DNA of 34,615 nucleotides. Origin: a virus. Within the stretch, counting starts at the first letter, position 1, and each line of letters starts with the position of its first letter. Where the stretch lies: IMG/VR virus record IMGVR_UViG_3300046512_000208, positions 1-34,615 of that record. The stretch is one strand, 5' to 3'. The position numbers and the translations under genes are program-made. The notes under the pieces were generated by a model. It saw nothing but the letters and a program-made list of their open reading frames with translations, was not told the DNA's origin and searched no databases. Positions 1 through 34,615 of the stretch are shown here, piece after piece.

Positions 1-1322
<1,322 letters not shown>

Positions 1323-1521
1323 GAGTAATATCCTTCTACGTCTATTAAAATTCTGCCGTCTGGCGCTTTCCGCCAAACAAGATGCTTCGGCCATTTTCCG
1401 TCGCGGATTTTGGTTCTGACGGCATCGGGTGTATAGCCCGACTCCCGAGAGAACTGCTCTACGGTCTTGTATCTGACCATGTGCGTGCTCCATGCCGCCC
1501 GCGGCGGCAGAAGGTGGTGGA

Positions 1522-2247
1522 TTAGACGGCCATCTCGGCCTGGGATTCTCTCTGCCAGATCGGTGAACTGTTGTGTGATTCGATACGGTCGGCGATGACG
1601 TTGGCGCGCTGGCCGGCGGTGGGCGGGGCATACATCCCGAAGCGGCTGATACTTCCACCGTTCACCGCAGCGTTCGTGGAGTCGGCGGAGGCGAAGGGCA
1701 GGTGCTGGAAGATCGCTGGGTCGAGCATCCGCAGGCCGTGAAGTCTGCAAGCTGGGCGGCCTTGGTCGTCGCAGATGGCGCCCATCGCTGAACTGATCCG
1801 CTTCCACCATGCAGGTGTTCCCGGACTTGCCCACTGACCGGAACTGCCTATAGCCACCGTCGACCAGTCAGAAGCCAGGCGGGCGAGGCGATCAAGTGAT
1901 TCGTGAAGATGCCAAACCGGAACGCCGCGCAACTCCGTCGGCCATACCGCCAGCAGCGCGTCGTTTGCCGCCTCGTCACCATTGATCACGTCAGGAATCA
2001 GCGCCCAGTCGAAGCCAGGATGTCGGTGCCATTGCTCAACCCAGAGGATGTATCCGTCAACATCTAGGGTGCCTCCTTTCTTCCAAACCGAAAACGCGCC
2101 GTTGTCGAACACGAACGACTGGCAGACATCGGCGACTATGCCCATGTCGTCCTGGCGCGGGAACGGCACTAACGCATGCCGTCCAGCGAGGAAGCGCGCG
2201 CCGTCCTGCCGGGTGCCTCCAATCGGAGTGCCGTGGTAATGGATCAT
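1522..2247 (-). CDS. Transglycosylase-fold protein resembling TGT/DpdA
   Basis: This 241-residue protein is of a type seen in Pseudomonas phages. Its motifs align in order with tRNA-guanine transglycosylase and its DNA-acting relative DpdA: FDNGAFS at 47-53 (cf. the DSGGFQ substrate-binding loop, Asp48), FDWALIPDVI at 79-88, VPVWHLHE at 109-116, VAIGSSG at 131-137 (cf. the IGG loop), then HGLRMLDP at 170-177 followed by SADST at 188-192, in the position of the catalytic Asp near the barrel end. That family exchanges guanine for a 7-deazaguanine base. No deazaguanine-synthesis gene lies nearby, so the substrate would come from the host. The start overlaps the upstream stop as ATGA. The assignment is by motif reading and needs a profile search. 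Confidence 0.5.
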   Translation of the reverse strand: MIHYHGTPIGGTRQDGARFLAGRHALVPFPRQDDMGIVADVCQSFVFDNGAFSVWKKGGTLDVDGYILWVEQWHRHPGFDWALIPDVINGDEAANDALLAVWPTELRGVPVWHLHESLDRLARLASDWSTVAIGSSGQWASPGTPAWWKRISSAMGAICDDQGRPACRLHGLRMLDPAIFQHLPFASADSTNAAVNGGSISRFGMYAPPTAGQRANVIADRIESHNSSPIWQRESQAEMAV

Positions 2248-2489
2248 CCGCTGAGCCTCATTGTTTCGATCTCAACGCCCTGGTGCTTGGCGATGATTGT
2301 TTGATCGCCACCCAGCGCTTCGGCCAGTCGGTCGGCGATCTGCTCATGCCAACCTTTCTTGATGACCGCAGTTTCCTCCTTGATGCGCTCGACGCGGATC
2401 ATAAGAGGTGACCGGACTTCCAGTTGGTAGATGATCAATTCGCCGTCGGAAGGGCAGACGGCTGCGAAGGTGTGTCGATAAATATTCAC
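2244..2489 (-). CDS. Conserved phage hypothetical protein (81 aa)
   Basis: This 81-residue protein is not assigned to a family. The sequence is soluble and mixed alpha/beta: a strand-rich first half (ELIIYQLEVRSPLMIRVERI) and a helical second half (WHEQIADRLAEALGG). It overlaps the following transglycosylase-like gene by ATGA, so the two are probably translated together and may share a role. No transmembrane segment or cysteine cluster was seen. Confidence 0.6.
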   Translation of the reverse strand: MNIYRHTFAAVCPSDGELIIYQLEVRSPLMIRVERIKEETAVIKKGWHEQIADRLAEALGGDQTIIAKHQGVEIETMRLSG

Positions 2490-2554
2490 TCGCAGTCCTC
2501 ACCCGCCGTTCATCGGCAGGCTGTTAGGTGGATTGTGAAATCAGATGAGGGGCG

Positions 2555-2704
2555 TCAGGCGAGTTGGGCGAGTGAGCTACGGTTTACTGGTTCGCCTCGC
2601 CAGTTGCGTAAACGCTTTCTCCCCTGAGGTGACTGGCGGGGTGAACCCTCGCCGCCGGGCCCCTTGTAGATGAGCCAGAGCATGTAGAGCGGGGCGAAGA
2701 TCAT
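2555..2704 (-). CDS. Small possible membrane-anchored protein (49 aa)
   Basis: A short reading frame beginning MIFAPLYMLWLIYKGPGG, with one hydrophobic N-terminal stretch (about residues 2-14) and a basic, arginine-rich tail. Its ATG overlaps the TGA of the upstream gene (ATGA), the arrangement used across this operon, which is the main support for it being real. Function unknown; it may be a one-pass inner-membrane peptide. Confidence 0.45.
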   Translation of the reverse strand: MIFAPLYMLWLIYKGPGGEGSPRQSPQGRKRLRNWRGEPVNRSSLAQLA

Positions 2705-3267
2705 GACGCCACCTTCTGGCCGAGCAGGACATCGCTGACGACTTCCCAGAGCCTGGCTGGTGACCACTGAAAGCGATCGAAGTCCGTGTCGGGCTCAATG
2801 CCGAATCTGCAGGTTGAGTGCGCGCCGGCCGGATACTCGCCGCGCTTAGCCATGAGCGTCGCCACTCGGCCATCGCCGCCGGGCTCAGAGCGGTGATACT
2901 TGAAGGCGAGGGTGTTGTAGTCGTTGCCAGCCGTTATGCCAATGGTCCCGAATGGCACCAGGTCGGCGCGGCCGTCTGGCGTCCATGGCCTGCCACCGCC
3001 AGCCGTCCGAGCACCTTCGTGCAGGTAGAGCATGAATTCGCCGGCATCATGGCAGACGAGCTCGAACTCATGATTGAACTGGGTGCCGACGATCACCCGG
3101 GAGGTGAAGTTGAAGCGATGGTCGTGGATCGCCGAGTGTTCGAAGCAGGCGCGGCGCGGCAGTTCAGGATGCCAGACGTGCAACCGCTGATTACCCTGGA
3201 GCTGGACCTGCACGAACCCAAGGCCGTGCAGGGTGATTTTGTCCGTCATAACGTCATCGATGATCAT
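2701..3267 (-). CDS. Cupin-like phage hypothetical protein
   Basis: This 188-residue protein begins MIIDDVMTDKITLHG. It contains a His-rich stretch, FEHSAIHDHRFNFTSRVIVGT (about 40-62), then NHEFEL and later AFKYHRSEPGG. The HxH followed by a G-rich turn and a second His-containing segment resembles a metal-binding cupin barrel, but this is a visual match only. The start was chosen because its ATG forms ATGA with the preceding stop; a longer frame starts 24 bases upstream. It sits in a chain of four small genes (3689 to 2555) with coupled starts. Role unknown; cupin-type enzyme or sugar/nucleotide-binding protein are possibilities. Confidence 0.6.
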   Translation of the reverse strand: MIIDDVMTDKITLHGLGFVQVQLQGNQRLHVWHPELPRRACFEHSAIHDHRFNFTSRVIVGTQFNHEFELVCHDAGEFMLYLHEGARTAGGGRPWTPDGRADLVPFGTIGITAGNDYNTLAFKYHRSEPGGDGRVATLMAKRGEYPAGAHSTCRFGIEPDTDFDRFQWSPARLWEVVSDVLLGQKVAS

Positions 3268-3689
3268 GGCGCCACCTCGCGGCGTGCCCACTGCACATAA
3301 GGGCCGTCCTCTGTATCAAAGATCCCCATCAGGAACCACTCAGGCCCTGGTGACTCGGGATTCCAGGCGGTGCATGCGGCATCCTCTTCAGGAAGGTCGT
3401 AAGTCTCGTCTCCCGAGTGCCAGCCTTTCACCACCAACCCTTGTTCTGCTACCCAGGCCCTGAACGGCGCCGGATCTTCGCCGCCATCGAATTCAGGGAT
3501 GCCCGGGTGCCACCACCAGCCGTCCTTGTCGCGCTTCACTTCGACGGGGCCAAAGGACTTCGGACTGTGGTTCTGGCAAGGCATCACGTAGAGAACGTCG
3601 GGATATTCGCCGCCGCCAGAGCTGAACTCCATCTGGCAGCCGCACTTCGCCGGCTCGCCGTTCACGAACGTTATCTTTTCTTCAGGCAT
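3264..3689 (-). CDS. Conserved phage hypothetical protein (141 aa)
   Basis: This acidic, aromatic-rich protein of 141 residues begins MPEEKITFVNGEPAKCGCQMEF. It has an early CGC and a later CQNH, then WWWHPG and EDPAPFRAWV. The Cys and His residues could bind a metal but form no standard finger. A clear ribosome site (AAGGA, 7 bases before ATG) sets the start and makes this the first gene of the local chain leading to the transglycosylase-like gene. The family is not recognised. Confidence 0.6.
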   Translation of the reverse strand: MPEEKITFVNGEPAKCGCQMEFSSGGGEYPDVLYVMPCQNHSPKSFGPVEVKRDKDGWWWHPGIPEFDGGEDPAPFRAWVAEQGLVVKGWHSGDETYDLPEEDAACTAWNPESPGPEWFLMGIFDTEDGPYVQWARREVAP

Positions 3690-3963
3690 GACTTCGTCCT
3701 TGCCGCTATAGCGGCTGACTTTGAAGGGTGGGGATTACAAGTTTTGCGGGTGGAGTACGGATGTACTCCATGGGTTGATATGATGCTGAGGTTTTACACA
3801 GGCAACGGTGCCCGCTTGTCATATGGCTCTGATCACTACAAAATCCACTCCTAAATCCGGGGCGTCATAGCAAGGCGCTTCATTTAACTGAGCGTGCCGA
3901 TGACCCAAAAATTGGGTGATAAGACGATAAAAAGCTGATAGGCGAAAAGGATTGAGGCTCTCT
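3690..3963. other. Divergent intergenic region with two palindromes
   Basis: This 274-base gap separates the leftward gene starting at 3689 from the rightward moron starting at 3964. It must hold at least the moron promoter. Two perfect inverted repeats are visible: one with 8-base arms around a 4-base loop (3751-3770) and a smaller ACCCAA-AAA-TTGGGT (3903-3917). It becomes AT-rich towards the moron. No convincing gene is seen. Confidence 0.6.
3751..3770. repeat. Perfect inverted repeat, possible operator or hairpin
   Basis: TGGAGTAC and GTACTCCA face each other across the 4 bases GGAT. It lies about 60 bases upstream of the leftward gene start at 3689 and could be an operator or, if transcribed, a small hairpin. 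No T-run follows on either strand, so it is not a standard terminator. Confidence 0.5.
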
Positions 3964-4494
3964 ATGGGCTACAAAGTTGCATTTGTGTGCTTGCTTGTAT
4001 TAGTTGCGTTAATGCTCGGGCTTGCGATTGGTCACGGGATTTGGGGAGATTCTGTGTTTTGGGATCAGGCCAATAAGATCGGTATTATATTTACAATTAT
4101 TGGTACGGTTTTTACCTTTGGTACATTCTACTATTTGAATAAAATAGGAGAAAAACTTAAACGTCGTCAGCGCATTCCTGAGTCCCATAAAGATCTAGAA
4201 GCTCTTATTAAAGAGACTCGATTGGCGCTCAAGGATTGGAGCTATAGAGAGCGGGACGTAATTGAGGTGTTCCATCAAATACAAGCTCACTTGGATAACG
4301 TGAGCGCTAAATTAGATGGGGCAGATAGGGTAAAAGCCTTGAAGATATCTGGATCGATTTCTCGACAAAGCTTTTGGTATATCGGGCGAAGAAAGATATC
4401 TGAGAATGAAGGTTGGAAAATTCAAAATAATCTCAGTAGTTTTGTTACCCTGTTGGGCGCGATACACCAAGATAATGAGGTGGAAAGATTATGA
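3964..4494 (+). CDS. Two-pass membrane protein, probable moron
   Basis: This protein of 176 residues begins MGYKVAFVCLLVLVALMLGLAIGHG. It has two membrane segments (about 4-24 and 40-58: IGIIFTIIGTVFTFGTFYYL) and then a basic, helical cytoplasmic region of about 115 residues. The ATG at 3964 follows GAGG with 6 spacer bases; an in-frame TTG at 3952 lacks such a site. It is AT-rich compared with flanking phage genes and runs against the leftward operon, as expected of an acquired lysogenic-conversion gene. It overlaps the next gene by ATGA. The family is unknown; superinfection exclusion or abortive defence is a guess from context. Confidence 0.7.
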   Translation: MGYKVAFVCLLVLVALMLGLAIGHGIWGDSVFWDQANKIGIIFTIIGTVFTFGTFYYLNKIGEKLKRRQRIPESHKDLEALIKETRLALKDWSYRERDVIEVFHQIQAHLDNVSAKLDGADRVKALKISGSISRQSFWYIGRRKISENEGWKIQNNLSSFVTLLGAIHQDNEVERL

Positions 4495-4853
4495 CTGATC
4501 AGAGAATACAAAATTTATTGTTGAGTCTCATTGAGGAAACCTCAAGGGGGCGGCTGTCATGGTTTGCATCGGAAGCACCGGCAACTATGACGTTTACGAC
4601 TGACGATGTTTTTTATTTTTATGCTGAGACAAGTTTTCGTGGAACACGATTTGCAATTTATGAGCTCCGGTATCGTCATTACTTTGATGAGGCTGAGTTT
4701 TATTGGAATTCGAAAGTTCATCTCGCAGTGCTGGATAATTTTGATCGCGTACTTTGGCACGTTGGTGGTGAAATCTCGGAAGTTCTTGAGTTGTATGATG
4801 ATGTTAGGCGGAAGTTGTCGGGTATAGATGGGTTGCTGGATCAGTTCCGGTAA
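4491..4853 (+). CDS. Hypothetical protein paired with the membrane moron
   Basis: This soluble 120-residue protein begins MTDQRIQNLLLSLIEETSRG. It has many aromatic residues (FYFYAETSF, YELRYRHYF) and ends in an acidic helical tail. It starts within the stop of the upstream membrane protein (ATGA), so the two form a translationally coupled pair, and base composition is similarly AT-rich. The alternating beta strands in the centre suggest a small alpha/beta fold. No family recognised. The pairing of a membrane protein with a soluble partner is a layout also seen in toxin-antitoxin and defence modules, but nothing more specific is visible. Confidence 0.65.
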   Translation: MTDQRIQNLLLSLIEETSRGRLSWFASEAPATMTFTTDDVFYFYAETSFRGTRFAIYELRYRHYFDEAEFYWNSKVHLAVLDNFDRVLWHVGGEISEVLELYDDVRRKLSGIDGLLDQFR

Positions 4854-4983
4854 AGGCTTTTGCAAGCTTGTATCCGGTACTTGGAACTAACGAGCCAGCA
4901 ATCCCGTCCGGCATTAATCCCTTGTTTTGCCTCAGTCGGCGATATTAACTTGAGTGCGGGAGGCACTTTGGAAACGCCGAAGT

Positions 4984-7026
4984 TCATGCAGCAGCTTTCT
5001 GGGATTGAACTTTCCATGGATCGTTGGCCCTTGCCAGCGCCGACATCGGCGGCGGACTGACGCTGTTGCCGCACATGTGAACCTGTTGCGTTTTGGTGAA
5101 TGGTTTGCCGTCGGCGCCGTGGCTGATGATGTAGTCGGCGGGGAAGCCCTGGGCCTTGTACAGTTCGGCGGGTTGCAGCATCCGCAGGCAGATGTCGACG
5201 ATCACATACGGCGTGCCTTTGATAGTGACGGTGACCAAGCCGAGCCGGTCCTTGGTGGTGATCGTTGGTGCTGGCGCGTCGGCGGCGCTCATGTTCTCGG
5301 TGCCGTAGTAGCTGATCAGGAAAGCCGCGACCCGCAGCGCGCCGGCTTCAACCTCAGGCGAGAGCTGGAGCTCGACCAGCGAACTCTTTCCGCCACCGCC
5401 GGCAGTGATGGTTGGTGCTGGCTCGTTCATGGCTTGGCCGACGCTGGCGCCGAACTGACGCTCCATGAACGCAGTGACCAGACCGTGATGAGTACCGCCG
5501 GCGCTGATGGTGTGCAGCGGGTCGGCGGCGTCCCGGGCATCGCAGTTGCCACGCAGGTGCACCAAGTTCGCAGTCACCAGCTGCTGCTGGCTACCGGTGT
5601 TGGTTACAGTGGTCATCGGGTCGTCGATGCTCTTGGCGTCGGTGGTGTTGAAGCCGCCATTCATCTGGGCCATGAACACCGTCGAGATGCCCATTGCGTG
5701 TGCCGCACCGGCCGGGCGCTGATAGTTTCCGCCGCTGGTGATGGTTGGCAGCGGCTCATCGAGCGCCTTGCCTTCGTCTGCAAATCGAAACTTCACCAGG
5801 TGCGCAGCGGCGAGAGCATGCTTCACGCCGCCGGCGACGACGGTGCCGAGCGGTTGATCGAGGCCCGGCACCCGCGGCTCCTGTCCGGCGCGCTCGCCGT
5901 AACCGGTTTGAATCAGGGTTGGGCTGATGAGCGTCAGCTCGCCGAGATTGGCACAAGGCACCGTCGGCAATGGGGCGTGCGGGTCGCTGCCTTGGTGCGT
6001 GGCTGGCGCGATGATCGGGCTGGCCATGGCGAACGAGCCACCGCGCGGCCAAGAGGTCACAGTGCGCAGTGGGTCGTGTGCTGACTGCACGCTTTCGCCT
6101 GACCAGTTCGCGATCGGCACGATGAATGGGTCAGCCGCATCGATGACGAACTTCTTTATGCCCTTGGCGATCCGACGGAGGGTGGCAGGTGCCAGCGGCT
6201 TCGGTCGGGCGAAGATGCTTTTGCTTGGGATCGTCCAGTCGATGCACTCGGCAGCAGTGCGCCACTTCTTCTGGCCTTTTGTCGGGTGCTTGGCGTGGGT
6301 AGGCTCAGGCCACACGATAGGCTGGTCGTCGCAACGGGCGATCATAAACAGGCGTTCCCGGCTGGTCGGCGCGCCAAAGTCGCAGGCTTTCAGCACCCGC
6401 CACTCAACGATGTAGCCTAGGTGCTGCAACTCAGCAACGAACACAGCCCAGGTCTGCCCGCGGCGCTTCGGGTCGGGCACGAGGAACTGCTGGTGGACCG
6501 GAACCACCTCGCCCGGTGCTGCAATGCCGCCGCCCAGCTTCACGACGCGGCCGGTGGACTTGCAGCGCTTGGCGATCAGCGGCCCCCACTGGAGGATTTG
6601 TTTGACGTTTTCCAGGCTGATGACACGGGGCTTTTTTTTGCCAGCCCACTTCAGGCCGATCCACGACAGGTTGCGAATCTCGCGCTTGCGCGGCTGACCG
6701 CCGGCGGCCTGGCTGTGGTGCGTGCAATCAGGTGACATGTGGAACCAGCCCACGGCCTTACCGTCGCACTCGGTGTCCGGATCACCCTCGAACACGTCGG
6801 TTGTGTAATGCACCGCGCCCGGGTGATTCATGGTGTGCATGCTGATTGCGCTGGCACTGTGGTTCTTCGCGACGTTCACCGCGCGGCCGAGGCCCATTTC
6901 CAGCCCGGTACCGGCGCCGCCACCACCGCAGAAGAAGTCGACAACGATCTCATCGTCCTGAGTGCTGAAGCCAAGTCCGTATTGTGTTTTGAAATCGAAG
7001 GGGTGTTTCTTCTGTTGTGCGGACAT
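4984..7026 (-). CDS. Cytosine-C5 DNA methyltransferase with internal repeats
   Basis: This 680-residue enzyme transfers a methyl group from S-adenosylmethionine to cytosine C5 in DNA. Motif I is VDFFCGGGGAGTGLEMG (29-45); motif IV is SPDCTHHS (98-105) with catalytic Cys101, though the usual Pro before Cys is Asp; motif VI is ENV (139-141); motif VIII is SRERLFMIA (222-230); motif IX spans about 612-632 with QGFPADY; motif X is GNSVSPP (653-659). The region between VIII and IX is about 380 residues, far longer than usual, and holds eight copies of a P-x-x-T-(I/V)-x motif at about 319, 352, 392, 425, 470, 503, 536 and 585. No restriction partner is adjacent, so it is probably an orphan enzyme protecting phage DNA. 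Confidence 0.9.
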   Translation of the reverse strand: MSAQQKKHPFDFKTQYGLGFSTQDDEIVVDFFCGGGGAGTGLEMGLGRAVNVAKNHSASAISMHTMNHPGAVHYTTDVFEGDPDTECDGKAVGWFHMSPDCTHHSQAAGGQPRKREIRNLSWIGLKWAGKKKPRVISLENVKQILQWGPLIAKRCKSTGRVVKLGGGIAAPGEVVPVHQQFLVPDPKRRGQTWAVFVAELQHLGYIVEWRVLKACDFGAPTSRERLFMIARCDDQPIVWPEPTHAKHPTKGQKKWRTAAECIDWTIPSKSIFARPKPLAPATLRRIAKGIKKFVIDAADPFIVPIANWSGESVQSAHDPLRTVTSWPRGGSFAMASPIIAPATHQGSDPHAPLPTVPCANLGELTLISPTLIQTGYGERAGQEPRVPGLDQPLGTVVAGGVKHALAAAHLVKFRFADEGKALDEPLPTITSGGNYQRPAGAAHAMGISTVFMAQMNGGFNTTDAKSIDDPMTTVTNTGSQQQLVTANLVHLRGNCDARDAADPLHTISAGGTHHGLVTAFMERQFGASVGQAMNEPAPTITAGGGGKSSLVELQLSPEVEAGALRVAAFLISYYGTENMSAADAPAPTITTKDRLGLVTVTIKGTPYVIVDICLRMLQPAELYKAQGFPADYIISHGADGKPFTKTQQVHMCGNSVSPPPMSALARANDPWKVQSQKAAA

Positions 7027-7073
7027 AGAGGATCCTCGCCGGTATAGTTCCGGGATCTACAGGGGAGTGGGTT

Positions 7074-7610
7074 ATGAGCTGGGAAGTCGTTTCTTGCTGG
7101 ATCGAAAGTCATCCAGGACTTGCGTCATGGGTTCAGGCAGTGGGATCGATTGCCTCAATCTGGGGAGCATTTGCTATCAGTAACAAACAACAAAAAATAC
7201 AGATAAAGCTTGCCCAAAAGGCTGCGAATGAAAAGGCTGATTCTCTTTACGCTGTAATTGAAAATGCGGTTAAAACTACAACCACATTTGGTGAGCTGTT
7301 GCAGTCGAAGCCGTCCGAGGTGGTATTCAAAGAACTCTGGCAACTGGTCTATCGGCAGCATTTGGAGTCTTCTGTTTACTCGCTCGGCAAGCTTCCAGCG
7401 CACGAACTCGGAGGCTATGAGGCAGTTAGAGCGTACAGTGGAGTCATGGGCGCACTTACTGACGTCGTCCGAAAGGTGAATACGTATTTTTCATCGAGCG
7501 CGTTTCAGTCATCGGAGTATTTTTATATGTGCGACGAGGCTCTCAAGCAAGTTCGATTTGTTGAATCAAACTGGATAGGTTTTCAACAGGCGGCTCGACT
7601 TAGTAGTTGA
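7074..7610 (+). CDS. Single-pass membrane protein, probable moron
   Basis: This protein of 178 residues begins MSWEVVSCWIESHPGLASW. A membrane segment (about 19-36, VQAVGSIASIWGAFAIS) is followed by a basic helical stretch (KQQKIQIKLAQKAANEKA) and a soluble helical domain. A strong ribosome site (AGGGGAGT) lies just before the ATG. It runs opposite to the leftward early operon and has lower GC than the methyltransferase next to it. A weak GC hairpin (7624-7639) follows its stop. The membrane-anchor-then-coil plan resembles the genes at 3964 and 33415. Family not recognised. Confidence 0.7.
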   Translation: MSWEVVSCWIESHPGLASWVQAVGSIASIWGAFAISNKQQKIQIKLAQKAANEKADSLYAVIENAVKTTTTFGELLQSKPSEVVFKELWQLVYRQHLESSVYSLGKLPAHELGGYEAVRAYSGVMGALTDVVRKVNTYFSSSAFQSSEYFYMCDEALKQVRFVESNWIGFQQAARLSS

Positions 7611-7623
7611 TCGCTGTACCCGC

Positions 7624-7639
7624 CTCGCCGGCTGGCGAG
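7624..7639 (+). terminator. Weak GC hairpin after the 7074 gene
   Basis: CTCGCC and GGCGAG form a 6-base stem with a 4-base loop 14 bases after the stop codon. There is no T-run, so termination is uncertain. Confidence 0.3.
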
Positions 7640-7695
7640 ATTCGTTGAAGTGGGCTATTCGTTGATGGCTTGGCATGAAGCCGGAGGGGCATTGG

Positions 7696-7947
7696 ATGGC
7701 CATGAGTACCGATCAGAAAGAAGCTGCTGGAGAGCTGCTAGCCATCGCTGGGGCTGCGCTGCTTTTTTGGTGTGCAGTTCCTGTCGCTTACCTTCTTGTC
7801 GTATCGCTTGTCTCGCGTGCGTACTCGATAGGCGCCATCTTTAGCCTTTTCGTTGCGCCACAAATGGTGCTCTGGTGGATTGGCCTTCTCGCCGGCTTGA
7901 TCTGCTTCCGCATCAGGAGAGCTGTACTGGGCACCCGCAAACCCTGA
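7696..7947 (+). CDS. Small two-pass membrane protein
   Basis: This 83-residue protein begins MAMSTDQKEAAGELLAI. It has two hydrophobic segments (about 15-40 and 46-70, the second with APQMVLWWIGLLAGLICF) and a short basic tail. The start at 7696 follows GGAGG with 8 spacer bases; an in-frame ATG 21 bases upstream lacks such a site. Size and topology resemble small holin-like or superinfection-exclusion proteins, but its place among morons in the left arm argues for lysogenic expression. Function unknown. Confidence 0.65.
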   Translation: MAMSTDQKEAAGELLAIAGAALLFWCAVPVAYLLVVSLVSRAYSIGAIFSLFVAPQMVLWWIGLLAGLICFRIRRAVLGTRKP

Positions 7948-8068
7948 TATCTCAGTCAGGCGCCGCCCTCCGTGACAGGATGCGCAGCATGGAATGGTGA
8001 TGGCATTTTGATCTGTATTCGGGTAAACAGGTAGATTCAAACTGCCCTTAATGGAAGGAAGCAAGCGT

Positions 8069-8515
8069 ATGAATAAAGCGGATTTTGATTACGATCACGG
8101 GAAGTTTCGTAACGAGTTGAGCAAAGCGACTTTCGCCTTCAAACGTATTAAGGATCAACTTAATAAAAATTTTGATCATTGGGTTGAGTTAGGTCCTAAA
8201 TTTTTAGATGGCAACATCGCCATCACAGTTAATCAAGATAGGGACGGCGTTACGGGGTTTGTTGCCGGAAAAAAATTCTCATTATCTCTGATGCCCCTAG
8301 CCATTGAAGGGGAGAACTACGGGTTAGTTGCTGTCTCCATTACCGATCCGGTGACAAAAAACGCCCTAGAAGTAGAACGCTTTCTCGTTTCGATACACGG
8401 CGACGTTCTCTCTACTGATAAGGAGGTGCTGTTGAGCTGGGAAGATGATTTTCAGAGCTTAAAACTTCTTATCGCTATAACTAGAAGTGTTCTGCATGCA
8501 TGGCCGAAGGAGTAA
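8069..8515 (+). CDS. Hypothetical protein, probable moron
   Basis: This soluble 148-residue protein begins MNKADFDYDHGKFRNELSKA. The first third is helical and basic; the rest alternates strands and loops (GNIAITVNQD, GFVAGKKFSLSLMPLAI, YGLVAVSITDP). The start was set by GGAAGGAAG upstream of 8069; an in-frame ATG 18 bases earlier has no ribosome site. The 3' end overlaps the convergent leftward gene by 35 bases. AT-rich compared with the leftward genes. No family recognised. Confidence 0.65.
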   Translation: MNKADFDYDHGKFRNELSKATFAFKRIKDQLNKNFDHWVELGPKFLDGNIAITVNQDRDGVTGFVAGKKFSLSLMPLAIEGENYGLVAVSITDPVTKNALEVERFLVSIHGDVLSTDKEVLLSWEDDFQSLKLLIAITRSVLHAWPKE

Positions 8516-8825
8516 TGATTTCGTCACCTGGGTCACGCCTCAGCTCGGCCCAGCTTTGATTTCTGGACTCCCGCGCCACATCTTCGTTAATCACGATTTC
8601 GTGGCGCGCTTTCAGAGCCTCCCGCGCAGCTGCCGGCCCGAGCGAATGCACATAGCGCAAACAGCCCTCAATCACTGAGGCCTGCTCAGTATCCTCATTC
8701 CAAGCCATGAGTTCTTCCAGCTTCTGCCGCGTGCCAAACCGGCACCTGTGCCGTAGCTCTTTCTCGTCGAACTCGATCCGTTTCAGCGCGGCCTTCGCCG
8801 ATCGTTCTTGTCCACTCTTGGCCAT
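8481..8825 (-). CDS. Conserved phage hypothetical protein (114 aa)
   Basis: This protein of 114 residues begins MAKSGQERSAKAALKRIEFDEKEL. It is basic and helical in the first half, with RFGTRQKLEELMAWN, followed by helices with HSLGPAAAREALKARHE. The motif run looks like a small DNA- or protein-binding helical protein, but no family is certain. AGAGG about 7 bases upstream supports this start. It closes the leftward run that begins at 11846; its tail overlaps the convergent moron by 35 bases. Confidence 0.65.
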   Translation of the reverse strand: MAKSGQERSAKAALKRIEFDEKELRHRCRFGTRQKLEELMAWNEDTEQASVIEGCLRYVHSLGPAAAREALKARHEIVINEDVARESRNQSWAELRRDPGDEIITPSAMHAEHF

Positions 8826-8910
8826 GGCCTGCCTCTTCAATTCCGTGGGCCGGTAGCTCCAGCCATGTCTGTCGTCGGCGCTGGCGCACCTGGTTGCTGA
8901 TTCGTCTCAT
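8695..8910 (-). CDS. Possible overlapping small gene (71 aa)
   Basis: A frame beginning MRRISNQVRQRRRQTWLEL starts inside the stop of the upstream gene (ATGA), as most genes in this operon do. It then runs 131 bases into the 8481-8825 gene in another frame, and its second half reads like a shadow (many Arg, Trp, His). Either it is a short overlapping gene or translation here only bridges ribosomes to the next start. The coupling is visible; reality as a protein is unproven. Confidence 0.3.
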   Translation of the reverse strand: MRRISNQVRQRRRQTWLELPAHGIEEAGHGQEWTRTIGEGRAETDRVRRERATAQVPVWHAAEAGRTHGLE

Positions 8911-9368
8911 GCGGCTCTCTGCTGACTCCAGACACCTACGGCGTCGAACACCCGAGCGGCTTGCTCTTCAGTCAGCGATATCTCTGCGGGAATGGCGATC
9001 CAGCCCGAGGCGATCCGGTGGTTTGGATTGCTTTCAGTGACGAGGTCTTTGTAGGTTTCTTCGATCACGTCTTCGAGGTGCGCCGCGAGGTAATTGCCTT
9101 GGGGCGCAACCTCAACCGACTTGGTGTAGCGGTGCCCGCGCTGATCGCGGCACTGGACGCTGAGATAGATCGTCCAGCGATGAGCAAAGTCGCAGACTGC
9201 GTCCGCGAGGCGCTGGCCGGGCGGGATGCTCTTGCAGCTTTTCCAGTTGATCATGCCCTGGCGGCCGCATGGGTCGATGTTCACCACTGCGACGTGGTTG
9301 GTGCTGAGCAGTGCCCTGCATGATCGCTCGACCCGGGCACGCATGTTGTTGGGCTTGCGCCTGCTCAT
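8907..9368 (-). CDS. Conserved phage hypothetical protein (153 aa)
   Basis: This protein of 153 residues begins MSRRKPNNMRARVERSCRALL. It has a central beta-rich region (HVAVVNIDPCGRQGMINW; RWTIYLSVQCRDQRGHRY) and an alpha-helical end with LTEEQAARVFDAVGVW. It is of a kind common in Pseudomonas phage early regions, next to the annealing-protein genes. The start overlaps the upstream stop (ATGA) and lacks a strong ribosome site, so translation is probably coupled. Function unknown. Confidence 0.65.
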   Translation of the reverse strand: MSRRKPNNMRARVERSCRALLSTNHVAVVNIDPCGRQGMINWKSCKSIPPGQRLADAVCDFAHRWTIYLSVQCRDQRGHRYTKSVEVAPQGNYLAAHLEDVIEETYKDLVTESNPNHRIASGWIAIPAEISLTEEQAARVFDAVGVWSQQRAA

Positions 9369-9607
9369 AGTGAGTCCGTCATTTTGCGTAGCGCCTGGCG
9401 CTCGGTCCGACTCGGAGAGATGCGTCGGCGCTTGAGAGTTGTCTCAGGGTCTATTTTCTGTGAGCGGGGAGGTGGCAGCGGATTGCGTGGCGGGCTTTTC
9501 AATTGGGCGATCTGCCCGCCGGCTGCCAGGTACTGGGCGACCCGGTCGTTGATTGATTCGGCGCTCTGTCGTTGCTGCTCAATGAGGTTGAGGTGGTTGC
9601 TGATCAT
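9365..9607 (-). CDS. Small early phage protein (80 aa)
   Basis: This 80-residue protein begins MISNHLNLIEQQRQSAESINDR. A helical N-terminal half precedes a proline- and arginine-rich tail (PPRNPLPPP, KRRRISPSRTERQ). The start was chosen because GAGGA sits 5-6 bases upstream, right after the Gp157 stop. The upstream in-frame extension lies over the Gp157 gene and is rejected. Role unknown; its position suggests an accessory to recombination. Confidence 0.6.
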   Translation of the reverse strand: MISNHLNLIEQQRQSAESINDRVAQYLAAGGQIAQLKSPPRNPLPPPRSQKIDPETTLKRRRISPSRTERQALRKMTDSL

Positions 9608-9614
9608 GATGTCC

Positions 9615-10178
9615 TCACTTAATGCGGATGGAACTTTCGCCGCGCTCCAAGTGAGCCCAGACCGGTTCAGGGAGCAGTTCGTGTTCGGCGTCTTCGCCCG
9701 CTTCCATGCGCTTGCGCACCGCTTCGTTGTAATCACGGATTTCTTTCAGCTTCGCCGCAATCGACTTCTTGTCTGGCGCGAACACGGTCTTTGTTTCGAT
9801 GAAGTCATCCGGAATCTCGTCTTCCTTGTCGACGATGACCTTTTCCGGTGCCAGCGCCAGGGTGATGGTGAAGAGGGGGCGCTTGATCGACTTGATGTCG
9901 GCGGCCTCCATGTTGCGGCGCAGGTAGTCGCTGATCTGGCTGACGCTATTCTTCTTCACTCGCTTCAACTCGTTGAGCCGATCGACTTCTTTGTCGATGG
10001 CGTCGATATCGCTTTCGATGTTGCGGCGCAGCATGACTATGTTGTCAGCCTTGACCCCGAACTCCCCCTGGATAGCATCCATGGTGTCTTGCAGGGCCTC
10101 TTTCAGACCCTCGTCGTCGGTGTCGGCCATCGCCTGAAGTTCGGCCATCTGACCGGTGAGTTTGTAGAGCTGGGTCAT
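9615..10178 (-). CDS. Gp157-family phage protein
   Basis: This 187-residue protein matches the siphovirus Gp157 family (PF05565): it starts MTQLYKLTGQMAELQAMAD, has a long central coiled-coil segment (about 40-95: RRNIESDIDAIDKEVDRLNELK then SQISDYLRRNME), and a strand region LFTITLALAPEKVIV followed by IPDDFIETK. Members occur beside phage single-strand annealing proteins. They have also been linked to phage resistance in Streptococcus thermophilus. It overlaps the upstream annealing-protein gene by four bases (ATGA), supporting a joint role in recombination. Confidence 0.85.
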   Translation of the reverse strand: MTQLYKLTGQMAELQAMADTDDEGLKEALQDTMDAIQGEFGVKADNIVMLRRNIESDIDAIDKEVDRLNELKRVKKNSVSQISDYLRRNMEAADIKSIKRPLFTITLALAPEKVIVDKEDEIPDDFIETKTVFAPDKKSIAAKLKEIRDYNEAVRKRMEAGEDAEHELLPEPVWAHLERGESSIRIK

Positions 10179-10912
10179 GCTGCGTTCTCCCTTTCAGAGG
10201 CTTCCGTAATGCGCTTCCACTCCAGTGAAATGCGCTCGGCCCCCTTGGTGTCTTTTCGAATGGTCAGTTTGCGTACCGCGACGTCGTGGATCTTCTTCAG
10301 CTCCTGAGCAGACTGGGCGCCGGCCATGGTGTCGATAACCGACTTGATGTAGTCCAGTCGCTCTTGTTTCTGACGGTCTTCCTCCGCGACCCGGTCTTCG
10401 GCCTTGTTTAGCGCCACCTCATCCCGCACCGTCTCGACATAAGCAGCATCGTCGAACAGGCCCATGTGGATGTCCGCGGCGAACCCGAGAGGTTGCAGGC
10501 ATTTGCCGATTGCATCCGTGAGCGACTTTTTTGCCGCCTCCCAGTCAGTAATGATCTTTCCCTGCTGGAGCAGTACGAACGGCGTGTGCCCGTAGTGCTG
10601 GACCGTGCATTTCTGTCCGCCTTTACCTAGGTACCAAAGCTCGATCTTCAGCGTGTGAAGTTTTGCGTTGATGCGCGGTGCTTCCGGCCATTCTTTCGTC
10701 GGTGCCTGGAGAGGCCCGCCCTCGTCGAACCGATCTTCAAGTACAGTCCAGCCCCAGCCTTCACCGCATGGCCCGAACACTTCGGTCGCCTTGCGCATGA
10801 GGTAGGTGGGCTTGATGGCTGTGCCCTTGAAGCCGCCCATGCCGGTAAAGTTTTTCGTTGCACTGGGGTCAGTGGTGTCGACCTGGTCCCAGATTCTGGT
10901 GTTGTCAGACAT
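10175..10912 (-). CDS. Rad52-like single-strand annealing protein
   Basis: This 245-residue protein probably anneals complementary single strands in phage recombination. The key stretch MRKATEVFGPCGEGWGWTV (about 39-57) resembles the Rad52-superfamily motif in which a helix with NEVFG is followed by GW and a strand. The next strands include RINAKLHTLKIELWYLG and VQHYGHTPFVL. Residues 125-150 contain DWEAAKKSLTDAIGKCLQPLGFAADIH, the conserved helix in which a late segment of the domain packs. The C-terminal third is charged and helical, as in other annealing proteins. The neighbouring Gp157 gene agrees with this. Assignment to a specific subfamily (Sak or Sak3) is not possible by eye. Confidence 0.6.
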   Translation of the reverse strand: MSDNTRIWDQVDTTDPSATKNFTGMGGFKGTAIKPTYLMRKATEVFGPCGEGWGWTVLEDRFDEGGPLQAPTKEWPEAPRINAKLHTLKIELWYLGKGGQKCTVQHYGHTPFVLLQQGKIITDWEAAKKSLTDAIGKCLQPLGFAADIHMGLFDDAAYVETVRDEVALNKAEDRVAEEDRQKQERLDYIKSVIDTMAGAQSAQELKKIHDVAVRKLTIRKDTKGAERISLEWKRITEASERENAA

Positions 10913-10955
10913 GGGGGATTCCTTCCGCCGTGCAGGCGGCGTGTTGAAGTTCGAG

Positions 10956-11072
10956 TTATTGAGTGATGCGATCGGCGAGGGCGCTGAGCAGCATCAGGAA
11001 GGTGAAGAGGGCGAGGACCGGCAATGATCCGCGCCAGATGAGCGCGCGGCGGGCGCGCTGGTGGTTGGTCAT
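10956..11072 (-). CDS. Small one-pass membrane protein (38 aa)
   Basis: A very short frame: basic N terminus (MTNHQRARRALIWRG), one membrane span (about 16-32, LPVLALFTFLMLLSAL) and a short polar end. Its ATG overlaps the stop of the upstream gene as ATGA, as for its neighbours. The positive-inside pattern and coupling support a real product. Function unknown. Confidence 0.55.
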   Translation of the reverse strand: MTNHQRARRALIWRGSLPVLALFTFLMLLSALADRITQ

Positions 11073-11263
11073 GGCCGAACCCTCACGGCGATGCGGCGGC
11101 CCTTCATTGTCGGTGCCAGGCGCTGCGGCAAGTTGGCTACTAGCTCGTCACGTTGTCGTCCGATCACCTCGTTGAAGGGAAGGCCAAAGCCAAGCACGGC
11201 GATCTTGCGCTCGATGTCGTCGAGCTGTTCATCGATCAACGTTTTTACCGGAGGCGTACTCAT
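11069..11263 (-). CDS. Small phage protein (64 aa)
   Basis: This 64-residue protein begins MSTPPVKTLIDEQLDDIERK. It is a helical protein with a basic end (MKGRRIAVRVRP). The start was chosen because it forms ATGA with the upstream stop and follows a purine-rich site (GGAGG lies within the coupling region on the opposite reading). It belongs to the coupled series 11846 to 10956. No family recognised. Confidence 0.55.
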   Translation of the reverse strand: MSTPPVKTLIDEQLDDIERKIAVLGFGLPFNEVIGRQRDELVANLPQRLAPTMKGRRIAVRVRP

Positions 11264-11451
11264 GCGAGCTCCTTGCGCTGTCTGCAATGCTTCAGCAGGC
11301 GCTGGCAGTAGTGGCTGAATTCTTCGAGGGTGATCAACTGGTCCGTCATTAGGTTCGTGATGATCTGCTGAACCAGAATGCTGTTGCCGGGCGGATTGTC
11401 TGGATGCGCAAGGCTATCCAGTGCTTCGTCGATGAGGATGTACGGGCTCAT
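11260..11451 (-). CDS. Small phage protein (63 aa)
   Basis: This acidic, helical 63-residue protein begins MSPYILIDEALDSLAHPDN and ends HYCQRLLKHCRQRKELA. Its start codon shares one base with the stop of the preceding gene (TGATG) and its stop overlaps the next start (ATGA), so it is fully embedded in a coupled operon. Family and function unknown. Confidence 0.55.
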   Translation of the reverse strand: MSPYILIDEALDSLAHPDNPPGNSILVQQIITNLMTDQLITLEEFSHYCQRLLKHCRQRKELA

Positions 11452-11846
11452 CAGTCGAAATCCTCCCGGGCTTGTTCCACGGCCAGATCAAACCAAGGCT
11501 CGACCAACTCCAAGGCGATGTCCTGAAGGTCGTGTGGGCCGAGCAGCTTTTCCGCGAATCCTCTGACGTTGCCGCCCTTGATTGCGGCGACGACCAGTTG
11601 GGCAAAGAGGTCTTCATCGTCCTCGCCGTCGATCTGGTGCTGATTCAGCTGCGCCTGAATCTTGCCGAGAAACTCCGCGTACCCGATGACCTTCGTCTGC
11701 CGGCGAGTGCGAATCACAACGTCACAGCCCAGCACCAGTTGCTCTGCGGCGTTGTAGGACCAATTGTCTGCGGCCTCATCACGCGCTGAGGTGTCGCAAG
11801 GGGTCATGTGGTCCCAGCGGGACTGTGCTGCTGCGAGTGCGTTCAT
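11451..11846 (-). CDS. Early phage hypothetical protein (131 aa)
   Basis: This acidic 131-residue protein begins MNALAAAQSRWDHMTPCDTS. It is mostly helical, with QLVLGCDVVIRTRRQTKVIGYAEFLGKIQAQL in the middle and a DE-rich loop (DGEDDEDLFAQLV). The start follows a near-perfect ribosome site (GGAGG, 5 spacer bases), making it the lead gene of the coupled series ending at 8481. A longer in-frame reading to 11939 is not supported. Function unknown. Confidence 0.65.
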   Translation of the reverse strand: MNALAAAQSRWDHMTPCDTSARDEAADNWSYNAAEQLVLGCDVVIRTRRQTKVIGYAEFLGKIQAQLNQHQIDGEDDEDLFAQLVVAAIKGGNVRGFAEKLLGPHDLQDIALELVEPWFDLAVEQAREDFD

Positions 11847-12071
11847 GGTCGCCTCCAAGAGTGGCGGGTGTTGATTCAACAAAACTCGGCTGCACTCATC
11901 CATTCCGCTGGTTGCCGTTGGGCGCGGAGGGGAGTGCATGCGGGTGGTGTCGGAGTAGGGGGGACTGCTAATTCAACGATGGTTTTGGCTTATGGGTTTG
12001 ATGTAATTCACCAGTGAATCATTGAACCGGCTCACGGTCTTATCGCCGACTTTAGCTTTTAGGACGTTCAA

Positions 12072-12308
12072 ATGAGGCGTGCAGTAATAATGTTCATGGC
12101 CATTTCAGGCTCTCTCCTGCTGGGAGGTTGCGGGCCTCACTGGCACGACGGAGATAGGTACGGTCGTGATCGGGGTTATGATCATGGTCGTGGGTACGAC
12201 AGAGGGTATGACGATGATCGAGATCACTACCGCAGACATGATCGTCGCTACGATGATCATGGGTATGAGCGCAATCGCGATCGTGATCATGACGATAGAG
12301 ACGACTAA
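12072..12308 (+). CDS. Low-complexity Asp/Arg/His/Tyr-rich lipoprotein
   Basis: This 78-residue precursor has a lipoprotein signal peptide: basic start MRRAV, hydrophobic core, lipobox LLGG then Cys20. After Cys20 the mature part is almost entirely D, R, H, Y and G in short repeats (for example DRGYDHGRGYDRGYDDDRDHY). Such peptides are disordered and may bind metals or act at the cell surface; neither is shown. It runs opposite to the early leftward operon and separates the PL7 gene from the 11846 series, so it is likely a moron expressed from its own promoter. An 8-base hairpin lies downstream at 12356-12384. Confidence 0.65.
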   Translation: MRRAVIMFMAISGSLLLGGCGPHWHDGDRYGRDRGYDHGRGYDRGYDDDRDHYRRHDRRYDDHGYERNRDRDHDDRDD

Positions 12309-12829
12309 TTCGCTCTGATCCCACTACCTCTCCACCAAGTCTAATTTGTGAAAACCCCAGGCCCGCAACTGGCGACGGCCTGGGTGTGCAGCATCAGCAA
12401 TGTGCGATGTGTCTTCGATTGGGCCTACCGGTCCCCGGTTGATGCGCGGTCACATCCTCGGCCCTGCTTTCCGCTGCCTGCCAGGGTGTTGGGCGCAGCC
12501 TTCAGGCTTACTGCGCCACGCGGGCGGGTCGTTCATCTACTCCATGGCGCAGGCTCCTATTGCTCGCTCACTGGGCAGGCAGTGGCCACCTATTGAATTG
12601 GCAATGCAGGGGGCCGCGTTGCGCGGTGCAGAATCGTCCGCATTGGAGATCGCTCGAATCTGGCTGGCGAGTAAACCGTCTTCGCCGCGACAAACTCCGC
12701 TCTGGCTCGGGTAAAGGTGGCCACCCAGCTATCTCGGGGCAGTCAGCCGAGCGATCTCCGATGCGGCCTGGTGCTGGGGAGTACCAGGTGATCGGGCAAT
12801 TATCGTCAGGCTGACGTGAATGAGCGTTC
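12309..12829. other. Long intergenic region with inverted repeats
   Basis: About 520 bases without a convincing gene. An 8-base stem CCCAGGCC/GGCCTGGG (12356-12384, no T-run) follows the lipoprotein gene. Further on, GTGGCCACC (12582-12590) pairs with GGTGGCCAC (12716-12724), and an 18-base repeat nearly pairs (12639-12656 with 12748-12765). A plus-strand frame of 104 codons (12400-12714) spans part of it, but it lacks a ribosome site and has an uneven composition. A structured leader within the pL transcript, or a regulatory RNA, is possible. Confidence 0.45.
12639..12765. repeat. 18-base inverted repeat with 91-base spacer
   Basis: CGCATTGGAGATCGCTCG at 12639-12656 is the reverse complement, with one mismatch, of the bases at 12748-12765. 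A second, 9-base pair (12582-12590 with 12716-12724) lies partly interleaved with it. In RNA these arms could form alternative structures. No transposase or gene edge explains them. Confidence 0.6.
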
Positions 12830-13504
12830 TCAGCCGTGGGTTATAGATAGGTCGCTGATGACGCAGACCGATCCGTCATCCGGGTCGGTGGTGTCGGAAT
12901 AATCAATCTGGTTGTACACGCCGCCATGGAAGGCGAGAGTTTTCGTGTCCCAGGTACTGTCGAGACGCATAATTGCGGAAGTGGATTTGACGCCGTTGCA
13001 GCTCGCCGACACGGAAACGGCACCGCTTGAATTCGCGTGGATGTTGATTTTGAAAAGTGCACCCAGCGGCACGTTTTCCAGCACCGTCGAGTTGACTGGG
13101 TCGTCTTGCAGGTAGCTCGACCTGAATCCCATGGTGATTTTGCCTTTGTTCCAAAACACCTTCACCGGGGGGCGCTCGGAACCCTGCACATGAATCTGGC
13201 TGATCACCACTTTCTGCAGCGAGTTGACTTTCATCAGTCGCATTTCTTGCCGGTTCCAGTGATCCGCGGCGCTGGAGAACGGCCAGTAACCGGGCTCCTT
13301 CCACTCGCAGCGCGTGCGCTTTGTGCTCTTGCTGGAAGCACCGAGGGTTGGTGCCGTCATCTGCAGAGAGCCGTCGGGAAGCATTGAGACGATGTCAGGG
13401 CATTCAAGCAGCGCCCGCCAGCCGATCAACTCAAGCGCAATCGGGTTGGTCTCGGAAATTGGAAGGGGAGTCGCGATGGTGAAGTTGCTGATGTCCACAG
13501 TCAT
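12830..13504 (-). CDS. Polysaccharide lyase family 7 (alginate lyase), signal-less
   Basis: This 224-residue enzyme probably cleaves alginate by beta-elimination. The PL7 jelly-roll motifs appear in order: RTRCEWKE at 63-70 in place of RTELR, QIH at 103-105 with catalytic His105, and GGVYNQIDY at 194-202 with catalytic Tyr197. Length is that of a single PL7 domain. There is no signal peptide, so release would need lysis or another route. The start MTVDISNF follows GAGGTAAAG; the frame stays open 168 bases upstream with no better start. It is the first gene downstream of pL, where lambda has N. Two roles are possible: degrading host alginate at lysis, or a chromosomal enzyme carried as cargo. 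Confidence 0.85.
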   Translation of the reverse strand: MTVDISNFTIATPLPISETNPIALELIGWRALLECPDIVSMLPDGSLQMTAPTLGASSKSTKRTRCEWKEPGYWPFSSAADHWNRQEMRLMKVNSLQKVVISQIHVQGSERPPVKVFWNKGKITMGFRSSYLQDDPVNSTVLENVPLGALFKINIHANSSGAVSVSASCNGVKSTSAIMRLDSTWDTKTLAFHGGVYNQIDYSDTTDPDDGSVCVISDLSITHG

Positions 13505-13858
13505 GGTCTTTACCTCATCCCATTTATGTTGCCTGGTTGATTTCCCGTCTAGCCCTGTCGCCAAGGCCAGCCAGTGAAATCTGTTGTCCGCCCCATGCGC
13601 GGCGCCGCGGTTTCCCCACCTGGCCGGCGTCACACATTTCGTGTTCGGTGTTCTTCGCCGGCTGGCTTGCATGGTTTGGCGTTCTCCCTTGTAGGGAGCC
13701 CGGCCAGTTCCAGAGCTGGCATGGAGATCGAAATTTGTGTTTCGCGCTGTACCCGTTGCCGGGGATCGATCCGCGAAGATTCCTGACTGTTAAAGAGCGG
13801 TCAGGCCCTTTGAGGCCCTTCGCTGTCGGTCCCGATGTGGGGACTGGGTTGCGATGGA
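13505..13858 (-). promoter_or_regulatory. pL leader region (transcribed, apparently non-coding)
   Basis: About 350 bases lie between the predicted pL start and the alginate-lyase gene. The minus strand here contains the boxA/hairpin element described separately, plus GC-rich segments able to fold. Frames exist on both strands (plus 13537-13962; minus extension to 13672 in frame with the lyase) but none has a good ribosome site. The long structured leader fits an antitermination region. Confidence 0.45.
13752..13799 (-). promoter_or_regulatory. nut-like site: boxA and GNRA-loop hairpin
   Basis: On the minus strand, about 60 bases after the predicted pL start, CGCTCTTTAACA (13799-13788) matches the boxA consensus bound by NusB/S10. 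About 24 bases further, CCCG-GCAA-CGGG (13763-13752) is a 4-base-pair stem with a GNRA tetraloop, comparable to boxB. This is what a lambda-type antitermination site looks like, though boxA-boxB spacing is larger than in lambda. No N-like protein was identified. Confidence 0.55.
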
Positions 13859-13861
13859 GTG

Positions 13862-13890
13862 AAATTAACCGCCGGTTTATACCTAGTCAA
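13862..13890 (-). promoter_or_regulatory. Leftward early promoter pL
   Basis: On the minus strand TTGACT (13890-13885) and TAATTT (13867-13862) are separated by exactly 17 bases. The operator 13865-13879 covers the spacer and -10 box. The same layout occurs at the rightward promoter (TTGCTA, 17 bases, TAATAT), and the surrounding bases are similar. This promoter would drive the alginate lyase and probably the whole leftward arm, under CI repression. Confidence 0.7.
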
Positions 13891-13903
13891 TACCGCCGGT
13901 TAA
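13865..13903. promoter_or_regulatory. Left operator: two repressor-binding palindromes
   Basis: TTAACC-GCC-GGTTTA (13865-13879) and AATACC-GCC-GGTTAA (13889-13903) share the palindrome of the three sites between cI and cro, and their centres are 24 bases apart like those sites. They lie on the leftward promoter, so they act as OL. The 5.2 kb distance to OR would allow repression by looping, as shown for lambda CI; looping here is inference. Confidence 0.75.
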
Positions 13904-13938
13904 TTTATTTTCCGTCCGGGTCGAGTATGCTTGGTATT

Positions 13939-13958
13939 TACTGGATGGATATACAGCG
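13939..13958 (+). promoter_or_regulatory. Possible LexA box before the DUF1654 gene
   Basis: TACTG, ten bases GATGGATATA, then CAGCG fit the LexA core CTG-N10-CAG. It lies 14 bases before the DUF1654 start codon, close enough to block a promoter. One half-site is imperfect (CTGG rather than CTGT), so it may be a weak site. No other LexA-like box was seen in the window. Confidence 0.4.
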
Positions 13959-13971
13959 TTAGGGGGTGGGA

Positions 13972-14289
13972 ATGGCAAAGGCGAAGAAGCAGGAAAAACC
14001 AGTAGAGCGGCAAGAAATCAGCGGGATGGAGCGCCTAGGCCTGCGCGTCTCATCAATGATCAATCACCCGGTTGCGCAGATTCAACGCTGGGTAACGATC
14101 CACCGCCTGGACACGGATGGCGATCGGGAGTGGGAAGAGGTGATGGGGTTGTTGTCCGAGACGGACGGCATAGACATGACGTTCAACGACGATGAGTCGG
14201 TGACTCTGAGGTGGGAGGCGAGTGTGGATCAAGACCGCGTAATGGAGGTCGACAGCATGGAGGAGGTGGAGGAGGTCGCGCCTTTCTGA
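13972..14289 (+). CDS. DUF1654-family protein
   Basis: This 105-residue protein matches DUF1654 (PF07867), a small family nearly confined to Pseudomonas and its phages: a basic start (MAKAKKQEKP), then GLRVSSMINHPVAQIQRWVTIHRLDTDGDREWEEVMGLL-type sequence (about 25-66) and a strand pair with DGIDMTFNDDESVTLRW. The acidic tail EVEEVAPF is poorly conserved. The start follows AGGGGG with 5 spacer bases. It is divergent from pL and stands beside the left operator, with a possible LexA box, so it may respond to DNA damage or be repressed by CI. Biochemical role is unknown. Confidence 0.8.
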   Translation: MAKAKKQEKPVERQEISGMERLGLRVSSMINHPVAQIQRWVTIHRLDTDGDREWEEVMGLLSETDGIDMTFNDDESVTLRWEASVDQDRVMEVDSMEEVEEVAPF

Positions 14290-14299
14290 ACGGCGAATA

Positions 14300-14318
14300 A
14301 GCCCGCGCTTGGCGGGCT
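14300..14318 (+). terminator. Hairpin after the DUF1654 gene
   Basis: AGCCCGC (14300-14306) pairs with GCGGGCT (14312-14318) with a 5-base loop, 11 bases after the stop. The downstream bases are not T-rich on either strand. It lies between convergent genes and may stop transcription both ways. Confidence 0.5.
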
Positions 14319-14331
14319 AAGTCGGGATAGG

Positions 14332-14835
14332 TTAGTTGGAGAATTTCACCTCGGTGGCGAGAGCGTCCTTGGCGGCTTCATACGCCGCCTTGGCCCGCTG
14401 ATCCGCGGAATGATACGGACTCATAGTTGTGAGATAGGTGGACCATTTCGCATAGAGGTCCTTACTTAGCTCCGCCTGTTTTGCTGGGACCTTGGCTGCC
14501 TTAAGGCGTGCAATAGCCTCATCACCTTGAGACCTGGAATGCTTGAAGCACTCTAAAAGTGAATTGCTGTACTCAGCAATCATCGCTTGATTCCCGTACC
14601 GCACGGCCGTTCCGCCCGTAGTTGCTTCCAGATCACACTGCCAAGCCGGCAGATCTAGTTGGCGTGAGAAATTAAGAGCAGCAGCCGAATTGGGGTCGTA
14701 CTTGAAATCAATGGGCTTGAAGGTATGAGGTGCCCGTGTAGATGCCGCCGCATTCGTCGGTTTTTGTTGCGGAGCCACACAGCCAGCCAAAGTAATTGCT
14801 GCAACCGTGAGCAGAGTGGTGGTTCTCAAACGCAT
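14332..14835 (-). CDS. Lipoprotein of unknown function
   Basis: This precursor of 167 residues begins MRLRTTTLLTVAAITLAGC; the lipobox LAGC ends at Cys19, so the mature protein is lipid-anchored to a membrane. The mature part is helical with two Cys (WQCDLEA and LLECFKHS) that may form a disulfide. The start follows GGGAGGG; a longer reading adds only 12 unsupported residues. It stands between the DUF1654 gene and the TA module in the immunity region, so it is likely expressed in the lysogen. Surface exclusion of other phages is possible but unproven. Confidence 0.7.
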   Translation of the reverse strand: MRLRTTTLLTVAAITLAGCVAPQQKPTNAAASTRAPHTFKPIDFKYDPNSAAALNFSRQLDLPAWQCDLEATTGGTAVRYGNQAMIAEYSNSLLECFKHSRSQGDEAIARLKAAKVPAKQAELSKDLYAKWSTYLTTMSPYHSADQRAKAAYEAAKDALATEVKFSN

Positions 14836-14899
14836 GGTATCCCTCCCGTAATTGAGCCCGAACTCTATCATTCATGGCTCACGGCCACCATTGGGCGGC

Positions 14900-15022
14900 T
14901 CAGTCTTCGGGATCTTCCCCCTCTTCAGGCTCACACCTGGCAATCAGCTCGACGATAGCTTCAGCTACGAAGTCCGCATTTCCGGTGATCACGGCCAAGT
15001 GGTCTTCAATACGATCGGACAC
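14900..15022 (-). CDS. Possible small acidic protein (40 aa, GTG start)
   Basis: Read from GTG, the product starts MSDRIEDHLAVITGN and continues DFVAEAIVELIARCEPEEGEDPED, a well-formed amphipathic helix with an acidic end. The codon pattern looks genuine, but no ribosome site precedes the GTG. It could also be the tail of a broken gene. The surrounding 250 bases hold nothing else convincing. Confidence 0.4.
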   Translation of the reverse strand: MSDRIEDHLAVITGNADFVAEAIVELIARCEPEEGEDPED

Positions 15023-15087
15023 TTTCGTAGAGCTGCGCTGATCGATCCAAATACGATCTCTTCAACGGCACAACCCAGAGCCATGCG

Positions 15088-15639
15088 CTAATCGTCTTCG
15101 GGCGCCATGGACCAGCCGGCGACGTATATCGCGTGATAGGAGTCAAGCCGACCTGTTGGGGCGGTATGAGTATCAATGATTACGTCTTCACGCCTGGCTC
15201 GTGGCGGCTGCGAAAGCTTGCTCTCCAGACCTAAGCCGATCTTGGGAGCGCTACGCCAATCTGACACCCTGTCCCGTGTGGTTGGCTTGGCCCGCTTTAA
15301 GTCAGAGGCAAGTTTCTGGGTGGCCCATTGGTCTATGTTGCGTTTTTTGGCGGATTTCTTCTGCCTCCGGGTGGCAGACGCCTGCTTTCGGGAGAGGATC
15401 GGAAAAGGTCCTGCCTTCGCCTCAAGGTATGCCAGCAGCACGGACCCTATCTCGTAAAATCCGGGCGTTGGGCTCATTTGCTTCAGGGTGAGATAGGCCC
15501 TTGAGTGCAGGTGCCATGCGCCCTCATCACCAAATAGAGCCCTATCAAAGCCGCTTCGCTCGACAAATTTTTTCAGGTTTTTTGGAAGGGGAGCGCCTAA
15601 AAACACACTGCTTAAACGATCTATTCGCGACCTTTCCAT
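15088..15639 (-). CDS. Hypothetical protein (183 aa)
   Basis: This strongly basic protein of 183 residues begins MERSRIDRLSSVFLGAPLPKNL. It has a helical N-terminal half, a lysine/arginine-rich linker (RKQASATRRQKKSAKKRN, about 84-101) and a C-terminal part with ARREDVIIDTHTAPTG. GGGGTGAG precedes the start. Base composition is nearer to the phage genes than to the TA pair upstream. No family recognised; the basic linker suggests binding to nucleic acid or membrane. Confidence 0.6.
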   Translation of the reverse strand: MERSRIDRLSSVFLGAPLPKNLKKFVERSGFDRALFGDEGAWHLHSRAYLTLKQMSPTPGFYEIGSVLLAYLEAKAGPFPILSRKQASATRRQKKSAKKRNIDQWATQKLASDLKRAKPTTRDRVSDWRSAPKIGLGLESKLSQPPRARREDVIIDTHTAPTGRLDSYHAIYVAGWSMAPEDD

Positions 15640-15693
15640 TCGCTCACCCCGGATGGTAATGAGCCCGTTGCTGGGCCAGTCTGATATGGAGCA

Positions 15694-16227
15694 CTAGATG
15701 ACAATTGCTTTTGGGTTGAAACAAAAATCCTTATCCGAATAATCACTCAGCACATCGTAAACGAAATGAGTTTTTACCCCAAAATGCGCTGCTGCATCCG
15801 GGATCTGAATTTTGTTTTTGCGATCGGGATTGCTGAGTTCATGGGTAATGATTTCCTGATTGTACGCCATAGCGGTTGCAATCAGGAATGCATCTGCAAC
15901 TTCGGCGCGGGCGAACTCAACCTTTGCTGCTGGTTTAAAATGAGTATTGCTTGCCGTCCAAAGCATTATCTCCCGGTATTTTGAGATTACTTTGGGGTCG
16001 GTGTCGTCAGGGATAAAAAACGTATCAGGGAGTGTGGCGACCCATTTTTTTACAGGGTCGTCGTCTTGACCTTTCATAAGCTCTTTTTTTACTTTGGACG
16101 TAGAGCAAACCATTCCTGCAGTGTGAGCTTTTTCTAGCCACGACCAAAAATGACTGCAGAATTCGAATCTATAATGAAGGTTCTTGGCCTGCAAAAAAAT
16201 ATTGGAATCGACTAAATATTTATGCAT
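15694..16227 (-). CDS. PIN-domain toxin (DUF4411 family)
   Basis: This 177-residue protein begins MHKYLVDSNIFLQAKN, the typical first strand of a PIN-domain RNase with the acidic Asp7 in VDSN. Later acidic positions appear in KKELMKG (Glu about 49), ARAEVADAFLIATA (Asp about 112) and TH-ELSNPDRK. This matches DUF4411, whose members are encoded with XRE-ImmA/IrrE partners. PIN toxins cut RNA, often tRNA or mRNA. It starts within the end of the partner gene (8-base overlap) and is AT-rich compared with neighbours, suggesting recent gain. Confidence 0.75.
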   Translation of the reverse strand: MHKYLVDSNIFLQAKNLHYRFEFCSHFWSWLEKAHTAGMVCSTSKVKKELMKGQDDDPVKKWVATLPDTFFIPDDTDPKVISKYREIMLWTASNTHFKPAAKVEFARAEVADAFLIATAMAYNQEIITHELSNPDRKNKIQIPDAAAHFGVKTHFVYDVLSDYSDKDFCFNPKAIVI

Positions 16228-17350
16228 GGCTTCGAATGTTCTTCTTATAAATGTTCGTTACGGTGTCAGGGGTTATGTTCAAAAGTCGTGCAGCATCACG
16301 AATTAAGGTTCCACCCTCGACAGCACTTTTCACCAAGGCATTCGTCAGTTTTTTACTATTTCTAACAGGAATCGTAGCGTAAGGGTTTCCTCCAGATCCG
16401 GCAGACTTCCAGCTGCTCGCATATAGAGAGCCATACAAATCCCTAGTGATTTTACCTAGCTCAAACGCGCGTCTACCAATGACTAGTCTGCTCACTTTGA
16501 AATGTCTACTTGCACGGTCTATCGATTCAAGTTCGCCGCCTTTCCATATTGCAAGAAACTCATCTTTTGGAACTAGTAATTCAGCCGCGACCATATTGCA
16601 ATAAGACTCAACGTTCCTGCCGGATTTGAAATCTCGCGGAGAGGGGATGTCGGAAACTCCGCTTTCACCAATCCATATATGAGCCACTTCATGGGCTAAG
16701 GTAAAGATCCACGCGGCATCAGCATCTTTCCCATTGATAAAAACGGCAGGAGCGTAATCGTCACAGATGGCAAATCCACGAAACTCTGCAACAGATAGCC
16801 CTCTCTTTGTATTGCTTTTGACAATGCCACTTTTGAACACGAGTATCCCAATAGACTCGAATTTTTCCGATATGACCCTGAAATACTCTTCATGATTTGA
16901 GCAGGATTTTCTTAGCTCTTGATTAATTCCAGCAATCTTGGAAATATCGCCAGCCACTTCCTCAATTGTGCTCGATAGCCCGAATCGACCAACAAACTCG
17001 AGAGGGTCGGCGCCAATATCATTTAAATAGTCTAAGTACCAACTTTGCTTGGCTAAGACATCGTCTAATACGTCAAAAAAATCAGCTCCCAAAGGTTCAG
17101 GGGAGGTTACCTGACGCATATCAGGGAGTTTGGGCTTTTCAAGTGTGGGCGGTGCATCCAAAAGTAGGTAGCCGAACGGTGTACGAGTCACCGAGGCCAC
17201 TTTCTCGAGCTGGCGGATAGTCAGCTCACCACTCAAAAATCTGTCAATACCTCTCCCAGACGCTATGGAGGAGGCGAGATCCTCAAGCGATTTACCGATT
17301 TGGCTGGCCGCCCAGTCAAGCATTGCCAGAGAGATGTTTAGCGTATCCAT
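16220..17350 (-). CDS. XRE-ImmA/IrrE antitoxin-type metallopeptidase
   Basis: This 376-residue protein has an N-terminal XRE helix-turn-helix (about 8-60, with LASSIASGRGIDRFLSGE and LEKVASVTRTPFGYLL) and a central ImmA/IrrE (DUF955) domain with the zinc motif HEVAH at 220-224 and the third-ligand helix AAELLVP (Glu257 region). A C-terminal segment contains a second helix-turn-helix-like stretch, LIRDAARLLNITPDTVTNIYKK. Upstream of a DUF4411 PIN toxin this type probably acts as antitoxin and autorepressor. It could also cleave a phage repressor, as ImmA does for ICEBs1; its place between the prophage operators makes this worth testing. Confidence 0.8.
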   Translation of the reverse strand: MDTLNISLAMLDWAASQIGKSLEDLASSIASGRGIDRFLSGELTIRQLEKVASVTRTPFGYLLLDAPPTLEKPKLPDMRQVTSPEPLGADFFDVLDDVLAKQSWYLDYLNDIGADPLEFVGRFGLSSTIEEVAGDISKIAGINQELRKSCSNHEEYFRVISEKFESIGILVFKSGIVKSNTKRGLSVAEFRGFAICDDYAPAVFINGKDADAAWIFTLAHEVAHIWIGESGVSDIPSPRDFKSGRNVESYCNMVAAELLVPKDEFLAIWKGGELESIDRASRHFKVSRLVIGRRAFELGKITRDLYGSLYASSWKSAGSGGNPYATIPVRNSKKLTNALVKSAVEGGTLIRDAARLLNITPDTVTNIYKKNIRSHA

Positions 17351-17557
17351 GGTCTAGTTTCTTAGGTTTTGCTGGGGATTATGTCCGGTTGCCCGGTGGC
17401 TGTCTGTGGTCAAAGTCTTACATTTTTACGCTAGATGCCTCGTATTACCCCTACTGGCTATATATCGTGTCACCCGGATAACTCGAACCCATAGCCTTAG
17501 CTTAGCCGACCTTCCCCCGCACAACCCTTCCCGCCTTCACTTCGTCATTCTAAGCAG

Positions 17558-17746
17558 TCAGCCTGACATCGCGATTCTCAGTGCTACCGCAGTCTCAAGC
17601 AGCTTGTGCGCCTGGATCGAGACAACCCCTGCCAAGTCATCATTACCCGCTTCCTTGAGCGTTGCAGCCAAATCGAGCAGCTTCCCCACTTCAGCCTCGA
17701 TGGTTCGGACGGATTCGCCTATCTGGTATCGAAGTGAGTGCGCCAT
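17558..17746 (-). CDS. Small helical protein (62 aa)
   Basis: This protein of 62 residues begins MAHSLRYQIGESVRTIEAEVGK and continues as one or two amphipathic helices (LLDLAATLKEAGNDD, QAHKLLETAVALRIA). AGGG lies upstream at 8 bases. It lies in the intergenic part of the lysogenic operon downstream of cI. No family recognised. The plus-strand frame covering the same bases (17406-17795) reads as shadow. Confidence 0.5.
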   Translation of the reverse strand: MAHSLRYQIGESVRTIEAEVGKLLDLAATLKEAGNDDLAGVVSIQAHKLLETAVALRIAMSG

Positions 17747-17814
17747 GCCGTCAGCCCTGGTTCCAGGTCGGCTAGGATTCCCATGCGTTGGGTGATCCGC
17801 CGCAGCTTTAATGG

Positions 17815-17843
17815 TTGTCGCGACAACTGTTAACTGGGTTAAC
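17815..17843. promoter_or_regulatory. Adjacent palindromes TTGTCGCGACAA and GTTAAC-TGG-GTTAAC
   Basis: A perfect 12-base palindrome (17815-17826) is followed after two bases by a pair of GTTAAC units (17829-17834 and 17838-17843). The first shares the core TGTCGCGACA with sites at 20684, 27592 and 27623. The second resembles the CI operator half-site TTAAC, but the centre differs. They lie between two small minus-strand genes and may control the upstream region of the 17746 gene. Confidence 0.5.
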
Positions 17844-17910
17844 CCTCACCTTACGCACCTATAAAATCCCCGTCGCGCTAGATGCTGTTTCGATGAGTTC
17901 ATGACTTTCT

Positions 17911-18114
17911 TCAATGAAGAGTCTTGCGGCTTTCGCCAATCCTGATCCGGTCTAGCGCCCGGTTCAATGCATCCAAGGCATCGAGGAGGGCTTTAGCCTC
18001 CGCTTCCCGGTCATCTCCCCAAAGGCGTTCAGCCATTTTATTCAAGGCCTGAATAGAACGCTCGATTTCAGCAGCAGTCACCGCAGCCTGACTTTCCGGC
18101 TTTTTCTTCGGCAT
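17911..18114 (-). CDS. Small phage protein downstream of cI (67 aa)
   Basis: This 67-residue protein begins MPKKKPESQAAVTAAEIERS. It is helical and charged, with AEAKALLDALDALNRALDRIRIG. AGAGG eight bases upstream supports the start; the frame further upstream runs into the cI end. It would be co-transcribed with the repressor and so be present in the lysogen. Family and role unknown. Confidence 0.6.
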   Translation of the reverse strand: MPKKKPESQAAVTAAEIERSIQALNKMAERLWGDDREAEAKALLDALDALNRALDRIRIGESRKTLH

Positions 18115-18170
18115 TGTCAGAACCTCTGCAGCGCCCGCACTTCGGGCCAGATGCTCAGCCCACAATTCAG

Positions 18171-19043
18171 TTACACCAGGTGCGCATTCCACACCAGCAG
18201 CACCCGAGCCTGGATGTAGGTCTCATCAGCCCTGATCGTTTGCGGGGGATGCTTGTCGTTATCGGAAATCATCTTGATTTGACCGTCACCAATCCACTGG
18301 AGGCGCTTGATGTACAGGTGGCCTTCCCAAGAGAACATGTAAATCCCATCCCCCACGAATTCCCGAATACTGATGTCGACGAGCAGCGGGTCGCGGTGCT
18401 TGATCGTGGGCGCCATCGACTGACCCCATCCGGTCACCATCTTGAGATGGAAGTGCTCCTTGAATTCGACGCCCATCTCGCGCAGATGTTGAGGGCTTAC
18501 TCTCACGTCCTGGAGCAACTCCGGATAGTCGTGCGGTATCTGCCCCCCACCCATGGCAGCGCGGACGTCGTAATGCGCGATCCATACCTCGTCACCGACA
18601 ACGCCTGGGCGGTAGTAGTCGACCTCAATGGCCCCTCCGCCATTGTCGCTTTCGGCAGCTGCAAGCAACCGCCTGCGGGCTGTATCCGAAAGCCCTTTCC
18701 CCTGTGTAGCCAGCATCTGGCGAACAATGTCGGCAGCTGAGGCGGTCTGCGATGAAGCGTTCGTTTGCTCCGTGGCGGCTGTAAGGCCGCTGATTTCATT
18801 CGCCAGGCGCTTGCTGAATTTCTCAATGGGCACATCAAGCAGGCGCGACAACACCACAGCAAACTTCATGTTCAGCGGGTTGGTACCGTTCAGGTACATC
18901 GCAACAGCGGCAGCAGAGATGTCAGCCGCCTCCGCAAGGCTTGCTTGAGTCAGGCCGAGGGCGTTCTTTTTCGATACGAAAAGCGCCTTGGCGGCGTCGC
19001 ACTCAGCTTTTAGCTCTGGGGAAAGTTCTTTCTTTTTACTCAT
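18171..19043 (-). CDS. cI: CI-type phage repressor (HTH plus S24 peptidase)
   Basis: This 290-residue lysogeny repressor has an N-terminal helix-turn-helix (about 25-75, LTQASLAEAADISAAAVAMYLNG) and a C-terminal LexA-like S24 domain with GQSM at 207-210 (Ser209) and YIKRL (Lys246) as catalytic pair. After DNA damage RecA normally stimulates self-cleavage at an Ala-Gly bond; the candidate stretch here is RAAMGGG (161-167), with Met between Ala and Gly. The gene is divergent from cro around three operator palindromes. Its ATG lies just past the outermost operator, with no ribosome site, so a leaderless or poorly translated pRM message is possible, as in lambda. Confidence 0.9.
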   Translation of the reverse strand: MSKKKELSPELKAECDAAKALFVSKKNALGLTQASLAEAADISAAAVAMYLNGTNPLNMKFAVVLSRLLDVPIEKFSKRLANEISGLTAATEQTNASSQTASAADIVRQMLATQGKGLSDTARRRLLAAAESDNGGGAIEVDYYRPGVVGDEVWIAHYDVRAAMGGGQIPHDYPELLQDVRVSPQHLREMGVEFKEHFHLKMVTGWGQSMAPTIKHRDPLLVDISIREFVGDGIYMFSWEGHLYIKRLQWIGDGQIKMISDNDKHPPQTIRADETYIQARVLLVWNAHLV

Positions 19044-19052
19044 CCGTGAAAT

Positions 19053-19116
19053 TTAACCGTTGGTTAATTTATTTGCGGCAACCGGCGGTATTGCTAGAAA
19101 ACTAACCGGCGGTTAA
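19053..19116. promoter_or_regulatory. Right operator: three repressor/Cro palindromes
   Basis: TTAACC-GTT-GGTTAA (19053-19067), GCAACC-GGC-GGTATT (19078-19092) and CTAACC-GGC-GGTTAA (19102-19116) have centres at 19060, 19085 and 19109, 24-25 bases apart. This is the three-site OR plan of lambdoid phages, lying between the divergent cI and cro genes. The middle site is least perfect. The site by cI would control pRM and the sites by cro would control pR. Confidence 0.8.
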
Positions 19117-19119
19117 TAT
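19091..19119 (+). promoter_or_regulatory. Rightward early promoter pR
   Basis: TTGCTA (19091-19096), 17 bases, TAATAT (19114-19119). The operator at 19102-19116 covers the spacer and reaches the -10 box, so bound repressor blocks polymerase. The predicted start is about 19126, giving a short leader before cro. Confidence 0.65.
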
Positions 19120-19151
19120 TGATTTTGAAAACACCATTCGAGATTTCCAGA

Positions 19152-19358
19152 ATGAAGCAGATTCCACTTGCAGAGCTGGTTGCTACGAAAGGGCAGGCCT
19201 TTACGGCCAAGGCTTTTGGGGTCAGCCCTGCCGCAATCAGTAAGGCCATCGCAGCCGAGCGAAATATTTCCGTCACCTGCAATCGGGATGGGACTTTTGA
19301 AGCACACGAGCTCAAGTCCTTCCCGGCGCAGACGACCCTAAAAAAATCCGCCGCCTAA
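19152..19358 (+). CDS. cro: Cro-family repressor
   Basis: This 68-residue protein begins MKQIPLAELVATKGQ and aligns along its length with lambda Cro: TAKAFGVSPAAISKAI is the helix-turn-helix (about 17-33), then RNISVTCNRDGTFEAHELKSFP gives the beta hairpin and tail seen in Cro dimers. It lies next to CI around OR and would repress pRM to favour lytic growth. The ATG at 19152 fits the family length; an in-frame TTG 33 bases upstream lies over the promoter. The ribosome site is weak (CGAG). Confidence 0.85.
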   Translation: MKQIPLAELVATKGQAFTAKAFGVSPAAISKAIAAERNISVTCNRDGTFEAHELKSFPAQTTLKKSAA

Positions 19359-19393
19359 CCCAGCCCAGTCACCCCGAAAGCGGAAGTGAACCT

Positions 19394-19597
19394 ATGGCCT
19401 ACGACGATAAAGCGCACCGGCACGAACACCAGGTGAAGGTTCGCCTCGATGACGAAGTCTTTCAGGAGCTGAAGGACGTTGCCCGCGACATGAAGTTGCA
19501 ACACAGCGTGCTCAGCCGAGAAATCATCGACGCCGCGCTTGAGGTCAAGCGGAAGCTCGGGGAGCTGCCGTTTGAGCTGGAAAAGCGACAAGCCTGA
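19394..19597 (+). CDS. Small ribbon-helix-helix-like protein
   Basis: This 67-residue protein begins MAYDDKAHRHEHQVKVRLDDEV. The strand QVKVRLDDEV followed by two helices (FQELKDVARDM and VLSREIIDAALEVKRKL) fits a ribbon-helix-helix DNA-binding fold, like Arc or CopG. It is the first gene after cro, where lambda has cII, so it may act in early regulation. GGAAG lies a few bases upstream. Specific family not recognised. Confidence 0.6.
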   Translation: MAYDDKAHRHEHQVKVRLDDEVFQELKDVARDMKLQHSVLSREIIDAALEVKRKLGELPFELEKRQA

Positions 19598-19618
19598 AAA
19601 GGCGCAGGAGGGGGATTT

Positions 19619-19810
19619 ATGCCCAGTGCAGAAGTGGATCTTAGGAAGACCGCAACAGAAGAACTGGCGCGATGGGCGATGGAGATCGGCATTACTCCCG
19701 ACGCATTGGCTTCCGAGCTTGTGCGAGTGGCGATGCCTGGGCTCAAGAAGGCGATGTGCGACACCGCGAAGCCCGACAGCAACGTACTCGCCTTCACCCT
19801 CAAACGATGA
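19619..19810 (+). CDS. Small helical early protein (63 aa)
   Basis: This 63-residue protein begins MPSAEVDLRKTATEELARWA. It is helical (EELARWAMEIGITPDALASELVRVAMPGLKKAM), which could also be read as a short ribbon-helix or helix-turn-helix protein. A very strong ribosome site (AGGAGGGGG) precedes the ATG, suggesting high expression after induction. It is the second gene of the pR operon. Function unknown. Confidence 0.6.
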   Translation: MPSAEVDLRKTATEELARWAMEIGITPDALASELVRVAMPGLKKAMCDTAKPDSNVLAFTLKR

Positions 19811-19813
19811 GTT

Positions 19814-19850
19814 CCGCCCCTTATTAGGGACCTAAGAGTGAGAAGGGCGG
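19814..19850 (+). other. Hairpin in the early rightward transcript
   Basis: CCGCCC (19814-19819) pairs with GGGCGG (19845-19850) just after the 63-codon gene. Another small hairpin (GTCCC/GGGAC, about 19880-19895) follows. No T-run is present. These may be a weak early terminator or leader structure ahead of the 19978 gene. Confidence 0.35.
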
Positions 19851-19977
19851 GTCGGTTACAGATTTGAAGCTTGGTGCTGGTCCCTGTTTCGGGACTGGAA
19901 GAAGAAAGGGTCATGGGGTCATCCCTGATCAGTAGTAGCGATTTGGCATGAACCCAGAATACGAACGAGAGAACCTT

Positions 19978-20580
19978 ATGAATACGTCGAACTTACGACA
20001 CGAAACACGCGATGCGGTCTTGGTCGCTATTGCGCGCGACATGATCGCCCGAACGAGCATGAGCCAGGACGGTTTCGCAGAGCAACTCAATCACCAGCTC
20101 TTTGATCGCGCGCCAGAACGCTGCAAGGAGAAGGGGTTCCCTGATTTGCAGGGGATGACCAAAACCGCAGACATGCAGGCTTACGGGCGTGCCTACAAAG
20201 CATGGAGTAAGCGCGTCGAACGCTGGCTTGATGACAGTGGTGATCGAATCGAAATCCCTTCATGGATTGAAGAGTCTTGGGTCGCTGCTCTTGATCAGCC
20301 TTGGCGTGACCGCGCCCTGATCGAGCTGTCGAGCCGGTACGGGCTTCTTGCAGTGAAACAGATCGGGTCGGGCATTGACGATGCCTTGCAGGTGTTCGCC
20401 GGCATCTCCACCAGCTTTGGGCATGTTGCCGGGCTGGGTGGCAGGGTTTTCGCGGACGGTGTGTTTGACCACAAAGACAAAGCCTATGCGGAGTCCTTCG
20501 AGTCTTTCTGCCGCTCGCTTGCTGCACATGCGGTTGCAATGGCTGACCGAGCAGCACAGGTCGGTTCGAAGATTCACTAA
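19978..20580 (+). CDS. Early phage protein of unknown function (200 aa)
   Basis: This 200-residue protein begins MNTSNLRHETRDAVLVAIARDM. Helix-rich N-terminal part has MSQDGFAEQLNHQLFD (about 29-44), compatible with a DNA-binding helix-turn-helix. The middle has YKAWSKRVERWLDDSGDRIEIPSWIEESWVAALD and a later Gly-rich stretch (FAGISTSFGHVAGLGG). It takes the cII/replication-control position of lambdoid phages. The start at 19978 follows GAGAGA; an in-frame ATG 30 bases upstream has no ribosome site. A CII-like or host-interaction role is a guess from position. Confidence 0.6.
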   Translation: MNTSNLRHETRDAVLVAIARDMIARTSMSQDGFAEQLNHQLFDRAPERCKEKGFPDLQGMTKTADMQAYGRAYKAWSKRVERWLDDSGDRIEIPSWIEESWVAALDQPWRDRALIELSSRYGLLAVKQIGSGIDDALQVFAGISTSFGHVAGLGGRVFADGVFDHKDKAYAESFESFCRSLAAHAVAMADRAAQVGSKIH

Positions 20581-20596
20581 ATCCCAAGCACAAAAA

Positions 20597-20617
20597 AGCC
20601 GGGATTGCGCCCCGGCT
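20597..20617 (+). terminator. Hairpin between the 19978 and Rha genes
   Basis: AGCCGGG (20597-20603) and CCCGGCT (20611-20617) pair with a 7-base loop, 17 bases after the stop. It is followed by TAATTCATT rather than a T-run, so it is a moderate terminator at best, and an antitermination target if pR uses antitermination. Confidence 0.5.
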
Positions 20618-20645
20618 AATTCATTACCACTTGATGGGGCCGATT

Positions 20646-21458
20646 ATGCAGAGCCAACCCAATTCAAGCAATACCTCGAACCATGTCGCGACACGTTTTG
20701 TGAATCCTGAAAACGTGTCGCGTACCACCATGTCCTCTCGCGAGATCGCCAGTGTTACGGGCAAGCGTCATGACAACGTGAAGCGCGACATCGTGGCAAT
20801 GCTCAAAGACTTGAAAGTAGATGTACTCAGTTTTGAGGATATCTATCTGGACGGCCGCAATCGGGAGCAGGTGCAGTACCAGCTCGACCGAGAGCACACC
20901 GACTGCCTGCTCACCGGCTACAGCGCGCCGATGCGCATGAAGGTGATTCGCCGGTGGCGCGAGCTGGAACAGCAGCAGGGTGCTCGGGAGCAAGTCCTGC
21001 TCAATGGCACCAAGGTCGTTGGTGAGATCGCCATCATGGAGTGCTTCACGCGCCTGCTGAAGCCCGCGCCATCCTGCCAGATGGCCATGCTCACCAAGAT
21101 CGCCCAGAACAACGGCCTGGACCCAAAATTTCTCCCAGGCTATGCCGTCGACGCGGCGCCGGACGCCGCTGGCGGTTCCTCGATGCCCACCAAGTCGGCC
21201 ACCGCCTTACTCAAAGACCACGGCATTCGGTACGCGCCTGCGGCATTCAACCGTGCACTGGCCGTCAAGGGTTTTCTCAAGCAGCTCCAGCGCAGGAACT
21301 CCAAACAGGAAATGGTCGACTTCTGGTCAGTGACCGAGAAGGGGTTGGCATACGGCAAAAACCTCACCAGCCCTCAATCCCCCCGCGAGACGCAGCCTCA
21401 CTGGTACGTCGATCGCTTCCTCGAACTGGCCGACTTGATCGGCAAGGGCAGCAAGTAA
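20646..21458 (+). CDS. Rha-family phage regulatory protein
   Basis: This 270-residue protein has the Rha domain (PF09669, phage pRha) at about 28-115: MSSREIASVTGKRHDNVKRDIVAML, then NREQVQYQLDREHTDCLLTGYSAPMRMKVIRRWRELEQ. The C-terminal part (about 170-260) has TALLKDHGIRYAPAAFNRALAVKGFLKQL, resembling the phage antirepressor KilAC-type end. Rha-domain proteins were first noted in phi80 and affect growth in the absence of host IHF; antirepressor-like roles are common. The first 26 codons encode a perfect inverted repeat. Start set by GGGG before 20646; its stop shares a base with the next start (TAATG). Confidence 0.85.
   Translation: MQSQPNSSNTSNHVATRFVNPENVSRTTMSSREIASVTGKRHDNVKRDIVAMLKDLKVDVLSFEDIYLDGRNREQVQYQLDREHTDCLLTGYSAPMRMKVIRRWRELEQQQGAREQVLLNGTKVVGEIAIMECFTRLLKPAPSCQMAMLTKIAQNNGLDPKFLPGYAVDAAPDAAGGSSMPTKSATALLKDHGIRYAPAAFNRALAVKGFLKQLQRRNSKQEMVDFWSVTEKGLAYGKNLTSPQSPRETQPHWYVDRFLELADLIGKGSK
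20687..20722. repeat. Perfect 13-base inverted repeat within the Rha gene
   Basis: CGCGACACGTTTT (20687-20699) and AAAACGTGTCGCG (20710-20722) surround a 10-base loop, about 40 bases after the start codon. The left arm sits inside TGTCGCGACA (20684-20693), the core also seen at 17816, 27592 and 27623. As DNA it could be an operator; as RNA a stable hairpin in the early coding region. Confidence 0.75.
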
Positions 21459-22252
21459 TGGCCGGAGACTGGATAAAAATGCGCATCGAACTGCAAACGC
21501 ATCCGAAAGTGTTCCGCATGGTGTCCGCATTGAAAGCGGACAGGTTGCGGATCATCGGTGGACTGCACATCGCCTGGAGCATCTTCGACACTCATTGTGA
21601 TGATGGTGTGCTGGTGGGTTACACCACGGATGCGATGGATGCCGTGATCGGCTGGCCGGGTTTCACCCAAGCGATGATTGACGTGGAGTGGGCGGCCTTG
21701 AACGACTCTGGAAGCCTTGTAATGCCTCGCTTTGATGAGCATAACGGCAAGAGTGCAAAGCGTCGCGCCAACGACAATGAGCGGAAGCGTAACGACCGTA
21801 ATACCAAGGATGTCCGCAATTTGTCCGCTAGTGATGCGGACAAAAAGCGGACCAGAGAAGAGAAGAGAAGAGAAGAGAAAGATCAAAAGCTTTCTGGCGA
21901 TGATGCAGTCGATTCGGCTGAGCTGTTCGCCCGGTTCTGGTTGCTGTATCCCCGCAAGGTCGGCAAGGAGGCTGCACGCAAGGCGTGGAACAAGCTCACC
22001 CTGACCGCCGAGCTGTTCGAGGTAATGGTTCAGGCGCTGGGCGCGCAGAGCGTCAGCACGGAATGGACCAAGGACAACGGCCAGTTCATCCCGCACCCGT
22101 CGACCTGGCTCAACGGCAAGCGCTGGGAAGACGAAGTGCCCGAGCCGGCGCCCGCTGCGAACAATGTCCACCCGTTCCCGCCGCGTCGTCAGGCAAACGG
22201 TCCAGACTTCGATAGTCGCGCCTGGGCTGACAATCTGGACGGTGGCCTGTGA
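21458..22252 (+). CDS. Phage replication protein (O/DnaT-like)
   Basis: This 264-residue protein begins MAGDWIKMRIELQTHPKVFRMV, an N-terminal winged-helix-type domain (about 1-90) found in phage replication initiators. A charged linker follows (about 100-145, with TREEKRREEKDQK encoded by a five-base repeat). The C-terminal domain has RFWLLYPRKVGKEAARKAWNKL and FIPHPSTWLNGKRWEDE, a signature common in phage O/DnaT-type proteins. It likely binds an origin in or near its own gene and hands over to the P-like protein next to it. It is coupled to Rha (TAATG) and to the next gene (GTGA). Confidence 0.75.
   Translation: MAGDWIKMRIELQTHPKVFRMVSALKADRLRIIGGLHIAWSIFDTHCDDGVLVGYTTDAMDAVIGWPGFTQAMIDVEWAALNDSGSLVMPRFDEHNGKSAKRRANDNERKRNDRNTKDVRNLSASDADKKRTREEKRREEKDQKLSGDDAVDSAELFARFWLLYPRKVGKEAARKAWNKLTLTAELFEVMVQALGAQSVSTEWTKDNGQFIPHPSTWLNGKRWEDEVPEPAPAANNVHPFPPRRQANGPDFDSRAWADNLDGGL
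21854..21879 (+). repeat. AGAGA five-base tandem repeat in the replication gene
   Basis: About five AGAGA units in a row encode the charged linker of the replication protein. Slippage by one unit would shift the frame, removing the C-terminal domain. Its purine-rich strand may also mark an origin, as iterons lie in the O gene in lambda. Confidence 0.55.
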
Positions 22253-23031
22253 ACAAGACGAAGCCGCCAAGGAGCGCGGCTCAGCTCTTGAAAACCGCTG
22301 GTGCGACCACTGACTTACGCGCCGCTGTTGGCAGTTATCAGCCTCCGGCACTACCGGTGATGCCAAAGACTTTGCCGCCCGGGACGATCGATGTTGTCAA
22401 CGCCTTGTTTAAGGAGCTGCAGGCCATCTTCCCAGCGTGGAAACAGGCATGGCCGACCGATCCCGCGCTGGATTCCGCCAAGCGCAGCTGGGTCAAGGCT
22501 TTCATCGTCGAGGGGATCAGCCAGTTGGAGCAGATCCGATTCGGCGTTGAGCGTTGCCGGTCGCTGGGTACGGACTTCATGCCGAGCGTGGGTAGGTTCA
22601 TCAGCTTGTGCCAGCCAACGCCGGAAATGTTGGGCATCCCGTCGCACGACAAAGCGTTTCGCGAGGCACTGGATAACTCTCACCCGAGTAGGTTTGGCGG
22701 TCGCGCATGGTCCCACCCAGCCGTGCGTCACGCTGCGCTGCAATGCGAGATGCACAACCTTGGCGACCTGGCGCCTGAGAAGGCCAGCGAGGTATTCGAC
22801 CGGGCCTATGAAATCACCATACGCCGTCTGGTCGCAGGCCTACCGCTGGAAGACATCGCCATCGGCATCGGCCACGACGACCAGAAGACCGAATTGGAGT
22901 TGGCCGAGGAATTTGCCAATCAGCGTCAGGCACGGCTGCTGGATGTTCAGGGCATTCCATCCACCGGCGGCGCCGCGCGAGCGCAGCTTCTGGCCAAGTT
23001 CGGCAGGAAAAGCAAGGAGCAACGGGCATGA
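22249..23031 (+). CDS. Replication protein P-like helicase loader
   Basis: This 260-residue protein resembles the lambda replication P family (PF06992): VVNALFKELQAIFPAWKQAWP (about 50-70), then KRSWVKAFIVEGISQLEQIRFGVERCR (78-104) and FMPSVGRFISLCQP (111-124). P recruits host DnaB helicase to the initiator at the phage origin. It starts with GTG inside the stop of the preceding gene (GTGA) and overlaps the next by ATGA, so the initiator and loader are made in step. The C-terminal 100 residues (IGIGHDDQKTELELAEEFANQRQ) are less typical. Confidence 0.75.
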   Translation: MNKTKPPRSAAQLLKTAGATTDLRAAVGSYQPPALPVMPKTLPPGTIDVVNALFKELQAIFPAWKQAWPTDPALDSAKRSWVKAFIVEGISQLEQIRFGVERCRSLGTDFMPSVGRFISLCQPTPEMLGIPSHDKAFREALDNSHPSRFGGRAWSHPAVRHAALQCEMHNLGDLAPEKASEVFDRAYEITIRRLVAGLPLEDIAIGIGHDDQKTELELAEEFANQRQARLLDVQGIPSTGGAARAQLLAKFGRKSKEQRA

Positions 23032-23498
23032 CCGACAAGATCAGCGTGAACAGCCAGGCCAAGTTGTCCGAGGCCATCACCAGCCTTACCACCATGTACC
23101 GCGACAAGAAGTTCGTCGTCGTGTCGCTACGCCCGGGCAAGGACCGCACGCTTGACCAGAACGCCCTGTGGTTCGCGATGTACAAGCGCATCTCGGAGAT
23201 GACCCAGATCGGGGATGAGTCCGATGCCCGGCGCTACTGCAAGCTCCACTTCGGCGTGCAGATCCTGCTCAACGAGGATTCGGGGTTTCAGGTTGCGTGG
23301 TACCGGGTCATGCGTCATCTGCCCTACGAGGAGAAGCTGGCCATGATGGGCGGCTGCAAGTTGTTCGGGCCTGACGGATTCCCGGTGACCAGCCTGTTCA
23401 ATCGCGCCCAGGGCATCCAGTACACCGACCGAATCGCAGCCTACTTCACTGGCCATGGGGTGGTTTTCACTGACCTGCTGAGCGAGGAGGCGGCATGA
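23028..23498 (+). CDS. NinB-like recombination protein
   Basis: This 156-residue protein has VVVSLRPGKDRTLDQNALWFAMYKRIS (about 30-56), which matches the core motif of lambda NinB (Orf), where SLDQN is followed by LW. NinB binds single-stranded DNA and SSB and can replace RecFOR in phage recombination. The C-terminal half (GVQILLNEDSGFQVAWYRVMRHLPYEEKL) differs from lambda NinB but fits the related family in Pseudomonas phages. Overlap ATGA with both neighbours, and NinG next to it, agree with the lambda nin region. Confidence 0.6.
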   Translation: MTDKISVNSQAKLSEAITSLTTMYRDKKFVVVSLRPGKDRTLDQNALWFAMYKRISEMTQIGDESDARRYCKLHFGVQILLNEDSGFQVAWYRVMRHLPYEEKLAMMGGCKLFGPDGFPVTSLFNRAQGIQYTDRIAAYFTGHGVVFTDLLSEEAA

Positions 23499-24097
23499 GG
23501 ACTGCCATCAAGGAAGTGAAGCAGAAGAACTGCAAGGCCTGTGGCAACAAGTACCGGCCCTCACTCTCGACGCAAAGGGCCTGCAGCGTTAGGTGTGCGC
23601 TGGACTTGGCCAAGCAGCCGGCCAACCAGCAATTAGCCCGGAAGGCCATCGATCAGCGCGAGCGCCGCGAGATCAAGGTCCGCAAGGAGAAGCTGAAGAG
23701 CAGGGCGGACCACCTCCGTGAAGCCCAGACCGCAGTCAACGAGTTCGTGCGCCGGCGTGACGCACACCTGCCGTGCATAAGCTGCGATTCGATGCCCAGC
23801 GATCACGATCTGATAACCGGCAGCCGCTGGGATGCTGGGCACTATCGTTCGGTTGGCGCGTGCCCGGAGCTGCGCTTCGAGCCGCTAAACATTCACCGCC
23901 AGTGCGTGAAGTGCAACCGGAACCTGTCAGGCAACGCGGTCGAGTACCGCATCCGCCTGGTGATACGCATCGGCGCCGATCAGGTTGCATGGCTGGAAGG
24001 GCCTCATCCGGCCCGCAAGTACACCGTAGAAGAAATCAAGGCCATCAAGGCCGAATACCGTGCAAAGACAAGAGAGCTGAAGGGGAGAGCAGCATGA
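23495..24097 (+). CDS. ninG: NinG (Rap) recombination endonuclease
   Basis: This 200-residue protein matches NinG/Rap (PF05766), a structure-specific endonuclease acting on recombination intermediates. It shows an N-terminal zinc knuckle (Cys13, Cys16, Cys30, Cys34), a basic coiled stretch, and an HNH-like metal centre: CISC (93-96), AGHYRS (114-119) and HRQCVKC (133-139). The size is the usual one. It is coupled to the upstream NinB-like gene and to the following Q-position gene by ATGA overlaps. Role in replication-linked recombination is known from lambda. Confidence 0.85.
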   Translation: MRTAIKEVKQKNCKACGNKYRPSLSTQRACSVRCALDLAKQPANQQLARKAIDQRERREIKVRKEKLKSRADHLREAQTAVNEFVRRRDAHLPCISCDSMPSDHDLITGSRWDAGHYRSVGACPELRFEPLNIHRQCVKCNRNLSGNAVEYRIRLVIRIGADQVAWLEGPHPARKYTVEEIKAIKAEYRAKTRELKGRAA

Positions 24098-24765
24098 CCT
24101 ATCGCAACGTGGTATCCGCAGTAGTTCGGGCGCTGGCCGCCGAAACCATAAACTCTGCCGGAGGGTGCGACTTTGAGCCCAAGGTGCAGTGCGCCAAGCA
24201 GAAAGGGGAGATCGTGGGCAAGGAGGCCGCATTCCTCACCGACTGCTGGGTGTTCGGCCGCCTGCACAAGTCGCTGTCGGCTGCGCACTGGAGGGCTCTG
24301 GTTGCGAAGTACTCCACGCATGACGAACGCAAGCACGGCGCCATCTTGGAGCTGCTGAACTCGGTCAAGTCGCCAGCACCGAAGCGGTTCAGGGAATGCG
24401 CGATTCTGACCTGGGCAATTCCGCAGGTGGGGGGCAAGCATGAGTCGACCACTATCGAAGTGGTAAGTCGTGAAGCCGAAGCCATTGCCAAAAACAAGGC
24501 CTTAGTTGATTCGTTCAATGAGAAGGGCCTGCGCGGCATGGATGACACCGTGGACCGCAAGCAGACTCTGAAGCGATCCACATCGGTTCTCCCGGCCGGC
24601 TGGTATGACATGGCCAACTGGGACAATGACGGCAAGCCAGAATCAACCCGGTACCGGTGGCGTTCGTCGATCCGCAAGTCGTTGGACGACCAGGTGAACG
24701 AGGCGCTCACAGCTGCTCAGGAACTGCTGGATTCCGAAGGCCTGATCGAAAGTTGCGCGGCGTAG
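24094..24765 (+). CDS. Protein in the antiterminator Q position
   Basis: This 223-residue protein begins MTYRNVVSAVVRALAAETINSAGG. Two Cys residues (GGCDFEPKVQC, 24-34) lie near the start; helical segments follow (FLTDCWVFGRLHKSLSAAHWRALVAKY) and a C-terminal YRWRSSIRKSLDDQVNEAL. I cannot assign a family by motifs, but it is the last gene before the presumed late promoter and terminator, exactly where lambda and relatives encode antiterminator Q. It starts in the NinG stop (ATGA). Q-like function is inference from position; a helical DNA-binding protein is consistent. Confidence 0.55.
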   Translation: MTYRNVVSAVVRALAAETINSAGGCDFEPKVQCAKQKGEIVGKEAAFLTDCWVFGRLHKSLSAAHWRALVAKYSTHDERKHGAILELLNSVKSPAPKRFRECAILTWAIPQVGGKHESTTIEVVSREAEAIAKNKALVDSFNEKGLRGMDDTVDRKQTLKRSTSVLPAGWYDMANWDNDGKPESTRYRWRSSIRKSLDDQVNEALTAAQELLDSEGLIESCAA

Positions 24766-24775
24766 CAAATAGCCA

Positions 24776-24805
24776 TTGCAATGAGTGAGAGAATGAGAGA
24801 ATATT
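24776..24805 (+). promoter_or_regulatory. Possible late promoter (pR'-like)
   Basis: TTGCAA (24776-24781) and AATATT (24800-24805) stand 18 bases apart, 10 bases after the Q-position gene. A strong terminator follows 43 bases later. In lambda the late promoter pR' is likewise followed by an early terminator that Q overcomes. The -10 match is moderate (4 of 6). Confidence 0.35.
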
Positions 24806-24847
24806 TATCCATCCTGTCGATCTTGCGCGTTAGGGATTGACACATAG

Positions 24848-24875
24848 AAACCCGGCCACTGAGTCGGGTTTTTCG
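24848..24875 (+). terminator. Rho-independent terminator, candidate tR'
   Basis: AAACCCG (24848-24854) and CGGGTTT (24865-24871) form a stem with a 10-base loop, followed by TTT and C. It precedes the late region. It shares most of its sequence with the terminator at 25403, with the shared loop beginning GGCCACTG. Confidence 0.75.
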
Positions 24876-24969
24876 TTTCCGCCATTCGTCCACTGCTTTG
24901 CACTTACAGCGCTGTACTGCCTCTCATGTTCAAGCACGGACATTTCACGTAACCATACGGAGAGCCAGC

Positions 24970-25290
24970 ATGGATATTGATGAGAATGCTCCAGGAAACA
25001 TATCGCAGCAGGGTGGAGTAGGCGGCAGCGCGGATAATGAAGCAGGTCATGATCCGAAGCGGCCTGAAGTGCCGCTAAAGAAACCCCAGATCAACCCGAG
25101 CACTGGAAATGATACGTTGGGGGATGATCGGAACCCGGCACCTGTGTCTGATGCATTTGGCTCAGCCACGGCGCCAAATAATCCAAAGCACGATCCCGTA
25201 GCTAAAGAAAATTCTTATAGTCCCGATTTCAAATCCGAACCTGAACATAAGCCGGTTCAAGATGCTGATATAGATACTCAGGGCGGCTAG
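24970..25290 (+). CDS. Disordered hydrophilic protein (106 aa)
   Basis: This 106-residue protein begins MDIDENAPGNISQQGGVGG and is rich in Asp, Pro, Asn, Gly and Lys, without hydrophobic segments, so it is probably unfolded. GGAGA precedes the ATG. It lies between two related terminators. A 24-codon relative follows (25322). No family is recognised; it may be cargo expressed from its own promoter. The composition resembles stress or spore-like hydrophilic proteins, but no claim is made. Confidence 0.55.
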   Translation: MDIDENAPGNISQQGGVGGSADNEAGHDPKRPEVPLKKPQINPSTGNDTLGDDRNPAPVSDAFGSATAPNNPKHDPVAKENSYSPDFKSEPEHKPVQDADIDTQGG

Positions 25291-25321
25291 TTCAGGCTAA
25301 ACATCCGGGAATCGAGTCAGC

Positions 25322-25396
25322 ATGGACATTGGTGAGAGCGCTTCTGTAAACGCTTTCCAGCAGGGCGATGATCCCATCCCCAATGAACACTCCTAA
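25322..25396 (+). CDS. Short relative of the preceding gene (24 aa)
   Basis: The frame reads MDIGESASVNAFQQGDDPIP then NEHS and stops. Its first 15 residues parallel MDIDENAPGNISQQG of the upstream protein, and the bases before both ATGs (gccagc, gtcagc) and the terminators after them are similar. This looks like a decayed or truncated duplicate. Whether it is translated is unknown. Confidence 0.4.
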   Translation: MDIGESASVNAFQQGDDPIPNEHS

Positions 25397-25402
25397 TTAA
25401 TG

Positions 25403-25427
25403 AACCCGGCCACTGCGCCGGGTTTTT
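25403..25427 (+). terminator. Rho-independent terminator
   Basis: AACCCGGC (25403-25410) and GCCGGGTT (25417-25424) form a perfect 8-base stem, loop 6, then TTT. It ends the small unit 24970-25396 and may protect the following minus-strand genes from late readthrough. Confidence 0.8.
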
Positions 25428-25517
25428 GCTTTTCTGATTTCTAGGATTTTCTGGGGTGGTCCTTCCAGAAGGTGAAAGGCATATAGGCGATCTCTTTGCA
25501 CTAGAGGACCTCGACGA

Positions 25518-26045
25518 TCAAGCAGAAGGGTCTGCTTCGGCGGCCACTGTGTGCAACGTTAGTGCATCGCTGTAAGCGCTCAACTCAGTGCGGATGCAAC
25601 GAACGCGACTGTCGGAAAGCAATACTCCGCGAAGGTGCAATATGTGGCCGTTCACGTGCTGCCTGTACGTGCTGTACTCGGCTATCACTGAGTGGGGCAT
25701 TGATACAGCCTCAACTACCTCGTATGACTCATTGAAAACTACTGCAACCAGTTCGTCGAAGTCGTTTTTTTCCAAATTACGGATAACGCCTAGCTGTCTG
25801 GATTTGTTGTTGGGGTTTACCCGTCGCGCTTTTATTTGGATCTTTTTGCCAGTTTCAGATTCTGCGTCGTGACCTGCTGCTGAGTTATTGGCGAGCTTCA
25901 AACCTAGAGCTGAAGCAACCAGCCACTCAGCGTAGTCGCCAGTGGGGTTGTTCATGGTCCTCAAGATACCTCGATTTCTAAGCTCGCCTATCACATCAGA
26001 CTGGAGTTTGAGCAAGTCTTTGGTTTGCAGGTTGGTGAGATTCAT
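25518..26045 (-). CDS. DUF6998-like protein with PD-(D/E)XK-type motifs
   Basis: This 175-residue protein begins MNLTNLQTKDLLKLQSDVIGEL. The core is PTGDYAEWLVASALGLKL (about 33-50), then AAGHDAESETGKKIQIKARRV (56-76): an Asp-containing turn followed by a strand with QIK matches the E...D...QxK pattern of PD-(D/E)XK nucleases. A further pair of strands (FDELVAVVFNESYEVVEAVSM) and HVNGHILHLRG complete a pattern I associate with DUF6998. It is on the opposite strand to late transcription, so it may be lysogenically expressed. Nuclease function, perhaps in defence, is inferred. Confidence 0.55.
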   Translation of the reverse strand: MNLTNLQTKDLLKLQSDVIGELRNRGILRTMNNPTGDYAEWLVASALGLKLANNSAAGHDAESETGKKIQIKARRVNPNNKSRQLGVIRNLEKNDFDELVAVVFNESYEVVEAVSMPHSVIAEYSTYRQHVNGHILHLRGVLLSDSRVRCIRTELSAYSDALTLHTVAAEADPSA

Positions 26046-26162
26046 TCTTGAGTGTCCTTTGCTGGTGGAGCCTTCGCTAAGTGCTTGATCAATTTTGGCC
26101 CTTCACTGCCAGCCTCTGCTGCAGCTCTTTGGCGGGCAGCGTGGAAAGACGCGCGCACCTTT

Positions 26163-26588
26163 TCAGGTTGCCTCAACAGACACCTTTAGGCGTTTGCCGA
26201 GTGCAGCCAAAGCATTTTCGAGCTGTTCCATTTTCGATGTGTGCAGGAAGTCCACCAGGCGATCGCCCTGGGCCTGATGCACGCCGAGCAGCCGGCACAA
26301 GTCGGCTTTGCGCATATCTCGCTCCATCATGACGTTCCACAGCGCGATCTTCGCCACGGTTACCGCTGGTAGGTGAATTACTTCCTCGCCTGCCTCTGGT
26401 GGAGATGCCGCCGGAATTGCTAGTCGCTGATCGACGAAGATGGACAGGGTTGTTTCGATGGCATCCACTGCTTCGCTGATGGCGTGTTCTCGATCATCGC
26501 CATAGCTATTCAGTAAAGGAAGATCCCGGCAGTACACCGCCAGACCTGGACACGTGTCTTCCTCAAAACGGATTGCATAGTCGTACAT
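26163..26588 (-). CDS. hicB: HicB-family antitoxin
   Basis: This 141-residue antitoxin begins MYDYAIRFEEDTCPGLAVYC, the partly degraded RNase-H-like HicB fold, with the typical GDDREHAISEAVDAIETTL helix (about 31-49). A C-terminal helix-turn-helix follows (KIALWNVMMERDMRKADLCRLLGVHQAQGDRLVDF, about 80-115), used for autorepression. GGAG precedes the ATG at 26588. It pairs with HicA just upstream in the same direction (51-base gap). Confidence 0.85.
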   Translation of the reverse strand: MYDYAIRFEEDTCPGLAVYCRDLPLLNSYGDDREHAISEAVDAIETTLSIFVDQRLAIPAASPPEAGEEVIHLPAVTVAKIALWNVMMERDMRKADLCRLLGVHQAQGDRLVDFLHTSKMEQLENALAALGKRLKVSVEAT

Positions 26589-26639
26589 GGTCACTCCTAG
26601 GAGGTGATCGTCCAGCATTCAGATGTGGTGAAGGGGCTC

Positions 26640-26819
26640 TCAGAGCCCCAGTTGTTTAATGATCGCCTTGCGGGTCGGTTCTGGCATTTCCTTGCTGCCG
26701 TGATCCGCGAAGGTGGTCTTGTTGCCGTTGGGGGCGGTGACTTTGAAGTGGCTTCCTTTGCCTGCTTCGAAGGTCACCCCTTGGGCCTTCAACCATCGTC
26801 TGAACTCGCTGAACTTCAT
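26640..26819 (-). CDS. hicA: HicA-family mRNA interferase toxin
   Basis: This 59-residue toxin begins MKFSEFRRWLKAQGV. It shows the double-stranded-RNA-binding-like fold with the catalytic His24 in GKGSHFKV and the usual end PTRKAIIKQLGL. HicA cleaves mRNA and tmRNA independent of translation when not bound by HicB. GAGG precedes the start by 7 bases. The toxin-first order is standard for hicAB. Its location antisense to the late region suggests it serves lysogen stability or phage exclusion. Confidence 0.88.
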   Translation of the reverse strand: MKFSEFRRWLKAQGVTFEAGKGSHFKVTAPNGNKTTFADHGSKEMPEPTRKAIIKQLGL

Positions 26820-26847
26820 CACCTCGCCTCGTTGTTTGGATGAGTAC

Positions 26848-26877
26848 ATTCTACAACACTTTTGTTACAATACAACA
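26848..26877 (-). promoter_or_regulatory. hicAB promoter with repeated TGTTGTA units
   Basis: On the minus strand TTGTAT (26875-26870), 16 bases, TAGAAT (26853-26848), giving a start near 26841, about 22 bases before hicA. Two TGTTGTA units (at 26877 and 26858) overlap the -35 and -10 boxes, 19 bases apart, a good candidate for the HicB operator. Confidence 0.55.
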
Positions 26878-26920
26878 TTTATGTTTTATTTGTTTGTCAT
26901 GCCACTACGGAGTCGAGCGC

Positions 26921-27250
26921 ATGGAGTTTCTACAGCGCCTGTTCGATAAGCTCGACTGGGCACTTGCCGGACTGTTGGGCGCTATCGCCGCCAGCTTCTG
27001 GCACCGCGATGATCTGGTCGACCGTAAGGCCTGGGCCATCTTCATTTTCTCGGGAGCTGTCTGTGCCCACTACCTCACCGGCCTGATCAGTTCCTACTTC
27101 GGTGTGGTCGAGCCGCGCAGCGTGGCGGGTGTCGGCTTCCTGCTCGGCACGTTCGGCGGGTCACTCATTGCCGCTATCACCCGCGCCATCAAAGCCGCTG
27201 ACCTCTGGGCGTTCATCCGCCAGCGGTTCGGGGGAGGCAACCCGCCATGA
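26921..27250 (+). CDS. Phage holin (pyocin-type)
   Basis: This 109-residue protein begins MEFLQRLFDKLDWALAGLLGA. Hydrophobic segments lie at about 12-27, 38-59 and 71-87, fitting a class-I holin. The sequence resembles the holin of Pseudomonas pyocin clusters (WHRDDLVDRKAWAIFIFSGAVCAHYLTG, SVAGVGFLLGTFGGSLIAAI). Holins form inner-membrane holes that release endolysin at lysis. GGAG precedes the start. It overlaps the next gene by ATGA. No endolysin gene lies nearby, so it is probably further right, past the tail genes. Confidence 0.8.
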   Translation: MEFLQRLFDKLDWALAGLLGAIAASFWHRDDLVDRKAWAIFIFSGAVCAHYLTGLISSYFGVVEPRSVAGVGFLLGTFGGSLIAAITRAIKAADLWAFIRQRFGGGNPP

Positions 27251-27591
27251 ACTACGAAACGTTGAACGCAGTCGCCTGTGGGCTGATCGGTTTGTGGGCG
27301 ACCTGGTGCGTGCTGAGCGGGAAGGTTCGTGATGGGGTGGTGGGCAAGATCATCTACGCCGCGATCGCTATCAGCGGCTACGCGATCCTGGCTCGCAATG
27401 ATCACTTCATCCTGCCGCCCACCGCCGCAGGTGTGACTCTGCATGTTTCCCTGGCTCTCGCCGGTATTCGCCACATCTTCATGGTCACATGGTGGCAGCG
27501 AGTGAAAGTCTGGTTGTGTCGAATGCTGAACTGCGAGCACTGCCTGCACTGTAACAAGGCTCCCGGCGGTATCGAGCGCAGAGTCAAGTAA
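27247..27591 (+). CDS. Second lysis-region membrane protein
   Basis: This 114-residue protein has membrane segments at about 8-24, 33-48 and 62-80 (LNAVACGLIGLWATWCV; IIYAAIAISGYAIL; AGVTLHVSLALAGIRHIF) and a Cys-rich tail (CRMLNCEHCLHCNK, 90-103). The tail could bind a metal. It is coupled to the holin by ATGA, suggesting a partner or antiholin role, common for double-holin lysis cassettes. The family is seen in Pseudomonas phages but has no settled function. Confidence 0.65.
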   Translation: MNYETLNAVACGLIGLWATWCVLSGKVRDGVVGKIIYAAIAISGYAILARNDHFILPPTAAGVTLHVSLALAGIRHIFMVTWWQRVKVWLCRMLNCEHCLHCNKAPGGIERRVK

Positions 27592-27631
27592 GTCGCGACA
27601 CGATCCACGACTCAGCAAATTGTGTCGCGAC
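27592..27631. repeat. Inverted repeat with TGTCGCGACA cores
   Basis: GTCGCGACAC (27592-27601) and GTGTCGCGAC (27622-27631) surround 20 bases. The repeat starts at the first base after the holin-partner stop and ends just before the ribosome site of the next gene. The arms hold the same core as those at 17816 and 20684. Confidence 0.7.
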
Positions 27632-27644
27632 ATTGGAGGCCTAC

Positions 27645-27836
27645 ATGAACAACGTCACCCGCTTGCATCACGCATTGCCACTGAGCCCTGCCATCAACAA
27701 GGCCATCACTGATCTGGATAGCGCCATTGTCAAAGCGATCGACGCTGCCAAGGCGGCTGGCCTGCCTCAGGGGCTGGTTGTATCACTTCTGCATGGGCAT
27801 GCACACGGACAAACGCACATCATGGTGAGCAAATGA
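27645..27836 (+). CDS. Small late phage protein (63 aa)
   Basis: This 63-residue protein begins MNNVTRLHHALPLSPAINKAI. Helical core and a His-rich end (LLHGHAHGQTHIMVSK). The start follows GGAGG; it overlaps the next gene by ATGA. Between holins and terminase such small genes often regulate or modulate DNA packaging, but none is recognised here. Confidence 0.6.
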   Translation: MNNVTRLHHALPLSPAINKAITDLDSAIVKAIDAAKAAGLPQGLVVSLLHGHAHGQTHIMVSK

Positions 27837-28021
27837 CCGCAGGCATTCACGACATCGCGTATCAGCGACCGCACCTGACAGTGGTGGCAAGTGACGCCGT
27901 TCACGTACTGCCCTGCGACCTGGTGCGCTCAGTGATCAGTGGAGACAAGCCATCCGCCATCCTGACCGAGCCAGTAGTGCGCCGGATCATTGAAGAGTGG
28001 CTACAGCAGGTGACGGCATGA
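27833..28021 (+). CDS. Small late phage protein (62 aa)
   Basis: This 62-residue protein begins MTAGIHDIAYQRPHLTVVASD. It has a strand-rich first half (LTVVASDAVHVLPCDLVRSVI) and a helical end (RRIIEEWLQQVTA). Coupled by ATGA on both sides. No family recognised. Confidence 0.55.
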   Translation: MTAGIHDIAYQRPHLTVVASDAVHVLPCDLVRSVISGDKPSAILTEPVVRRIIEEWLQQVTA

Positions 28022-28272
28022 CCGCCAAGCTTATTGATTTCAAGCGTGAGGGTTGGCGCGACGCCGCCAAGACGCTCCGCAAGATTGCTGATGATCTGGA
28101 TGCCGGCGTGCATCCGGAATGCACCGTTGGCGCCTTGACCCTGATCGGCCCAAAAGGCGAGGTCACTGTGTTCGGGCTGGGGCCTAAGTGCGACGACCTG
28201 CAATGCCTGGGTGCCATGCGACTGGGTGAGCAGAAGCTGATCGATGTGCTGCTGGAGCCGCCAGGCGAATAA
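28018..28272 (+). CDS. Small late phage protein (84 aa)
   Basis: This 84-residue protein begins MTAKLIDFKREGWRDAAKTLRK. A helix precedes a beta region (CTVGALTLIGPKGEVTVFGLG) and an end with DLQCLGAMRLGEQKLIDVLL. It resembles small uncharacterised proteins before terminase genes in Pseudomonas siphophages. ATGA overlap upstream; the terminase small subunit follows after 8 bases. Confidence 0.6.
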   Translation: MTAKLIDFKREGWRDAAKTLRKIADDLDAGVHPECTVGALTLIGPKGEVTVFGLGPKCDDLQCLGAMRLGEQKLIDVLLEPPGE

Positions 28273-28280
28273 GGATTCCC

Positions 28281-28880
28281 ATGACAATCAAGCAACCCGA
28301 CTGGGAGGCAATCGAACGCGCCTACCGAGCTGGTGCGCTTTCCATCCGAACCATCGCTGAGCGTAATGGCATCAGCGACACAGCCATTCGCAAGAAAGCC
28401 AAGGCCTCTGGATGGGCGAGAGATCTTTCCGAACAGGTCCGCAAAGAGGTTCGCAATAAGCTGGTTCGCGGAGAGGTTCGCGACGATCAATGTGCGAACC
28501 CTGAGCGGGACGCCGAGATCATCGAGGAAGCGGCGGAAGAGGGCGCGACGGTTGTTCGCAGTCATCGCCGGGACATTCGCAAAGCCACGAACCTTGCGAA
28601 CCTGCTGATGGATGATCTGCTCACCACGATCAAGCGACGCGAGGAAATCGAAGACGCCATTGCTGACGAAACTGCCGATGATGAGAGCGGCTTCCGTCGT
28701 AGCTCGATGCTCGCAGCGGTTGCCCTGCCAAGCAACTCCAAAACCCTTTTCCAGTTGTCCTCGGCCATGAAGAACCTGCAGGTGCTTGAACGCACGGCAT
28801 TCGGCCTTGATGACAAGGAGCAGTCGAAAGACTCCGACGAGCTCTCGCAACTGATGGACGAACTATCGAAGGACGCCTGA
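28281..28880 (+). CDS. Terminase small subunit-like protein
   Basis: This 199-residue protein begins MTIKQPDWEAIERAYRAGALSIRT. Residues 8-48 form a helix-turn-helix (LSIRTIAERNGISDTAIRKKAKASGWARDL), as in terminase small subunits that recognise packaging sites. A long charged helical middle (RKEVRNKLVRGEVRDD, ERDAEIIEEAAEEG) and a C-terminal helical part with LFQLSSAMKNLQVLERTAFG follow, the last probably for oligomerisation or contact with the large subunit. It precedes the large subunit by one base. AGGA precedes the ATG. Confidence 0.75.
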   Translation: MTIKQPDWEAIERAYRAGALSIRTIAERNGISDTAIRKKAKASGWARDLSEQVRKEVRNKLVRGEVRDDQCANPERDAEIIEEAAEEGATVVRSHRRDIRKATNLANLLMDDLLTTIKRREEIEDAIADETADDESGFRRSSMLAAVALPSNSKTLFQLSSAMKNLQVLERTAFGLDDKEQSKDSDELSQLMDELSKDA

Positions 28881-28881
28881 C

Positions 28882-30372
28882 ATGAAGCCCGAGCACATGA
28901 AGCTGCTCCGGGATCGATTCTGGCGACTGAACAACCTCTACTTCATCACCGACAAGCAGGGGAAGAAGGTCCGCTTCCGCATGACGCAGGAGCAGATCGA
29001 TTACTTCCAGGGGATGCATACCCGAAACATTATCCTCAAGGCGCGGCAGCTGGGCTTTACGACCCTGGTATGCATCGTCCAACTGGATGCGGCGCTGTTC
29101 GAAGCTGCGAAGTGCGCACTGATCGCTCACACCCTGAACGACGCTAAGCGGCTGTTCCGGGAAAAGGTTAAATACGCCTACGACAATTTGCCCAGAGAGA
29201 TCAGGGCGGCCAACCCTGCACGCAACGACGCTGCCGGAGAGTTGGTGTTCAGCAAGGGCGGCTCGCTCTACGTCTCGACCTCATTCCGAGGCGGCACGCT
29301 GCGTTACCTGCACGTTTCCGAGTTCGGAAAGATCTGCGCCAAATTCCCGCACAAGGCGCGGGAGATCGTTACCGGTGCCTTCGAGGCCGTGGCCGCGGAA
29401 TGCTTCGTCACCATCGAGTCGACAGCAGAAGGTCGGGCCGGATACTTCTTCGACTACAGCCAGTCTGCCGAGAAGCAGCAAATGGCCGGCGTGCCCCTGG
29501 GCCTGCTGGACTGGAAGTTCTTTTTCTTCAGCTGGTGGCGCAACCCGCTGTACTGGCTGGATTCGACCGACGTTGTCATCCCGGACCGGCTGACCAAGTA
29601 CTTCGACGATCTGGCCGCCAAGCACGGCATCGTCACAAACCCAGGCCAGCGCGCCTGGTACAGCGCCAAGGAAAAGACCCTGGGCGAAGACATGAAGCGC
29701 GAATACCCATCGATACCTGCCGAGGCCTTCCAGCAGTCAATCGAGGGTGCTTACTACGCCCAGCAGTTCACCAAGCTGTATGCCGCTCAGCGCATCGGCA
29801 CGCTGCCAGACAACAGCCACTTGCCGGTGATGACCTTCTGGGATATCGGCGTCGGGGACTCCACGGCGATTTGGTTCGTGCGGATCGTCGGCGAGGAATA
29901 TCACGTCATCGACTTCTACGAGAACAGCGGTGAAGGGCTTCGTCACTACATGAAGGTGCTCAAGGATCGCAAATACACGTATGGCGATCACTGGGGGCCG
30001 CACGACATCGACAACCGCGAGTTCGGCAGCGATGGCAAGACCCGTCGCGAAATCGCCCGGGAGGGCTACGAGATCGATGGCCAGAAATATAGCCTCAAGT
30101 TCAGTGTTGTCCCGAAGATCGGTATCGACGAAGGCATCGAACACGTGCGGGAAATATTGCCGAACTGCGCGTTCGACGAATCCAAATGTGAACTGGGTAT
30201 TTCCTGCCTGGAGAACTACCGCAAAGAGTGGGACGACAAGCGCGGCTGCTGGAAAGATAAACCCTTACACGACTGGTCATCGCACGGTGCGGACGCATTC
30301 CGCTACTTCGCTGTTTCGATGGGCAGGCGCAAACGCACAGGCGGTGTCCGCCGTATTGGAGGATTGGCCTGA
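28882..30372 (+). CDS. terL: Terminase large subunit
   Basis: This 496-residue protein is the ATPase-nuclease motor that packages DNA into proheads. The Walker A-like segment is LKARQLGFTT (52-61), and Walker B with catalytic Glu is RYLHVSEF (141-148, Glu147). A coupling motif follows near FVTIESTAEG (175-184). The C-terminal RNase-H-like nuclease has MTFWDIGVGDST (Asp321), acidic residues at HDIDNRE (374-380) and SSHGADAFRY (466-475, Asp471). Length is standard. It starts one base after the small subunit and its stop overlaps the portal start (TGATG). Confidence 0.92.
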   Translation: MKPEHMKLLRDRFWRLNNLYFITDKQGKKVRFRMTQEQIDYFQGMHTRNIILKARQLGFTTLVCIVQLDAALFEAAKCALIAHTLNDAKRLFREKVKYAYDNLPREIRAANPARNDAAGELVFSKGGSLYVSTSFRGGTLRYLHVSEFGKICAKFPHKAREIVTGAFEAVAAECFVTIESTAEGRAGYFFDYSQSAEKQQMAGVPLGLLDWKFFFFSWWRNPLYWLDSTDVVIPDRLTKYFDDLAAKHGIVTNPGQRAWYSAKEKTLGEDMKREYPSIPAEAFQQSIEGAYYAQQFTKLYAAQRIGTLPDNSHLPVMTFWDIGVGDSTAIWFVRIVGEEYHVIDFYENSGEGLRHYMKVLKDRKYTYGDHWGPHDIDNREFGSDGKTRREIAREGYEIDGQKYSLKFSVVPKIGIDEGIEHVREILPNCAFDESKCELGISCLENYRKEWDDKRGCWKDKPLHDWSSHGADAFRYFAVSMGRRKRTGGVRRIGGLA

Positions 30373-31832
30373 TGCCAGTGCAATCGACAAATCCCGATTT
30401 CGACGCGCACATCGCCGAATGGGAAATGATGGACGACGCTCTCGAAGGTGAGGGAGCCATCAAGCGCAACGAACGAAATCTGCCCAAGCCGAGCGGCATG
30501 GTCGAGGCTGAAAAGCTCGACGCCGCTGGCAACAAGTACCTCTACCAGAACTACACCGACCGGGCGCAGTACGAGCACTGGGTGCGCGACTCGCTTCGGT
30601 CGATGATGGGCCTGGTGTCTCGCCTGATTCCAGAAATCAAATTGCCCGCAGGGCTGAAAGGCCTCGAAGACAACGCCACCTCTGACGGTTTCGGCCTGAA
30701 GCAGTTGTTTTTTCGCATGGTGCGCCAGGCTATTTCCCACGGACGTGTGCCGTTAGTGGTGAACATCGACGATGGCGGCGATCCGTATTTCTCGACCTAC
30801 GCCACGCGCAACGCGATCAACTGGGATGTCGCCGATCAAGGTGGCAGGCAGGACCTGGTCCTTTCCGTGTTCCGCGAATTTCGCAAGAAGGGCGGTGATC
30901 GATACAGCCATGACTGCGAAACGGTGTTCCGCGAGTTCTTCATGCAGGGCGAGGTTTGTTTCACCGCCGTGCGTAACGAGGGCGGCGAATTGGTTGAGGA
31001 GGAAAGGCCCCTTGGCACGACCGGTACCGACAACCGCCTGATTAAGGGGTTGCCTTACCTGCCTGTCATTTACTGCGGCTCGACGGATAACTCGCCTGAA
31101 GTGGACGAAGTGCCGCTGCTGACGATGGCAAGAGCCGCACGGAAGTCCTACCAGCTCAGCGCTGACTACTTCACGGCGCTGCATCAAACCAGTCACCCAC
31201 AACCGTGGGTTTCCGGCCTCGACGACGCGGTAGAGCTGAGCGTTACCGGTCCATCGGCTGCGTGGGATCTCGGGCCGAACGGCAAGTGCGGCTACCTGGA
31301 GTTTCAAGGTGCCGGCATTGAAGCCGTTCGCACTGCCATGGATGACCAGCGCAACGCCGCGGTTGAGGCTGGCGCCAAGGTGATGGACGTGGGCGGCACC
31401 GAGTCGGGTGAGGCACGCAAAACGCGCCAGAGCGACCAGCACGCCACTCTGCACAGCATCGTAATCACCGTGGCCGAGGCGGTAGAGCAGGCGCTACGGT
31501 ACGCCGCCGAGTGGAAGGGCTACGACCCGGAACAGGTGACGTTCAAGGTCAACCCCGAGTTCGTAATCCCGCAGGTCGATCCGCAGGTCCTCGGCGAGCT
31601 TCAGAAGAGCGTCATGGCCGGCACGATCAGCGCCGACACCTACTGGCAGTACCTCACGACCGGGAAGCTGCCGGAGCGCCTCTATGACGAAGAAGCCGAA
31701 CTGATCAGCGAAGAGCGCGAATCGGCCGGCATCAACCTGGACAAAGATAATGCCGAAGGCAAACCTGGAACAGGCGGACAGCCAGCTGCTGGAGCAGACA
31801 ACACGTCACTCGGTGATGATCGAGCGGCTTAA
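30372..31832 (+). CDS. Portal protein (DUF4055 family)
   Basis: This 486-residue protein fits the DUF4055 (PF13264) portal family of siphophages: start MPVQSTNPDFDAHIAEWEMMDDALEGE, the segment YLYQNYTDRAQYEHWV, LRSMMGLVSRLIP, and central YLPVIYCGSTDNSPEVDEVPLLTMARAARKSYQLSADY. Portals form the dodecameric ring at the head vertex through which DNA passes. It follows the large terminase as usual. Its last 83 bases overlap the head morphogenesis gene in another frame. GGAGG precedes the start. Confidence 0.85.
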   Translation: MPVQSTNPDFDAHIAEWEMMDDALEGEGAIKRNERNLPKPSGMVEAEKLDAAGNKYLYQNYTDRAQYEHWVRDSLRSMMGLVSRLIPEIKLPAGLKGLEDNATSDGFGLKQLFFRMVRQAISHGRVPLVVNIDDGGDPYFSTYATRNAINWDVADQGGRQDLVLSVFREFRKKGGDRYSHDCETVFREFFMQGEVCFTAVRNEGGELVEEERPLGTTGTDNRLIKGLPYLPVIYCGSTDNSPEVDEVPLLTMARAARKSYQLSADYFTALHQTSHPQPWVSGLDDAVELSVTGPSAAWDLGPNGKCGYLEFQGAGIEAVRTAMDDQRNAAVEAGAKVMDVGGTESGEARKTRQSDQHATLHSIVITVAEAVEQALRYAAEWKGYDPEQVTFKVNPEFVIPQVDPQVLGELQKSVMAGTISADTYWQYLTTGKLPERLYDEEAELISEERESAGINLDKDNAEGKPGTGGQPAAGADNTSLGDDRAA

Positions 31833-32862
31833 GGCCGGCGAGGTCAAAAAGTTCGAGAAGTACCTACGCCAGATCGACAAACTGGTGCGCGAACAGTTGA
31901 CTCGCAGGGAGCTGACCACTTACAGCCGGGATCGCCTCGAGCAGTTCCTCGCCCGGGTCGACGGCAAGTTGCTGGAGATTTACAAGGCCTTCGGCGATGT
32001 TGTGCAGGCTGATCTGGTGGATATCGCGCTTTACGAGTCCTCCTTCGAGGCCAACAGTCTCAGTCACGCGATGTCGATCGATGCTGTGGTGCCGACCAAT
32101 GCGGCGATCCGTGCGGCGATGTTCTCCTATCCGCTGCAGGTCAAAGGGTTGGACGGTGGGAAACTGCTGAAGAGCTTCCTCAGCGGCTGGACCCGAACCG
32201 AGACAATGCGGGTGACCAACACAATCCGTCTGGGCTTCGGCCAGGGCCAGACGAATGCGCAGATCATCCAGGCTGTTCGCGGTACCGCGGCACAGAACTT
32301 CACCGACGGCATTCTCGCGGTGAGCAACCGTAACGCGGCATCAGTGGTGCAGACGGCAATCCAGCATGTGGCCACGACCGCGCGGATGGAAACGCTGAAG
32401 GCCAACAGCGATGTGGTGCTGGGCTACCGGTGGTTGTCGACACTCGACCGCAAGACCTCGCAGCAATGCAAGGGCCTGGACGGGATGCGCTTCGACCTGG
32501 GCAAGGGGCCGCTGCCGCCGGCGCACATCAACTGCCGATCGACTACGGTGCCGACGACCAGACTCTCAGAGATGTTCGCGAAAGGCGCCACGCGCGCGGC
32601 GATTGGTGATCATGGTGGCGGCCAAGTCAATGCAAGCCTGAATTATTACGAATGGCTGGCAACGCAACCGGCGAGCTTTCAAGATCACGCGCTCGGGCCG
32701 TTACGCGGCAAGCTATTCCGCGATGGCGGCCTGACGCCGGAGAAGTTCGCGGTGCTGCAACTCGACAAGAAGTTCAAGCCGCTGACCTTGGCCGAACTGA
32801 AGGCCATCGAGCCTGACATGTTCACCCGAGCAGGCGTTACACTCGGCGCTCCACCAGGTTGA
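31750..32862 (+). CDS. Head morphogenesis protein (Mu gpF-like)
   Basis: This 370-residue protein resembles phage Mu F / SPP1 gp7 (PF04233): helical N-terminal half (MIERLKAGEVKKFEKYLRQIDKLV), then TRTETMRVTNTIRLGFGQGQTNAQI (about 155-180), AIQHVATTARMETLKAN, and the motif segment WLSTLDRKTSQQCKGLDG...HINCRSTTVP (about 228-266), with CK and HINCR. This protein helps head assembly and may be carried in the virion. The start is the first ATG with the frame open; it lies 83 bases inside the portal gene with only a weak ribosome site, so a later start (Met23) is possible. Confidence 0.85.
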   Translation: MPKANLEQADSQLLEQTTRHSVMIERLKAGEVKKFEKYLRQIDKLVREQLTRRELTTYSRDRLEQFLARVDGKLLEIYKAFGDVVQADLVDIALYESSFEANSLSHAMSIDAVVPTNAAIRAAMFSYPLQVKGLDGGKLLKSFLSGWTRTETMRVTNTIRLGFGQGQTNAQIIQAVRGTAAQNFTDGILAVSNRNAASVVQTAIQHVATTARMETLKANSDVVLGYRWLSTLDRKTSQQCKGLDGMRFDLGKGPLPPAHINCRSTTVPTTRLSEMFAKGATRAAIGDHGGGQVNASLNYYEWLATQPASFQDHALGPLRGKLFRDGGLTPEKFAVLQLDKKFKPLTLAELKAIEPDMFTRAGVTLGAPPG

Positions 32863-32870
32863 GATGACCG

Positions 32871-33365
32871 ATGCAGATCATTGTCGAGGACGGGCAAGGA
32901 AGACCGGACGCCAACAGCTTCGTGCCGCTGGAGAAGCTGACCTTCTACCGCGACTACTACGGCTTTCGGATCCCCGAAGCAGAGGCCGAGCAAGTCGATT
33001 TGCTGCTGCGCGCCGCGGCGGATATTAACGCTCGCGAATGGAAAGGGCGCAAAGCCAACCCGGATCAGGCGATGGCCTGGCCTCGGCGTGACTGCAAGAT
33101 CGAAAATCAGACGCTCTCAGAGACGTTCGTGCCGTTTGAGCTTGAATGGGGACAAGTGCGTCTCGCGGTCGAGCTTTATGCCGCGGAACTGGGTTTCCAG
33201 ATTGAAGAGCCGACACATTGCACTGAGCCGAACGGCCGGCGGACACATCTCAATCGGGACACGCCAGGCTTTAGAATGCGCCCGCCGCCGTACGTTCCGA
33301 GCAGGACGCAGTTAGCCGATTACCTAGTGATGCGTGGGTTGTCTGTAGTTTCGGCGCACAAATGA
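32871..33365 (+). CDS. DnaT-like/head completion protein
   Basis: This 164-residue protein begins MQIIVEDGQGRPDANSFVPLEK, typical of the phage structural DnaT-like family (PF20557), in which an acidic strand VEDGxGxPDANSFV opens a helical connector fold. Later parts have LLLRAAADINAREWKGRKANPDQAMAWPR, also characteristic. Despite the family name, its position after the head genes favours a head-tail connector role. The C-terminal 50 residues (TEPNGRRTHLNRDTP...) look less conserved. It follows the F-like gene by 8 bases. Confidence 0.7.
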   Translation: MQIIVEDGQGRPDANSFVPLEKLTFYRDYYGFRIPEAEAEQVDLLLRAAADINAREWKGRKANPDQAMAWPRRDCKIENQTLSETFVPFELEWGQVRLAVELYAAELGFQIEEPTHCTEPNGRRTHLNRDTPGFRMRPPPYVPSRTQLADYLVMRGLSVVSAHK

Positions 33366-33414
33366 CCATTAGGCCTTAAAATACCAATGTTTAAGATCTA
33401 TTAGGGGATAGTGC

Positions 33415-34038
33415 GTGAGTTGGATTCTTGGATGTGTGGCTGTATTAGCCTGCGCAATATGCGGCCTACTCGGATTGACAGCGGGAATAAATTTCAACCC
33501 GAATTCGACTATAAAGTTCGTTCCTGACTGGGGAAGCTTGGGAGATTGGGTTTCTGGAATCGGTGCGCTGTTAGCGGTTATTTCGAGCTTTATTCTTGTA
33601 CGCAGGAATGAGGCAGCTCAAGAAGACCGAGAGAAAGAAAAAATCATAGTGGACCAGTGGGCCAGCGATTTCTATCTTTCAGTCAGAGTCATTTCAACTG
33701 GTCTTTTCCCTTGCACGGTTAACGGCGTTTTCCTAGAGAGCCCCAGCGGCCGTGCCGTCAGCTTGTCAGCCAATTTGCCTAATGGGGCAGATATCCGAAT
33801 CCCTCACCGGCTGGATAGCCGTTCTGATCTGAACTTCGGCTGGCAGATACCGCAGTTAGGGCGTCTTTTAGGAGCTTTGTCGCTACTTGATCTGAAGCGT
33901 ATTGAAGATCTATCTGTCTATGTGGTTACCTCCATCGCAGATTATAGATTCCCGATCGGAGCAGATGTATCGAGCATGCTCATTGGCGCCGCGAGGGCTC
34001 AAGATATTCAGCTACTGCAAGACGACGCTGAAGACTAA
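33415..34038 (+). CDS. Two-pass membrane moron between head genes
   Basis: This protein of 207 residues begins (from GTG) MSWILGCVAVLACAICGLLGLTAG. Membrane segments are about 3-25 and 46-62 (VSGIGALLAVISSFILV), then a charged coil (RRNEAAQEDREKEKI) and a soluble beta-rich domain. AGGGGA precedes the GTG. It is AT-richer than neighbouring head genes and is followed by a strong terminator, so it is an inserted unit. The anchor-coil-domain plan is shared with the gene at 7074. No family recognised; superinfection exclusion is a plausible guess. Confidence 0.7.
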   Translation: MSWILGCVAVLACAICGLLGLTAGINFNPNSTIKFVPDWGSLGDWVSGIGALLAVISSFILVRRNEAAQEDREKEKIIVDQWASDFYLSVRVISTGLFPCTVNGVFLESPSGRAVSLSANLPNGADIRIPHRLDSRSDLNFGWQIPQLGRLLGALSLLDLKRIEDLSVYVVTSIADYRFPIGADVSSMLIGAARAQDIQLLQDDAED

Positions 34039-34058
34039 CAATTTCAAATTCTTCCAGA

Positions 34059-34082
34059 CCTCGGCCATGCCGGGGTTTTTTT
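34059..34082 (+). terminator. Strong rho-independent terminator after the moron
   Basis: CCTCGGC (34059-34065), loop CAT, GCCGGGG (34069-34075), then seven T. It is a classic intrinsic terminator, closing the moron unit inside the late operon, and would require antitermination for late transcripts to pass. Confidence 0.85.
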
Positions 34083-34124
34083 ATGCCTGCAAAGCGGGCC
34101 GACCAAACCCAAGGGGTGCATCAA

Positions 34125-34615
34125 GTGGCAGACGAAAACCAGATTGATCTTGAAGACCCGGCAGTTCAGACCGCCATCGCTGCTGCTGTTGAGGCGGCAA
34201 CTCTGGGACTCAAGAACAAAAACACCGAGCTGCTTGGCTCGCTCCGGACCACCAAAACTGAACTGGACGGGTTCAAGACCCAGTTCGAAGGTCTGGACAT
34301 CGCCGCCGTGAAGGGGCTGCTGACCAAGGTGGGGCAGGACGAAGAGACCAAACTGATTGCCGAGGGCAAGTTGGACGAGGTTATCACCCGTCGCACCGAG
34401 CGTTTGCGGACTGACTACGACACCAAGTTGGCCGCCGAAAAGACCCGCGCCGACAAGGCAGAGGCGTTCGCTGCCAAGTACAGCGATAAGGTGCTAGCCG
34501 ATTCCATCCGCGCTGCCGCCATCAAGGCCGGCGCGCTCCCCGACGCTGCCGAGGACATCATCCTGCGCGCCCGAGGCACTTTCAAACTCAATGAGGACGG
34601 CGAGGCGATTGCCAC
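34125..34615 (+). CDS. Probable scaffold protein (partial)
   Basis: The frame runs from GTG at 34125 (AAGGGG 8 bases upstream) off the right end, 163 codons. The product begins MADENQIDLEDPAVQTAIAA and is charged and helical with coiled-coil character: KNKNTELLGSLRTTKTELDGFK (about 26-48), then LTKVGQDEETKLIAEGK and KLAAEKTRADKAEAFAAKY (about 103-122). Acidic, coiled proteins at this place before the major capsid gene are usually scaffold proteins. An in-frame ATG at 34083 lies on the terminator T-run and is less likely. Confidence 0.7.
   Translation, partial: MADENQIDLEDPAVQTAIAAAVEAATLGLKNKNTELLGSLRTTKTELDGFKTQFEGLDIAAVKGLLTKVGQDEETKLIAEGKLDEVITRRTERLRTDYDTKLAAEKTRADKAEAFAAKYSDKVLADSIRAAAIKAGALPDAAEDIILRARGTFKLNEDGEAIA

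Follow-up and report, generated by a model that had tools for sequence, protein, structure and literature searches.

A short stand-alone DpdA-family protein of a temperate Pseudomonas phage and candidate precursor genes beside its relatives

DpdA of the 9g/CAjan type, a preQ0 DNA deoxyribosyltransferase of 306–317 aa, is encoded together with FolE/QueD and other preQ0-pathway genes, and the dPreQ0 in the DNA of phage CAjan requires the phage DpdA (Hutinet et al., PMC6884629). The same study described a "third group" of 76 phages with a stand-alone DpdA and no preQ0 genes, judged that genome modification could not be predicted for such proteins, and found YhhQ to be correlated with no phage group. 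Salmonella phage 7-11, which has DpdA only, carries dADG at 0.02% of G (PMC6884629), and Pantoea phage MED16, with a sole DpdA of the short kind, carries it at 0.13% of G; MED16 DNA is still cut by enzymes that a deazaguanine should hinder, with no noticeable restriction effect (PMC8306585). Given so sparse a mark in the two phages and the continued cutting of MED16 DNA, protection is doubtful. A stand-alone DpdA of a different group occurs in mycobacteriophage Orion, whose DNA has no modification, as expected from a host that lacks the pathway. The discoverers flagged phage DpdA singletons as possibly functionally diverged, and a 2023 NAR paper reportedly adds further phage deazaguanines.

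We analyzed a 34,615-base virus record (hereafter, the window) with DNA similarity to Pseudomonas phages. Prophages carrying close relatives of its DpdA gene lie mainly in Pseudomonas genomes, and the source of the gene is a temperate Pseudomonas phage, represented here by a prophage-like piece. Since the "third group" of 76 phages has been published, the arrangement itself is not new; the window extends the stand-alone DpdAs by a temperate Pseudomonas clade. The features of the locus are collected in Table 1, together with examples from related loci.

Table 1. Positions of the DpdA-family gene, its conserved codons, other window genes, and precursor-related genes in related loci
Record	Feature	Position	Strand	Remarks
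Window	Tyrosine integrase	138..1325	minus	Arm-DNA-bind_2, SAM-like and Phage_integrase domains; true start uncertain, ORF reaches 1658
Window	Excisionase, ~92 aa	1202..1480	minus	phrog_9668, E = 9.9e-28; follows the DpdA stop after 41 bp
Window	Putative base-exchange enzyme of the DpdA/TGT family	1522..2247	minus	241 aa; a full-length family member
Window	Asp189 codon (SADST; SCDSSS in 9g DpdA)	1681..1683	minus	Asp in 67/68 rows; aligned with 9g DpdA
Window	His170 codon (HGLRM; VHGFG in 9g DpdA)	1738..1740	minus	68/68 rows
Window	His113 codon (VWH)	1909..1911	minus	68/68 rows
Window	Asp86 codon (IPD)	1990..1992	minus	68/68 rows, including 9g DpdA
Window	Asp48 codon (FDNGAFS)	2104..2106	minus	68/68 rows; aligned with Asp of LDSGAFS in 9g DpdA and, by motif, of TDSGGFQ in TGT
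Window	81-aa gene, phrog_37496	2244..2489	minus	Directly upstream of DpdA; kept by most close relatives
Window	ORF	3952..4853	plus	
Window	Cytosine-C5 methyltransferase, 680 aa	4984..7026	minus	
Window	ORF	7074..7610	plus	
Window	ORF	8051..8515	plus	
Window	DUF4411 protein and IrrE/M78 peptidase	15694..17350	minus	
Window	DUF6998 protein and HicB-like HTH protein	25518..26618	minus	
L066	YhhQ-like (Vut_1)	5525..6004		26 further loci beyond the four examples given
L084	YhhQ-like (Vut_1)	4935..5468		
L093	YhhQ-like (Vut_1)	4728..5222		
L086	YhhQ-like (Vut_1)	4720..5193		
L235	QueD-bearing contig	4097..5681		
L234, L236, L247, L227, L231–L233	QueD-bearing contigs			

The first-pass annotation had placed the open reading frame exactly and given its 241 codons correctly, while leaving unstated that it lies on the minus strand. 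All of the motifs it had listed occur in the order described (F47-D48-N-G-A-F-S53, IPDV at 84–87, IGSSG at 133–137, HGLRMLDP at 170–177, and S187-A-D189-S-T191), and its numbering of Asp48 and Asp189 is right. Its remark that the protein has "only 241 residues" is correct as to length but not as a hint of truncation: 230–280 aa is usual for the family (234 aa in 7-11, 261 aa in MED16), and members of the short family mostly measure about 225–280 aa, so that the length is normal. Across 75 gap-free comparisons of the gene with relatives, substitutions at codon positions 1, 2, and 3 numbered 2079, 1243, and 8174, respectively, and dN/dS (NG86) was approximately 0.04–0.11 against five relatives; the gene is intact, real, and under strong purifying selection.

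The window protein almost certainly belongs to the DpdA family. It falls into phrog_887 ("queuine tRNA-ribosyltransferase"; PHROGs, E = 2.5e-66), which also takes the experimentally validated DpdA of 9g, the DpdA of BcepGomr, and the proteins of phages 7-11 and MED16. In BLASTP, it matched the MED16 protein at 39.9% identity (E = 3e-47), that of 7-11 at 37.6% (E = 2e-31), and 9g DpdA with E = 3e-7. Genes for relatives occur in at least 201 phage records of GenBank, in 28 plasmids, and in at least 596 viral-contig stretches. A profile of the short family, built from 49 diverse members, aligned with 9g-type DpdA over 152 columns (hhalign, Prob 98.3, E = 2.4e-14), superposing DNGAFS on DSGAFS and ADST on CDSS, Asp48 and Asp189 included. 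The His motifs are likewise superposed on those of the 9g/CAjan-type enzymes, which nevertheless differ from the window protein in their greater length, their accompanying preQ0-pathway genes, and their sequence (~24% identity).

The kinship with tRNA-guanine transglycosylases (TGTs) is more distant. Pfam, NCBIfam, and PADLOC gave no match to the window protein, the Pfam TGT model PF01702 matched none of the 49 family members, and a PDB sequence search with the window protein returned chance matches only; these null results say little against TGT kinship, because the structural match is at approximately 8%–13% identity. Against 14 host TGTs, the short-family profile aligned at the DNGAFS/DSGGFQ motif only and not significantly (Prob 0.3, E = 0.17), and the 9g-type DpdA profile did scarcely better (Prob 3.2, E = 0.014). 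The family is therefore tied to TGT by structure and by way of 9g DpdA as an intermediate. In a tree with rough bootstrap values, from which phage nt-1 is absent, a long branch splits the 9g-type DpdAs from the short family, and MED16 and 7-11 fall into a different clade of that family from the window protein.

Among studied proteins, 7-11 gp032 and MED16 gp38 (37.6% and 39.9% identity, respectively) are the closest to the window protein, with which they share PHROG, size class, and motifs. The authors report no preQ0 synthesis genes for either phage, and our search of the two genomes found no QueC. The window differs from both in clade, its own being known from sequence, and in its setting, a temperate Pseudomonas phage with the gene near those for an excisionase and an integrase.

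An AlphaFold model built from the 49-member family alignment (pLDDT 90.5, pTM 0.88) predicts a TGT-type barrel. After realignment with VIA-align, the best PDB match was archaeosine TGT (1iq8; Z = 15.8, rmsd 3.1, 223 residues), with Cap10 of type IV CBASS third (9ntn, Z = 15.1), followed by human TGT (14.8) and bacterial TGTs (~14.7); the TGT family accounted for 50 of the 50 matches listed. Plain Foldseek against the PDB gave E-values of about the same level for archaeosine TGT, tryptophan synthase alpha, and further TIM barrels. Named matches in a viral structure library included several phage proteins annotated as queuine tRNA-ribosyltransferase, and an uncharacterized protein (R9TGF0) of Vibrio phage nt-1, the source phage of DpdA2, matched only weakly (E = 1.4e-2). 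The first-pass annotation, which had called the product an orphan TGT/DpdA-like protein and proposed comparing its profile and predicted structure with TGT and DpdA, is thus borne out by the shared PHROG, the hhalign match to 9g-type DpdA, the TGTs at the top of the realigned structural matches, and the conserved Asp and His residues.

The catalytic aspartates of TGT are Asp102 and Asp280. Asp48 and Asp189 of the window protein appear equivalent to them by way of the alignment with 9g DpdA, and Asp189 would then be the nucleophile; Asp86 is likely the base-recognizing aspartate, its role being carried over from TGT. Conservation of these residues was assessed in an alignment of 68 rows that included 9g, BcepGomr, Vid5, and Funsized (Table 1). 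The window protein shares with bacterial and archaeosine TGTs the TIM barrel (Z 14.7–15.8) and the resemblance of DNGAFS to DSGGFQ, but it is far shorter (241 aa versus ~360–577 aa) and lacks the CxCxxC zinc motif; its only cysteines are three scattered ones (Cys42, Cys159, and Cys167), so it does not have the zinc site found in tRNA TGTs.

The start of the DpdA gene and the stop of the 81-aa gene share 4 bases (ATGA), which makes a common message likely. Six close relatives have a YhhQ-like transporter in place of the 81-aa gene directly upstream of DpdA. We considered the 81-aa gene as an obligate partner of DpdA and rejected this, as its profile, which is iterated and shows some drift (e.g., L121), also matches 31 loci without DpdA in the stretch examined.

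The DNA methyltransferase that the first-pass annotation had noted in the same arm is present, but its link to the DpdA gene is loose. A methyltransferase match occurs in the flanks of only 25 of 80 close relatives of the DpdA gene and, conversely, the DpdA gene is found in only 7 of 79 loci retrieved through the methyltransferase; a DpdA–methyltransferase module was rejected on this low co-occurrence both ways. As a separate observation, the middle part of the methyltransferase contains a series of repeats of about 30–60 residues of the D-P-[LM]-x-T-[VI]-x-x-G-G kind, an unusual target-recognition region.

No preQ0 synthesis gene turned up in the scanned ORFs of the 34.6 kb, in keeping with the original reading of the locus, and Vut_1/YhhQ, QueD, and QueE had no match in the window, which may be a fragment of a larger genome. 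The accompanying suggestion that the phage draws on host queuosine precursors is plausible: QueC and TGT are encoded in 11 of 11 host genomes checked, a result of little power since both are common in bacteria.

Among relatives, a YhhQ-like queuosine-precursor transporter was found in 30 loci, which span several clades and are not independent counts. In all 30 it shares the strand of the DpdA gene and sits no more than 0.5 kb away, preceding the gene in certain clades and following it in the rest; six of the loci belong to the window's own subfamily. Nearly all of the records tested matched Pfam Vut_1 above its cut-off, with the NCBIfam TIGR00697 match remaining below. No such transporter was present in 72 related-phage loci (826 kb) without the DpdA gene. 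In eight viral contigs and in Caulobacter phage DMCA (L094), a QueD-like gene lies directly upstream of DpdA, and four of the contigs carry QueE as well; QueE of L235 scores above its curated cut-off, the QueD-like proteins hit QueD without reaching the cut-offs, and those QueD- or QueE-bearing records that were tested lack a Vut_1 match throughout. QueC was found in none of 21 records tested. The QueD/QueE arrangement suggests a partial pathway that either ends at 7-carboxy-7-deazaguanine or is completed by the host. The YhhQ-like adjacency across clades is concrete genomic evidence for the use of queuosine-type precursors by the short DpdA family and points to family members worth chemical testing; together with the QueD/QueE adjacency, it constitutes a modest new lead on these proteins.

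We consider it probable that the window protein is a short stand-alone phage DpdA that uses host-made precursors for base exchange on phage DNA. As a TGT-fold transglycosylase without a zinc site, it would exchange guanine in phage DNA, with Asp189 acting as the nucleophile and Asp48 as the general acid/base, by analogy with TGT. Guanine would leave and a 7-deazaguanine base (preQ0 or a relative) would enter at a minority of sites, possibly to be converted later to the amide ADG. The free base would come from the queuosine pathway of the Pseudomonas host, supplemented in related phages by a YhhQ-like importer or by QueD, alone or with QueE. Phage DNA would thereby probably gain concealment from host enzymes that read guanine N7.

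The protein might instead be a phage tRNA-guanine transglycosylase that alters wobble modification of host or phage tRNA for phage translation, the dADG of its relatives being a side reaction. The fold, the hosts' QueC and TGT, which mean that a tRNA pathway exists, and the very sparse DNA mark in relatives (PMC6884629, PMC8306585) would all suit such an enzyme; furthermore, labeling of DNA substrates with a bacterial TGT has precedent (PMC10103133), so that tRNA and DNA substrates are not far apart. We regard this explanation as unlikely, however, given that the Pfam TGT model matches 0 of 49 members, the CxCxxC site is missing, the host has its own TGT, and the mark of the closest studied relatives sits in DNA.

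Improbable to a greater degree is a TGT fold repurposed for another task, such as joining a deazaguanine to protein, as Cap10 does, or the removal or salvage of modified bases. The protein agrees with 9g DpdA in sequence and catalytic motifs, and no CBASS gene was recognized by Pfam among the window ORFs scanned, neither the nucleotidyltransferase nor a QueC-like Cap9; set against this are the rank of Cap10 among the structural matches (third, Z = 15.1, with a TGT-family fold) and its action on protein in CBASS (PMC11996544), showing that the fold can be redirected. TGT and Cap10 score equally in Z, so that fold by itself is not decisive here. That the gene is a decayed, non-functional prophage leftover is hardly credible: the dN/dS of 0.04–0.11 contradicts decay, the frame is intact, the key residues are all kept, and there are hundreds of relatives, against the general point that the record is a prophage-like piece.

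Extending the preferred reading, a short DpdA exchanging bases in phage DNA, to the whole family, it is possible, if doubtful, that short DpdAs are modular, with one exchange enzyme and a varying precursor supply: the host only in the window, YhhQ-like import in some relatives, and, in others, QueD either alone or together with QueE, with QueC absent. The QueD version could insert 7-carboxy-7-deazaguanine, and the marks would be sparse and possibly sequence-specific rather than bulk armor.

Several further genes of the window deserve mention (Table 1). Three plus-strand ORFs, in which no domain was recognized, are scattered among the minus-strand early genes and are possible morons or defense genes. 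The DUF6998 protein lies near a weak HicB-like HTH protein, both on the strand opposite to the surrounding genes. Finally, the DUF4411 protein adjoins an IrrE/M78 peptidase that may contain an HTH; the two lie close to where GC is lowest (0.479) and resemble a toxin–antitoxin pair.
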